Below, one piece after another: positions 1 to 64,000 of a stretch of DNA of 64,000 nucleotides; position 1 is the stretch's first letter; each line of letters begins with the position of its first letter. The stretch comes from Sternotherus odoratus (taxonomy: Eukaryota; Chordata; Testudines; Kinosternidae). Location: positions 183,712,920 through 183,776,919 of the forward strand of contig JAVMKO010000002.1 in the NCBI GenBank assembly GCA_032164245.1, in the 5' to 3' direction. Made by a program: the position numbers and the translations under genes. The notes below the pieces were generated by a model. The model saw only the letters and a program-made list of their open reading frames with translations. It searched no databases and was not told the DNA's origin.

Positions 1-1039
1 ACAATATCACCCCCAGCAGTGGGGGAGAGGGGCAACAGCAGAGGGAAGCACAACTTGTTGCTTTCACCTTGCAGGGTTTCATGCAAACATTTAATCATTT
101 CTGATCAGTGATCACTAGCATCTCTGTGACACACAAATGGGAATTTCCTTCCACTCTGTGCACTGGGAGACAATTGTCAGGCTCAGAGGCAGAGGGACAG
201 TAGCAAAGGCGGAAGAGGCATGAATAAAGCTCTCAGTCTCGAGGCTGTGTGCTGAGGTGAGAGAATAGCTGCTCATCCCTGATGCCTTCAGCATGGATTC
301 GTGGGGTAGGACATTAGGCCTATTGGACTGTCTCCGTAAGCAAGTAAAAGGTCAGATGGCAGGAGCAGGCCAGCCAGCCAAACATAGTAAGTTTCCCTGT
401 CACATAAGAATCAGTGTGCCACATAACTTTGTAAACCAACACCCTGCTGGCCCCCTCATTTGAACTTGCCTGCCTGGCTGCACAGCTGCTTGTTAGGACA
501 GAGAGGTGGTAGATGCCTGTTCCAGCAGCTCCCTGCTACGGCTCCTCATCGTGTTCCCTTGTTGCCTGGGCCTTAGAAAAAATAGCAGTTTACACATGCA
601 CGGTAGAGACAGCTAAACTCCCTGAAGAGTCAATCCACACTGACTGAGGGCTGCAGGAACTAGGCAGAACTTTCCCTACAATTGCTGCTCCTGATGGAAC
701 TTCATGGCACCAGACACAAGAACCAAAAGTAGCTCCCAATGGTTCTCCCCACTCTTCTTGCACCCACGGAGAACGGAGAAGGAAGCAACCTGACTGAAAT
801 GCAGAAAGGGTAAGTGTTCACTGTGGGTTCGGGGTCAGAGAGAGTAGATTGGGTCAAGAAACCTAGGGAGTAGGGAAGAAAGAGACACATTTACAGGGTG
901 GAGGACATTGGGCAAAAAGGTCTGGCCAACTAAAGAACAATTTTTCAGAAGCTGAGACTAAAATTAACTCACTATTCTTGAGTCTCAATATTCCTGAGTC
1001 TCAAATATCTGTGAAACCCCGTGGCAAAGTGTGCCTCTC
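1..1039. other. Non-coding stretch, no gene seen
   Basis: No open frame with recognisable protein character and no clear repeat ends. Part of 880-1039 may belong to the same repeat as the tRNA-like segment that follows, because the text just before the two tRNA-like copies in this window is loosely similar. Confidence 0.5.
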
Positions 1040-1205
1040 ATCTTCTTCTAGATGATTACAACCTACAACTGCTATCAGTTCCTCCATTAGCTCAAGTAGC
1101 AGAGGACTATGCTGTGAATCTAAAGGTTCGAACACTGCTGATGACCCAGGTGGGTATCAATACAATTCCACCTGGTAGAATTTGTGGGGTGGGGTGGGGG
1201 TTAAA
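1040..1205 (+). repeat. tRNA-derived SINE-like repeat, copy 1
   Basis: The segment contains an A-box-like string (TTAGCTCAAGTAGCAGAGG, 1088-1106) and a B-box-like string (AAGGTTCGAACAC) about 30 bp later. This is the internal Pol III promoter layout of a tRNA-derived SINE. It ends in a G-rich run followed by TTA. A second copy at 34668-34790 shares the lead-in (CTGCTATCAG), the A-box and the G-run end, but has lost part of the middle. Two diverged copies with the same boundaries argue for a dispersed family, not a tRNA gene. No cloverleaf was completed, so a functional tRNA is unlikely. Confidence 0.55.
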
Positions 1206-1296
1206 CTAGTAAATTACATACAAAGCAAAAGTATCATATTGGTAGAGACAATTAATTTCACTGCCTCAGACTGTTCCTAACACAGCCAATGGCCAA

Positions 1297-1655
1297 TAAA
1301 TAATAAGAACGGCCATAGTGGATCAGACCAAAGATCCATCTAGCCCAGGATCCTGCCTTCTACCAGTTGCCAATGCCAGGTGCTTCAGAAGGAATGAACA
1401 GAACAGGTAATCCTCAAGTGATCCATCCCCTGTGCCACATTCCCAGCTTCTGGCAAACAGAGGCTAGGGACACCACCCTTGCCCATCCTGGGTAATAGCC
1501 ATTGATGGGCCTATCCTCCATGAACGTATCTAGTTCTTTTTTGAACCCTGTCATAGTCTTGGCCTTCACAACATCCTCTGCAAAGAGTTCCACCGGTTGC
1601 CTGTGTGTTGTGTGAAGAAAAACTTCCTTTTGTTTGTTTTAAACCTGCTCTCTAT
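1297..1655 (-). repeat. CR1 LINE 3' fragment
   Basis: On the minus strand this reads as the 3' part of a CR1 LINE. It is collinear with the plus-strand CR1 end at 44995-45385 and the minus-strand piece at 39748-40140. All three share the block around GGCCATACTGGGTCAGACC and the block naming a short direct run TCATGGAGG...CTAGAT. It is 5' truncated, as is usual for CR1, and carries no open frame. Confidence 0.8.
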
Positions 1656-3607
1656 TAAAGGTGTGACTCCCACTTAGACTGTTAAGTGGTTTGTGATTGT
1701 GAGGAAACTAATGTGGAGATATTCTGGTTAGAGTGAGTGCAGTAAAGACATCTGTAATGGATGCATTGTAGTAGAAATGTGTTAAAATGAACCCCAAGCA
1801 CTGTTTGTATTTCCCTAACCTATCTGAATAGTGTACACATAACAGCCAATGTAACAGCACCAGCTAGATGGGAATTATCCCTACAAAGAATATCTGATAA
1901 AGAGCTAGTAAAGATAATTCTGTTGGTTAGCATTGTTTTCTTTTACACTTGTTTGTTATACTAAATGATTTATCCTATGATCTTCTTTACAAATGATCAC
2001 ATATACCATATACTCATTTTTAAATACACATTTTAACACTTTCCAGAGCAATTGATATTCCAAACCAATTGTCACATATACTGTTATATACATAATTTCA
2101 CTAAGCAGGCAGCCTTTTTTTAAATGTTTCCTTCTGTGCTGTAATTTCCCTGATTGTATAGACAGAGGTGGGGGGGGGAGGAAGAGGGGAGAAACTAGTT
2201 ATTGACAACAGTTTATTGCATGGTTCTCCTCTCCTAAGTCATTAAGAAATCCAAGTCATGTTCTCACATATAAAATGCATGAGCTCTCTTCTGACACTCG
2301 AGTAAATAAATGTCTACTTTCTGTCAACCTCTAGGAAGTGAATTGGAGTCCGCAAGTATTAACTGAGGTGAAGTATGTTTATTTGTTCATGTTCCTTATT
2401 CCTAGCTGTCAAATATCTCCGATTCCTGAGAAGTCTGATAGAAAAGAGGGAAAATAGGTGGCTGCTGTTTGCTTGTTAAGGAAAGATTAAATTGAATCTG
2501 TGAGGACAGTAAGATATGGAGGACTCTGTCACTGTATATTTTTCTGTGACCATTATGCTAAAGTCTGCAGTTATAAGTCTCTGAAGATCCCAGGGGAAAA
2601 AACATTCAGAAATTACAGCTTTTTTTTTTTTTTTTTTACACTCTGGCACTTTTATTGAATGATAAAAGCATTCATCTCTCCCTTTGTCTGTCTTGTTTCT
2701 TTTGTGTGTGATTTCTACAGGGCAGTAGCTACCTCTTACTGTATGTATGTACAGTGCCTAACTCAATGGGACCTCACTCTTGGTTGAGGGCTGTGGGTGC
2801 TTCTCTGATACAAATAACGATTTCAGTACTGACTAATCTCTCACCTAAGGAAAGAGAAGGAGATGGGGAATTTTAAAAAGGAGAGGGGTGCATATAGAGA
2901 CAAGGTCAGCATTTATCAAACCAGAGCCAAAATTCATACAACTGCTGGCCACCTCTATTTTCCTTGCTCAACTCCAACTCTGTTCATATTTTCCTCTATC
3001 GCTCAGCAGATTCTGTGCTGCACAAATGAAGTGGCTAGTCAATTCGGCAAGCAGCATCTTTTTAATGCACCTGGGCAACGGGAACCAAAAGCACTTACTG
3101 TGCTGCTTTGTACTAAATAGGTCATGAAGAGCCAAAACATTCAAGAAGTGTAGGCTTGTCTTGCTCTTTTGAGTCCTGATTCTGCAAGATGCAGAGCACC
3201 CTCAGTCACCATTCCATACTGCAGCAATTGTGGTCACCTAGAACCTTGTAGGAGCTGGCCCTTGGTGTTTAAAAATTAGGACTGGAAAATAGAATGGAGA
3301 GAAACAAAAGAGCAGGCTCAGCTATGGGGTGAATGGACAGACTCATAGCTGATTAGAGAAGTGACACTTGAGAAGCAGGCTGTTAGAAAGATCAATACGT
3401 GGCCTTGACTTTTAATAATCTGCCCTTCAGTCCACCAAGACTGAAGGGTATGAGAAGCTGACACCTGAAAATCAGACTAAAGAACAAATCAACACTAAAA
3501 TTAAAGCTCTTATATGTGCAAAATAAAAAGTAAGTTCTTACATGTACACTAGTGCTTTTCATTCCCTATGGTCCCAAGGGATTTTACAAAGAGTATTTCT
3601 TTCAACA
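1656..3607. other. Non-coding stretch with low-complexity runs
   Basis: AT-rich DNA without a supported gene. It holds a G run near 2169, a T run at 2620-2637 and an old L2-like tail (listed separately). Confidence 0.5.
2745..2822 (+). repeat. Old L2-like LINE tail
   Basis: Contains GTACAGTGCCTAACTCAATGG followed by a GAGGGCTGTGGGTGCT-type stretch and CAAATAA. The same order appears at 62528-62625 (GCACAATGCCTAGCACAATG) and in part at 16625-16690. This resembles the 3' end of an L2/CR1-like LINE. The family name is uncertain; the three-fold recurrence within the window is what is seen. Confidence 0.45.
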
Positions 3608-3705
3608 ATAGTAACAAAGAGTCCTGTGGCATCTTAAAGACTAACTAAAGAATTGAAGCATAAGCTTTCGTGGGCTAATACCCACTTTGTTGGCTGCAAC
3701 ACAAA
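3608..3705 (-). repeat. Penelope-like element 3' tail fragment
   Basis: Reads GAGTCCTGTGGCATCTTAAAG, then GACTAACTAAAG, then GCATAAGCTTTCGTGGGCTA, then ACCCACTTTGTTGG. The same ordered blocks occur at 46980-47560, where they lead into a decayed Penelope-type reverse transcriptase, and in the palindrome at 54174-54375. I therefore treat this as the 3' tail of that element family in minus orientation. Confidence 0.6.
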
Positions 3706-5170
3706 TGCACATAAGCAGCTTATTCTATTCTAGGCCTATGAGAGAGGATCTTCCCCCCCACTCTAAACTCTAGGGTTCAAGAGGGGGGTCTCTCATTGGC
3801 CACTTAACTGTAAGCTACTTTCCCAGCCTAAGTTAAATCTTCCCCCCCCCAAAAAAAACCCCACACTTTACCAGTTGGGTATTGGGGTCCCGCTGCCACC
3901 ATTCATGTGAATATCCAAGACCCTGGAGGGGGCACATGAACACCCCAAACTCCCCCTCCCTCTCCCTGAGAGATCAGGACACTCAGACACTGCTCCACCC
4001 CTCCCTTTCCAGCCTAGGAGAGAGAGTGAACGCAGCACACAGGCTCATTAGCTGTGAGCCTGCCAAATTAAAAGCTAGGACAACTTTAAGGGAATAACCA
4101 AACACTTTTTATAACAAAAAAGGTTTAATAAAGAAAAGAGAAAACTTACAACTAATACAACTTCACAGATATAAAGCTTTCTAACCCCTCCTTCAAGATT
4201 TCTCCCCCTGAGGAAGGTAGTGACACTTTAAATCAGGTACAAAGCTTATGAAATCCATAGCTTTACTTACTGTTCATCTAACTTATGGATATATGAGGGA
4301 AAAGGAGGAGATGGGGTTCCATAGCTGGAAAAGGGATCGAGTCAGCCCGAAATCCTCCGGATGAACTAAAGTGAAACTAAACTCCCCCTCCCATAAGAAT
4401 GAGAGCCCTTGACGTCACTCTTCTCTCCTGTTCAGTTAACCCCTAACAGGTAAAACAGCACTCCAAGGCACTTCACACTCATGACAAGGCCCAATATTTT
4501 TCTCATCGCTATGACATTTCATTCTCCACTCACACTAAGCTAAACACCAGTGTGACTCCACTGACTTCAGTGAAATTACTGCTTATTCTCAGTAGTGTAA
4601 GAATATAATTAGGCCCAATATGTACATAAGTCCATGGGCCATTGTCTATAAATCCATGATTTTTAGATGTTGGGGGATTTTGGTGTGCGAGGAGATGGGG
4701 TTTTTTTTTGGCTGTGATGAGAAACAGTTAAATTTCACTGCAAAATTACACCTTGGGATGAACAGGAGTTAGGAGACAACATTGAAGAGGGATCCATGAA
4801 AAAGAAACCAATGGATCCTTAGCTAATTTCCTAGTAACCTCTCCTAAAGATTAAAAAATATATAGTTAATTAGAGGAGATGGACTGATTTTAGAAAAGTA
4901 AACAATCCAGTATGGGAACTCCTGTGTTCAAACATTCGTTGTTATCCCAATAAATGCAGTGCTCTTGAAAATTCTATGTATACATATAAGGGAAGAGTCT
5001 GGAAGGAGGGAATTCAGAGACTGCCTTTGTATCATTTCCTCCAGGCTCACCTAGAGAGAGCTATTTAATGAACAATTATATTTTGACCTAACTTTCACAG
5101 TGCAGAGTGCCCACAACTGTCATTGGCCTCAGTGGGAGTTGAGAGTTCAGCACTTCTGAAAATGAAATTA
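3706..5170. other. Non-coding stretch, possible unclassified repeat
   Basis: No coding evidence. The 4081-4460 part (GGTTTAATAAAGAAAAGAG and the following text) resembles, in general make-up, 6690-6800 and 21170-21230, which suggests parts of one or more decayed interspersed repeats. I could not set ends. Confidence 0.35.
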
Positions 5171-5526
5171 CCGTATTTTTCGTCCCATAGGACGCTCCGG
5201 CGTATAAGACGCCCCCGCGTTTTCGGACAAAAAAAAAAAAAAAAAGCGCCGCTTTTTTCGCGCCGCTCTCCCGTCCCCGCCGCGTGGCGGGCTGCTGGGA
5301 GCGCGCCGCTCTCCAGTCCCCGCCGCGCGGGCGGGCTGCTGGGAGCGCGCCGCTCTCCAGTCCCTGCCGCGCGGGCGGGCTGCTGGGAGAGCGGCGCGAA
5401 AAAAGCGGCGCTTTTTTTTTTTTTTTTTTTTTTGGTCCGGCCGATATTCGGCGTATAAGACGCCCCCCCTAATATTGAAAGTATTTTTGGGGGTTAAAAA
5501 GGCGTCTTATACGCCGAAAAATACGG
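5171..5526. mobile_element. Tc1/mariner-like MITE, 356 bp
   Basis: Perfect short terminal inverted repeats CCGTATTTTTCG (5171-) and CGAAAAATACGG (-5526) are flanked on both sides by TA, the duplicated dinucleotide of Tc1/mariner elements. Next to the ends are GGCGTATAAGACGCC-type motifs in both orientations. Inside is a second inverted pair: a GCGCCGCTTTTTTCGCGCC-type arm near 5243-5270 and its complement near 5390-5415. Between them are about three GC-rich units around CGCCGCTCTCCAGTCCC. It has no transposase gene, so it is non-autonomous. Open frames across the GC-rich part are compositional artefacts. Confidence 0.8.
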
Positions 5527-6147
5527 TATTCTCCATCATTTGATCTGTTTGGAGAGATGTTAAAATGTCTGGGGCCAATTCACAGTTAGTCTAACTCCAT
5601 TGTTCCATGCTTGCTAAAGTGATATTGTGCACTTAAATGGCAAAATAATTGCTAGCATAGCTGGACACAACTCTGTTGACTTCAATTAATTTTCTATTTG
5701 ACTAGGTGAAAAAACTGATGTGATTTACTTTAACAAAGTTTTGTAAGATATTGATTATGTGATGTGTTAACATAAATTCATACATTTGCTATACATTGCA
5801 ACAGAAGTTAAAGAGTAGGCATTTCAAACTATGTTAAAACATGAATCATCAGGTGCTGTGATAGTGTAAAAAAAAAGGCAAATAAATGTTACAGTACATA
5901 CAATCTCAGTCTTTCCATACACATATTTATTTGTGATATCTGTGATAGTGATAGCTGAAAATAGGAATGGTCAAACTGGTTTGGATAAAATATTCTATTG
6001 TGTTCTATACAGCTTCTTATATGACTTTCATCACCGTAGTGTCATTAGTACTTCCAGTAGTACATTAAGTCAAGTGAATAGTATGTCATGTGAGGTATGT
6101 TCTTTCTCTCATCCTGCCCAAATACTGAGTGTTTATTGTTAAATTAG
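5527..6147. other. Non-coding AT-rich stretch
   Basis: Nothing recognised on either strand. Confidence 0.5.
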
Positions 6148-6258
6148 AATAATAGAATATCAGGCTTGGAAGGGACCTCTGGAGGTCATCTAGTCCAACC
6201 CCCTGCTCAAAGCAGGACCAGTCCCCAACTAAATCATCCCAGCCAGGGCTTTGTCATT
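6148..6258 (-). repeat. CR1 extreme 3' end
   Basis: Minus-strand reading gives the CR1 terminal block. On the plus strand it appears as TATCAGGCTTGGAAGGGACC, then GGTCATCTAGTCCAACCCC and CAAAGCAGGACC. The same block, with substitutions, forms the tail of the SINE at 57771-57959 and, in plus orientation, the end of the CR1 at 38649-38696. Confidence 0.8.
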
Positions 6259-7802
6259 CTGTGGTTACAATCCAGAGAAGTGACAGGTTGTCACTGCCTT
6301 CCCTGTAACCCTGGGTGCTATGCAATGTTTTGCTGTTGTAGGTCCCAATCTGGGCTGCTCACAAATAGCCTAACAACAGGCAGATCACACCCTGAATGTC
6401 TGTGTATAACTGCAGCCCTGGTCCAGGAGCTCTGACCTCAGCAGCCTGCCAGTAACACTCCAGTCACACTCTGGCTTCCACCAGCCTTGGTTACCACTTG
6501 CAGGGTGACCCCAATTCACTCAGAGTCCCAGCTTTTCCCCCCAAAATGTGTGTTCTGCACTGTCCAGCCCTCTCCTGGACAGTCCAGCTGTTAGAGGCTC
6601 ATTGTCCGGGTCAATATTCAACCGTTTGAAACTTTAACTGGAATTACCAAACAGTTCTGTTTAAACACAGCACTGGATTAGTTTTGATTAAAAAATAAAA
6701 CAAGTTTATTTAACCACAAAGATAGATTTTAAATGAATTCAGGTGTCCAGTAGTAAAGTCAGAAATGGTTACAAGAAAACAAATGCTGTTTAGTAACAAA
6801 CTTAACAAGTTAGACTTGGTTCAAGGTGAAATCCTTACGACATGTTCCCAGCAACAAGGCTGATCAAATTCATAGGTCAAGATCAACCCTCATGTCAAAT
6901 GGCTGGTTCCTTTGTCATCTTAGTTGTAGGTCAAAAAGATAGGGAGAGCTGTCTTTGAGGTGCTTTTGTCCCTCACTTTTATAGTCCAATAACCCTTTAA
7001 AGCGGATTCTTCTGAGGATTACACCTTAAAGCAAGTTTATTTAAACAGTAAAGAAGCTGACATAGAGCCTGGTGGCGAAGGTGGCTCCATGTCTTGTGTA
7101 TGATGAAATGCAGATTTGCCTTGTGTCCTGCCATTTTCCCCTCTTGCTGTCTCAAGGACCCTGTATACCACTTATATGGAAATTAAGGTAAACACACATT
7201 CCTTTGTTTGGGACAGACGTGTTTAACAACTTTTGCCTAGTTGGGCTGTGTGGGTTTGAGCATGTGCTAACAATGTGAGAATTCATACCTTTACATATAA
7301 TATCGTTCCATATATTTCAGCATATTAAACAAGAAGTTATTAGTTCTCAAATGATACCCCACAAGGGACATTTTGTACAAGATTATTAAAAGAATATACA
7401 CCGGTGTTTATATACGAACAGCTACTGGATGGCAAACAGGTGTCAATCTACTGTGCACCATCCTGATCCAACTGGAGGGCATCCAAACATACAAGGGAAC
7501 TTTTAGTGGGATGCAGCAGGGCCCATGTGCAGTTAGTGTGTGGCAGGCTAGTGTGAAGTAGATTTACGCTCCAGCTTGCCACACACTAACTGTTCCTGTA
7601 GACAAGCCCTGCCTGACCTCAACCTTTGCCTAAAGCCATAAGCTGAATCAAATCTTTGAGGTCTAAAAATGTCAGGCAAAATCAAATTCTACTCTTTGTT
7701 CTAACCAGTGATTACATAGTTAACTCCCCATTGTTGTAAAATCATTAGCTTGGAGTTTTATGGAGGGTAAGATGAAATGGTTCTTTGACACTAAGGAGGC
7801 AT
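6259..7802. other. Non-coding; probable decayed repeat, class unknown
   Basis: The CR1 tail stops abruptly at 6258 and is followed by about 1 kb of text with the look of a decayed interspersed repeat: a C-rich first half, then a segment rich in TTTATTTAACCACAAAG-like strings near 6700. No coding frame and no clear ends. Confidence 0.35.
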
Positions 7803-8230
7803 TGTGGTGCTATCAATGTCCAGAATGTAGCTTTGGCTATGAATCTGCAAAGTGTGCAAACTTTCGCTGTTTGTAGCTAGTCTGTTATCTCTAGATTGCA
7901 TTATACGCTTGTTATTACTCCTTCTGGAGAACAGCTGCATTAGGCGGGCAATGACCTTTGACTGATGTAATGGTCTACTGATGCGCATGCTTCAAGTAAC
8001 TATTTAACTTGCTCTAGTTACCTCATTCCATTCCCCCTCCCCTTCATGATATACTCTATAAAGTTTGCCTGGTAGCCATAATAAACGGAAGAAACTGCTG
8101 CCTCCCCTTCTTGTAGGAAAGGAGGGTGACTCAGTTTCCCCTTTGATCAAAGTTGTGTTGTGTGCCTCTTCATTGGTCTCGGACAGCTTTTGAGCTTTTA
8201 CCTTCTATCTCCGTCCTACCCGGAGTTTCA
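7803..8230 (+). mobile_element. Probable solo LTR of an endogenous retrovirus-like element
   Basis: The order of signals fits an LTR in plus orientation: TG start, a TATA-like box (CTCTATAAAGTTTGCC near 8053), a poly(A) signal-like AATAAAC near 8080, a GT-rich downstream stretch (GTTGTGTTGTGTGCCTCTTC) and a ...TTTCA end at 8230. No gag or pol frames flank it, so at most a solo LTR remains. A matching target duplication was not found and the 5' boundary is a guess, so class and limits are tentative. Confidence 0.45.
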
Positions 8231-8645
8231 GGTAAGGGGGGTGACACGGTCTTTGATTTTCCCCCTAACAAAAATATGTAAAGAAGGCTGCTTTTTTTTG
8301 TCTTCAAGGTCATATTGAGGATTTCCTGTATCTGAAAAGTTAACTGTCATAGGCATCAGCGTAGTAGATTGGCTGTATCTAATTTATTGTTTGGTTGCCT
8401 TACAGGTATCTTCATTATATTCCTTTTTGGTCTCTAAACCTCAGAGGACTATCTCCCACTTGTGTGCTGTTTATTGTTATTCCTTCCCTAGCAGGAACAC
8501 AAAATTCACTCCCTAATCAGCACATTTTTTTTGTTTGTTTTAGAAGCCCATCATTAGACCTAGAAGTGGAGCTATATGGATCTAATTCATTGTATGCTGA
8601 AGTCTACTTTGGCTCAGGCCCTGTATCAGCAGGGCAAAAAAACCC
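8231..8645. other. Non-coding stretch
   Basis: No gene or repeat recognised. Confidence 0.45.
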
Positions 8646-8647
8646 TA

Positions 8648-9358
8648 CTCCGTCTATACTTGATCATAAACCAGTTGGTTGATAAGCCGACCCCTCCAAG
8701 ATGGATAAGTAAAAATGGAAAAATTTTATGACCCATTCATAAACCAACCCTATAATTCAGGATGTTGGCAGACTTTGGCTCCTGGGCCATCAGGATAAAC
8801 CACCGGTGGGCTGAGACAGTTTGTTTACCTTGAGCGTCTGCAAGCACGGAAGTAAACCTAAGTAAACAAAGTGCCCCGGCCTGTCAGCTGCCTACCCTGA
8901 TGGGCCTGGACAGCAACTGTTGGGGAAATTTTTTTTGGGGTGGGGAGAAGGTGGTGGTGAGGGGAGTAACCCCTGTGACCATCCCCCACATGACCTGGGA
9001 CCCCCACACTCTCTCCATCCCAACCCTTCCCTCCTGGGAGGATATCTCTGGCCTGGCTGGAGCTGTTCCAACAGGCTGGTAGGCTAGACCGGTGGCATGG
9101 CTGCAGCCCCAGAGCTGCAGCTGCTTTGGAGGCTAGTGGGAGGACAGCGTGGCCAGAACAGAGAAGCTCTGGCCCTGCCTCGTCGCTTCTAGATTTACTG
9201 GCTGTGCTGCCTCTCCTTGCCCCCTCTGTTGTGGGGAGGAGCTGCGTCCCACCACTCCCCCTCACTATACCCAGTCATAAGCCAACCTCTAATGCTCCCC
9301 TTATCTGATGCTTCCCTTTTTTACTTAAAAAGTTAGGCTTATGAATGAGTATATACAG
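8648..9358. mobile_element. TA-flanked TIR element, 711 bp, non-autonomous
   Basis: The left end (TCTATACTTGATCATAAACC) and the complement of the right end (TATATACTCATTCATAAGCC) are imperfect terminal inverted repeats. TA lies directly outside both (8646-8647 and 9359-9360). This fits an old Tc1/mariner-type element. The inside is GC-rich and shows no transposase motif; its open frames on both strands follow composition only. Confidence 0.55.
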
Positions 9359-9805
9359 TAATTGAAGCGGAGCCAAACTGCGATTACTTCCACTACATCA
9401 TTGCCATAATGAACCGAAGCATTTTGCCAGCAATATCCTTCAGAATCAAAACAGATGAATTGCTACCATAGAAGAATGGGTAGGATAGCAGTTAGCATTT
9501 TCTGGTTTACCCCAACAATCAATATGAAACCATGATGATGAAACCTTTTTGTAAAGAATTTGGGCATCGCCTCTTGCCAATCAAATAGATCCAAAGAAAC
9601 ATTTTAAGGATATATTTAAGCAAGATGTCAAGAAGAAATTCCCAAGTATAGTGGGGTAATTCTGGTTCTCTGGTCAGAATTATTCTTTATTTTTGTTTCT
9701 TCGAAAGATTTCCATTGACTACAGGGGATGTTGGACTCAGGCCCTTAGTGCGCACGCTCTTCCTGATGGCTTCCTCCGATGTCACCTTACCTCTGAGTTC
9801 ATAAC
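9359..9805. other. Non-coding flank of Harbinger copy A
   Basis: No feature recognised up to the TAG target site at 9806-9808. Confidence 0.5.
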
Positions 9806-10232
9806 TAGGGGCATGTCTTCACTACCACTTTAAATCGATGTTAACGACGTTAGGTCGAAGTAAACGTGTACCTGTCTTCACATACATGCCCTTAACGTCG
9901 ATGTAAAGGGCCTTAAAGATCGATCTTGGCACTCCAGCCTAACCAGTGACATAAGGCTAATCTCGACATTCCAAGCTCGACCGTGGGCTAGTGAAGACGG
10001 AACCCGACATTAATAGCCTCCAGAGGCTGTCCCACAATGCTCCATTCTGACCGATCTGGACTGCCTCACTACTGCTCCACTGTGACCGCTCTGCACTGCA
10101 CTCTGAACTCGCTGCTCTGGCCAGGTAGATAAGACCCGGGAACATTTGAATGCCATTTCCTGTTTGGTCAGCGTGGCCAGCTCACCTGAACTGATCAGTC
10201 GCCATTCAGAGCAATCAGCAGCACTAGCCGCC

Positions 10233-10782
10233 ATGCAGAGCTCAGCATCACAGGAATCCATGATGAGCTCATCTACCCTGGAGACCAGCCAGAGGAGAAG
10301 AGCTCCAGCATGGTCCACTCGTGAGGTGCTGGATCTCATCGCTATCTGGGGAGAGGAATCCGTGATGTTGGAACTCCGCAACAACAAACGGAATGCCAAC
10401 ACCTACGGAAGAGTCTCCAAGGCCATGCTAGAAAGGGGCCACAACAGGGACACCACACAGTGCCGCGTGAAAATTAAGGAGCTGCGGCAATCGTTCCAGA
10501 AAGCCAAGGAGGCAAACGGACGATCAAGGGGCGCGCCACGGACATGCAGGTTCTACAATGAACTAAATGCGATAATGGGGGGCGCCCCCACCACCATCGC
10601 GCCGGTTTGCGTGGACTCCACCAATGGGATCATCGTCAGGGAGGAGACTGATTCCGAGGAGGACGAGCATGAAGAGGAAAATCTCACGGAGCAGCAGGAG
10701 CCCAGCGGAGAACCCGTGTACCCAGAGAGCCAGGAGCTGTTTGTCACCCTGGAGCCAGTACCCTCCCAAGCCTCCCAGGGGG
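10233..10782 (+). CDS. Harbinger A Myb/SANT-like protein, exon 1
   Basis: In Harbinger elements a Myb/SANT-like protein works with the transposase, in fish helping it enter the nucleus and bind element ends. I start at the ATG at 10233, which has a strong Kozak context (GCCGCCATGC); the frame is open further upstream, but without an ATG. Residues about 25-120 form the trihelix-like domain: PAWSTREVLDLIAIWGEES, a Q-C-R-V-K-I-K-E-L-R helix and a TCRFYNEL segment. An acidic Glu-rich region follows. The exon ends at a consensus donor (G|GTAAGTG, 10782/10783). Joining its single leftover base to the acceptor before 11926 gives an in-frame Asp-Glu-Gln. Exon 1 has no stop or frameshift. Reading through the donor gives only a few extra residues. 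The matching donor in copy B supports real splicing. Confidence 0.85.
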
Positions 10783-10836
10783 GTAAGTGTTTCTTTTTTA
10801 AGTGATTACATGACGCGTGATTTTGTAAAGGAAGCA

Positions 10837-10842
10837 TTTATT
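10837..10842 (-). terminator. Poly(A) signal of the third Harbinger ORF, copy A
   Basis: AATAAA on the minus strand, about 52 bp after the stop of the 96-codon frame and still inside the SANT intron. The same signal sits at the same distance in copy B. Confidence 0.6.
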
Positions 10843-10893
10843 AATGAGTAACTTGCCCTAAGGACTTAGCGTGCTTTCATTGCTGGTCAATTT

Positions 10894-11184
10894 CTACTCA
10901 AAGAGTTTGTCAATATACTCCGGGATTGACCAGAAGTCCTCCGCGGACATTTCAAGGAAGCTATCCAGGAGGTAGCGATGAATCCAGCGCAGCAGATTTC
11001 TGGGGAGAGCCACCTTATGTGGTCCCCCGTGATAGGACACCAACCCACGCCACGAAAGTAGTAAGTTGTCTGGTATCATTGAGCAGGCTAGCATTGCGGC
11101 GTATGGACCAGGATTTTGCATGGACTCAAGGAGCATGCGCTCCCTATCTCTCCGAGAAATTCTCAGCAAAGTGATGTCATTCAG
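10894..11184 (-). CDS. Third Harbinger ORF (96 codons), copy A
   Basis: This frame lies inside the SANT intron, on the opposite strand and in the same direction as the transposase. It aligns with 25949-26239 of copy B over all 96 codons without gaps. Comparing by hand I count 22 nucleotide differences, 16 replaced residues and 4 silent codons. The ATG of copy B is CTG here (11182-11184), so this copy lacks the presumed start, although the frame stays open upstream to 11571 through the GC-rich tandem repeat. Features include MLACSMIPD, SWRGLVSYHGGPHK and an ending EYIDKLFE. I do not recognise the family. It could be a spliced exon, since an AAACAG/GCAACC acceptor-like string precedes it in both copies, or a non-coding remnant. 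Confidence 0.5.
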   Translation of the reverse strand: MNDITLLRISRRDRERMLLESMQNPGPYAAMLACSMIPDNLLLSWRGLVSYHGGPHKVALPRNLLRWIHRYLLDSFLEMSAEDFWSIPEYIDKLFE

Positions 11185-11293
11185 GGTTGCCTGTTTGAGA
11201 TACGGACTGCAATTAGTAGGGAGATAAAAAGATTCCCAGCTGCAAAGTACTCTTTTCTGCTGAGGACCGACCAACCGCCCCCCCCCCCCCCCG

Positions 11294-11525
11294 CCCGTAG
11301 CGGTAGCTAGCAGGGAATCTGAGGAGTCTGCACGCGGTTTCCTCCGCTTCAGATCCAACGCGCACCCCCACCCCCACCCCCAGCCCGTAGCGGTAGCTAG
11401 CAGGGAATCTGAGGAGTCTGCACGCGGTTTCCTCCGCTTCAGATCCAACGCGCACCCCACCCCCCCCCACCCCCAGCCCGTAGCGGTAGCTAGCAAGGGA
11501 TCTGAGCAGTCTGCACGCGGTCTGA
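11294..11525. repeat. GC-rich tandem repeat in Harbinger A, about 2.5 units of 90-93 bp
   Basis: Units start with CCCGTAGCGGTAGCTAGCA at 11294, 11384 and 11477. Each runs through GGAATCTGAGGAGTCTGCACG to a C-rich (CCCCCA) spacer of variable length. It lies just upstream of the third open frame on the minus strand. Copy B has the same unit, with about two copies. It could be a promoter-like array or simple slippage. Confidence 0.85.
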
Positions 11526-11925
11526 AGAGCCCCAAAAAGACCTTAGCCCTCAGCAAGAGTTTTTTTGGCATTTGCTTTGCAGTTTGAGGTTTCAGTGAGA
11601 GCCAGCCACGCGGTGGGGGGAAGGGGACAGGGTTGCTCTACAGTATGCAGGCGCCACTTTTAACTTACCATGGCCGGCTGCACGGTGATTTCAGAAGCCG
11701 TCTTGGGCTGAGGCACGCATATGTGTCTGAGATGCTCTGACTTTTCTGTGAGCTTTTAGGTGTAGAACATGACCTTGTACAGAAATCATATCAGGCCTCT
11801 GAATACTGAGTTTGCAAATGGCATAGTACTCCCATTGTGTACCGTCCGAGACTGCATCTGCCTCCTAACCTTGAATGTATCTGTCTCATAACTTTCAAAC
11901 TTTCTTTTCCCACACTCGCCCACAG

Positions 11926-12453
11926 ATGAACAACAAGTATTATGTCACAATCCCCCGGCCTCCTCCTCCCGCCCTGCACCGCAGAAAAGAAAGCGTAAAA
12001 AGAAAACGCGAACGCGCAATGAGATGTTCACTGAACTCCTGGAGAACTCGCGCGCTGAGGCAGCCCACCAGACGGACTGGAGGGAAAGAATGATACAGGC
12101 AAGGGAACGAGACAGAGAGGAAAGGAATCGAGAGAGAGAGGAAAGGAATCGAAAAGAGGGAAGCCGCTGCAGAACAGAGGGAACAGCGTGAGGAAAGACA
12201 CATGGATGCTTTCCTCCGCATAATGGAGGACCAGAGCGACATGCTGCGATCTCTGGTGGAGCTGCAGCATGCCCAAAGACCACCTCTGCAACCCCTGTGT
12301 AACCACCTCCCCCCCTCCCCAACTCCCATAGATTCCCCACCCAGACGCGGGGTGAGAACCCGGGGGGGCAAGCTCCGTGGGCCGCTCCACTCTACCCCAC
12401 AAGCCAGCAGAAGCAGCAGCAGCAGCAGGCTGACGTTCTCGGAAAACTTTTAA
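11926..12453 (+). pseudogene. Harbinger A SANT protein, exon 2 (frameshifted)
   Basis: The acceptor CTCGCCCACAG ends at 11925. In frame with exon 1, the exon encodes a basic cluster (QKRKRKKKTRTR), a likely nuclear localisation signal. A long charged helix with MFTELLENSRAEAA and many R-E-R/E-E-R-N repeats follows, probably a coiled coil. The frame stops near 12190. The remaining coding sense, including ending LLRSLVEL-like leucines (MLRSLVELQ) and a Ser-rich tail to TAA at 12451-12453, continues in another frame. There is thus a frameshift in the repetitive GAAAGGAATCGA stretch near 12120-12160. The matching exon in copy B has the same layout. Confidence 0.8.
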
Positions 12454-12591
12454 AAGCTGCTGTGTCTTGCCCACCCCTCCTCTCCCCCCTTCCCACCCCC
12501 CTCCTTTGCCCGCTCCTCCCCCACTGCGACTGCCGGTTTCCCTCCAGGATACCAGGACAGTGATCCCCTGTATTTGTATTTCCGATTAACC

Positions 12592-12629
12592 AATAAAGGA
12601 ACCATGATTTTTCAAACAGTGATTTTATT
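12592..12629. terminator. Opposed poly(A) signals, Harbinger A
   Basis: AATAAA on the plus strand at 12592-12597 serves the SANT gene. AATAAA on the minus strand (12624-12629) serves the transposase. The two genes are convergent and their transcripts would overlap at their 3' ends. Confidence 0.8.
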
Positions 12630-12639
12630 TCCTCTGCAA

Positions 12640-12740
12640 GCATGGGGATGGGGGAGGAAAAGCATGGGGAGGGGGGAGGGGGAAGGGAAAGCATGGGGAG
12701 GGGGGAGGGGGAAGGGAAAGCATGGGGAGGGGGGAGGCAA
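12640..12740. repeat. Purine-rich minisatellite in Harbinger A
   Basis: About four units of roughly 27 bp around AAAGCATGGGGAGGGGGGAG lie in the transposase 3' untranslated region. Copy B lacks the expansion, so it arose in or was kept only by copy A. Confidence 0.8.
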
Positions 12741-12788
12741 AGAGGGTTCAAGGGCAGCAGGCTTAGAGCACAGCAAGGGAGCAGATTC

Positions 12789-14166
12789 TCAAACGCCATC
12801 TCGGCCACTCATAAAACTGTCTTTCAAGGCGTCCCTGAGGCGCAGGGCCTCACGGTGGGCTCTTTTACTTTCCCTGCTGTGTGGCTGCTCATAAGTAGCA
12901 GAAAGTAAATTTGCCTCTGCCTCCCAGCCCGCCATAAACGTTTCCCCCCTGCTCTCACAGATATTGTGGAGCACAGAGCAAGCAGCTATAACAATGGGGA
13001 TATTTCTCTCGCGGATGTCTGAGCGAATCAGTAAGGAACGCCATCTCCCCTTCAAGCGGCCAAATGCACACTCCATGGCCATTCTGCACTTGCTCAGCCT
13101 GTAGTTGAACAGCTCCTGACCCCTGTCCAGGGCTCCTGTGTAGGGCTTCATAAGCCAGGGCATTAGGGGGTAGGCTGGGTCCCCAATGATCACGATCGGC
13201 ATTTCGACCCCCCCCCACAGAAATTATCTGGTCGGGGAAGAAAGTGCCTTGCTGCAGCTGTCTAAAAAGCCTAGAGTTCCTGAACACTCGAGCGTCATGA
13301 AGCTTTCCCGGCCACCCCACGTACAGGTCGGTGAAACGTCCCTTGTGGTCAACCACTCCTTGCATGACCATTGAGTAATATCCCTTCCGGTTTCTGTACT
13401 CGGCGGCCTCGTGGTCCGGTGCCAGGATAGGGATATGAGTCCCATCTATAGCCCCACCACAGTTAGGGAATCCCATGGCGGCAAAGCCATCTATTGTGGT
13501 TTGCAGGTTTCCGAGGTTTATAACCCGGTGTAGCAGCCGCTCGACGATTGCCCTGCTTACTTGCATCACAGCAAAGCCCACTGTAGACCTACCCACCCCA
13601 AACTGATTCGCGACTGACCGGTAGCTGTCTGGCGTTGCAAGCTTCCAGAGGGCTATCGCCACTCGCTTCTCCACTGTAAGGGCCGCTCTCATTTTGGTAT
13701 TCCTGCGCTGGAGGGCCGGGGACAGCAAGTCACAAAGTTCCATGAAGGTGCCCTTTCGCATGCGGAAGTTTCTGAGCCACTGGGAGTCATCCCAGACCCG
13801 CAGCACTATGCGGTCCCACCAGTCCGTGCTTGTTTCCCTGGCCCAGAATCGGCGTTCGATGGCATGAGCCTGCCCCATTGCCACCATTCTTGACAGATTG
13901 TCAGTCGCCCTACTTGCAAAAACGGCAGTGTCCATGTCGTCCCCGCTGTGCACGTCAGTGTTCCTGTCGTCCCCGCTGTGCACGGCAGTGTCCCTGTCGT
14001 CCCCGCTGTCCTTGTCCATCTCCTCCTCACTGTCGTCGGGTTCCGGAAAGCGCAGTTCTCCCCGGATCGCATTCCTCCTCTGCAGACGGTGCAGCAGGAA
14101 CTCTGCAACCGTGATCGAGGTCCTCACAACAGCCATTACTGCAGCCGTGGTGTCAGCGGGCTCCAT
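12789..14166 (-). pseudogene. HARBI1-type transposase, Harbinger A (one frameshift)
   Basis: DDE nuclease that would cut and join Harbinger ends. The ATG is at 14166, matching the start in copy B (MEPAD). An acidic N-terminal region carries three near-identical ten-residue units (HSGDDRNTDV type). An HTH-like stretch follows (SYRSVANQFGVGRSTVGF). The catalytic motifs are present: Asp in GGAIDGTHIPI, Asp in GWPGKLHDARVF and, after the break, Glu in MECAFGRLKGRWR. The reading frame changes in a C/G run near 13205-13215, just before MPIVIIGDPAYPLMPW, so the first and second catalytic parts lie in different frames. The C-terminal part runs to the stop at 12789. It is inactive as it stands but otherwise nearly complete. 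Confidence 0.9.
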
Positions 14167-14528
14167 GCTTGCAATGCTATGGCGTTAGCACGGCGGAGAA
14201 AGGGCGCGAATTATGGGATGCCTACCTACAGTGCACTGCTCGGAATGGGGGTGGGCGGCGCGGAAAAAGGGCGCGAAATTTGGAAATGCCTACCCATAGT
14301 GCAGCACTCGAAATGGTGCCTGCTGGGGGATCAGGGAACTGTGGGATAGGTACCCAGAGTGCAACGCTCGTCATGTCGACGCTTGCAAAAGTTTTGCGGA
14401 CAGACACTGTCGACGTACTGTGCGTAGCTGTGCCTAGTGAAGACACACAACATCGACTGTATACCGTCGCGTTCACAACATCGACATAAAGGAAATCGAA
14501 CTACTGCTGTAGTGAAGACATACCCTAG

Positions 14529-15217
14529 GTAGCTCACTCTGAATGGATGCCAGAAATATTCTCGGAGCTGCGTGCTACTCCTGGGTAAGTACCACCTTCC
14601 CTTTTGTTTCCCCATCAGTTTGGGAAGAAGGATTCATTCAATATTCATTCCAGAGCATTTGCCTTCTATTTGTAACACAGAACAGCAAGGGACTTTGTGT
14701 ACTGTTTTAAAATAGGAGAATGAAATTAGGTTTGTTTAGCTGAAAACTTATCATTTTGCTGCTTGTCAAATTTACATACATCAGAATTGATGCAATAGTT
14801 TGAACGTTACATAGATTGGCTTTGTGTCCCATACTCTACAGCCTTTCTCTCTGACTCATGTAAATTGTTTATTTTTCAAATGCTAAACTAGCATGAAAAT
14901 GCACAAAATATTTTCTGCAGGACCAGTAGTAGAAAGATTATTTTGCTACCTAACATTGGAGCCACAAAGGTTTGGCATGCAGTTATTAAAGGAAAATTAG
15001 CTGCCTATCAGGAAAAAAATCCTAGCAATTATATCCTTTTTGCTATTGAATAGTCTTCAGGGGCAACTGTGGAAGCTCCATCATTTTGATTTTTCAAATG
15101 TGGCTGGACTCAAAAAAAAGTAGGGAAATATCCCACTTTGCAGGGAGAAGAATTAGATGATCTAATAGCTCTTTTCCACCCTTCTAACTTCTATGGATGT
15201 TTAACTTTGAGGTATTT
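14529..15217. other. Non-coding stretch between Harbinger A and a hAT-like element
   Basis: No gene or repeat recognised; AT-rich. Confidence 0.5.
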
Positions 15218-15225
15218 CCTATGAC

Positions 15226-15685
15226 TAGGGCTCTGTGTTTGTCACATGTTTGATGTGTTTGACTCTGCAGCCAGTCTCTGGGGCCAGGCCTGGCTGCCAC
15301 TCAGGCGGCCCTTGGGCAGCTAGCCCTGGGGACCACCTGAGCAGCAGTCTCTGGGTGGCCGAAGCAGCCACTGCGGGGCAGCCCCTGATAGTGGTTCCCG
15401 GGTGGCCAAAGCAGCCACTGCTCAGCAGTCCCAGGGAGTGGTTTCGGGGCAGCAGGAGCTGCCGCTGCTTGGCAGCCCCCAGCAGCTGGTGTTGCTGCCC
15501 CCCCCCAGCAATAGCTCATTGGAGGACCCCCCAGCGACGGTCCCCCAGAAGACTCCCCTGGCTGATTTAATCGAGGTACTGTATTTATAACATAAGTCAT
15601 GGGAAGGTTACGGGCTGTAAATTTTTGTTTATTGCCCATGATCTGGACTTTTAGTAAAAGTATCTGTGACTAAATCATAGCCTTA
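15226..15685. mobile_element. hAT-like non-autonomous element, 460 bp
   Basis: The ends are TAGGGCTCTGTGTTTGTCAC (15226-) and the complement TAAGGCTATGATTTAGTCAC (-15685). The flanks are CCTATGAC (15218-15225) and ACTATGAC (15686-15693), an 8-bp duplication with one mismatch, as expected for hAT. The inside is GC-rich, with repeated CAGCAG/GTGGTTCCCGGGTGGCC-like strings and no transposase motif. Confidence 0.75.
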
Positions 15686-15719
15686 ACTATGACTTCATAA
15701 ACATTTCCTGTTATAGATA

Positions 15720-16455
15720 ACTAGCATAAGTGCCCGGCGCTGCTCGGGTCAGTCGGAGGTGGGGAGGGGGCAGACAGCTGACACCCCCTGACCAACCCCA
15801 ACACCCCCCGGCTCACTTACCCCCCGACCAAACCCGACACCCCCACCTGACTCCCCCTAAGCAAACCCAACACCCCCGCCTCACCCCCCGACCGAACCCG
15901 ACACCCCCACCTCACTTACCGTCCAAACCAAACCCAACTCGGATCCGTCGCAGGCGGGGAGGAGGCCCAGAGCTGAGGGATTCCGGGGACCTTCGCAGGT
16001 GGGGGAGGAGGGCACAGGGCTGATGGATTCCGGGGTTCCATTGGGAGGGGGGAGGGGCAGAGAACTGAGGGATTCCGGGGACCTTCGCAGGTGGGGGAGG
16101 GGCACAGAGCTGATGGATTCCGGGGTTCCGTTGGGAGGGGGGAGGGGCAAAGAACTGAGGGATTTCCTGGGTTCCGTTGGAGGAGGGAGGGGCAGTGAGC
16201 TGAGCGAGTGTGGTGTCTGTTGGAGGGGGTATTATGACATCATCACCACCTAGCTGCCCAGCTGATGTGATTGGCCCTTAAAGACTTTCACCCCTGGGGG
16301 GCGTCAGAGGTGAGATCCAAAAAATTTTCGACCCTTATGACCATCTAGACCCCAAGACCTCTAACTGTACCAAATTTCAAGTCTCTAGCTCAAACGGTGT
16401 GGGAGGAGTTCGCGGTCATACATACATACATACATACATACATACATACATACAC
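15720..16455. repeat. GC-rich repeat block ending in (CATA)n
   Basis: It begins with AAGTGCCCGGCGCTGCTCGGG. A C-rich half follows (CACCCCCGCCTCACCCCCCGACC-like units), then about five alternating units of roughly 55-60 bp around GAGGGATTCCGGGGACCTTCG and GATTCCGGGGTTCC-(A/G)-TTGGGAGG. The last part (16290-16416) is not tandem, contains CTCAAACGGTGTGGGAGGAG, and runs straight into (CATA)n at 16417-16453 and TATATATAGATAG. The fixed order suggests one dispersed element whose 3' end is the microsatellite, perhaps a non-LTR retroelement; its class is unknown. Confidence 0.6.
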
Positions 16456-16459
16456 CACT

Positions 16460-19099
16460 TGACTTTTATATATATAGATAGAAGATAGATTCCTCTGAAA
16501 TTTCAGCAGCGCCACTTCCATCAGAAAGTTTGTAAAACTGGATAAACTTCCATTACATGGATGGTACAAATTCGTATTAGGGAAAGAGTATGTAGCAAGA
16601 GAAACTGTTTGTCTGTCTTTTGTTTTTAGATTATAAATTCTTTGGGCAGGGCTGTGTTCTCTTCCATGTCTGTACAGTGCCTTTTTTACCAAGTTCTCCA
16701 GCAACATCTTATTTAAAATGCTTTAATACGAAAAGGTAATGAGAGATTCCTAGTGTAGAGGAGAAAATGGGACCATTTGGAAAGGCCGGGGTTTTGATTC
16801 ATATGACCAAGTGATGTATTAAAGTGGTGTTGCCAGCAGCATGTTCCATTTAAACCATTCTCCGCATTCTGTTTACTCAAGAGTGCTGAACATAAAGGCA
16901 GTTATTTTATAAACCATGCTTGGTATATGCTGGGCAAAGTCCACACAGGAAAGCACACACTGGCCTAATAGGCTAAAAGGGGTTCTCTTCAGCCACCCAC
17001 ATTATAAAAATATTCTTGAGGCTGCAGCACAGCCACAATTATAGTTGTTTCAGTCTTTCCATTGTCACAACACACAGGGGCTTAGAAGTAGGACAGAAAA
17101 AAATGCTTTTCTGGTCTATTTTTTTGAGATGTACAACTTAGCTACTGGTGTTGGACTGTATTTCTGTCCTTTCTACTGTCAGAGGAGTTCTTTTTATTTT
17201 CAAAGAGCCAAAGCCTGACGTCCTTATTCACTCCACACATACACACCCCAGTTCTCATTTGGGCAGACTCCCCATGGAAGTGATTTCTGAACTCAGAGTG
17301 TAACCTGAATAAACAATGAGCAAAAGCTGATGGTGTATTGTGTTATAATTTGCCCTGAGGGAGGCGAAGCACACAGCTGCCCTGTTCCAAATGCAGACCA
17401 GGAAGCCGCAATTCATTCCCTGGTTCTCTCCATGCTCCAGGAAAGAAGTAATCCACTGTGGATATAGCAACAAGTATAGCCCTGGCTTTCCCCCTTTCCT
17501 ACCTTGTAAGCCAGTGGAATTGAGCCAGTGCAAAGGAGGAACTAATTTGCCACAGAACCAACACCTTGTGGGGGCAAGACAGGGAAGGGAGGCAGAATCA
17601 AAGCTATTCACTCCCCATCCACCTGTATGGGAAGGGAAAAAATGGCCCTGCAGAGGGTGGTCCCTGGAACCATGCTTTGGCTCAACCATGCTGTAGGAGA
17701 CAAGGAGATGTAGGGTGAGAGATACTCTTTCCCTGATTAAGGACACAAGGATTTGATCCATGATAGCCTAGGCAGCTTTTAGCTATGAATTATATTAACG
17801 TCTCTTTTCTTTGCAGTTTTAAATCATTTTAGTCCTTGTAGAATGATGTTATTTACTCAAACAAGCGAAGGCTCTCAGAACTAATAACAGAATTCATTTC
17901 TAGTATAAATAATATTGTATGTGTAAACTATTTGTTTAAATGTACCGTCAGTAAATGTACTTTTATTTTTTTTCCCTCTAGGGAATTAAATAATGGAATG
18001 TAAAAACTGGGGCCAAACCCAGTTTGCTTTGTTCCCAGTGGTTTCCTGGGACTCTGCACAGGAACAGGGAAAGGATTTGTCCATGTGTTAATGTCAAATT
18101 ATGACTGAAATATTCATAGCAGAACAAAAATACATAATGCCTGGTTCTTTCAGCAAAACTAACTCAGCCACACTGTACTGTATTTCGCTGTATAAGGCTC
18201 GATTTCCTATTCCTTATCTCTCTCTTGCACTGGCAAAACTTTGATTTTTGTGAACTAAAATCTTGAGGTTCATTTGCCTAGACCCCCAACATGTGCACCA
18301 AAGCAAGGCATAGCAAGAGAACAAAATGAAAGCTTGAGATAGATGACATGCAGGTAGTAAAGTCATTCAGCTAATGACTTATATTGTATGGCAACTATAT
18401 AAAAATCAATCTCTGCCTCTAAAACATCTAATAATTGTTAAATATATTTTAATTACTGACAAAAAACGGTTCAAAAGGTCTTTTGTGAAACAAAAACTGA
18501 GAGAAAATCATCAGTTTTTAGAAACACTTAGTACACCTGGAAACCCATGCACTGCATGAGCACTTTCATTGCAATTATTTTTATAGAGAACAAAAAAAAA
18601 TAAAATCTTTCCCACTCTAAAATCTCACACCCATCTCTATAAAAAGATCAAGATTTTTGTCCTCTGATACTACAGTCTTCTTTCATATGGTGAACTTAAA
18701 AAGCAACATAAAAGGTCAATGTTCAAGTTTGTCATGGATTTTAGAGCTTCTGGTTACATGGAATGAATGAAGACTGTCCTCCTAGAGAAAGATCTCAGAG
18801 GGTAGAAGTTGACTGGATGTTCCATGGTTTGCTTGTCTTCTCTAGATTCCTATAGTAGGCTGTCCTTCATTTTCCATTTGTGTAATCAGTAACTGCTTTG
18901 CGTGTGTGAGGTTCTGATGTGGTTTGCTGTGATGCATGTATTATGTGGCTCGGCGAAGCCAGGTGCCTGGTCTGTAGGATCCTTGATCAGGTCTTGATTC
19001 TTGACCCTGTGATTGCCCCACAACATCTGCCACTTATTTTTTTTTTGTGACAGTCCCAAGGTTTTGAGAGATTTGGCCACTAACTAGAAGGGGTTCCTG
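16460..19099. other. Non-coding stretch, no gene supported
   Basis: Apart from an old L2-like tail near 16625-16690 (GGGCAGGGCTGTGTTCTCTT ... GTACAGTGCC) I recognise nothing. A 168-codon open frame on the minus strand (17255-17761) has no family features and no splice support, and I do not call it a gene. Confidence 0.45.
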
Positions 19100-19590
19100 G
19101 ACTCAAGGTGGCATCTTGGGTGGTGGAGGGAAGAGCAAGTCTGGGTCCAGTTCTGTGCAGTTGTGCCCATCAGGAACAGTGGAAGTCAGCGCCTATGATT
19201 GTCACCTACCTCCCAACACTGGAAGCCATACAGGATACCATCAAACACAATCCATATTTGATGGGGACCACATCCTGAAAGAAATCTTTCCTAAACCCCC
19301 TCTTCTGGCCTTCAAACAATTTCCCCAACCTCTCTGAACTTATCATCAGAAGCAATCTCCCCACAGACCAGGACATACCACCTTGAAGTGGCACCAGACC
19401 CTGCCAGAACAATAGATGCAAAGCCTGTAGATGTATCTCCACTGCTATGCTGATCAACACATTTTTAAAGATCCATGGGTCCTACACATACCTATATCAC
19501 AGCATATTCAATAAACGATGTTACCTCACCCAGCTCATCTCGCTCATATTCTGGGACCTAAATGGCTACAACATCCAGCCTACAAAACTG
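19100..19590 (+). mobile_element. Penelope-like element fragment (plus strand)
   Basis: Three-frame reading gives broken pieces that look like the region between the reverse transcriptase and the GIY-YIG endonuclease of vertebrate Penelope-like elements. They include FDGDHILKEIFPKPPLLAF, then a proline-rich stretch, then RCKACRCIST and INTFLKIHGSYTYL. The order of these pieces is as I recall from the family. Stops and frame changes show decay. No tail motif follows directly, so the copy is truncated at both ends. Confidence 0.55.
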
Positions 19591-20289
19591 TAATGAGGCA
19601 TATTAGCTCTGAATATGCCTGGCGTGCTGGCACAAAAATATTTGTGCAAGACTGAATGTAACTGTTGAAAGAAAAGTCAAGGAGATTATAAACTAGCTAT
19701 GGATTAATGACTGGTATTGGCAGGAAACATGACGGTCTGTTCCTCTTCTGTTAGCATACATTTCCATTGGGAATAAAGAGGCATAAAGAAGAAATGGATG
19801 GGAGAAATTAATATGCAGATCAGAGGGGAAATCAAATTATCTTTATTTAAATATCAAGTTCTCAGATTATTCACCATCTATCTTTTAAATCTTTAATGGA
19901 AATCAGAATGCAAACAAGCTGCCTTTTTTAGATTTTTTTCTTCCTTCCTTGTGTAACAGTTTGGAAATCTCCTCTTTAATGAAGAACCCTTTGAGCATAT
20001 TAAATATTTTTGTCTTCCCAAACATGGTTAGAGTTTTACATAAGAACAGAACCGAGGAGGTTCACAGGTCAATCTTTCGGCATTTAGAAAAATCAATGGC
20101 TACTTTCAAGAGAACTGACTTGAAACTATGTCAGAAATAACACTAAATAGTTGCTGCACTTAAGAGCTCCCTACACTCAAGAGTGTTCCCTTTCCATGAG
20201 AGGAGAACTCTCCTGTTCTCTCACTTAGCACTTTTAATTATCTGTACTCTCCTTTATGGATCTGTCAAGATAGTGTGCTCTTTCCTTAA
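19591..20289. other. Non-coding stretch
   Basis: AT-rich; nothing recognised. Confidence 0.45.
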
Positions 20290-21010
20290 TACTTTCAAAA
20301 TGAGATGACCCCATGCATACAATATCCTTCTGCCACGTGGAGCTGGCAGCAACCAGGGCTGGGTTCAATATCTAGGGGTTCCTTTTCAACAACACAACAC
20401 AGAACCCGCACGAGTCCCCACCCAGTTACCTGGGACAATTACACACTGCGACAAAGCTCCAAGTCTATACTTGCGGGTCCTGCATTTCCTGGCGGATTTC
20501 ACTAGCCTCAGAGGCTCACTGTGACCATCCACGTAGCCCTTGTCTCTTTAGAGACAAGGTCACAGCCTATTGAGCCATTTTCATCATAAGCCAGTGAGAA
20601 GTTGTCCTTCCTGACACAGTCTCTGTTGTCTCCCTAGTCTCAGTGATTAATTGGGGAAGGTAGGAAATGGGGGAGCCCAGGCCCACCCACTACTCCGGGC
20701 TCCAGCCCAGGGACCCTAATAGGATCAGCTAAGATGGCTGACCTTTTAACCACCAAACATAATACAATTCCCTGGGCTACTTCCCCACAGCAGTCCCTGC
20801 TTCTTCACACTCCACTTCACCCTTACCTCAGGGCCTCCTTCCTCGCGTATGATATGTTGTCTAACCACTCAGTCTCACCAACATCACAACCTCCTCTCAC
20901 AGCTCCTGACACCCACACCCACCTGACTAAATGGGAGGGTTTTTAACTGGTTTCAGCCAGCCCCTGATTGGCTTCAGGTGTCCCAATCAGGCTAGCTGTT
21001 TCTGCTTCTT
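20290..21010. repeat. Unclassified interspersed repeat, LTR-like
   Basis: C-rich text with features I associate with a common reptile LTR-type repeat: CCAGCCCAGGGACCCTAATAG, AAGATGGCTGACCTTTTAAC and GATTGGCTTCAGGTGTCCCAATCAGG-like strings in order. The ends and coding regions are not visible. Class assignment is from memory only. Confidence 0.35.
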
Positions 21011-22206
21011 TCTAGAACCTTCTCCTTTGTTTGGCTAGCCAGGGAACAGGGACCTGCTCATCCTGAAGCTGATATACTTCCCTTCCAGCACTCTCCTATA
21101 CCCTTCTGGTCTGACTCTGTCACAACACACACCCTGAGTGCCTCTAAGATGCAATATTTCCCCACTCACAAGCACAGAGTCTAAGTGTAGAAAAGAAACT
21201 TTTAAGGAAAAGAGAAAAGTCATGTAACATTAATTAGGGAAAATGCCACTAGCATATTAATGCTTGCTTCATCACAGGCACCACAGTGAAAACGGTGTTA
21301 ACGGCAGCCAGAAGCATCCCCATGCCTCCTGATTACATTTCTGCCCCACCTTTATTAAAAGGCCTCCTCCATTCCATTCCTATACATTCCTCAGAGTGCT
21401 CATTACTTGAGGATCTCTTGTGCTTTCCAGTCTTCAGCAAAAGCGCTTCCCAGTAAAGCAGAGAGAAGGCTATTAGACATGATTTTTTTTTCATTGATTC
21501 TGTTCTTCCATTGTTGAATATTAGCATTTTGTGGACAGGTCAATATCAGTCTGGAAATTTTTTTTATCGAGAGATGGATATTTCCTTGTCTGATTATTTA
21601 CAAAAGTCTTGTTTTACCTTGAACAGAGCTGGTTAAAAAAGAGCAGCATGTTTACATGGGTAACTCCATGTGAAGAAATCCCATCAAGAACACCAGCTCT
21701 CTATGTGGAAAAGCAATTCTCTTTCTGCCCCTGGGTCCCTGGCCCGCTTTCCCTGGCAGAGCTCATAAATTTCATAATAGTGAGATCATGTCTAGGGGGT
21801 GCACATCCAACCCCACTAACTTGAAAGTTCTTGAAGCTTCAGGAAAACGTACTCATGCCCCCAGACCTTTCTGAATTGCACTGAATACCCCACATACAGA
21901 CCCAAGAATCTGGTCCTTGGTCTCCAGGGCTGTCAATCATGCAATTTTCTCAAAGCACTATATCTCGTTAAAGGAAGTTATAGGTTTCATGTAAAACTTT
22001 CTTCTGTCAGTCTTTACAACATCAACAGTGAGTATGGAGCTGCTTTTAGATTACTTCCCATGTATCCTTTTTAACATTTAGTCAATAGGTAAGTTTAATT
22101 TTGACCTACCTTGAATGATTTTGAGCCAACTCCATGTAAGCTTGAACTATACTTTTCCTGCACTGAGTGACAGTGGTATCTTGTATACAGTCTTTTACAA
22201 AACTCA
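21011..22206. other. Non-coding stretch
   Basis: No gene or clear repeat. The 21170-21230 part (AAACTTTTAAGGAAAAGAG) may be repeat-derived. Confidence 0.45.
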
Positions 22207-22501
22207 AGGCTTGTCTTCACCACTGGGGTAAGTTGACCAAAGTTAGGCTACTCCAACTACATGATTAATATAGCTGGAGTCGATGTAGCTTAGACTGACT
22301 TACCCCGGTGTCTTCACTGTGCTGCATCAATGGGAGACGCTCTCTGGCTGACTTCCCTTACTCATCTTGGAGGGGTGGAGTACCGGGGTCAACCAGAGAA
22401 TGCTCCGTCATCGATTTAGAGGGTCTTCACTAGACCCACTAAATCGACCTCTATTGCATCGATTGCAGCAGCATTGATCTTCCCGTAATGAAGACCAGCC
22501 C
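22207..22501. mobile_element. Harbinger-derived MITE, 295 bp
   Basis: The left end reads AGGCTTGTCTTCACCACTGG, and the complement of the right end reads GGGCTGGTCTTCATTACGGG. These are diverged versions of the Harbinger end motif. Internal TCGAT and GTCTTCAC repeats (AAATCGACC, GTGTCTTCACTGTG) also resemble the subterminal DNA of the full elements. The flanks TCA and TTA may be a decayed 3-bp duplication. It has no gene. It lies only about 310 bp from Harbinger B. Confidence 0.65.
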
Positions 22502-22812
22502 TTAGACAAATATGGTATTTTATGTAGACAAGGTTTGAGTAGGGATTATGGGGCTCTACTTGTCAATGTGGCAGAAAGACTGTGAATTTTCTCATCTCCA
22601 CTTCTCTCCCTCCATCTCAGTATTCACTGAAATGTATGCATCACAATGCAACAACTATATTTGTGTTTCCCTCTGTGGTCTATCAAGGGCATATACACCA
22701 GTTTCCCAGATCCTTAGCCATCATCTCTCTTGGGTAGAGGGTCTCTCTCCCTTCTGACTGGGGGTTTTCCAGGCTGCACTGGTTTTCCCTGCCTACTCTG
22801 TGACATTCTCAG
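22502..22812. other. Non-coding stretch before Harbinger B
   Basis: No feature recognised up to the TAA target site at 22813-22815. The text on the two sides of Harbinger B may belong to one older repeat that it interrupted. Confidence 0.4.
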
Positions 22813-23176
22813 TAAGGGTATGTCTTCACTACAGCAGTAGGTCGATTTCCTTTAATTCGATTTTGTAAAGCAGACTGTATACAGTCGATTTTGTGTGTCC
22901 CCACTAAGCACAGCAAAGCACAGCAAGTCGACAGTGTCTGTCCGCACAACTTTTGCAAGCGTCGACATAACGAGCGTTGCACTGTGGGTACCTATCCCAC
23001 AGTTCCCGGAGCCCCCAGCAGGCACCATTTCGAGTGCTGCAGTATGGGTAGGCATTTCCAAATTTCGTGCCCCTTTTCCGCGCCGCCGACCCCCATTACG
23101 AGCGGTGCACTGTGGGTAGGCATCCCATAATTCGCGCCCTTTCTCCGCGCCGCACTAACGCCATAGCACTGCAAGC

Positions 23177-24499
23177 ATGGAGCCCGCTGATGCCACGGCT
23201 GCAGTAATGGCCGTTGTGAGGACCTCGAGCACGGTTGCGGATTTCATGCTGTACCGTCTGCAGAGGAATGCGATCCGGGGAGAATTGCGCTTTCTGGAAC
23301 CCGACGACAGTGAGGAGGAGATGGACGAGGACGTGCACAGCAGGGACGATGGGGACACTGACGTTTTTGGAAGTGGGGCGACTGACAATCTGTCAAATTT
23401 GGTGGCAATGGGGCAGGCTCATGCCATCGAACGCCGATTCTGGGCCAGGGAAACAAGCACGGACTCGTGGGATCGCATAGTGCCGCGGGTCTGGGATGAT
23501 TCCCAATGGCTCAGAAACTTCCGCATGCGAAAGGGCACCTTCATGGAACTTTGTGACTTGCTTTCCCCGGCCCTCCGGCGCGAGAGTACCAGAATGAGGG
23601 CGGCCATCACAGTTGAGAAGCGAGTGGCGATAGCCCTCTGGAAGCTTGCAACGCCAGACAGCTACCGGTCAGTCGCGAATCAGTTTGGGGTGGGTAGGTC
23701 TACAGTGGGCTTTGCTGTGATGCAAGTAAGTAGGGCAATCGTCGAGCAGCTGCTACCCAGGGTTATAAACCTCGGAAACCTGCAAGCTACAATAGATGGC
23801 TTTGCCGCCATGGGATTCCCTAACTGTGGTGGGGCTATAGATGGGACTCATATCCCTATCCTGGCACCGGACTACGAGGCCGCCGAGTACAGAAACCGGA
23901 AGGGATATTATTCAATGGTCATGCAAACAGTGGTTGACCACAAGGGACGTTTCACCGACCTGTACGTGGGGTGGCCAGGAAAGCTTCATGACGCTCGTGT
24001 GTTCAGGAACTCTAGGCTTTTTAGACAGCTGCAGCAAGGCAATTTCTTCCCCAACCAGAAAATTTCCGGGGGGAGGGGTGTCGAAATGCCGATCGTTATC
24101 ATTGGTGACCCAGCCTACCCCCTAATGCCCTGGCTTATGAAGCCCTACACAGGAGCCCTGGACAGGGGTCAGGAGCTGTTCAACTACAGGCTGAGAAAGT
24201 GCAGAATGGCCGTAGAGTGTGCATTTGGCCGTCTGAAGGGGAAATGGCGTTCGTTACTGATTCGCTCAGACATCAGCGAGAGAAATATCCCCATTGTTAT
24301 TGCTGCTTGCTCTGTGCTCCACAATGTCTGTGAGAGTAAGGGGGAAACATTTATGGCGGGCTGGGAGGCAGAGGCAAATTTACTGTCTGCTACTTACCAG
24401 CAGCCAGACAGCAGGGAATGTAGAAGAGGGCACCAGGCCGCGCTGTGCCTCAGGGATGCCTGGAAAGACAGTTTTATGAGTGCCCGACATGGCGTTTGA
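23177..24499 (+). CDS. HARBI1-type DDE transposase, Harbinger B, 440 aa
   Basis: This nuclear enzyme excises and inserts the element at TNA sites. The single open exon starts at the ATG at 23177 (MEPADAT), conserved with copy A. An acidic region covers residues about 41-65 with one SRDDGDTDV unit (three in copy A). An HTH-like segment lies near 162-184 (SYRSVANQFGVGRSTVGF). The catalytic triad candidates are D222 (GGAIDGTHIPI), D272 (GWPGKLHDARVF) and E347 (VECAFGRLKGKWR), with a conserved GDPAYPLMPW near 310-319. The C-terminal conserved block IAACSVLHNVCE lies near 376-387. The length is usual for the family plus its N-terminal extension. AATAAA follows 80 bp after the stop. No stop, frameshift or missing catalytic residue is seen, so it may encode an active enzyme. 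Activity is not shown by sequence alone. Confidence 0.95.
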   Translation: MEPADATAAVMAVVRTSSTVADFMLYRLQRNAIRGELRFLEPDDSEEEMDEDVHSRDDGDTDVFGSGATDNLSNLVAMGQAHAIERRFWARETSTDSWDRIVPRVWDDSQWLRNFRMRKGTFMELCDLLSPALRRESTRMRAAITVEKRVAIALWKLATPDSYRSVANQFGVGRSTVGFAVMQVSRAIVEQLLPRVINLGNLQATIDGFAAMGFPNCGGAIDGTHIPILAPDYEAAEYRNRKGYYSMVMQTVVDHKGRFTDLYVGWPGKLHDARVFRNSRLFRQLQQGNFFPNQKISGGRGVEMPIVIIGDPAYPLMPWLMKPYTGALDRGQELFNYRLRKCRMAVECAFGRLKGKWRSLLIRSDISERNIPIVIAACSVLHNVCESKGETFMAGWEAEANLLSATYQQPDSRECRRGHQAALCLRDAWKDSFMSARHGV

Positions 24500-24578
24500 G
24501 AACCTGCTCCCTTGCTCTGCTCTAAGCCTGCTGTCCTTGCACCCTCTTTCCCTCCCCCCTCCCCATGCTTGCAGAGGA

Positions 24579-24616
24579 AATAAATTCACTGTTTTAAAAA
24601 TCATGGTTCCTTTATT
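24579..24616. terminator. Opposed poly(A) signals, Harbinger B
   Basis: AATAAA on the plus strand (24579-24584) lies after the transposase. AATAAA on the minus strand (24611-24616) lies after SANT exon 2. Only 26 bp separate them, as in copy A, so this tail-to-tail layout predates both insertions. Confidence 0.8.
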
Positions 24617-24769
24617 GCTTCATCAGAAATACAAATACAGGGGATCACTGTCATGGTAGCCTGGAAGGGGTGGGTGAGGAGGGAAACCAGCAGTCGCACT
24701 GGTGGAGGAGTGGACAGAGGAGGGGGGGAAGGAGGGAGAGGAGGGGGGCCAAGACACAGCAGCTTTTTA

Positions 24770-25260
24770 AAGTTTTCAGAGAACCTCAGCTTGCTGTTGC
24801 TTGTGCTGGCTTGTGGGGTGGAGTGGGTCGGTCCAGGAAGCTTGCCCCCCCCCGGGTTCTCACCCTGCGTTTGGGTGGGGAAGCTGAGTTGGGGAGGGGG
24901 GGAGGTGGTTACACAGGGGCTGCAGAGGTGATCTTTGGCCCTTCCCCACCAGAGAGCGCAGCATGTTGCTTTGGTCCTCCATTATACAGAGCAAAGCATC
25001 CATGCGTCTTTCTTCACGGTCCTGTCGCTGCAGCCACATTTCTTCCCTCTTTTCTGCTGCCTGCCTTGACTGTAGCGCTGATTCTAGCCTTGACTGTATC
25101 AATCTTTCCCTCCATTCCATCTGGCGGGCTGCCTCGGCACGCGAGTTCTCCAGTAGTTCAGTGAACATATCATCGTGCGTTCGCGTTTTCTTTTTACGCT
25201 TTCATATCTGCGATGCACGGCGGGAGGAGCAGGACGGGGGATTCTGAGATAATTGTTCAT
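24770..25260 (-). pseudogene. Harbinger B SANT protein, exon 2 (degraded)
   Basis: On the minus strand the acceptor CATTCGCCCACAG ends at 25261. The frame joined to exon 1 meets a TGA about 60 bases in (near 25200). In another frame the conserved coiled-coil part reads on: MFTELLENSRAEAARQ, then WRERLIQ, an E-K-R-E-E-M run, MEDQSNMLRSLV and a proline-rich tail. A T lost near 24768, relative to copy A, removes the natural stop. The exon keeps its identity but cannot make a full protein. Confidence 0.75.
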
Positions 25261-25639
25261 CTGTGGGCGAATGTGGGCAAAGAAAGTTTGAAAGTTATGA
25301 GACAGATACATTCAAGGTTATGAGACAGACGCAGTCTCGGACGGTACACAATGGGAGTACTATGCCATTTGCAACCTCAGTATTCAGAGGCCTGATATGA
25401 TTTCTGTACAAGGTCATGTTCTACACCTAAAAGTGACTGACTAGCTCACAGAAAAGTCAGAGCATCTCAGACACATATGCGTGCCTCAGCCCAAGACGGC
25501 TTCTGAAATCACCGTGCAGCCGGCCATGGTAAGTTAAAAGCAGCACTTGCATATTGTAGAGTAACCCCACCCCCTTCCCCCCACCGCGTGGCTCCCACTG
25601 AACCGCAAACTGCAAAACAAAGCCCAAAAATCTCTCACT

Positions 25640-25850
25640 AACGGCTAAGGGCTGGTTGGGGATCTTCAGCGGAGGCAAACCGCTTGCAGACTGTTCAGAT
25701 TCCCTGCTAGCTACCGCTTCGGGCTGGGGGGGAGGGGGTTGGGTGCGCGTTGGATCTGAAGCAGAGGCAAACCACTTGCAGACTGTTCAGATTCCCTGCT
25801 AGCTACCGCTACAGGCTGGCGGGGAGGGGGGGCGGGTGAGTGTTTTGGGG
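25640..25850. repeat. GC-rich tandem repeat in Harbinger B, about two units of 92 bp
   Basis: The complement of the copy A unit appears as GATTCCCTGCTAGCTACCGC, ending near 25718 and again near 25810. Each is preceded by AGGCAAACC-(G/A)-CTTGCAGACT and followed by a G-rich spacer. Unit number differs from copy A. Confidence 0.8.
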
Positions 25851-25948
25851 GGGGGGGCGGTTGGTCGGTCTTCAGCAGAAAAGATTACTTTGCAGCTGGG
25901 AATCTTTATCTCCCTACTAATTGCAGTCCGTATTTCAAACAGGCAACC

Positions 25949-26239
25949 ATGAATGACATCACTTTGCTTAGAATTTCTCAGAGAGATAGAGAGAGCATGC
26001 TCCTTGCCTCCATGCAAAGTCCTGGTCCATTCGCCGCAATGCTAGCCTGCTCAATGATACCAGACTACTTACTACTTTCGTGGCGTGGGATGGTCTCCTA
26101 TCACGGGGGACCACATAAGGCGGGTCTCCCCAGAAATCTGGTGCGGAAGATTCATCGCTACCTCCTGGATAGCTTCATTGAAATGTCCGTGGAGGACTTC
26201 CGGTCAATCCCGGAGTATATTGACAGACTCTTTGAGTAG
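25949..26239 (+). CDS. Third Harbinger ORF, copy B, 96 aa, unknown family
   Basis: The small open frame lies inside the SANT intron, antisense to it and in the transposase direction. It starts ATGAATGACATC in fair Kozak context (GCAACCATGA) and ends EYIDRLFE-stop at 26237-26239. AATAAA follows at 26291. About 30 bp upstream is CTACTAATTGCAG, which resembles a branch site next to an acceptor, and AAACAG lies directly before GCAACC; so it may be the last exon of a spliced gene. Residues 31-57 carry MLACSMIPD and SWRGMVSYHGGPHK. It has no signal peptide, membrane span or zinc-finger pattern. The same frame is fully collinear in copy A. I recognise no family. The pairwise difference pattern (16 replacement codons against 4 silent ones) does not show selection, so coding status is open. 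Confidence 0.6.
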   Translation: MNDITLLRISQRDRESMLLASMQSPGPFAAMLACSMIPDYLLLSWRGMVSYHGGPHKAGLPRNLVRKIHRYLLDSFIEMSVEDFRSIPEYIDRLFE

Positions 26240-26290
26240 AAACTGACCAGCAATGAAAGCACGCTAAGTCCTTAGGGCAAGTTAACCATT

Positions 26291-26296
26291 AATAAA
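26291..26296 (+). terminator. Poly(A) signal of the third Harbinger ORF, copy B
   Basis: AATAAA 51 bp after the stop of the 96-codon frame, in the same position as in copy A and still within the SANT intron. Confidence 0.6.
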
Positions 26297-26349
26297 TGCT
26301 TCCTTTAAAAAATCACGCGTCATGTAATCCCTTAAAAAGAAACACTTAC

Positions 26350-26902
26350 CCCCCTGGGAGGCTTGGGAGGGTGCTGGCTGCAGGGTGATAAACAGCTCCT
26401 GGCTGTCTGCTAACACAGTTTCTCCGCTGGCCTCCTGCTGCTCTGTGAAATTTCCCTCCTCCTCATTGTCGTCCTCATCAGAATCAGTCTCGTCCCTGAT
26501 GATTATCCCATCGGTGGAGTCCACGCAGACCGGTGCGATGGTGGTGGGGGCACCCCCCATTATCTGATTTAGTTCATTGTAGAACCGGCATGTCTGTGGC
26601 GCACCCCCTGATCGTCCGTTTGCCTCCTTGGCTTTCTGGAACGCTTGCCTCAGCTCCTTAATTTTCACGCGGCACTGTTGGGCGTCCCTGCTGTGGCCCC
26701 TTTCCAGCATGGCCTTGGAGACTCTTCCATATGTGTTGGCATTCCGTTTGTTGTTGCGTAGTTCCAACATCACGGATTCCTCTCCCCAGATAGCGATGAC
26801 ATCCAACACCTCACGAGTGGACCATGCTGGAGCTCTTCTCCTCTGGCTGGTCTCCAGGGCAGCTGAGCTCTACATGGAGTCTTGTGATGCTGAGCTCTGC
26901 AT
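26350..26902 (-). pseudogene. Harbinger B Myb/SANT-like protein, exon 1 (early stop)
   Basis: The ATG at 26902-26900 matches the copy A start (MQSSASQ). Codon 11 is TAG (26872-26870), where copy A has ATG. After it the frame stays open through the SANT domain (LDVIAIWGEESV, QCRVKIKELRQAF, TCRFYNEL) and the acidic region to the conserved donor (G|GTAAGTG, exon end 26350). An alternative downstream initiation cannot be excluded but would cut the domain start. Sequence otherwise closely follows copy A. Confidence 0.85.
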
Positions 26903-27330
26903 GGCGGCTTGTGCTGCTGATTGCTCTGAATGGCGACTGAGCTGTGCAGGTGAGCTGGCCACGCTGACCAAACAGGAAATGCTATTCAAATGTTCCCGGG
27001 TCTTTTCCTGTCTACCTGGCCAGAGCAGCGAGTTGAGAGTGCTGTCCAGAGCGGTCACAGTGGAGCAGTGAGGCAGTCCAGAGCGGTCAGAATGGAGCAT
27101 TGTGGGACAGCCTCTGGAGGCTATTAATGTCAGTTGCGTCTTCACTAGTCCACAATCGACCTAGAGAGGTCGATTTTAGCACTACTTCTCTCATCAGGCA
27201 GGAGTTATAAAGTTGATTTTGATGGCCCTTTAAATCGACTTTAATGGCATGTATGTGAAGACAGGTACACGTTTAATTCGACTTAACGTCGATAAAGTCG
27301 ACATTAAGTCGTAGTGAAGACATGCCCTAA

Positions 27331-28369
27331 GACAGGTTGCCTAAACAGGCCAGCGTCTGCACTTTGCTTTCTCTCTGAAGGCTTACAAACAGTGCAATTG
27401 TAGTAGTTAAAAGTTATCACACAGGCCTCTATAAGCAAGCACCTAATTCTTATGGTGAAAGCATTAGAGAAAAAACATATTAAAAAATCAATAAAAGAAC
27501 CCCACACATGCTAATAAGCTTACCAGAAATCAGCTACAACAAGGGTTCTAGTAGGAGCCAGTTCTTCAAACTCCACAGAGGATATTCCTGTGGTTGCAAG
27601 TTCATAACAGCCTTAGCACAGAACAAGCACACTCACAAATATTGTAGTCTTTCCTTTATACAGCTTGGCCCTTTCATCTTCAGACTCTGGGGACAGGTAA
27701 TTAGCAGACAATGGTCCCCGTCTCCGGTCATAGCTTCAAAAGGCTGGGTTTTTGCATAATTGAAGGTTAGAATTTGCATTCGGCTCCCCCTTGAGATTCC
27801 CCAGACAAACACTTGATACTCTTTGTCACAAAAGTCTATTCTTGTAGCATCGCATTGACTGCACTTCCGACTTCCGAATTTTTGACATTTCCAGAATTGC
27901 CTCACTGATGGTGATTCTTGCCAGAGTTCAGCATTTTTAGATGTGTTATGTATTTCAATATGTTATCTGTCTGGAATAAACTTCTCCATGGACAGATTAT
28001 TGCATAATTGTCACTATGGGTGGCTTTACACCACCTGTGATTATTGGATCTAAACATTTACCCTAAACTCAACTATGCAAAGTATGTGAAAGTTCATAAC
28101 ATGTCATAATAATCTGATTTTGCCTGCCTAAAAATTAAACTTGGAAAATAGATCAAATTGTTTTCAATAAATAAATGTTATGAACAGGTGCAAGAAATCC
28201 AGACAAATTGAATTAGTCCAAACAAAAATGACCTTCTGATTTGAGTCACGGACTGCCGTAAGATCATACTTGGTAAACAAGAAAATGCGGGAACAAAGCT
28301 ACCTAAGCCAAGTTTGACTTTATGGAAATGGATTTAATTGGTGAACAAAATAATGAGGGTAAAATATGC
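27331..28369. other. Non-coding flank of Harbinger B
   Basis: Probable decayed repeat (ACAGGTTGCCTAAACAGGCC and following); no ends and no gene seen. Confidence 0.4.
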
Positions 28370-28880
28370 CACACACTAACTCCTTTTTTGGGTCCTTAAA
28401 GAGACTTTGAGGAGGAAAGAACAGACAGAGGCTACCGGACAGAGCTTTACTCTTATGGCTGCCACTCCCACCATCTCCTGGGACCCCTCACCTTCTTTGC
28501 CCTTCTCCTGACCAGACCAGGCCAGAGAGATGGATCCAGATACATCACCCCCCCTTCCAGCGCCAGCTGAGTCCCAACCACCACCTAGGATGAAATGGGA
28601 TCAGACTTTAACAGCAGTAGTAGCTGCAGCTCCATCCCTGCTCAACCATCTTCTTCTCTTTCCCCCCAAAAGGACAGCTATTACCATCTTTAATCCAGCT
28701 AAGAAACTATCAAACAAGGGGCGTTTCCATCTAAAAACTCTCTCCAGATAAAGGAAAAGGGAACCAGTAATGCTGTTAAAATGAAAACCTTACTTAATAC
28801 TTCATATTGTAAATGTTTTAGCTATTTTTCCTTCTTTTTGGTATCTTTAATAAAAGGTTAAAGGGATTTTAATAGTGTGT
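28370..28880 (+). other. Possible retrocopy or unclassified element with AATAAA
   Basis: The stretch has transcript-like composition: a C-rich start, a short ATG frame (28530-28751, 73 codons, no family recognised) and AATAAAAGG near 28847. It could be an unclassified retroelement end or chance. No target duplication found. Confidence 0.25.
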
Positions 28881-29987
28881 TTGCCATGGTACTAAGCAGG
28901 CTGAGATCTCCATATACCGAAACACAAACGTCATTGAACACTTCTTAATTTTGGACAGTAACTGGGCTACATTAACAACTTGGGCCCATGTAGTCCATCT
29001 AATACACCACACCCTCTTCTGAACATGTGTAGTGGCCATTGTTGGAGATGTAATACTGGACTACATGGAGCACTGCTTTGATTCATTATGACAATATCTA
29101 TGCTTCAGATAAATGGATATGTTAAAGAGCTGCAGCAATTTATCCCAGAATACAGCAAACTATGTAGCAGGGAATGTGAAACACAGAATATATGTCTTAT
29201 TGAAGCTTCCTTGTAATGAAAGACACAGTGTGGAGTCATTGACCTCCAAACAATATATTTTGTGGTGCCTGGTCTCATGTCTACCGTAAATAGAGCCGCT
29301 AGTATGTCACCAGTGCTAAAATTCTAGAATATTGGATTCGGATGGTTCTGTCAGTGCTTGCAAACAATCTTTGAATAAAGAAAACTGTAAAACAAATTGC
29401 TGACACCACGTATCAGGCTTTCATCATAAGATAAATCAACTAATTGGTTTATATAGCCATGGGAATGAATGAATGAACTGAACATTAAGTTTTTCAAACA
29501 GCATCAATATTAATAATATTTGCTTACATAATATTCTGCTGACCAACATGGGACTCATGCTAATTCTTTGCTGTGGGCAGTAGACCTAGCTCTGCCTGGA
29601 TGAGCCCACCTTCTTATATCAGCTGTAGAGGAGGAAATGAACAACCTGACTTCACTACAGCACACAACCACCATGCTGGTCTCCACTGGGCTGGGGGACA
29701 GGCGAAAAAAAGCCCTCCTCCCCTTTTGAATGGGCACACCGTATTCTCTGCCTTCCAAGAGGAGGGAGAAGAGTTACCACTCTTTTCCTAGCTTCAATAC
29801 AGTGTGAGAGGAAATGACCCTCAGACAGCCCTCTAGCATCTGTGGGAGAGAAAAGGTTCCCTAAAAACAGCCCCAACTAGTCTGCTTCTATGAACTTCAG
29901 GAGTGGCGCAACGCCCAGTGAAAGAAGTCAGTTGGAGCCCTTTTTTCACAGGATGACTCAAAAGATCCCAGAATCCCCATGAATAGT
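28881..29987. other. Non-coding stretch
   Basis: No gene or repeat recognised on either strand. Confidence 0.45.
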
Positions 29988-30125
29988 TTCATAGAGTTTA
30001 AGGTTAGATGGGATCAATAGATTGTGTATTCTGCTCTTCTGTATATCGCAGACCTTCAAATTTCACCCAGATACTCCTAACAGGAGCCCAGTAACTTGAG
30101 TTAGACTAAAGAATTTTAGTCCTCA
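29988..30125 (-). repeat. CR1-family LINE fragment
   Basis: The plus strand reads CATAGAGTTTAAGGTTAGATGG, then CTTCTGTATATCGCAG, then AAATTTCACCCAGATACTCC. This is the complement of a CR1-type 3' region. The following text to about 30550 may continue the same element or be unique. Confidence 0.55.
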
Positions 30126-30671
30126 GAAGACTAAATTATTATATGTCATGGACAGAGAACAGGAGAGACTGAGATGCCAGCCATGCTCAAGGCCCTTTCA
30201 ATGTCAGGGACCTGATTAGGTGAGGTTTGCCCACATGATCCTAGCAAGCAATCCAGTCTCTGCTGCAGCAGAAGTAGAAACCCCCATGAGTTTCTTGTCA
30301 ATCCAATCTGTGGGGAAATTACTTCCTGAATCCAAATATGGTGGTCAGTTTGATGCTGATCATGTGAACAAGATACACTAGCCATGCATCGGAGAAAGTA
30401 ATTTCTCTGTAACACTGGTCTTCCCCATCCAGTGTCCTGTCTGTAACTGTGGCCAATCCCTGATGCTTCAGGAGAAAATAATACATTTGGCCAATTATAC
30501 ACAGGAGAAAAAAAATCCTCATTGACTCCTACAGGAGATGGACTGAAGCATGAACTGTAATTGTAGCCATTGTCTTAATGCATTGCTGCAACTGTTATGA
30601 GCATGTTGTTGGCAATGCAGAGCTTCCTGTTCTCTCTATGGCCCATGATGGAAGGGAATGAACAGAGGAAT
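30126..30671. other. Non-coding stretch between two CR1 pieces
   Basis: No coding evidence. It may contain decayed CR1 sequence. Confidence 0.35.
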
Positions 30672-30725
30672 ACATAGATTCATAAACTCCAAAGTCAGAA
30701 GGGAGCACCATGACACTCCAGTCCA
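30672..30725 (-). repeat. Short CR1 3' end fragment
   Basis: ACATAGATTCATAAACTCC followed by AAGTCAGAAGGGAGCACC is the complement of the CR1-type terminal block, much diverged. Confidence 0.5.
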
Positions 30726-31490
30726 GCACACATAGGGCACAGAATTGGTTTTTATCTTCTAGGGTATGGTCTGGTAGCCTTCATCTAGTCATCTCCTGAC
30801 ATCCTCTGGGGACAGCTGACTAAATCTGTGCACTCCCTTCTAGATCTTTTAGGGGTGACTTCTCCCATCCTTGTCTTTGGGAAGACCAGCAAGTTGGGCC
30901 TTTGCAGATTCTTCCAGTAAGTATTTCCTGGGCTTTCCTGCCCCTTTGGTTGTATCACTAACTTCAATGGCCCACTCCTTCTGAAGCTAACAGCAAGGGG
31001 ATAAGGTTCTGGTGTCTTTTAGGGTGTTTGTTTCAGAAGGTCCTGAGGCCTGCTGAATGTAGTAGGGGTAGATGGTTTGTTCACATAGTGTTCAGATTCA
31101 GGGATCCAAAAATGTAATGAGTATCTGAATCAACAGACTGGTAATTAGTAACTAGTAGTTTTAAAGGTATTCATATTTTATTTTGTTATCATGGGTTTTC
31201 AGATTTGGACCTTGAAAAGACGACAAAGATTTAGGAACAAGCACTGTCACAATTATAAGATATTGTAGAATGTTAAATCCAACTACATAAAACAACAAAC
31301 CACTGTTTGCTTTTTAGTCAAGCAGATCAACTACACAGCACAGAACTTTAAAAACTCCCAGAATCACATATTTGAGGCCAATCTTGCCTTATTTTGTATG
31401 TTGTCAGCACTACAATAATAGAAATGTCAGATACTATGAATTTTGCTCTTTTTCAATTGAAGACCAGTGTCCTTGAAAAAACCTATCCAT

Positions 31491-31521
<31 letters not shown>

Positions 31522-33362
31522 TCAGTCCAAGTGGTTTGTTAGTTCCGATGAATGTGCTACAGAAAACCTTGGCTTCATTATCCAGCAATAGGGACAATCC
31601 TCTTCACCTGCAGATGGCTGGCCTGATTCTGTGGTTTTTTTACCCCAAGGCAAATCAAGGACAACGTCACTGAAGACAATGGATTTATGCTGGTGTGACA
31701 GGAATATCAGTGAGAGCAGAATCATGCTCACTTGCTCAAGGCTGTATAACTGAGAAAGAGAATCACTCTGCAAATGCTAGCAATTTTATACTGGTTACTT
31801 TCACAATTCTTTGGTTGTTAGAGTACATCTGCAATTCAAGGCTGCATGCAGGTCCACTATCAACATCATCAGATAGCTGCTGGTGAGAATGCCCTTTTGT
31901 CCCCCAGATGGTGACTGGAATACAAATGGGCAAACCTTCAGAGCTTCTGCAAATTGGTTTGCTTGGGGTGACAGGGAGAAGCCTGAATTTGTGAATAGTT
32001 ATCTAAGCTTTATCTGAATTTCTTTCAACTATAATACAGTGCTGCAGCTAATGCTAATGGAGCTTCTCAATGTAATGCATACTTGAGATCACTAGAGTGA
32101 GTTTGGAGAAGTCTGGTAGGAAATAAGATTTTGGAACCTGGGTCTATTTTGTGAATTAGGTTAAATCTAATGTAATCCTATCCACTGCTTGCTTCCTTCC
32201 GTCAAAACAGAACAATCAGGCTTGTCTCAGTTTTAGATGGGCCAGAAGAGTCAGGAAACATTTTTCTCATAATATTTCTGCCAGAGGCATGTAGCCTGTT
32301 TTGGGCTGGTTCACATTTCAGGCAAAAATTGAAATCCGTTTTTATGCCAACCAGCTTTCTCATTGCTCTGTCATTATAGGCCTAACTCTCCTTGAAGTCA
32401 ATAGAAAGACTCATTAACTTCAGCAGCAGCTGGATCTCAGCCTAAGACTGTTTGAAAAACTATTCCTGTTCCTGAGACATGACACCTAAAGTAGAATTCC
32501 AAGTTAATTTACTAGGTAAAAGAGACAGAAAAGCTTAAGACTATAGTATCTGCACTGTATATAACCCAGAGGAGGAGTAGCAAATTGAGCAATTTCTAAA
32601 CATGAAAAGAGCACCACAATTTATTAGGATCTCAGTTAAAAAGTAAAACCTCCTTACATCAAATTATGTACAGTGAATACACTCGTTTGAAAATTTTCAA
32701 GCCTTTATCAGGGAAGCAAATACATTTGTCTGCATATAATGACTTATCCTTCAGAAAATGAGGCTGAAAATAACCATTTTCAAACTGCAAAGTTTGCCAA
32801 AGCTTATTAGGATTCTTTTTGGTACAAGTTAATCTGCATGGAAATGAACTTTTAAAAAAAAAATCTGCATTTTCAAAGTATATTAACGGAAGTTATATGT
32901 GCTTTTTAAAAAACCCAAGCCCCCTTCCTGTTATATTATAAGCTTGTTCAGGCGTATTCAAAGTAATTTAAATTACAAAACATCTCTTCCAGTTGAATAA
33001 CAGCTTTCACCTTTGAATACCACTTCTCTACAATAGATCTTTCTAAAAATCAGTTTATTTTATGTAGTCCAGAACTATATTTCTTGGCATAGTCTGCTTC
33101 CAGTTTTAGCAGGGGAAATCTGGCCTTACTTTAGAAAATATGCATTTGCACCTTGATCTGATGCCTTTGCTGGTTCAGGACACCATTATTTTTTAAACTG
33201 TAGTTTATTTATTGTTATCAAATCAAACACCTTAACTTTTCTGAAACTACATTCCCTCAACATTCAGTATTTAAAATTATTTGAATAATCCCCCCCAAAA
33301 AGAAGAAATTAAATCAAGACATTAACAAATTGAAGAGTTTTGGCCTGAAGGAGTTGTTAGCA
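30726..33362. other. Non-coding stretch
   Basis: No gene seen. It holds an A run (31497-31521) with no retrocopy recognisable upstream, and short GAAGTCAATAG-type strings common in old reptile LINE relics (near 32390). Confidence 0.45.
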
Positions 33363-34050
33363 AGAAATAAATTGGTTAGTCTCTAAGGTGCTACAAAGTC
33401 TTCCTTGTCTTATTTACGGATACAGTAAAACCTCGATATAACGGACTAATTCGGGCGAGGGGGTGTCCGTTAAAGCCGAAAGTCTGTTATTTAATAATTT
33501 TTTTAATTATTAAATAACAGGACTTTCGGCTTTAACGGACACCCCCTCGCCTGAATTAGTCTGTTATATCGAGGTTTTACTTATCACGGCAGCCGGGAGC
33601 CGTCAACCCGCCCGCCCGCCCGGGTCCTGGCTGCTGGGACCCGGGCGGGAGCTGTCACCCCGACCGCCCGGGTCCCGGCTGCTGGGACCTGGGCGGCAGC
33701 CAGCAGCCCGCCCGCCCGCCCGGGTCCCAGCAGCCGGGACCCGGGCGGGCTGGCAGCGGGGAGCTGGCAGGCAGCCCGCCCACTGCCTGGACCGGGGAGG
33801 CAGCGGGGAGCCGGCAGCCAGCCCACCCGCTGCCTGGACTGGGGAGGCAGCGGGGAGCCGGCAGTCAGCCCGCCCGCTGCCTGGACCAGGGAGGCAGCGG
33901 GGAGCCAGCAGCCAACCCCCGAAAAAACGGATTTTGGATGCATCGGACTTGCTCATAAATTTTGTCCGTTGCATCCGAAGTCCGTTAAATCGGGGTCCGT
34001 TAAATCGGGGTTTTACTGTACAGACTAACACAGCTACTAATCTTAAACCT
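33363..34050 (+). repeat. Penelope-like 3' tail split by a MITE
   Basis: AGAAATAAATTGGTTAGTCTC, then AAGGTGCTACAAAGTCTTCC and TTATTTACGGATA (to 33422), continue after the MITE as CAGACTAACACAGCTACTAA (34021-). The unbroken tail at 54325-54412 has the same text without a gap. The MITE therefore landed inside this older tail. Confidence 0.75.
33423..34018. mobile_element. pogo/Tigger-like MITE, copy 1, 596 bp
   Basis: The ends CAGTAAAACCTCGATATAAC and the complement CAGTAAAACCCCGATTTAAC are flanked by TA on both sides (33421-33422, 34019-34020). A second element with the same ends lies at 41256-41640. Inside, 33425-33499 and 33505-33581 form a nearly perfect hairpin with arms of about 75 bp, so this copy has three end-like sequences. 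A GC-rich core of CCCGGGCGG and GGCAGCGGGGAGCCGGCAG repeats follows. It has no transposase. Long open frames in the core are compositional. Confidence 0.8.
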
Positions 34051-34129
34051 TACCAAGATTGTTTCTTATGGATCCTGTCTCTCCAGCTAGGCTCAGGCAA
34101 TATGGAGGAAGAAGCTGTATGAGTCCAGT

Positions 34130-34790
34130 GCAGAAGGGACAAGAGGTGGACCTTTGGACGGAGGCAGTAAATGTGGACAAGGGGCCTGAGTAGGAGGGAT
34201 GAGGAAGACTGGGACTAGAGGCTGGGTGTGGGGAAGAGGAAAATTGGAATTTAGCTGGGCAAGGAGACTGGGAGCCAGAGAGGGAGGTGAGGGTTGGACT
34301 GGGAGCCAGTGGGTTGGGGGGAAATGATGAAGATGAGGAGCCAGGAGTGAGAGAATAGCACTGGCTAGTCAAGACTGGGACTAGGATAAGAAACCTGAGG
34401 AGTGGATGCTGTGACTGACTAGGGGAGGCAAATGGGTCTGGGACAAAATGGGGAAGACATAGCACTCTGACAGGGACAGGTGAGAGGGAAGAAGAGGTGA
34501 AGCTTGGGGAGAACAAGCAGAAAGGTCCGTGACCTCTATAACACACTTTCCTCCAAAGCATGGAATGGAACCCAAGATCCTCGAGTGTCACCATTCCTCT
34601 TCCTGTCAGCAAATATTTGTGAAATCCACTGTGCATCTCAACCCCCTTTAGTGTCTGGTCCATACAGAAAATGACAACTTCCTCCTGCTATCAGCTACTC
34701 CATTAGCTCAAGTGGCAGAGGTTCCAACACTGATTATGACCAAATGGGTATCAATATGATGCCACATAACATAATTGGGGGGGGGGTTAG
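34130..34790 (+). repeat. Purine-rich repeat with tRNA-like 3' segment, copy 2
   Basis: 34668-34790 matches the tRNA-like repeat at 1040-1205 (CTGCTATCAG, CATTAGCTCAAGTGGCAGAGG, GGTATCAATA, final G run plus TTA). The B-box has decayed. The purine-rich 34130-34600 part probably belongs to the same longer repeat, since similar lead-in strings (CTTTCCTCCAAAG against TCTCATCTTCTTC) are weakly seen in copy 1. The 206-codon frame on the minus strand here is a by-product of its composition. Confidence 0.45.
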
Positions 34791-35139
34791 GTCACTCTTT
34801 CAAAAATGTAGGAAATTCCATACAAATATTATGTTAAAAGAACATTATTAATGTTGCAAAGTCAAGCACTCATGTGTTAGGAAATGCTCCCTTTAGTCAT
34901 ATGCATTATGATACAGTGATTATATGCTCCACAGGACCCTACCTCATTCAGTACACAGGATGCTCAATGATCACTTCATGAACATCTGTTCAATAGTTTG
35001 TTTTATTATTATTATTCAATGGGCGGCCCCATGCCTTATTTATACACACTGTTCAAACCCTACTGTGAAGACACAATTCTTAATTTCATTGTGGGCTTTT
35101 TAATGCACTCCTCTGTGGCTGATTGCCTCACAAACATTA
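34791..35139. other. Non-coding stretch
   Basis: Nothing recognised. Confidence 0.45.
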
Positions 35140-35525
35140 TTTTCACAACATCCCTATGAAATGAGGGAGTCAGAGTATCCCCATTTTGCAAATGGGGAAT
35201 TGAGGCACAGGAAGATTAAGATCAAAAGGATCCACTATTTTTGGGTTCCCAGTTTGAGACACCCCGTTCCTGCTTTTGCAGTGTTCTTAGTACTCTAAAG
35301 CACTTTATATGGTCAAAGTACAGCTCCTATTGACTTCAGAGGCAGTTGTGAGTGCTCATCACTTCTGCAAATCAGACCTTAAGATATCAAGTCAGGCACC
35401 CAGAAAACAAGGAACACACAGGTAGTGACCACTTGTTAAAAGATTGGCTCAATTGACTTGTCTAGCATCACACAGGATCTTTTGTTACAGAGGCTGGGAT
35501 TGAATCCAACTGTTTTAATCAAGAC
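35140..35525 (-). repeat. MIR-like SINE, interrupted
   Basis: CCCCATTTTGCAAATGGGG, AATTGAGGCACAGGAAGATTAAG (35170-35220) and, after about 230 bp of other text, GACTTGTCTAGCATCACACAGG with GGGATTGAATCCAACTG (35455-35515). Together these are the complement of a MIR core. The intervening text looks like an L2-type LINE tail, inserted or substituted there. Confidence 0.5.
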
Positions 35526-35689
35526 ACCGTCCTTTCTCTTGGCTGGGAGCTGTGCTGATGGACCAGCCTTGCATACCCACCCCCATTGTCGGCCACTGGA
35601 CATTCCCTTCCCCACACACCTCTGGTGGGTGGGTGGCTGGTGAGCAGGGATCCAGCCATCAGCAGGATCCGCCAGTACTGATGGGAGGA

Positions 35690-35795
35690 GACAGAAAATA
35701 CAGGACAAATTGCCCCTTTTTAAGAAAAATCAGGACACCCGCAGGAGGGATTTACTACAGGACTGTCCCTTTGAAAATGGGACATCTGGTCACGC
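35690..35795. mobile_element. Short TIR-like repeat related to 40798-40919
   Basis: Shares AATCAGGACA, GGACTGTCCCT and GGGACATCTGGTCAC with the 122-bp element at 40798-40919. The right end is clear; the left end is decayed. Confidence 0.5.
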
Positions 35796-35799
35796 TACT

Positions 35800-37574
35800 C
35801 TGAGACAGAAACGGATGGAGGAAGGCCAGCCCAAAAATTGAAGAATTGCTTTTTTTCAAACTCAAAAAAAAAAATCACATTGGAACTGACACCAAAGAGG
35901 AAAAGTTTCAATCTCAAAGGAACAAGTAAAAACTTGGGATTTTAATGAACTATGTAGAGTATGCAACCTGAACTTACTGCTGCGAATGCCATAACAACTG
36001 GAAACAATCCTACACAACTGATAAAATAAGCCACTAATTGTTGTATTTATTCCCCATGAAGGCACACTTCGGCACCTTTAATTGTACTTAGTCACAATTT
36101 GTTCATCATCCCATTGTTCTCATCAGAGTAGAAGAGAACTAAATATTTACCCAAATGAACTTATAAATATCTTGTTCTGAATCATAACTCTGCTTTACAA
36201 TGATGTTAAGAAAAGGCAGAATAAATTTGGAGGGTTCTGCCATCCCTTCTGACAGAGCGAGAATGAGAACAATAGAATACAGTTCGAGGAATTGGGGCCA
36301 CAGAGCTTTCCGTGACCCCTATAATTCCTCACCAATAACTAATGTTTTAGTGGCCTCAACTGTTCTGGCAGATGTCTGGGCCCTTCTTTCTCCTCTGTAG
36401 GTCATTCAGTGGAGTTTATACTTCCACGTGGAAGGGGCAGAGAGATCATCTGAATGATTTTTTGGGTACCGAGTCTTAATTAAGTAGCTGAGTAGCACTC
36501 CTATTATAGGACCATCCTGAGGATCAAGCATGCTGGTGTGGAGCTCCCCTGTGCGCCTGTACCACCAGGCTTCAATAAGGCAATCTGTGACCATATGTAC
36601 TGTATAACATGGGGCCCTCCATGACTCCACCCTGTAACCCCACACCCTTGCCATATTCCTGCCTCTCCCTTGGAGTGATAGGGCAGGAAACCGTCTTCCC
36701 CTCTGGAGAAGCAGGGCAGCAGCACAGTGCCTCCTCCTACTGTTCCAACCCAGGACAAGCATCAGGGACACAGGACACCTTTGGAACACAGGACACCACT
36801 GCCTGCCCAGAGCTGGGATTTATTTGCATGGATGGCTGGACCCGCTGTCTTCTTCCTCTCCTGCCACATGTCCTGCTGGGATGGCGTTGGTGGCCCCTCC
36901 CAAAGTAGTGAGTCTCAGAGAGTTAACAGCCTAACGAGATACAGAGAGCACTTCACACCTCTTAAAGCTACTGTTTCCAGCTGTCTACAAGCTCAGGCAG
37001 ATAGTGGTCTCACTCAGTTCATGTTTTCAAGTTTTTCTTTGAAACGATGATGGCTAGAAACTTACTATCTTGTTAAACAAAAGTTCAGCTTGATTTAACC
37101 ACACAACTCTAGGAACCGGACTCTAGGCATTGGTCTATAGTCCCTATGCCTTAAAGCTTAATCAACTTCTGACTGCCCAACCCACAGGATGTAGCCCAAA
37201 ATATTCTGTTGCACATAGCATTGAAATTAAGATTCAGATTTACACAGAAAGGCTACTGGACCCCAGTGGTATCCTTCCTTGTCTTCTGCAAGGGATTATG
37301 CTGTGGGGTTTGAGTAAAGGCTCAGATTAGGTCTTATTCCAAACTGATTTGCCCATCCAAAGTATAAATTACGGAAATTGTAGCCAAGACTTGACTCCCA
37401 TCACCTCACAGAAAATAAAATATTCTTTTTATAGGATTATGGGAAGAGATTGTTACCTATTTAATATGCTGTAATATATATAAAGCCTCAATGCCTTTAA
37501 TGACCGTATACTTTTCAGAGGAATGGAACATTTAATCTCACCTTCAGAATTACAGGTTTTAATCAATTTTACGT
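35800..37574. other. Non-coding stretch
   Basis: No gene or clear repeat recognised. The 127-codon and shorter frames near 36406-36908 lie on both strands over the same DNA and carry no family features. Confidence 0.45.
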
Positions 37575-38696
37575 CGTGAATGAAGTATCTTAACACTCTT
37601 TCTAGCTGGATGAAATAAAATTCTCCAACTAGGGAAATACAACCTAGATGGACCTACTGAAGGTAGGGTGCATAACTGGATGGAAAATTGGTCCCAAAGA
37701 GTAGTTATCAGTGGTTCACAATCATGCTGGAAGGACATAACGAGTGGGGTCCTGCAGAGATGGGTTTGGGGTCTGGTTCTACATCTTCATCAATGATTTA
37801 GATAATGGCACACAGAGTACACTTATAAAGTTTGCGGATGATACCGAACTGGAAGGGGTTGCAAGTGCTTTGGAGGATAGGATTGAAATTCAAAATGATC
37901 TGGACAAACTGGAGAAATGGTCTGAAGTAAATAGGATGAAATTCAATAAGGAGAAATTCAAAGTACTCCATTTAGGAAGGAAAAATCAGTTGCAAATGGG
38001 AAATGACTGCATAAGAAGGAGTACTGCAGAAAGGAATCCGGGGGTCATAGTGGATCACAAGCTAAATATGAGTCAACAGTGTAACACTGTTGCAAAAAAA
38101 AAAAGGCAAACATCATTCTGAGATGTATTAGCAGGAGTATTATAAGCAAGACATGAGAAGTAATTCTTCCTCTCTCATTCACGCTGATTAGGTCTCAATT
38201 GGATATTGTGTCCAGTTCAGGGTGCCACATTGCAGGAAATATGTGGACAAATTGGAGAAAGTCCAGAGAAGAGCAACAAAAATTATTAACGTTCTAGAAA
38301 ACATGACCTGAAAGGGAAGATTGAAAAAATTGGGTTTGTTTAGTCTGGAGAAGAGAAGACAGAGGGGACTTTATAATAGTTTTAAAGTACGTAAATGGCT
38401 GTTACAAAGAGGAGGGAGAAAAATTGCTCTTAACCTCTGAGGATAGGACAAGAAGCAATGGGCTTAAATTGTGGCAAGGGCAGTTAGTTAGGAAGTTTTT
38501 CCTAATGGCCAACCTATCACAGTGGTTAAGCACTGGAATAAATTGCCTAGGGAGGTTGTGGAATCTCCATCATTAGGGATTTTTAAGAGCAGATTGGAAA
38601 ACACCTGTCAAGGATGGTCTATAATATTTAGTCCTGCCTTGAGTGCAATGGACTGGACTAGATGACCTCTTGAGGTCCCTTCCAGTTCTATGAAAG
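37575..38696 (+). mobile_element. CR1 LINE, 5'-truncated, with 3' end
   Basis: This is plus-strand CR1 from the reverse transcriptase palm to the terminal block (ACTAGATGACCTCTTGAGGTCC, to about 38696). The coding part is broken. The 5' truncation is typical of CR1. No target duplication is expected or seen. Confidence 0.85.
37744..38121 (+). pseudogene. CR1 reverse transcriptase fragment
   Basis: The frame contains IFINDLDNGTQSTLIKFADD. FADD is the CR1 form of the catalytic YxDD-type motif of reverse transcriptase domain 5. It is followed by the thumb-side stretch DLDKLEKWSEVNRMKFN and KVLHLG. It ends at a frame break near 38100 in an A run. Upstream of 37744 the frame is damaged. It is a relic and not functional. 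Confidence 0.85.
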
Positions 38697-38784
38697 TCAG
38701 TTGGAGTCATACAAGTGGATACCGGTCCACATTACAAAATTAGTTTAATCACACCATAAGGATAGTCTTCTGGTATAAACATAG

Positions 38785-39150
38785 AATAGTGAGGAAACCT
38801 GGATTCTGTTGCTGGATCTTACTACAGATTAGTTGAGTGCTCTCAGCAAGTCAGTGAGATCTACCTTTGGGACTGTGTCCACCATTCTTTGGTTCTTAGA
38901 TTTTTGGTTACTTAGCTTGATACATCTAGGTCCTGAATTTAAGAACACCCACAACTCTTACTGAAGTAAATTGGTTATGCGGGTGTGTCCATCACCTCTG
39001 AAAACAAGGTTCTAAATTTCTCCAGTTGGTCAGCCAAAAAATGGAGGCATCCAAAACTAGACACTTGACAATGTAAATTTTAACCCATCTCTGCCTCAGT
39101 TCCCTTTGTAAAGCACTACTGAGATCCTCAGACGAAAGGTACTATATTCA
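38785..39150 (+). repeat. MIR-like SINE with inserted LINE tail
   Basis: The 5' half of a MIR is visible (GAAACCTGGATTCTGTTGCTGG ... CTCAGCAAGTCA). The 3' half follows later (CCCATCTCTGCCTCAGTTCCC ... GTAAAGCACT at 39085-39150). Between them about 200 bp resemble a decayed LINE 3' end (TTGGTTACTTAGC ... GGAGGCATCCAAAACTAG). Confidence 0.5.
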
Positions 39151-39747
39151 GTCAGCGTTGTTAAAAAACAGGATGATAAAACAGAGCTGTCAGCTGGGAA
39201 TAGGATAAATATTCCTTTTTGTAGGCAAGAATCTTGTAGAAATTGAAGGGATGGAAGGAAGGAAGACAAACTACCAATCTGGAATCACCACTTTATTACC
39301 AGCAAAGGTTCTTCCTCCCTCTCCCACTGCAGCTATGGGATCTATGGAATCTATCGGACCTATGGGATCTGATGCACATCGTGACTTATAGAGTCTCCAT
39401 GGAACTTGCACAGAGAGAGGAGAGGACTAGGATCTGTGAAGATCTGTTTGGGAAATAATCCACCACAAAGTCCCCTCACTCACTTGCATACTCCATTATC
39501 ACATGGGCCCAGGGTTTGACCCCCAGCCAGAAACACATTCTATTAGTTCTTCCACCCTTTGCATTTAGTGTCCTAAAGCCTGAAACATTTTTATTATTAC
39601 TACTATTAATATTAATTATTTTCACTGCTGCTCCAATTTCTTAATGCAAATGACTCTCTATTGTGCATTTGAACTCTGGACTGAAACCTCTTGCACATCG
39701 TATCAGGTTCTAATGAGATTTGATTGGACAGAAGGGATAAATAATTA
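39151..39747. other. Non-coding stretch
   Basis: Nothing recognised. Confidence 0.45.
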
Positions 39748-40140
39748 TAAGAATATAAGAACGGCCATACTGGGTCAGACCAAAGGTCCATCTAGCCCAG
39801 TATCCTGTCATCTGACAGTGGCCAATGCCAGGTGCTTCAGAGGGAATGAACAGAACAGGTAATCATTGAGTGATCCATCCCCTGTCACCATTCCCAGCTT
39901 CTGACAAACAGAGGCTAGAGACACCACCCCTGCCCATCCTGGCTAATTGCCATTGATGGACCTATCCTCCATGAACTTATCTAGTTCTTTTTTGAACCCT
40001 ATTATAGTCTTGGCCTTCACAACATCTTCTGGCAACAAGTTCCACAGGTTGGCAGTGCACTGTGTGAAGAAATAATTCTTTTTTTAAAATTTGCTGCCTA
40101 TTGATTTCATTTGGTGATCCCTAGTCAAGTGTTATAAGAA
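39748..40140 (-). repeat. CR1 LINE 3' fragment
   Basis: Closely collinear with 1297-1655 and, in the opposite orientation, with 44995-45385 (ACGGCCATACTGGGTCAGACC, GGACCTATCCTCCATGAAC, TCTTTTTTGAACCCTATTATAG). It extends slightly further 5' than the first copy, to a GTGATCCCTAGTC string. Confidence 0.85.
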
Positions 40141-40497
40141 AATGATTTATGGGGAAAAAATGACTGAGTGTCTGTTAAGAACTGCTAGTGGCTGTGTTTA
40201 CATCTGAGCTCCAATTCTAAAAGGCTAAGTCTCTACATTTATGGAATATTTTGAGAGTAAATCAGATTTCATGAATATGTAATGAGCTGCAGTTTATCAT
40301 TATTTCTGCCATTTAGTAAAATTAGTTATCATGTGGCAAAAAAATACACTCTGTGGGGATAATGATAGTTCTTTAAATTGAAAGTCTTAGAGCCTTATTA
40401 TGGATTTTTATTTATTTTCCAGTCAGTTCCAAAGGCATGTTTTACTAACAAAAACATTTGTGTTGTTGTACATGATATGGCAGTGCGACCTTCTTCT

Positions 40498-40988
40498 GAC
40501 AACCAAGATTACTACATGCCCCTAGAAGAAGGGACTGAAGCCCGAGTCTGCCCATGCACCACTGCCCCAGCTAGGAGGGCCAAAGCCCAAGCCCCACTGA
40601 CCCGGATAGGGAAGCCAAAGCCGAGGCCCCAGGGCTTCAGCCCCAGGCAGGGGGCCTATAGCCTGAGCCAAGCTGCCTAGGGCTGAACCCTAAGGCTTTG
40701 GCTTCAGCCCCAGGCGCTGGTGTTCAAGCTTCAGCCCTGGGCAGTGGGGCTCAGGCTTCGGCCCAGACACCACCAAGTCTAAGCCAGCCCTGGCGATAGG
40801 GTGACCAGATAGCAAGTGTGAAAAATCAGGACAGGGAGTGGGGAGAAATAGGTGCCTATATAAGAAAAAGACCCCAAAATTGGGACTGTCCCTATAAAAC
40901 CGGGACATCTGGTCTCCCTAACTGGCAAACCCATTAAAGTGGGGTCATTATGCACTTCGGATCCACAGTTTGAGAACCACATGATGTG
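40498..40988. mobile_element. hAT-like GC-rich element (partial)
   Basis: The right end GGATCCACAGTTTGAGAACCACATG is typical of hAT (Charlie-like) ends. The inside is repeats around GGGCTTCAGCCCCAGGC. The left end could not be found. A second, smaller TIR element interrupts it at 40798-40919. A related GC-rich element with the same kind of core lies at 50031-50954. Confidence 0.5.
40798..40919. mobile_element. Small TIR element, 122 bp, nested
   Basis: The ends are AGGGTGACCAGATAGC and the complement AGGGAGACCAGATGTCC. It contains AAAATCAGGACAGGGAGTGG and GGGACTGTCCCTATAAAACC. A decayed relative lies at 35690-35795. It sits inside the hAT-like GC-rich element. No target duplication was resolved. 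Confidence 0.65.
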
Positions 40989-41255
40989 GTATTTAAATTG
41001 GCCTGTGAGAGGAAAAAAGGGGATAATTCAAGCTCTCTCTTTTCTCCTTCTGATGTTATTCAGCTGTGAAGATTCTGGAATATATAATACAAGAAAAGCA
41101 TTTCAGAATTCTCATGTGAAATATTTTTTTAAAAAAATCTTCCCTCTCCCCACTTTTAACCACCATAAATTACAACTCCAACAACTTCTAGAAATCATTT
41201 TCTATAAATCAAAGTCTATTTTGCTAACTTTGTAAGATACATAAAACCAGAAGTA

Positions 41256-41640
41256 CAGTAAAACCTCCATTTAACGGACTAATTCGGGCGAGGGGGTTTC
41301 CGTTAAATCAAAAAGTCCGTTATTTAATAATTTTTTAAAAATGAGCTGTCGGAGCAGCAGCCCGCCTGCCACAGGGTCGGGGTGGCAGCTCCGCAGCCTG
41401 CCTGCTGCTGGGACCCGGGCGGCAGCCGGCAGCCAGCCCGCCTGGGTCCTGGCTGATGGGACCCGGGCGGCAGCCGGGAGCCGGCAGCCAGTCCGCCCGC
41501 TGCTGTGACCCGGGCGGCAGCCGGGAGCTGGCAGCCAGCCCGGCAGAAATGGATCAGGAATGCATCAGACTTGCTCAGAAATTTTGTCCGTTGCATCCGA
41601 AGTCCGTTAAATCGAGGTCCGTTAAATCGAGGGTTTACTG
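41256..41640. mobile_element. pogo/Tigger-like MITE, copy 2, 385 bp
   Basis: The ends CAGTAAAACCTCCATTTAACG and the complement CAGTAAACCCTCGATTTAACG are flanked by TA (41254-41255 and 41641-41642). It shares ACTAATTCGGGCGAGGGGG and the TTTGTCCGTTGCATCCGAAG region with copy 1, and a GC-rich core of the same kind. It lacks the internal hairpin of copy 1. Confidence 0.8.
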
Positions 41641-42124
41641 TATTAGAAAGTCTGACTTGTACATTCAGCCATTCCAGTAGGTACAGAACCATCTTGGGCT
41701 GGAAGTTTGTAAATATTAAGTGCAGCAGTGTTCAAACCTGAGAACGCTGAGGAAGGACTAAACTGATCCTTGATAGAAATAGGAGATCCCACCTAAGAGA
41801 TTTATAAGTTTAAACACCAGGAGATATCTCGTTAGACAACATCCTGTCTTAAAAGACTACCCCAAAGCATTCCCAAAACATAATAAATACAGATTTGTTC
41901 CATCTTTATTAGTTCACCTCTGTTCAGTCACTTTCTTCCTGGAAATTTTAAACAGGTTTCAAACTACATCTGACATTTTAAAAATGTACACAGCCATAGA
42001 AACCTTTTCCCCAGAATAAATGATGATTGAGTGGCCACTTAACAGAAGTGCTATGAGCCAGTAAAAATCACTAATCTAACAGAGGTGATCTAATAAAAAT
42101 GGGGTGGAAAAACACTTCTCAGTA

Positions 42125-42178
42125 CATCTAAAGCATCTAAAGCATCTAAAGCTTCTAAAGCATCTAAAGCATCTAAAG
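42125..42178 (+). repeat. Six tandem copies of CATCTAAAG
   Basis: Six 9-bp units, one with CTTCTAAAG, followed at once by the inverted form GATGCTTTAG. The whole can therefore fold into a small hairpin. Confidence 0.9.
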
Positions 42179-42723
42179 GATGCTTTAGAGCACTCTTCTA
42201 AGATAGGACATTGTCAAATGATGATAATTTCACTGTACAGGTTTATGCTTGCAACTTCCTTGACAGACAAATAGAAATTGCTAGTTGGTTGAGTTTGACA
42301 GCAGTATAACCAAATAATTGACTGTATGCAAAGAGACACTGGAGATGGACAACTAACTTCAGTTTTAGACTTCTCTCTGCAGTGCATAGGTCTGATCCCA
42401 TTGAAGTCAATGGCAAAACTACCATTCCCTTCAATGGGGGCAGAATAGGGAGTAAGATTTTCATTTCTAAGATGCAGTGAAATAGACATTTGCAGAGATT
42501 TTCTCTCCATGTACGTGACAGACATGCACCTAGAGCAGGACTTGGCTGTAAGTTTATTAAATAGGAGCAGCTGTTTCAAATTAGACAACTTCCTAAGAAA
42601 GAATCAGAAGTTAGGCATTAGCTACTTGCAGCAGTGATGAAAGATTGGAGTTTCCAGGAAAGCTAAAGTAATAGGAAGAGCAGTTAATTATGCTTGGGCT
42701 CCTTCACTCATGTATAGACTCTT

Positions 42724-42726
<3 letters not shown>

Positions 42727-42787
<61 letters not shown>
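42727..42787. repeat. (CA)n microsatellite
   Basis: About 30 uninterrupted CA units. Confidence 0.95.
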
Positions 42788-42790
<3 letters not shown>

Positions 42791-43269
42791 GGCACTCATA
42801 AATCCTCCCATGCATCCTCAATTCCCTGAACTTGACAAGCCAACATCACAATTCATTTTTCAAGAAGAACTTCAGCTGCAGGAATGAAATTTCTTATGCT
42901 GATGTGCAGTCCCCAATTCACCTAGAGAGACTATTCTCTATGTACATGAGTCACTCTCTCTGTACCGTTCCATCTTGACTGGACCTCCCTTGAGCAAAGA
43001 TTAACTATGTCTCTTAATCACTCTTGAATTGTTTATGTGAACAGATATCTGCTAGGAACTGAGCCAAAAAAGACCCCTAATTTTATCAAGGACTCAGGCT
43101 GGACTTGAAATCAGACCTCAGAGATGAATGGCCACCATAGCTTCACTAAGTCACCTATTTTCTAGTTCTCTTTGTATTACTATTAAACAGTTTGTACAGA
43201 CATTTGTTTCTGAATGCTAGTCTCAGTGTATAAACCCTGTCTGCCAATGAGATGTCAGCCAATCACCAC

Positions 43270-43794
43270 TCTTGGCTCATTACTGCAAAATAATGCACAT
43301 TGGAAAAAATACCCCCGGCTATACATACAATATGATGGGGCCTAATTTAGCTACAACTAATCAGGAAAAGGATCTTGGAGTCATCATGGATAGTTCTCTG
43401 AAGACATCCATGCAGTGCGCAGCGACAGTCTAAAAAGCAAGCAGGATGTTAGGAATCATTTAAAAATGGATAGAGAAGAAGACAGAGAATATATTATTGC
43501 CCTTCTATAAATCCATGGTGCGCCCACATCTTGAATACTGCATACAGATGTGGTGTCCTCATCTCAAAAAAGATATACTGGCATTAGAAAAGGTTCAGAG
43601 AAGAGCGACTAAAATGATTAGGGGTTTGGAATGGGTCCCCTATGAAGAGAGATTAAAGAGGCTTGAAAGTTTCAGCTTGGAAAAGAGGAGACTAAGGGGG
43701 GATATGATAGAGGTATATAAAATCACTAGTGGTATGGAGAAAGTGAATGAGGAAAAGTTATTTACTTATTCCCATAATTATAAGAACTAGGGGC
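43270..43794 (+). mobile_element. CR1 LINE, 5' part of a split copy
   Basis: Plus-strand CR1 runs from the end of the reverse transcriptase domain into the C-terminal region and stops at AAGAACTAGGGGC. The CR1 text resumes at 44995 (ACCAAATGAAATTAATGGGC). The two halves are separated by a 1.2-kb insertion. Confidence 0.85.
43497..43790 (+). pseudogene. CR1 ORF2 C-terminal fragment
   Basis: The frame carries the CR1 C-terminal signature: SMVRPHLEYCIQMWCPHLKK, then LEKVQRRATKMIRGLE, then RLKRLESFSLEKRRLRGDMI. These match the post-reverse-transcriptase tail of CR1 ORF2. It has no start of its own. The frame runs off at the insertion point. Confidence 0.85.
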
Positions 43795-44994
43795 TGTAGC
43801 CTGACCCAAAGTTGGATAAATATAATTATAACTTGAGGATGAGCAGGTTCTTGTCCCAAGATCAGGCCCAGTAAGATTGTAAAATTATCATATAATTTGG
43901 GAAACCTGATGTGCACAGGTGCAACACTCACACTATAGGAACTCTCTCTCTATATATAAATATATGATTTATTAATAATTTAGCAAAGATTATATACACA
44001 CTTAAACTCAACAATGCAGATAGAGATAATACGGGAAGTACATTTGGACATCCATACTTACACCCTTATCTTTCATACTAACCCATTATCTTTCTCATCA
44101 CCATCATTATACTCATCTTCCCCAGTTGCCATCGTTCTGGACCCTCCCAAGGTCTACATCACTCCAGCCTATCGGGTGCCCCTGGGATGTTACTTTTATA
44201 GCAGGTTATACTGATGCTGCCATGATCAGTGCATATTCCCTAAAGGTCCTTATTTGTATTTCCTTCTCTTAAGGTGTCTGTTTTCTATAGGTTGGTATAT
44301 GTATGTTGCTACCCTATTAGCATGTATATCAATTTGCTGTCATGGCAGCTTTGCGGTCGGAGGTTCTGTCTATAACCTTCCGGATGCTGGTGTCAGCAAT
44401 ATTCTGTACTGATGTCAACTGTGTTCTGTGGGTGGCTGATGTCAGTATTCTGGACAACATTCCCCCTCTGGCATACCGCTTTCAGTTCCCTATACCTTCT
44501 GAGTTACTTAAGTTTATCTATACAAAAGATTATATGCCTCAAGCCTCACACTATCTACTAAAGCCAAATCTTACTTCTGTACCCTAAGAAATGTATGGGT
44601 ACCCTTCTCCTATAGGTTACTGGATTATGACACTTACTTTCGAAATATATTAATAAAGATTATCTCACTCAAAAACTGCCAACCTAGGCTCTCTTGGTGA
44701 CCTCCAAGTTGTGATGTACCCTGTGGTTACCAGCTGTAGATAATGGATAAACTTATGATGTGATGTGGAGAGGTCTTCCCTTTGGTTCCCCAAAGTTCAG
44801 GACCCATTCTTAATCTGAGCCAAAGGTTGCCATCCCTTATGTTGACATATTCATAACTGAATATACTTTTTGCTATATAGCAGATCTTACCAGATTTTAC
44901 AAACTGGTAGGCTTTTTGCATTACTACTAAATATAATAAAACAGAATAACAAAGCAATGAATATAATACAGGTAAACTGGCCTACTGGGCCACA
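43795..44994 (+). mobile_element. 1.2-kb LTR-like insertion in CR1
   Basis: The insertion cuts CR1 precisely. Outer bases are TG (43795-43796) and CA (44993-44994), as in LTRs. The flanks GGGGC and GGACC may be a decayed 5-bp (or GGGC/GGAC 4-bp) duplication. AATAAAG occurs near 44653. No gag or pol frame is seen, so a solo LTR is the simplest reading. Strand is inferred from AATAAA only. Confidence 0.5.
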
Positions 44995-45385
44995 GGACCA
45001 CCAAATGAAATTAATGGGCAGCAGGTTTAAAACAAATAAATGGAAGTTCTTCTTCACACAGTGCACAGTCGATCTGTGGAACTCCTTGCCTGAGGAGGCT
45101 GTGAAGGCTATGAATATAACAGGATTTAAAAGAGAACTAGATAAATTCATGGAGGTTAAGTTCATTAATTGCTATTTTCCAGGATGGATAAGGAATGGTA
45201 TTCCGAGCCTCTGTTTGTCAGAGGGGGGTGAGGGATGGCAGGAGAGAGATCACTTGATCATTACCCATTAGGTTCACTCACTCCGGAGCACCTGGTATTG
45301 GCCACTGTCAGTAGACAGGATACCGGGCTGGATGGACCTTTGGTCTGACCCAGTACGGCCTTTCTTATGTTCTCTTCTGTTCAAT
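44995..45385 (+). mobile_element. CR1 LINE, 3' part of a split copy
   Basis: Continues the CR1 at 43270-43794: ATGGGCAGCAGGTTTAAAAC, GTGGAACTCCTTGCCTGAGG and GATGGACCTTTGGTCTGACC, ending near TTCTTATGTTCTCTTC. It is the plus-strand counterpart of the minus-strand fragments at 1297 and 39748. Confidence 0.85.
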
Positions 45386-46979
45386 GTCAATATCCAGAGT
45401 TGTGCATGTAATAATGAAGTCAGGAGGTAAGATATAACCTTTTAGCATGAGGTATTAAATAGGTTTCCTTAAATTTCACATCTTTTACTTGGATAAGTCA
45501 ATTCGAGTTTTAAATGAAACTTTGTAACTCTGTGACTAAGACAGCAACTACTTAAATTTAAAAGAGGTTTGCTCTTACAAGAGATCAGAGATGGTGAGGA
45601 AAGTGTCATTGAATACAAATCATAACATCATGGGCAAATTCTTAGGAAAATTATCTATGTTACCTACAGTTAAGGGTTACCCTTAGAAGAGCAGCGCCAT
45701 GTACAGAACATTAGATGTGCTATCAAGAGCCCCCTATGCCTTTTGACATAAGTAACGTATAAAAGCAGCATATAATACAAAGGAAGGGTTGGCTGGTGAA
45801 ATTAGTATTTGTATTGTGAACATGCATGGAGATAAGAAAGGCAGGTGTACTGTTCAATTAAATAAAGTGGTTGGTGAGGATGAATTGAAACAAGCAATAC
45901 CCAGTTTGTTTTTCTTAACTATGGTAGTGAAAGAGAGGGGGCAGATTCTGGTCTCAGTTTCACAGATGCAAATCTGGAGTAATTCCAAGATTTCAAGATA
46001 GATGCTTCTGATTTACCTTGGTGAAAATGAGATCAGAAACTAGTCCTGAATTTCCTCTGGAGTTATTGTTATGCATATGTAGACAGATGAAGTGTTTTTT
46101 TTAAAAAAATATTTAAAGAGAATTATTAAAGACAAAATGGTCTAATCCAGTAAATATTTCATGAGAGCATTCTCGTGGATATAAAGGGGACTTTCATGTA
46201 CAGTACAGAGAACTTGCACATTGGGTTCAACAGCCTTTGCATTTTTAGTTTGTTTTCTAGAATTGCATTGTCTGTTTTGCTGGGTTATCTGAGGTCTACA
46301 TTTTGTTTCACTATTTTAAGTACATTTGGTTCCAGTGTGGGCTATTTCGTCAACAAGCACCTTTGCTAACAAAATCTGCTTATTTGACTCATTTGCCACA
46401 GTTCCCAGAATAGAGCAGAAGTTTAATTTCTGGAGCCAAAATGAACACTTATAAGTTAACAGGATACATTTTTAACTCCCCTGCTTTTAAAATTATTTCT
46501 CCCATTGAAATTCCCTGACATTCCAGTGGCATTCCCCACTGAAGACTGGGGACTTCTGAAGTATCGTGAACTGCATGGGCTACAATGAGGCTTCTGGTAG
46601 TTGTGATACTGCATTCCTCAACACCTGCAATGAACAAGGAAGTGTACCCAACCAAATTTCAGAGAAAGGAGAGGAGAACAAAGAATTGTTTAAACTTTAG
46701 TTACAACTGGTTGTTTTCTGAATGTCCCCTTGCAAATAAATATACCCCAAAATGTCTAAAGTATCTTAGCAAGATTCAAAAAACAGGTTGAACATTTACG
46801 TAGCTAAGAGTTTGGAAGAGATATAAACCCTCATGGTTCGGGGTGTAAATCAACATCTAACTGAGGAAGCCAGGAAGAAATTTCACCTCAGGGCTGGTTA
46901 TTGCATAATTAACAATAATTTCTCATTGTCAGAGCAAGGGTACTGGACTAGATGGCCCATTGATCTCATCCAGGAGGTA
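45386..46979. other. Non-coding stretch
   Basis: No gene recognised; short old LINE-like strings only. Confidence 0.45.
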
Positions 46980-47071
46980 GGTTTCAAAGTAGTAGCAATG
47001 TTAGTCTGCACCCACAAAAAGAACGAGGAGTGCTTGTGGCATCTTAGAGACTAACAAATTTATCTGGGTAT

Positions 47072-47284
47072 CAGGGCCGGCTCTAACTTTTCTGGGCCCC
47101 AAGCGAAAAAAAAGGGTGGCCGGAGAGGCACCACCAGAGCAAAAAACAAACCCCCAAAAGAACGCAGCAAGATGGAGGAGTGCCGCAGCATGACCAGAGG
47201 AGCACCACCCTAAGATTGGCCAGAATGCCACCCCTTACAGAGTGCCGCCCCAGGCTCGTGCTTCCTATGCTGGTGCCAGCCCTG
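47072..47284. mobile_element. hAT-like element nested in the Penelope tail, 213 bp
   Basis: The ends are CAGGGCCGGCTCTAAC and the complement CAGGGCTGGCACCAGC. The flanks CTGGGTAT (47064-47071) and TTGGGCAT (47285-47292) are an 8-bp duplication with two mismatches. Removing the element restores the tail text known from 47510-47530. It has no coding content. Confidence 0.75.
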
Positions 47285-47356
47285 TTGGGCATAAGCTTTC
47301 ATGGGCTAGAACCCACTTTATCAAATGCATAGAGTGGACCACACAGTAGGAAGATA

Positions 47357-47357
<1 letters not shown>

Positions 47358-47401
<44 letters not shown>

Positions 47402-47402
47402 C
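47358..47402. repeat. (GA)n microsatellite
   Basis: Nearly pure GA units inside the Penelope 3' region. Confidence 0.9.
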
Positions 47403-47728
47403 ATGAAAAGGAGGAGGTTGCCATATCAACTCTAAGTGGCTAATCACTTAAGGAGAGCTATTATCAGCCGGAGGAAAAGAAACTGTAGACGTAGCCTGAA
47501 ACTAACAAATTTATTTATGCATAAGCTTTCATGGGCTAAAACCCATTTCATCAGATGTTTACAGTGGAACATACAGTAGGAATATATATATAAATATAAC
47601 TACAGAGTGGAACATACACAGAATATATATATATATATCCTATATAATAAAAGGCCAGAGGATGTTCGTCCGAAGCCGTCATGCGCAGTAGAGACGGCCC
47701 GGACAAACAGCATTAAGCACTTTGGCCC

Positions 47729-47778
47729 TGTGTGTGTGTACACACACACACACACATACATACACACACACACACACA
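47729..47778. repeat. (TG)n/(CA)n palindromic microsatellite
   Basis: A TG run turns directly into a CA run, with interspersed TACA, so the strand can fold on itself. It follows an odd GC-rich string (CGTCCGAAGCCGTCATGCGC, 47668-47687) not seen elsewhere in the element. Confidence 0.85.
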
Positions 47779-48328
47779 GAGAACATGAAAAGATGGGGGT
47801 TGCCATATCAACTCTAAGAGGCTAATTAATTAAGGTGAGCTATTATCAGCAGGAGGAAAAAAACTTTTTGTAGTGATACTCAGAATGGCCCATTTCAAAC
47901 GGATGACAAGAAGGTGTGAGTAACGGGGGGAGGGAAACTTAACATGGGGATGTAGATTCCAGTTTGTGTAATAACTGAGCCACCCCCCAGTCTTTATTCA
48001 AGCCTAATTTAGTGGTATCCTGTTTGCAAATTAATTCCAGCTCCGCAGTTTCTCACTGGAGTCTGTTTTTAAAGGTTTTTTGTGGAAGAATTGCCACTTT
48101 TAAGTTGGTTATTGAGTGACCAGAAAGATTGAAGTGTTCTCCTACTGGTTTTTTGAATGTTATGATTCCTGATGTCAGATTTGCATCCATTTATTCTTTT
48201 GCGCAGAGACTGTCCGGTTTGGCCAATGTATGTGGCAAAGGGGCATTGCTGTCATACGATAGCTTATATCACATTGGTAGATTTGCAGGTGAATGAGCCA
48301 CTAATGGTGTGGCTGATGTGATTAGGTC

Positions 48329-48625
48329 CTATGATGGTGTCCCTGGAATAGATATGTGGACAGAGTTGAAGATGTCACCAGTGTAGCACAAGTCAAGTAG
48401 CGGTGTTAGGGGATGAGAACTAAGGAAGCGTTGTTCTAAGTCAGCCATAAAAATGTTGGCATACTGTGGGGCCATGTGGGTACCCATAGCAGTCTCGCTG
48501 ACTTGAAGATATATATTGTCCCCAAACATTAAATAGTTGTGGGTGAGGACAAGGGTGATTCCTGTATCTCTGAAAGGGAGGGAATGATAATTCAGGTATC
48601 TGGGCACTACAAAACTACCACCCAA
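48329..48625 (-). pseudogene. Penelope reverse transcriptase fragment
   Basis: A 98-codon frame contains MGTHMAPQYANIFMADLEQR followed by FLSSHPLTPLLDLCY and then TGDIF. In intact Penelope elements this place holds the catalytic YxDDxF motif; here one catalytic aspartate is replaced (T-G-D). Upstream is FRDTGITLVLTHNYLMFGDN. The preceding reverse transcriptase domains are absent. The copy is dead. Confidence 0.8.
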
Positions 48626-48640
48626 ATTTAATCACCTACA

Positions 48641-50030
48641 CTTTTCTGAACTGATTTGGCTCCTTTGTAACTCCAATATTTTCCAAGCTTTAAAGTGAGC
48701 ATTTAGCACACAACTCCCATTAAAACAATTTGATAGCACAGGTGTAAAGTCAGTCTGCTCCTTAAAATGAGGAGATGAATCATTTTTATATGTACAGCAG
48801 ACCGTGGCAACTTCAGTACAAAAAGCAGTGCTGTCATTGTGAAATCCACGAGGCCCACAATACAGGCAGCTGAGGATTGGGTCAGCAGTGAGATTCACTC
48901 TCATTTTATAGCTCTTATAATAACAATGGGGTGCTACTATTTATAATGAAAGTTAATAGCAGAGTATCATAATTCAGAGCAAGTTGCAATGTGCGCACTA
49001 TATCCGAGACTAAGCTTTGTTACAGGCTGTTAGCCCAAAGCAGTGAACTGTGCCACAGAACTCATACAAAGGCATGGTAATTGAAATTACAGGTTTTGTA
49101 CTGAGAGCTACTTGTTAGAGGCATTCCTTGGAGGAGAGAACTGTTGTGCAATTGATACCTTCGGTTACGGCCCACTGGCATGGGAAATGTTAATCCCATG
49201 GGAAGTTCTGAACAGGTAGCGGGTCCTAACTCATGCACCTGACAGCAGATACTTGGCTTTTTATGTGTCAGCTATCATGCTAGGAAACAGTGTTGGAGGG
49301 CAGGAAGCGCAGCAGAGAGAAAACACAATTGTAAAAATAATACAGTTAGTTGCATAGTTTATTACATATCCATAATCAGATTAGAAAAAAGAGAAAGCAA
49401 CAAATTATTATGAATAATAATTATTATGAATAAAATTCTCTCTCAGGGATCAGTGACCTCTTCCTCAGGAAATGCTCTCAGGAGACGAGTAATGAAATAG
49501 AGCTCACTGCAAGGTTCTCCCTGCAAAGTTTCCTCCTTGCAAAGCTTCCTTAGGGTTTTTCATTTGTTTGGGGTTTTGTTTTGTTTTTCACCATACAAAG
49601 TTTTTGTTTCCTTGGGTGGGTATGCTATAACTTGTTGGCAACAGCTCTGCACCAAAGTAATGATGCCAATCAGAAAGCGATTGAAGTAGAAAGATCAAGC
49701 TTTATTGTTGTGATGTTCACCGTCTGAAGAGCCTTATCCAAAGAAATGAGGTACTTCAGAAAAATGTGTATAAATAAAATGTCGTCTAAAAGAAAGGAAT
49801 ATATTAAAGAGAGAAAATCAAGGAGAAAAAATGGTAAAGTTGGGCGAAACTCTGGTCCCACTGATCTGTAGAACAGATTTGCCCCGTTAGTTTCAGCCAA
49901 TCCACTTACTGGGAGGGGGGGGGGGGGGAAGCATGTTATAGCTCATTTTGATCACAATAGAGCTACAGCAGTTTGTTATGCTTGGCCAAGTAGCTGGGGT
50001 CTGAAAACTTCTATAGGTTATTCTATAATC
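48641..50030. other. Non-coding stretch
   Basis: No gene recognised. A G run lies at 49912-49929. Confidence 0.45.
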
Positions 50031-50954
50031 TAGTGCCGCGGTTCTCAATGGGCAGTCCATGGAGCCCTGCCACTGAAACCCTGGTGCCCCAAGTCCCGGC
50101 AAGCCCTTGTGGGGCTAAAGCCAGAAGCAGCACAGGGCTGAAGCCCCGAGCCCTGGAGTCCCCCCTGCAGGCCTGAAGCAGGGAGCAGCATGGGGCTGAA
50201 GCCCTGGCACTGCCCTATGGCGCGGAAGCCAGGAGCAGCTTGGGAGTGAAGCCCCGGAGTCTCCCTCCTCCCCTATGGGGCTGAAGCCAGGAGCAGCATG
50301 GGGATGAAGCCCTGAGCTCCCCCCATTCCCCTGAAACCAGGAGTGGTGGGGCTGAAGCCCCACACCACGGGCAGAAACCTTGAGTCTATGGGCAGAGTTA
50401 AGGGGGCACAAGGGTGTTACCCCCTCCTGAACTGCAGTGCCTTACACAGAGTGGGGTAATCCAGGGGGCAGCTCCACCCCCACCTCCTCCACTCCCTGAG
50501 TCCCCCTCAGGCTGCACCCTCTTGCCAGATCCTTGGCAGGAAGCCAGAGCCAGACAGTGGGCAGCCATGGCATTACCCCATCTGCTGCTGGTGCCTGGGG
50601 TTGTGGCTACTTCTCAGTTCCCGGCTTCCTTTGACTGCTCACGCAGCCAGTCAGAGCTGCCCAGGCCTCTCTGGGCCCAGTAGAGCCCTCGGGGAGTAGC
50701 CACCAGCATACAGCTCCAGCCGCGTGGGAGGCCTGATGAGGTGAGTCAGGGAATGGAAGCGATGCTCCCTCCGTGGACTCCGCTGTGCAGAGCCGGCCTG
50801 AGCCCTGCCGGCCCTTGCCTCCCCCCCATACCTGAAATAGAGGTCAAATTATGCCCATGCCCCAGGGTCCCACCCACCCCCGTTGGGCTCTGGAGTTTTT
50901 CGAGCATGTTGAGGGGAGCCTCAGAAAGAAAAAGGTTGAGCACCCCCACTCTAG
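50031..50954. mobile_element. hAT-like GC-rich element
   Basis: The left end TAGTGCCGCGGTTCTCAA and the complement of the right end (TAGAGTGGGGGTGCTCAACC) look like hAT termini. The core has about six degenerate units around GGGGCTGAAGCC-(A/C)-GGAGCAGCATGG, then a GC-rich unique part. No transposase is present and the target duplication is not clear. Open frames in the core are compositional. Confidence 0.55.
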
Positions 50955-53900
50955 TTCATAGTCTATAAAATCCTCTTCCCCCCCCACCCCCAACCTCTTT
51001 TGTTAAACTCCACCCATAAAATCTCATGAACAAAGTCTGGCATTACTTCTCATACAAGTTATCTCCATTGTTAATTCAATAAGGCTACAATAATTGCCTT
51101 GATTTCATAATCCACCCAATTCTCAGCTGCAAAGTACTACAGTCCACCAGGTATCATTTCTTCTGGCGTAAGTTCTGTGCTTGTGCTGTCAATTTATCTC
51201 CACCTACAAATGGGTGTCTTTTTTATCCCCTTGTAAATTGAAAACTTTACTACCCATTTAGAATATGAAGCCCCAGGGATTGCTTCCCCTGTAGGGAAAT
51301 GCTGGTTGGTTAGCACAGTAGAATAAAATTGTAGAAGAATCTGAGCAGCAACATTTGGATTCCGATTAGGACTTTTCCAAAGTTTCGGCATTATAGGTCA
51401 GGCTCATGGCGACGTAAATTTAACAATAAACAAGTATTAGAGCTGGAATGGAAACTGTTCAGAGATTTCAAGGCATGATGTGATGTGCCAGTAGTAAATG
51501 TGCTGAATTTTTACTATTTTCTATATTAACTAATAATTGCCATGTTGATTGAAATCTAATGCGGGTACATCACAGCATGACAGTGGAAAACCTGTTCTAA
51601 CTCAGTTATTGGCTTCTTCCTACATGCAAGGGGAAGGATCTATGGATGAAGGTTAGAAGCAGGAGCTTTGTCTCCCCCTCTTCCTGCATCAGTCGGTAGA
51701 GGTGGCTGGCCTCACTGGATTGCAGTCGATAAAGGGACATGGCAGTTTACTTGCTCCCCCCTGCACACTAGGTAACTCTGGGAAGCAGCCTTTAGGCAGA
51801 ATATTTCCTAGGGTTCCCATGGGGTCCATCCAGCATGCACTGAAGTTAACAGGATTCTCTCCAGGCACTTTGGATCAGTCCCCCTAGGCAGTCCATCTCA
51901 GCTCTGTCCTTATTATGGACTATATATAATTTATACACACAATGCCTGTAAAGCTGGAAAGTATCCAGTCATATTAAATATTATTTATTATTACAGTGTG
52001 TTTAGAGATTGCGTATAAGAGTTCAGACAACACAACCTGGCAGAGATTTAGTAGAAGAACTGTAGTAGGCTTGACTATAATAGCAAAGTAGCTTTTCCCA
52101 GTTCCATGAACAATGCTTACGGTTTTATTACACACATTAGCTATTGACAGTGTTGCACTATTGGTTTCAGATAATTGCCCTTAAAGCAAAAGTGCCCAAG
52201 TTGGTGAATGTGGGTTTTGAAATACTCTCTCTGTCTAGACTCTAGAAGCTAGGGAAAATACACTGTGATATCCAGACACTACAACACTCCCTACATTTTT
52301 AGTGTGCATTAAGGTAAGCTGGAAAGTGAGACATATCTATGGCATATAATGCACCAACGTGCAAGCTATTTGTATCCTGCTGAAGACTATATTTTATGGT
52401 CTATATTAGTCAGATAGAAAGAGATACAAAATCCTCTTGGATTTAAAAGAAATAAAACTGGATATAGTTTACAAAACCAATCCAGAGTATGTGGTACTGT
52501 ACCTGTATGCTTTGTTTAGGTTGCAAAACATGACAGGGTATCAAAAAAAAATATGTTAAAGGTGGAGAACCATGTACATTTCTTGATTAAGTCTGACCTT
52601 TAGCTGGTAGACAGAGTGAAATAAAATGGACACTGTGCATATTTTGTTGGGAGAGACATCCCCAGCAACTGAATTTCTTTTTATGCCTGAGAATTGGAAG
52701 TTGGTGAAACCTTGACCGGTCAATAGTGTTCAGCTGTCAACAAAGAACATTTGAAACTTTAGGATGATTCTAAGATAAATAATGAATCATTGCACAACTG
52801 GATAAAAGTAGCTATAACATGCCCAAACTACACTCATCTATGCTTTTCAGATTATTGTAATCCTCATGCTGACAGCTGGTGTGTCTCACAGATCCAAACA
52901 TAGACCAAAATCTAATTAAAAGATGTTTATTTTGGGTATCCTTTGCAAAGATTTACAAGAAAGAAATTCTGATAGTCTTATTTTCATGTATTGATTTTAC
53001 AGCACCCAAAACTGTGCTCAGTACTTTATAGGAAATGTATGACACAAGGGTGGGGAGCTAGGTGAAATTGGAAACTTTCACTGAAAAATGCAGACGCTGG
53101 TTAAGGAAAACATTTCACTATTTTGTGTTGTTTGTCAAATTGTTTCAATTAAAAAGAACACACCCGCTAAAACCTCTGAAAATATCTAAATATTTCACTG
53201 ACATTTTGAAAAGGAAATGTTCTGAATTTTTTCTATTCAAAACCTCTTTTCATTTAGAAATTTATTTTTTGAAGTTTAAACTCAAAACCAAAATGTTTGA
53301 CCCAAAATTATTTTTTTTCAATTTTTCGGTTTGGCCAGCTCTACAAGTTACCTACTAGAAGACTTTATAATGAAAGGTCCAGTTGTGGCTTGTAGTCACA
53401 GCCTGTAGGTGTGAGGAGGGTGAAATTCTGTAGGTGGAGGAAGGTGAAGTTTATTCTGACACAGTGGAATCACCATCCCAGATCTTCCAAGCACACAGAA
53501 GCTGTACATCTGCTGCTGTGCCTCTTTAGTGGAAGCGACTGATTATCTCCCAAATGATAATCTCTGCTCATTGTTTGATAGGAGGGACAAAACTTTGGCT
53601 CTCTCTTTCTTATGCTTTTGGGGCACTGTGTATTCCTGGGGTAAAAGGGAGGAAACAATCTTTGCACTCCTGTGCATAGAGGTAATTCAATTATGTTTGG
53701 CCCTTACATGGTTATAGACCCTCCCTCCTTCCCCCTCTTCCCCCCACCTGCCACACACACACACACTGTGCACCCACATAAGGGCCAGGTAGAATCTGGA
53801 GTTAAATTGTAGACATGATATAAGTAGTGAAGGTAACAAAAGAGAAAAGGGTGGAAAGAAGTAGGAGAAAGGCTGCAATACTAAGATCACAATGTTACGC

Positions 53901-54173
53901 AGTTAGGGTCCAAGCTAAACCCCATTGAAGTCATTGGGAGTATTTCCATTGACTTTAGCAGGCACAGAATGTAGAATTTGGTTCTATCAAGTTACTTGTG
54001 TGGTTCATGTGTTTAAAAATATAACTGTCTTTGGATAAAGGGCAAACATGTAGCCAAGATCAGTTAGCCACATTTGAAGATACTAAGATCCATACCATTT
54101 TATTTTAGACAAACTGACTTCTCAATGATCTTTTTGGGTGAAACCCATGAATGTATACAAACTATTTCTATAT
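50955..54173. other. Non-coding stretch
   Basis: No gene supported. 53062-53345 (ending AATTTTTCGGTTTGGCCAGC) looks like a T/A-rich dispersed repeat, class unknown. A short CA run lies near 53754. Confidence 0.45.
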
Positions 54174-54412
54174 ATAAATAAGACGAGGAAGATTTGTGGC
54201 ACCTTAGAGACTAACCAGTTTATTTCAGCATAAGCTTTTGTGGGCTATAGCCCACTTCATCGGATGCATATGCATCGCTATGCAGCCGATGAAGTGGGCT
54301 ATAGCCCACAAAAGTTTATGCTGAAATAAACTGGTTAGTCTCTAAGGTGCCACAAATCTTCCTCTTCTTATTTATGGATACAGACTAACACGGCTGCTAA
54401 TCCTAAACCTAT
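54174..54412. repeat. Palindrome of two Penelope-like tails
   Basis: 54174-54264 and 54286-54375 are inverted copies of each other: TTAGAGACTAACCAGTTTAT against ATAAACTGGTTAGTCTCTAA, and GTGGGCTATAGCCCAC in both, itself a 16-bp perfect palindrome. About 20 bp separate them (TATGCATCGCTATGC). The right arm continues to 54412 with the terminal text GGATACAGACTAACACGGC. It is a head-to-head pair of 5'-truncated Penelope tails. Confidence 0.85.
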
Positions 54413-55849
54413 TTCTACATATTTCACTCTTTGATCTTGTAAGCTATTCCACTGTTTTATTTTTAGTAGAACCTTTATTAAAATATTTTAGAATGACGTT
54501 ATTAAAAACTTGTGAGGTGGCAAAGTGGCCCAGAGGTTCGCAATCTGATATAGAGTCTATCAGCTGTTGCAGAATGGCTCCAATTGGCTAAGTATGTTGG
54601 GAGTGCTGGTTGACAGCTAGCCATTCTAAAGGAATTCATAAGTTTCAGCCTAATTCAAAATAGACAGGTGTGCACATATGAGAAAGTAGGCTCCATTGTT
54701 GACAATCTCAGAAGAAACGGCAAAGACAAGCGGTCAGATTCTGCCATCTTTTCTGTGTGGAACGACGCCTTACTCCTCACGCCATCACACTGATTTTAGA
54801 GTAACTACTTACAGAGTAAGGTAGTACATGGAAAGGAAGCAGAATCTGGAAATGGAAATGAACTACAGCCTCTCCATTAAACAGCTGATTCCTCCAGGCA
54901 AATTGGCTGGGTACTAAGCAGTCCAGGCTGTATTCGTTCTAGCTAAAGAGGACTTCAGTCTCCATGGCTATTAGTATGGCTTTCACAAAGTATTACACTC
55001 ACAATAAAAATAAGTAAAGGGAAAAGTGGCACCAGGCTCACAACAGAATTTACCTGGGGATGTCTTTGATGGCAACAAAATACTTTTCGATTACTGGTAA
55101 TCATTTGGAGTTGTCTGCAGCTCATGATGTTGCACTCATTTTTTTCAGGAATGAACAACATGAACTTTCAATGTCCCACATTATTCTTATTTAGTATCTG
55201 ATTCTGCCACTCTTGCTTCCGTTGAGTACCACCTTGCACTGCAAACAGCCTCGCTGAAACCAGTGGAACTGCTTGGGAAGTCAGGTGTTAATCACCAGGA
55301 ATAAAAGTAGCATAATTATACCTTTGTGCACCAGGATTTTCAAGCAAACCCAGTGACACCAGTGGGACTTATGGATGTAAATCCTTGTGCATCAAAGTGA
55401 GAATGCTTAAGCGGTGAGTGAATACTAAGTAAGCTACATTATGTGGTAGATCACCCTGCATGATTATTTATGATGCTATATTTTATATAAATTTTGCCAT
55501 AAAAAACAAATGATTTACTTACACACAATATAATGATGTTTACCAGCTCTAAACAACAATCTATGAATACAAACTGCAGAGTATTAATGAATCCCAGAGT
55601 GGAAATTCTGTACAGTAAATAATTTGCTGTCATGGTAACATCAGTTTACATTGATTGGATACATTTTCAACAACACTGTACAAGCAGCATAGCATATGAA
55701 GAGGGTTGATCATGCAAATGACATGGAATTACTAGTGAACATGATTATATTTATCTATTTTAGGTTCTTATAGGGCCCCCACTACCATAGTATCTGAATA
55801 CCTCAAAAATGTTTAAGGTATTTAGCCTCTCAACACCTCAGTAAGGTAA
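54413..55849. other. Non-coding stretch
   Basis: No gene or clear repeat. Confidence 0.45.
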
Positions 55850-55990
55850 GGAAATGCTTTTATCCCCATTTCTTAGATGGGGAACTGAGGCACAAAGAAG
55901 GATGACTTACCCAAGGCAACACAAGAAGTCTGTGGCAAAGTAAAGACTTGAACTGAGGCCTCCCAAGTCCTTGACTAGTGCCCTAATCAC
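55850..55990 (-). repeat. MIR-like SINE
   Basis: ATCCCCATTTCTTAGATGGGG, AACTGAGGCACAAAGAAGG, AAGTCTGTGGCAAAG and TGCCCTAATCACTGTAC are the complement of the MIR core in order and spacing. MIR is an ancient amniote-wide CORE-SINE. Confidence 0.65.
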
Positions 55991-56024
55991 TGTACAGGTT
56001 ACATGATGACTGGATTCATATACT

Positions 56025-56874
56025 TATATTTGTCTAGATAACTCACCCTCTGATGTAATTTTCATCCCTCTGATTTTCATTTTAAACAACGACCAGACAA
56101 AACACTTAACTGCTAATGTTCAAAAACTGGTTTAAAAACATAAACGGTGGTGTAGGAAAGAGAGAGCCAAAATTAGAGAGCCAAATTCTGATCCCCTTAA
56201 TCATGATGAAGAGCATGTGACAAGTGTGACTACTTGCTGATTAAAGTATTACTCAAAGTGAAAAAGGGGAAGGGACTCTGACTGATAATTATTATAGTCA
56301 TTGAGCATCCAGGCTCTGTAGAAAATGTCACGTTTTCCTTTGTGGATAACTAGTCATGCCTCATTCATTACCTGTGTTGGTATTGGTTAGTTATACTAAC
56401 TAGTTGTGTTTCATTCATTATATACATTATTATTAGTTATGTCAGTGCTTTGTAACTTCCTAGAAAATAAATTTTATATGTTTGAGTTGCACTCAAAAGA
56501 TTTAGCAGAAATTGGTTGTTTCACGAGCAATGAAAAACACATTTTTTAAAATGTTCACAAAAGGATGTTTTAAACAGTCTCACTTATTCTTTGCATCTTG
56601 CATTTCCCACACTGTAAACACATACAAGAAAAGCCACTCGCCACACTGCTGCAACTAACACAAAAAACTAAAGAACACAAACAGGAAGAGGCTGAAATTT
56701 GCAGTGGACGGGGTGAATTCTGTTGAAAGGTTTCTCTCTTTCCTACATCACCGTTTATGTTTTTAAACCAGTTTTTGAACATTAGCAGTTAAGTGTTTTG
56801 TCTGGTTGGTTGTTTAAAATGAAAATCAGAGGGATGAAAATTACATCAGAGGGTGAGTTATCTAGACAAATATA
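56025..56874. repeat. Inverted repeat, arms 141 and 142 bp, 567-bp spacer
   Basis: Arm 1 (56025-56165) and the complement of arm 2 (56733-56874) are nearly identical. I find only two small differences, one a single-base length change at AACAAC-GACC/CAACC and one G/A at CGGTG-(G/A)-TGTAGG. The spacer (56166-56732) has no recognised feature. No target duplication or known end motif is visible at the outer edges. Confidence 0.9.
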
Positions 56875-56980
56875 TTTCTTGAACTTGTTCAATTTTCTTG
56901 TTCTTTTCTTCGGCCTTCTAAAAAAGACCTTCTACACTGGTCACAAAATGAATGGGGTACCAAAGTTTCCCTGCACTCAT

Positions 56981-57295
56981 TTATAACTCAACACAGAAAA
57001 AGTTGCTGTAAGATGTCCTGAATTGTTTGCTGCTTAGTTCAGCATGTACCACATGCAATGCTAGTCCTATTAATGCTAGATATGCCACCTTCAATGTGCT
57101 CTCTTTTGGCACTGAACTCAAACTCAAAAGATTGACCTCATCAGCTGCTGTCAATGCCCTTTCAAAAAAGTCACACAGTAACTCTCTCTGCTCCTCTATA
57201 CCTTGTTGGATAATAATTACAGCTATCTCCTTCTGTGTGCACCAGGCTATAAATGCTTCTATCATGGGAAAAAGCCTATTTTCACAGAATTTCAC
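56981..57295 (-). other. Unassigned open frame, 104 codons
   Basis: The minus-strand frame starts MKFCENRLFPMIEAFIAWC and includes QQGIEEQRELLCDFFERAL and LKVAYLALIGLALHVVHAEL. Composition is protein-like (amphipathic helical), and a second frame with a similar look lies just upstream (57651-57457: TKALEQVTKCHFELLEKFIF). I do not recognise a family. There is no clear acceptor or donor and no initiation context. It could be a decayed retroelement or retrogene fragment, or chance. Confidence 0.25.
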
Positions 57296-57770
57296 AGACA
57301 GTAGATTTGCCTGCCGTTAAATGTCAGGAACAACTTCCCACAATTGTGAGAATAGAAAAGCCGGTATCTACTATAAATATTCCAAAAGGTCCTTTTGAAA
57401 TTCATCAATATTTATGAGTTTGCAATAGAATTACTTGAACACCTGAAATCTACAAATTAGGTCATTTCTATACAATTTAAGGGGTTGGGGTTTTTTTTAA
57501 GGGGACTTGTTGAATTTGCTGCTCTTTTTAAATCTTTAAAAATAAATTTCTCCAAAAGCTCAAAATGACACTTGGTCACTTGCTCTAATGCTTTGGTAAA
57601 TGTTTGGTTCCAGAAAATTCTCTTCCTGCATACTGCAATTCCTTCCTGCATACTGCATTCTCTTCCTCCATACCAATGTGCTTCAGACCCAGAAGCTCTG
57701 AACTGGGAAAATATAATTGCATGTATTGTTGATAGTCCGCTTGCAAAATGAAACCCCCCAGACTTTATAT

Positions 57771-57959
57771 TAGAATATCAGAGTTGGAAGGGACCTCAGG
57801 AGATCCTCTAGTACAACCCACTGCTCAAAGCAGGACCCATCCCCAATTAAATCATCCAACAGAATTTTACCTCATATGCCAAAGTGACCCCCTCAGGGAT
57901 TGAACTCTCAACCCTAGGTTTAGGAGGCCAATGCTCAAATTACTGAGCTATCCCTCCAC
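57771..57959 (-). repeat. tRNA-derived SINE with CR1 tail
   Basis: On the minus strand the element begins GGAGGGATAGCTCAGTAATTTG (A-box region, from 57958) and has GAGAGTTCAATCCC (B-box). It then passes through a short linker to the CR1 terminal block (GATCTCCTGAGGTCCCTTCC, ending 57771). A tRNA head joined to a CR1 3' tail is the layout of turtle-type SINEs mobilised by CR1. Both promoter boxes have substitutions. Confidence 0.8.
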
Positions 57960-57974
57960 ACTCAAAATTGTTGG

Positions 57975-58236
57975 ATGGGAAATATAACATATGCACATAC
58001 CCTTTACTACCACATGCACAAATAGGGTTACAGCTAATGATGAGTTAGGACATGTGAGTCTGGCATGGTCATGGTGAGGAAACCAGCTGGGATCCTCTGG
58101 ACCGTCAAGCCACAGGGAAACACAGAACAAGGACACCTAATTGGCATAGCACATGGCAGCCCATAACCCCTGAGACTAAACGATGCTTCAGCCTCTCCAG
58201 TAGCTGGGGTTACAGACGCACACCACTGTGCCCAGT
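57975..58236 (-). pseudogene. SRP (7SL) RNA pseudogene
   Basis: Read on the minus strand from about 58236, the sequence follows vertebrate SRP RNA: ACTGGGCACAGTGGTGTGCG, then CCCCAGCTACTGGAGAGGC, TCAGGGGTTATGGGCTGCC, GTGCTATGCCAATTAGGTGTCC, and after the S-domain region CAGCTGGTTTCC. A weaker match to the 3' Alu-domain strand follows near 58030-58000. Because the match continues well past the Alu domain, this is a 7SL copy and not an Alu. Many substitutions and a deletion in the S domain make it non-functional. The 3' limit is uncertain. Confidence 0.8.
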
Positions 58237-58974
58237 TGGGAATGTTTAGCATAGTTCTTAACTGAAATCAATGAGAGTTTTGACTGAGCAAGGGCCTCAG
58301 GATTTGGTCCATTATATTTTGTATTTCTTTTAATTTAAACCTACATTCTGAGCCTAGATTACTTGACAATACGTCTTTTAGGAAAATTTCACTGTTAAGA
58401 TAGTCATTCAAAGATATTGAACTTATTCACAGCTGTGCAGCCCCTACTATGGAAGAAAAAGAAGAGAATGAACGAGGAAGACTTGGAAAGCATTATCTTG
58501 GCTTTGCATTAGAATTTCAGAGTTCAGAATTCAAGTCAGTTTAGAAATAGCAAATTCCAACATTTCCTTTGCATTGACCATTGTTGCACTGCAACGTTTT
58601 TAATCATGCTGTTTCTAATGAAAAGCACTCTCCAGAGGAAGAAATATCTCAAAGGAGCTTTGCACATTGATTAGTGTAGTCAGCGTTATTCACACAAAAG
58701 TCTACATGGATTGTCGTGATTCATGGTATAAGAGATTAGATCAATAATATTATTGATCTATTACACGTTAGTTTGAGAGCTCCGCTTTTCATTTCTTTCT
58801 CTAAAACATTAAGCAGAGGTTTTTTTTTCCCTTTCCTTCACCAGTGCATTTCCCTTATTTGAATTTATTTGAATACAAATAATAGCAAGAATGTTAGGAG
58901 AGATTAACCCTTTTACAGCAATGGTATTGATAAAGTCAGGGCCATATGTGAACAAATAAATGTTTTATGATCAG
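58237..58974. other. Non-coding stretch
   Basis: Nothing assigned. 58715-58770 is weakly similar to 60840-60900 (GATTCATGGTATAAGAGATTA). Confidence 0.45.
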
Positions 58975-59235
58975 AAAGGAAGATGGTTAAGGCACAAAAC
59001 TGGGACTCAGGACATCCAAATTCTATCTCCAACTCAAACAGAGACTTCATGTGTGATTTTGAGCAAATCTTCTAGCCGTGTAGGGCCACATTTTTAAAGG
59101 GGAGTTAAGTACCTAATTCCCATTGATTTCAGCTTCGCCATCTGTAAATAGGATATGAATACTTCCCTCTAAGAAGTATTGGGGGAGGGATTAATTCAGA
59201 TATTAGAGTGACGAGCACCACAGAATTGCCAATAA
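58975..59235 (+). repeat. MIR-like SINE with small insertion
   Basis: Plus-strand MIR blocks: AGATGGTTAAGGCACAAAAC, CTGGGACTCAGGAC, GATTTTGAGCAAATCTTC and CCATCTGTAAATAGGATATG. About 60 bp in the middle (GTGTAGGGCCACATTTTTAAAG onward) looks like a LINE-tail insertion. Confidence 0.55.
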
Positions 59236-59595
59236 ATAAAAACAAAATCAAATATAAATTAGGTCACTAAAGCCATGAGAGATGTTTGCAACAAACCTGA
59301 AACTACTTACAGCATTATGGTCATGATACAAGAAAGCACATATGGATGTGCATAAATCCATTCCTAGTCAGCACAGCCCTTTAACACATGCATAATTTTA
59401 AATATTGAATTCAGTGGGCTTTGCTTAAGTGCTGTCTTGAATAAGAATGTTTGACTGAACATGTCTGATATTTAATAAAGCTGAAGGGCCTAAGATTTAA
59501 AAAGGAAAGTCCACGGGAATTAATGTGAAATGTTTATTCTCATCATTTTAAACATGTACAGATAAAAGAACTCACTGTGTGATACTCCGCTCTCT
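59236..59595. other. Non-coding stretch
   Basis: Nothing recognised. Confidence 0.45.
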
Positions 59596-59814
59596 GTGCC
59601 TTCGTCTACATTGGGGGAGGGATTGATCTAAGTTACGCAACTTCAGCTACAAGAATAACATAGCTGAAGTCGACGTACTTAGATCTGCTCACCGCAGCAT
59701 CTTCACTGTGGAGAGTCGACTGCTGCTGCTTCCCCCCTAGACTAGATGCGATAAATTGACCCCCCACTGGATCGATCGCTACCCCCTGATCCACCGTGTA
59801 GTATAGACATACCC
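59596..59814. mobile_element. Harbinger-related MITE, about 219 bp
   Basis: The complement of the right end reads GGGTATGTCTATACTACACG, close to the Harbinger end motif. The left end GTGCCTTCGTCTACATTG is more diverged. Inside, AGCTGAAGTCGACGTACTTAG and TCTTCACTGTGG are repeated in the same style as the 22207-22501 element. It has no gene and no resolved target duplication. Confidence 0.55.
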
Positions 59815-61374
59815 TGTGTCTATAAATGTTGCCTGGAACCATACAAAACATGTTTGTTTATTTAAACACATATTAATATTACTTAACATCCTGATTCAAA
59901 TATTCACCTACTGCAGAAAATTCCAGGAGAAGGGGCTAGGCAGAAAGAAAATTCCACAAAGGTTTTAAAATATGGCTCAAAATATTTACTATATTTTTAG
60001 TAAGGACTTTTAAAAACTCTACAATGTAACACTGTTTGATAGTAGAAACCATAATTGCAGCACTTCTCTATTTATTAAGTATCAAAATCCATTAGGATAA
60101 AAGAATGTGTTCCATTTTCAATAGCTACCATTAGTTTAGAAATTGAATAGAGAACGCATTTTAATATCAGCTCTTCACTCAATATAAGACTCTCATAAAA
60201 GCACAATAATTTATTCCTGCAAACTTTATTAAATATCCAGCAATGCTTGCATCCTGCCGGGTTACTTCATTCTGCTCATGATTAGACCCCAAATGCAATT
60301 ACCTTAGAACAAATTTGATACACCTATACGTTTTTGGATGGCACAACCATTGTCATTGCCACTTGTCATTGCAGTCGAAAACAGAGTTAGTCCCAGTCTC
60401 TCCAAACAGAACTACTCTTAGATAATCACCTTAAAAGCAGATCACAGTTTGACTTTTTATTCACTTGGAAGTAGTGATGACAGTCTTGTTTAATTCACCT
60501 TCAGGCAATTCTGCTACAGAAAGAAGCAGGCATATTCATGTGTTTAGAAAATAAGGACTGTGGGATTTGGGGGCCCTTACTTATTTTTCACTCAGCAAAA
60601 ACCTAATTGAGCCAAGCCAATGGGCTTTCTGCTTCAACAACTATAGAGTAAGGAGTTTAGGATTTTCCCTTGTTGACTAACACATCATGTGAACAGTAGA
60701 AAATAACTAGCTATTCTATCTAATCTAATTCAAGGTATATTTTCTAGTCTGGCTGTCTCTATAGTGACTAATGGTTGGCTCCATACACCAGTTTCCCATT
60801 TGTACAGTCATGATTATTCACAAAAAAAGGCTCTAAGAAGGGTCATGATTCATAGTATAAGAGATTACATTAGAATGTTATTGGTCTATAGGGTTGTAAC
60901 TACTACAATTAATTGTCATATCGATAAAACAATTAACCCCTCTTATATCAATGATTAATTTCCTAAAGTGTATATTACTATGGGACCCTTAACTAGTGAA
61001 GTAATTTATCAGCAAAACAGCTTCAGTGTAAATGGAGATCCACAGTGCAGATTCCCAGTAGCCTGACTGGTTTCAGTGAATTGCAATGTACTGATTCCAA
61101 ATCAGGACCTTCAATCGACCTCACTTCAGATGAAATCCCATGACATCAGACTTCCAATGAGCAGGTTCCACTGTGAATATATCCCTTTTTGCTTTATTTT
61201 GTATTGATTTCAGGTAAATTGTAAAAGCTTCATTCAGAGATTGCAGTGCACCAGCTGTAATAAGATACCACTCAAGTGATCATCTGTGTGTGTCAGTCTG
61301 AATGGTAAGAGACATTACTCAACAGATGTCTCTCTCTCTAAATTATACACACACACCCAGAGTGATGATGCATC
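59815..61374. other. Non-coding AT-rich stretch
   Basis: No gene or repeat recognised. Confidence 0.45.
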
Positions 61375-62196
61375 TGCCCCACACTGGCAGAAAAGGGTTA
61401 ATAGAGGAGCCCTAGGTAGGCTGCGCGGGGAGCAGGTAATAGGAGTGAGTCTGGGAGGAACAGACAATTCGGGGCCCAGCAGAGTAAAGTCAATTGCTGC
61501 TAAGAGCCCAGGGAGTAAGGACTATGTCCCTGGAGGGCTGAGAAAACTGTAATCACCTTGGACAGAGCAGTGGCTATCTCCTGGGACTGAGCAGCTGAGG
61601 CTCTGAGATAAGGGTGAAGAAGGTGCTAGGGCCGTGGGAAACAGAGCAGCATTAACCTAGGTTACAAAGGAGTAGCCGGAGGCTGCTATTTCCAGAGTCC
61701 CTGGGTTGGATCCTGGGGAAGTGGGTGGTCCTGGGTCACCCCCACTCATCACTGGAGAAGTGGCAGGTCTGTTGGACAGAAATGTTCCCCCCACCCCTGG
61801 AAAGGGGAAAAGCAGATGATGACCTAGCTGGAAGGCTGAATCAAGAAGATGACGCTACAGTTCTGGGAGCTGAGAGAGGAGCTGTAGGCTAGAGCAGAGA
61901 CAGAGTACAGGTGTTCAGACCACAACTTTTACTGGGGTATTGGTTTTCATAACCAGACAGCCCCATAATGAGTGGCACTGGTGGTAATAATGGGAAACTG
62001 GACTCTCTAAGGGAATTGCTTGTGTGGCTTGTTATTAGCCAGTGGGGTAAAACCAAAGTCTTTTCTGTTTGGCTGGTTTGGTTTGCCTTGGTGTGCAAAG
62101 GAACCCCAGCCTTGGGGTGTAACTGCCCTGCTTTAAGCAATTTGTCCTGAATTGATCCGCTCAACTGGGTCCCACCAGAACCAGCATCATTACACA
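61375..62196 (+). mobile_element. LTR-like interspersed repeat, 0.8 kb
   Basis: It has a TG start (61375) and a CA end (62196). It is GC-rich and purine-rich inside, with AGAAAAGGGTTAATAGAGGAGCC near the start and GGGTCCCACCAGAACCAGC near the end. The architecture recalls a solo LTR of a reptile Ty3/gypsy- or ERV-type element. A target duplication is not visible and the class is from memory. Confidence 0.4.
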
Positions 62197-62527
62197 GGCC
62201 TAACACAAACCAGAAAGATTTGGACATGTTTGTTGACATGCTTAATTCTTTTCTGATTGCTGTGCAGGGGACTCAGGGGCAGATAGCATTCCACAGCATG
62301 TGGAGATGGGGGTGGGGTGGGGCATTCTACACCCTGAGGAGTCTCTGCTGCTGCAGTGGCCCCGAATGGTTCAAGTTAGGCCTGCACCAGCCCCTGAGTA
62401 GGAGAGGTGCAAGCTGTTTCTCTTGCCTCTGCAATGCCACTGGGTAAATCTAGGGGAGAGTATACATTTCTGTCACCATGGTCTCTTAGTGTCTCCCAAG
62501 GCATACACAGATCTATATTTATCTCTC
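62197..62527. other. Non-coding stretch
   Basis: Nothing recognised. Confidence 0.4.
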
Positions 62528-62625
62528 TCTCTCTCCATGACTGTACTTCTAAGCTCTTCAGGGCACAGCCCCTCCTTTTGCTATGTGTTTGCACAATGCC
62601 TAGCACAATGGGGCCCTTATCTATA
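62528..62625 (+). repeat. Old L2-like LINE tail
   Basis: CTTCTAAGCTCTTCAGGGCACAG, then GCACAATGCCTAGCACAATGG and TAGTTGGG, in the same order as 2745-2822 and 16625-16690. Confidence 0.5.
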
Positions 62626-64000
62626 GTTGGGTTCCCTGTTCATGCCCAGAGTACAAATAGTCAGTCATCATCACTGGTTTGTATTGTTACTGTGGGCAGG
62701 CTGGGTCAAGGAAGCGGGGCTTGCATTTTGCTGTGAAGGTTCACAGTCAACCTGATCTCTTCTAGGAGCAAGTTCTAGTTTCATTTTGTCCTCATGCCAG
62801 CCAGAGCTGCATGGCATCAGTACTGGTATCGGTATCAATATTTCCCTTTTGAATTGGTTTCTCTTTTAAATAAAACTTTCAGCTAAAATCTCCTGCAAAC
62901 TTGCAGAAATTTCTCTCTTGAGTGCTCAGTGCCCATCATAGTTATTGTGCTACCCTCCAGCTCTCACAGACTCCTGAATTTGCTAGATAAATGCAGTGAG
63001 ACATGTACAGTGGGTGTCGACAGTTTCCTTTCACCCAATTCCCATTGTAATCTAACTCCTATCTGCCTCAGTTTTGGATTACACAATCTCATCTCTTCTG
63101 CTTTTGGTGGATTCATCATAATGTGTCTCATCAAAGAGCCATTCGTTCCCCCGTTGTCAAATACATATGTCAAGCCCTTGACGCTTTCATCCATAAAGGC
63201 TCACAGTATGTCACAGCTCATAAGCACAGGCGGCTTTCATTTCTAAGCCAACCACCTATGTCCCCCTATATGTCCAAACAAATGATGCCCAGCACGGAGA
63301 GAGCACCCCAGTGGTGTTCAGTAAATAAGACCAGGCAGACACAGGATTCAGATACATACTCTAACAGTGGCTGGAGTGATGGTCAATTCTCTACCATACT
63401 GTTAATCATGTTTCAGTTGCTGAGATGCCAGCCCCCCTGCTTACTCGCCTACAACATCCTGCAGGAGCCCTCGAGAAAACCATAACTATAAAGATCCATG
63501 ATCATAAGAAAAATAAAAGTAATAAACAAAGAGGCGCTCTCCATTCTAAAGCTTTCATGAGCCAAAGCCTGACTGTATCATTCAGTGGATGAGGTAAAGG
63601 GAACATTAGCCCCTCACTCTTTACTTAGCCCATCTGCTACATGTTGCAACAAGTTGTCATACCTGAGCATTATTGTAAAATACTATAGGCTACCAAACAG
63701 CATGTTTTGAGTTTGACATCTTTCAGCTGGCAGTTGTAACATCATTTTCACCCCCTCTAATCCTAAGTATCAAGATTGCCTAAATAATTGGAAGAATATT
63801 TCATAATTTGTAGAAGTAAAAAGGAAAGGCTGTAAGGTTGGGAAAGTCTGTTCAAAAGAATACCTATGTGTCTGTGGCACTCACAGAACGCAACTCACTG
63901 CCCCGTCTTGGTGCTGTTTACAGTATCCAGACATTGACAGACCTATCTAGTCCCACTGAGTAAGTACGTTAACTTTGAAAGACAATGAGAGATTTTCCTA
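62626..64000. other. Non-coding stretch
   Basis: No gene supported. 63546-63600 (AAAGCTTTCATGAGCCAAAGCC) may be a decayed Penelope-like tail. Small open frames near 62929-63485 overlap on both strands and show no family features. Confidence 0.4.

What the first reader, a model, noticed from the sequence alone, without database searches (positions are those of the whole stretch)
25949..26239. A third open frame inside Harbinger, nested antisense in the SANT intron
Vertebrate Harbinger elements are normally described with two genes. Both copies here have, in the SANT intron, a 96-codon frame on the transposase strand with the same stop, no gaps and an AATAAA about 52 bp later. A branch-site/acceptor-like string precedes it, so it may be a terminal exon. 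Against coding: between the two copies I count 22 base differences, 16 replacement codons and only 4 silent ones, which gives no sign of purifying selection, and copy A has lost the ATG. If real, it would be a third element-encoded protein of unknown family.
Basis: partly seen in the sequence, partly recalled or inferred. Interest (0 to 1): 0.8.

Follow-up and report, generated by a model that had tools for sequence, protein, structure and literature searches.

The report
Third, nested gene in turtle Harbinger
A jumping gene common in turtles, of a type normally described with two genes, very probably carries a small third gene on the opposite strand inside an intron of the second, encoding a 99-residue protein of unknown function that is conserved in other turtles.

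Summary
(1) 'Copy A lost the ATG': both copies have a perfect donor, gccggccATG|GTAAGT, upstream of a TACTAAT...CAAACAG|GC acceptor. Splicing gives MAT(M/L)NDITLL..., so the internal ATG is not needed. The gene (exon 1, intron, exon 2, AATAAA) lies inside the SANT intron, antisense to SANT. (2) 'No purifying selection': true of A/B (omega 1.15; 0.82 between subfamily consensuses), but 17 changes have little power, and undisputed SANT exon 2 gives 0.90 on the same branch. A profile search found homologues in Malaclemys (63% identical, gap-free, same stop), Chelonia and one short contig. Replacements against Malaclemys are far more conservative than neutral simulation gives (0 of 1500). The host genome holds many copies; of 39 fetched, 36 keep the frame without gap or stop, and 36 of 37 testable keep the donor. 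No known family: no Pfam or NCBIfam match above cut-off, none in PDB. Resemblance to BEN domains is a weak, unconfirmed lead. Fungal and oomycete Harbinger relatives have extra genes; my searches found none described for vertebrates. Expression and function are untested.

The parts
22816..27327 (+). PIF/Harbinger element, copy B (transposase on +), TSD TAA on both sides
   Evidence: TIR GGGTATGTCTTCACTAC / GTAGTGAAGACATGCCC and TSD; DDE_Tnp_4 and Myb_DNA-bind_4
9809..14525 (-). PIF/Harbinger element, copy A, flanking CTA
   Evidence: aligned to copy B
23177..24499 (+). transposase CDS, copy B
   Evidence: DDE_Tnp_4, E 7e-34; 1793 proteins at E<=0.001, the best 120 listed, nearly all with a turtle name
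26350..26902 (-). SANT/Myb-like gene exon 1 from its ATG (copy B has a TAG after MQSSASQDSM); donor G|GTAAGT at 26349-26344
   Evidence: Myb_DNA-bind_4, E 9e-19; splice site; start and TAG
24770..25260 (-). SANT gene exon 2 (approximate 3' end; copy B has a stop in it)
   Evidence: spliced translation; intact spliced SANT in 4 of 4 long A-subfamily copies
25261..26349 (-). SANT intron that contains the third gene
25262..25528 (+). third gene: conserved 5' region and exon 1 (5' end unknown), ending in the start codon gccggccATG at 25526-25528
   Evidence: 6 differences in 268 aligned sites against 416 in 4446 over the element, none after 25375 apart from an 11-bp indel; ATGGTAAGT occurs only at the two homologous sites in 64 kb, both strands counted
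25529..25942 (+). third gene: intron (GTAAGT ... TACTAAT ... CAAACAG), holding a variable ~92-bp tandem repeat
   Evidence: ATGGTAAGT in 36 of 37 B-subfamily loci with the region, CAAACAG in 39 of 39; donor in 10 of 10 A-subfamily loci, one of them the window's own copy A
25943..26239 (+). third gene: exon 2 coding part; spliced product MATMNDITLLRI...IPEYIDRLFE, 99 aa
   Evidence: spliced translation; homologues; no gap or stop in 36 of 39 loci
26240..26296 (+). 3' UTR and AATAAA (26291-26296)
   Evidence: AATAAA in 39 of 39 loci
10894..11190 (-). third gene exon 2 in copy A (MATLNDITLLRI...)

Best explanation
The frame is the second, terminal exon of a genuine third gene of a turtle PIF/Harbinger transposon. 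The gene lies within the intron of the SANT/Myb-like gene, on the transposase strand. Its transcript starts in or upstream of the conserved block 25262-25528, carries the start codon as the last codon of exon 1, is spliced from 25528 to 25943 and is polyadenylated after AATAAA at 26291. The product is a 99-residue, predicted all-helical protein (MAT-(M/L)-NDITLLRI...VSYHGG..K..LPRNL...). Most likely it is an accessory factor kept by the transposon, acting with the transposase and SANT proteins in the nucleus or regulating them (for instance a small DNA- or protein-binding module). Shown here: frame, conserved splice and poly(A) signals, many copies, homologues in other turtles, conservative substitution pattern. 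Inferred: transcription, translation, the accessory role.
For: Homologues: 3 proteins at E 2e-36, 3e-30 and 3e-21 among 737 candidates; the Malaclemys one aligns over all 98 residues without a gap, with the same stop. Two of the three have residues upstream of VTM, and these upstream parts are not alike (255 of 2000 shuffles as good), as expected if homology begins at the predicted acceptor. Replacements B to Malaclemys: mean BLOSUM62 +0.31 against -0.60 and -0.65 in neutral simulations, reached in 0 of 1500 each; consensus version +0.36, reached in 1 of 2000 and 0 of 2000. A/B replacements are also conservative in this frame (reached in 106 and 42 of 3000) but in none of the other five. ATGGTAAGT occurs in 64 kb only at the two homologous sites; it stands in 36 of 37 B-type and 10 of 10 A-type loci; CAAACAG and AATAAA in 39 of 39. 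Consensus without stops; 36 of 39 loci without gap or stop. In 37 of 39 loci transposase, SANT exon 2, exon 1, third frame and SANT exon 1 follow in the same order on one strand. SANT splices to an intact protein across the nested gene in 4 of 4 long A copies. pLDDT rose from 53.7 to 69.3 when 3 homologues were added.
Against: omega is 1.15 between A and B and 0.82 between subfamily consensuses, while SANT exon 1 gives 0.49 and transposase parts 0.57 and 0.24; SANT exon 2 gives 0.90. A/B has 16 replaced residues against 14.6 expected under neutrality. Changes shared by 3 or more of the 39 copies are 5 silent to 12 replacement, the neutral expectation, whereas transposase (42 to 59) and SANT exon 1 (22 to 32) lie above it. 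Identical positions against Malaclemys are not clustered (longest run 7, reached by 86% of random placements). No RNA evidence. The homologues' DNA and genomic setting could not be read, so that they sit in Harbinger elements is inferred. The 39 loci were chosen by similarity in this very region, so their intactness there is biased upwards; a cruder exact-motif test found the frame in 27 of 36 orientable loci. No function or family could be assigned.
Confidence: 0.87

Rival explanations
1. A fortuitous open frame in intron DNA, kept open only because the copies are young.
For: omega near 1 on shallow branches; 114 frames of 90 aa or more in the window; young copies stay open by chance (1592 and 1779 of 3000 neutral simulations at the A/B distance had no stop).
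Against: Annotated proteins at 58-63% identity in other turtles, the best with the same boundaries; conservative replacements; conserved splice and poly(A) signals.
Confidence: 0.05
2. An alternative terminal exon of the transposase transcript: the transposase pre-mRNA is spliced into this exon instead of ending at its own poly(A) signal.
For: Same strand; a good acceptor.
Against: Of GTAAGT and GTGAGT, the only donor types scanned, none in the transposase is shared by both copies (23726 only in B); the one shared sense donor is at 25529, right after a Kozak-like ATG in frame with the exon; an AATAAA follows the transposase stop.
Confidence: 0.07
3. A host gene fragment captured by an ancestor of these elements and carried along without function for the transposon.
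For: Transposons do capture exons (recalled); the A/B branch shows no constraint.
Against: Only three hits at E<=10, none named as a known host gene; no match above cut-off in Pfam, NCBIfam or PDB; constraint between families.
Confidence: 0.06
4. Functional sub-hypothesis: the protein is a diverged BEN domain, a small helical DNA-binding domain, nearest to BEND3 BEN4.
Confidence: 0.2

Closest known systems
Vertebrate PIF/Harbinger transposons (transposase plus Myb/SANT protein)
   Same: DDE_Tnp_4 transposase, Myb/SANT second protein, TIRs, 3-bp TSD
   Different: Described with two ORFs (PMC9179366 and PMC4482050, passages); here a third, nested, spliced gene
TET+ Harbinger/PHISTA elements of rust fungi
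   Same: Harbinger-superfamily elements with additional proteins (PMC12730594, passages)
   Different: There a TET/JBP dioxygenase plus a third protein without Myb/SANT, TA TSDs; here a 99-aa protein of unknown family beside an ordinary SANT gene
HarbingerS (oomycetes, SET methyltransferase)
   Same: Harbinger clade with an added gene
   Different: SET enzyme; known to me only through a sentence and reference in PMC12730594
BEN domain (NACC1, BANP, BEND3, Insensitive)
   Same: Size, all-helical prediction, loosely similar motif spacing
   Different: No significant sequence or fold match; LPR where BEN4 has LDP

Membership tests
PIF/Harbinger superfamily | DDE transposase of the DDE_Tnp_4 type | tested here: met
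   E 7e-34, 117 bits, cut-off 24.8
PIF/Harbinger superfamily | second gene with Myb/SANT domain | tested here: met
   PF13837, 68 and 72 bits, cut-off 27
PIF/Harbinger superfamily | short TIRs and 3-bp TSD, usually TWA | tested here: met
   B: TAA; A: CTA; of four further copies L060 CTA, L061 TTA, L059 AAA, L058 without the exact 5' TIR
canonical two-gene vertebrate Harbinger | only two genes | tested here: not met
   third conserved frame with splice signals
BEN domain (PF10523) | passes the Pfam gathering score | tested here: not met
   no BEN hit for A, B, a hand consensus or the three homologues
BEN domain (PF10523) | profile-profile similarity to BEN | tested here: inconclusive
   P 0.094, 0.014; 12 of 1438 shuffles, uncorrected
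BEN domain (PF10523) | BEN fold | tested here: inconclusive
BEN domain (PF10523) | sequence-specific DNA binding | not testable with these tools
   -

The most novel reading that the evidence does not exclude
A vertebrate DNA transposon family encodes three proteins from overlapping transcription units, the third being a nested antisense gene for a new DNA-binding protein (a diverged BEN-like module) that targets or de-silences the element, so that vertebrate Harbinger transposition may depend on a factor nobody has included in reconstructions.
Probability: 0.17. Interest if true: 0.78.

Novelty: new variant of a known kind. Interest (0 to 1): 0.62.

Why it matters
Vertebrate Harbingers are treated as two-protein systems in the papers I saw passages of. 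A conserved third protein would be an overlooked component, possibly a regulator or anti-silencing factor, and a source of unannotated small proteins in turtles. The nested antisense layout predicts that SANT and third-gene transcription interfere, which can be tested. My library searches (open-access PMC only, capped listings) showed no report of such a gene in vertebrates.

Tried and rejected

The Chelonia homologue carries, before its full copy, a stretch resembling the protein's own C-terminal part (best tblastn E 0.15); I read it as a second degraded copy, unproven.

Full report
What is there. The window holds two PIF/Harbinger elements about 91% identical (416 differences in 4446 aligned sites). 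Copy B runs from 22816 to 27327 with TSD TAA, copy A from 9809 to 14525 on the minus strand with flanking CTA. Each has a DDE_Tnp_4-type transposase gene and, converging on it, a two-exon Myb/SANT gene (domains, where only copy B's transposase was scanned; splice sites). The reported frame lies in the SANT intron (25261-26349), on the transposase strand.

The gene model. Of the sense-strand donors GTAAGT and GTGAGT, the only one shared by both copies is at 25529, directly after gccggccATG (other donor types not scanned). ATGGTAAGT occurs twice in the 64-kb window counting both strands: at this site in each copy. The acceptor before the frame is TACTAATTGCAGTCCGTATTTCAAACAG|GCAACC. Joining ATG to GCA ACC (A/C)TG AAT GAC keeps the frame and gives MATMNDITLL... 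in B and MATLNDITLL... in A. The loss of the internal ATG in A is therefore harmless. The stretch before the donor is unusually well preserved between A and B: 6 differences in 268 sites, all at or before 25375, p 3e-6 against the element average (one 11-bp indel not counted). Within the B subfamily it is only moderately invariant (15.8 differences per kb; other parts 13.8 to 26.2, the SANT 5' region 15.3). AATAAA stands 52 bases after the stop.

Many copies. In the assembly that contains the window (1.76 Gb), the B-type query gave 2434 first-look candidates, of which 40 were scored, all at 98% or more. The A-type query gave 1911, of which 40 were scored, all at 99% or more. I fetched 39 B-type loci (all the scored ones but the window's own). 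In 37 of 39 transposase, SANT exon 2, exon 1, third frame and SANT exon 1 follow in this order on one strand; L040 and L041 lack the first three parts. The consensus has no stop; 36 of 39 loci have neither gap nor stop, one has a stop and two a 2-base gap, in L029 at the edge of the match. A cruder test that demands exact motifs found the frame in 27 of 36 orientable loci, and a transposase read through in 3 of 36. Donor ATGGTAAGT: 36 of the 37 loci that hold the region; A type 10 of 10, one of them the window's own copy. CAAACAG and AATAAA: 39 of 39. The loci were picked by similarity in this region, which favours intactness there. Four longer A-type copies all have a SANT gene that reads through when its 1.1-kb intron, with the third gene in it, is removed; none of their transposases reads through.

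Selection. Between the two window copies omega is 1.15, against 0.46 for transposase and 0.50 and 0.56 for SANT parts. Between majority sequences of the two subfamilies it is 0.82 (4.5 silent, 12.5 replacement), against 0.57 and 0.24 (transposase parts), 0.49 (SANT exon 1) and 0.90 (SANT exon 2). With 17 changes an omega as low as in SANT exon 1 cannot be excluded (at 0.46, probability of 4 or fewer silent changes 0.14, of 5 or fewer 0.29), and SANT exon 2, coding without doubt, looks no different. Changes shared by at least 3 of the 39 copies (5 silent, 12 replacement) equal the neutral expectation, while transposase (42 and 59) and SANT exon 1 (22 and 32) show more silent ones than neutral; some of the 17 look like recurrent CpG changes, which is my reading of the list. 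Shallow branches thus give no support, and little power. In A/B the number of replaced residues is not reduced (16 against 14.6 expected), but the replacements are mild (mean BLOSUM62 +0.25, reached by 106 and 42 of 3000 neutral runs; none of the other five frames shows this; SANT exon 1 reached by 0 of 600, transposase by 46 and 26 of 300).

The deep comparison is what counts. A profile of A, B and a hand consensus found three proteins at E<=10 among 737 candidates: Malaclemys terrapin LOC128826488 isoform X2 (63%, E 2e-36), Chelonia mydas UY3_00640 (58%, E 3e-30) and a fragment from a 965-base contig of source 'lgn' (59%, E 3e-21; I take this source to be assembled SRA reads). The Malaclemys protein aligns with all 98 residues of exon 2 without a gap and ends at the same residue; the Chelonia one lacks 3 residues inside, the fragment ends early. 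The Malaclemys and Chelonia proteins have residues before VTM that are not alike (255 of 2000 shuffles as good), which is where the window predicts an exon boundary. The 35 replacements between copy B and Malaclemys have a mean BLOSUM62 of +0.31; neutral simulation to the same distance gives -0.60 or -0.65 and reached +0.31 in 0 of 1500 runs under either mutation model. With the subfamily consensus: 1 of 2000 and 0 of 2000. Copy A, by itself, gives +0.05. A fifth to a quarter of neutral runs had no stop (364 and 298 of 1500, 533 and 442 of 2000), so openness alone would not have been proof, and database proteins are by nature open. Identical positions are not clustered beyond chance. Motifs invariant in all rows of the alignment include DITLLRI, MIP, VSYHGG and LPRNL.

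How it most likely works. Shown: gene anatomy, multi-copy presence with the two known genes, homologues, constraint between families. Inferred: a separate short transcript, a 99-residue nuclear or accessory protein that helps or tunes transposition. The antisense nesting means that third-gene and SANT transcripts overlap; interference between them is a prediction. Probability that it is a real protein-coding gene of the element: 0.87. That it is a BEN-like DNA-binder: about 0.2.

Comparison with the literature. Passages of PMC9179366 and PMC4482050 describe Harbingers with two ORFs; PMC8437027 (sea kraits, passages) likewise. PMC12730594 (passages) describes rust-fungus Harbinger relatives with a TET/JBP gene and a third protein, and mentions oomycete HarbingerS with SET genes. 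PMC3627910 (passages) mentions a Harbinger-type transposase in a Fanzor-bearing fungal element. The passages shown of PMC5704228 and PMC5741667 have nothing on a third gene. Eight library searches (capped listings) showed no vertebrate Harbinger with a third gene. Repbase could not be consulted. So: a new variant of a known kind.

Limits. No RNA. The genomic setting of the homologues is unseen. The protein search of the window's own genome, which would have delivered diverged families for a proper dN/dS, did not complete.

Noticed in passing
window 25660-25830 and 11279-11446: The third gene's intron holds a tandem repeat with a period near 92 bp (79-bp direct matches), fewer units in copy B than in A.
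   Followed up: partly
P0122 (Chelonia mydas UY3_00640), residues 4-33: The N-terminal part resembles the C-terminal half of the same protein family (tblastn E 0.15 to copy B, 0.99 to copy A), as if a second, degraded copy lay upstream.
   Followed up: partly
G000, B-type and A-type copies: Two Harbinger subfamilies with many copies: B-type loci differ from their consensus by roughly 1.5-2.5%, four A-type copies from each other by 2.5-3.4% and from the window copy by 1.0-1.7%, so activity was fairly recent. None of the four A-type and 3 of 36 B-type transposases read through; a G run may be a frameshift hot spot, by eye only.
   Followed up: partly
P0025, P0063: Turtle gene models named as host genes (lebercilin-like, TCEA1) contain Harbinger transposase sequence, possible exonisation or annotation error.
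   Followed up: no
window 5087-5543: Long overlapping frames on both strands rich in R, P and K runs, looking like an inverted low-complexity repeat.
   Followed up: no
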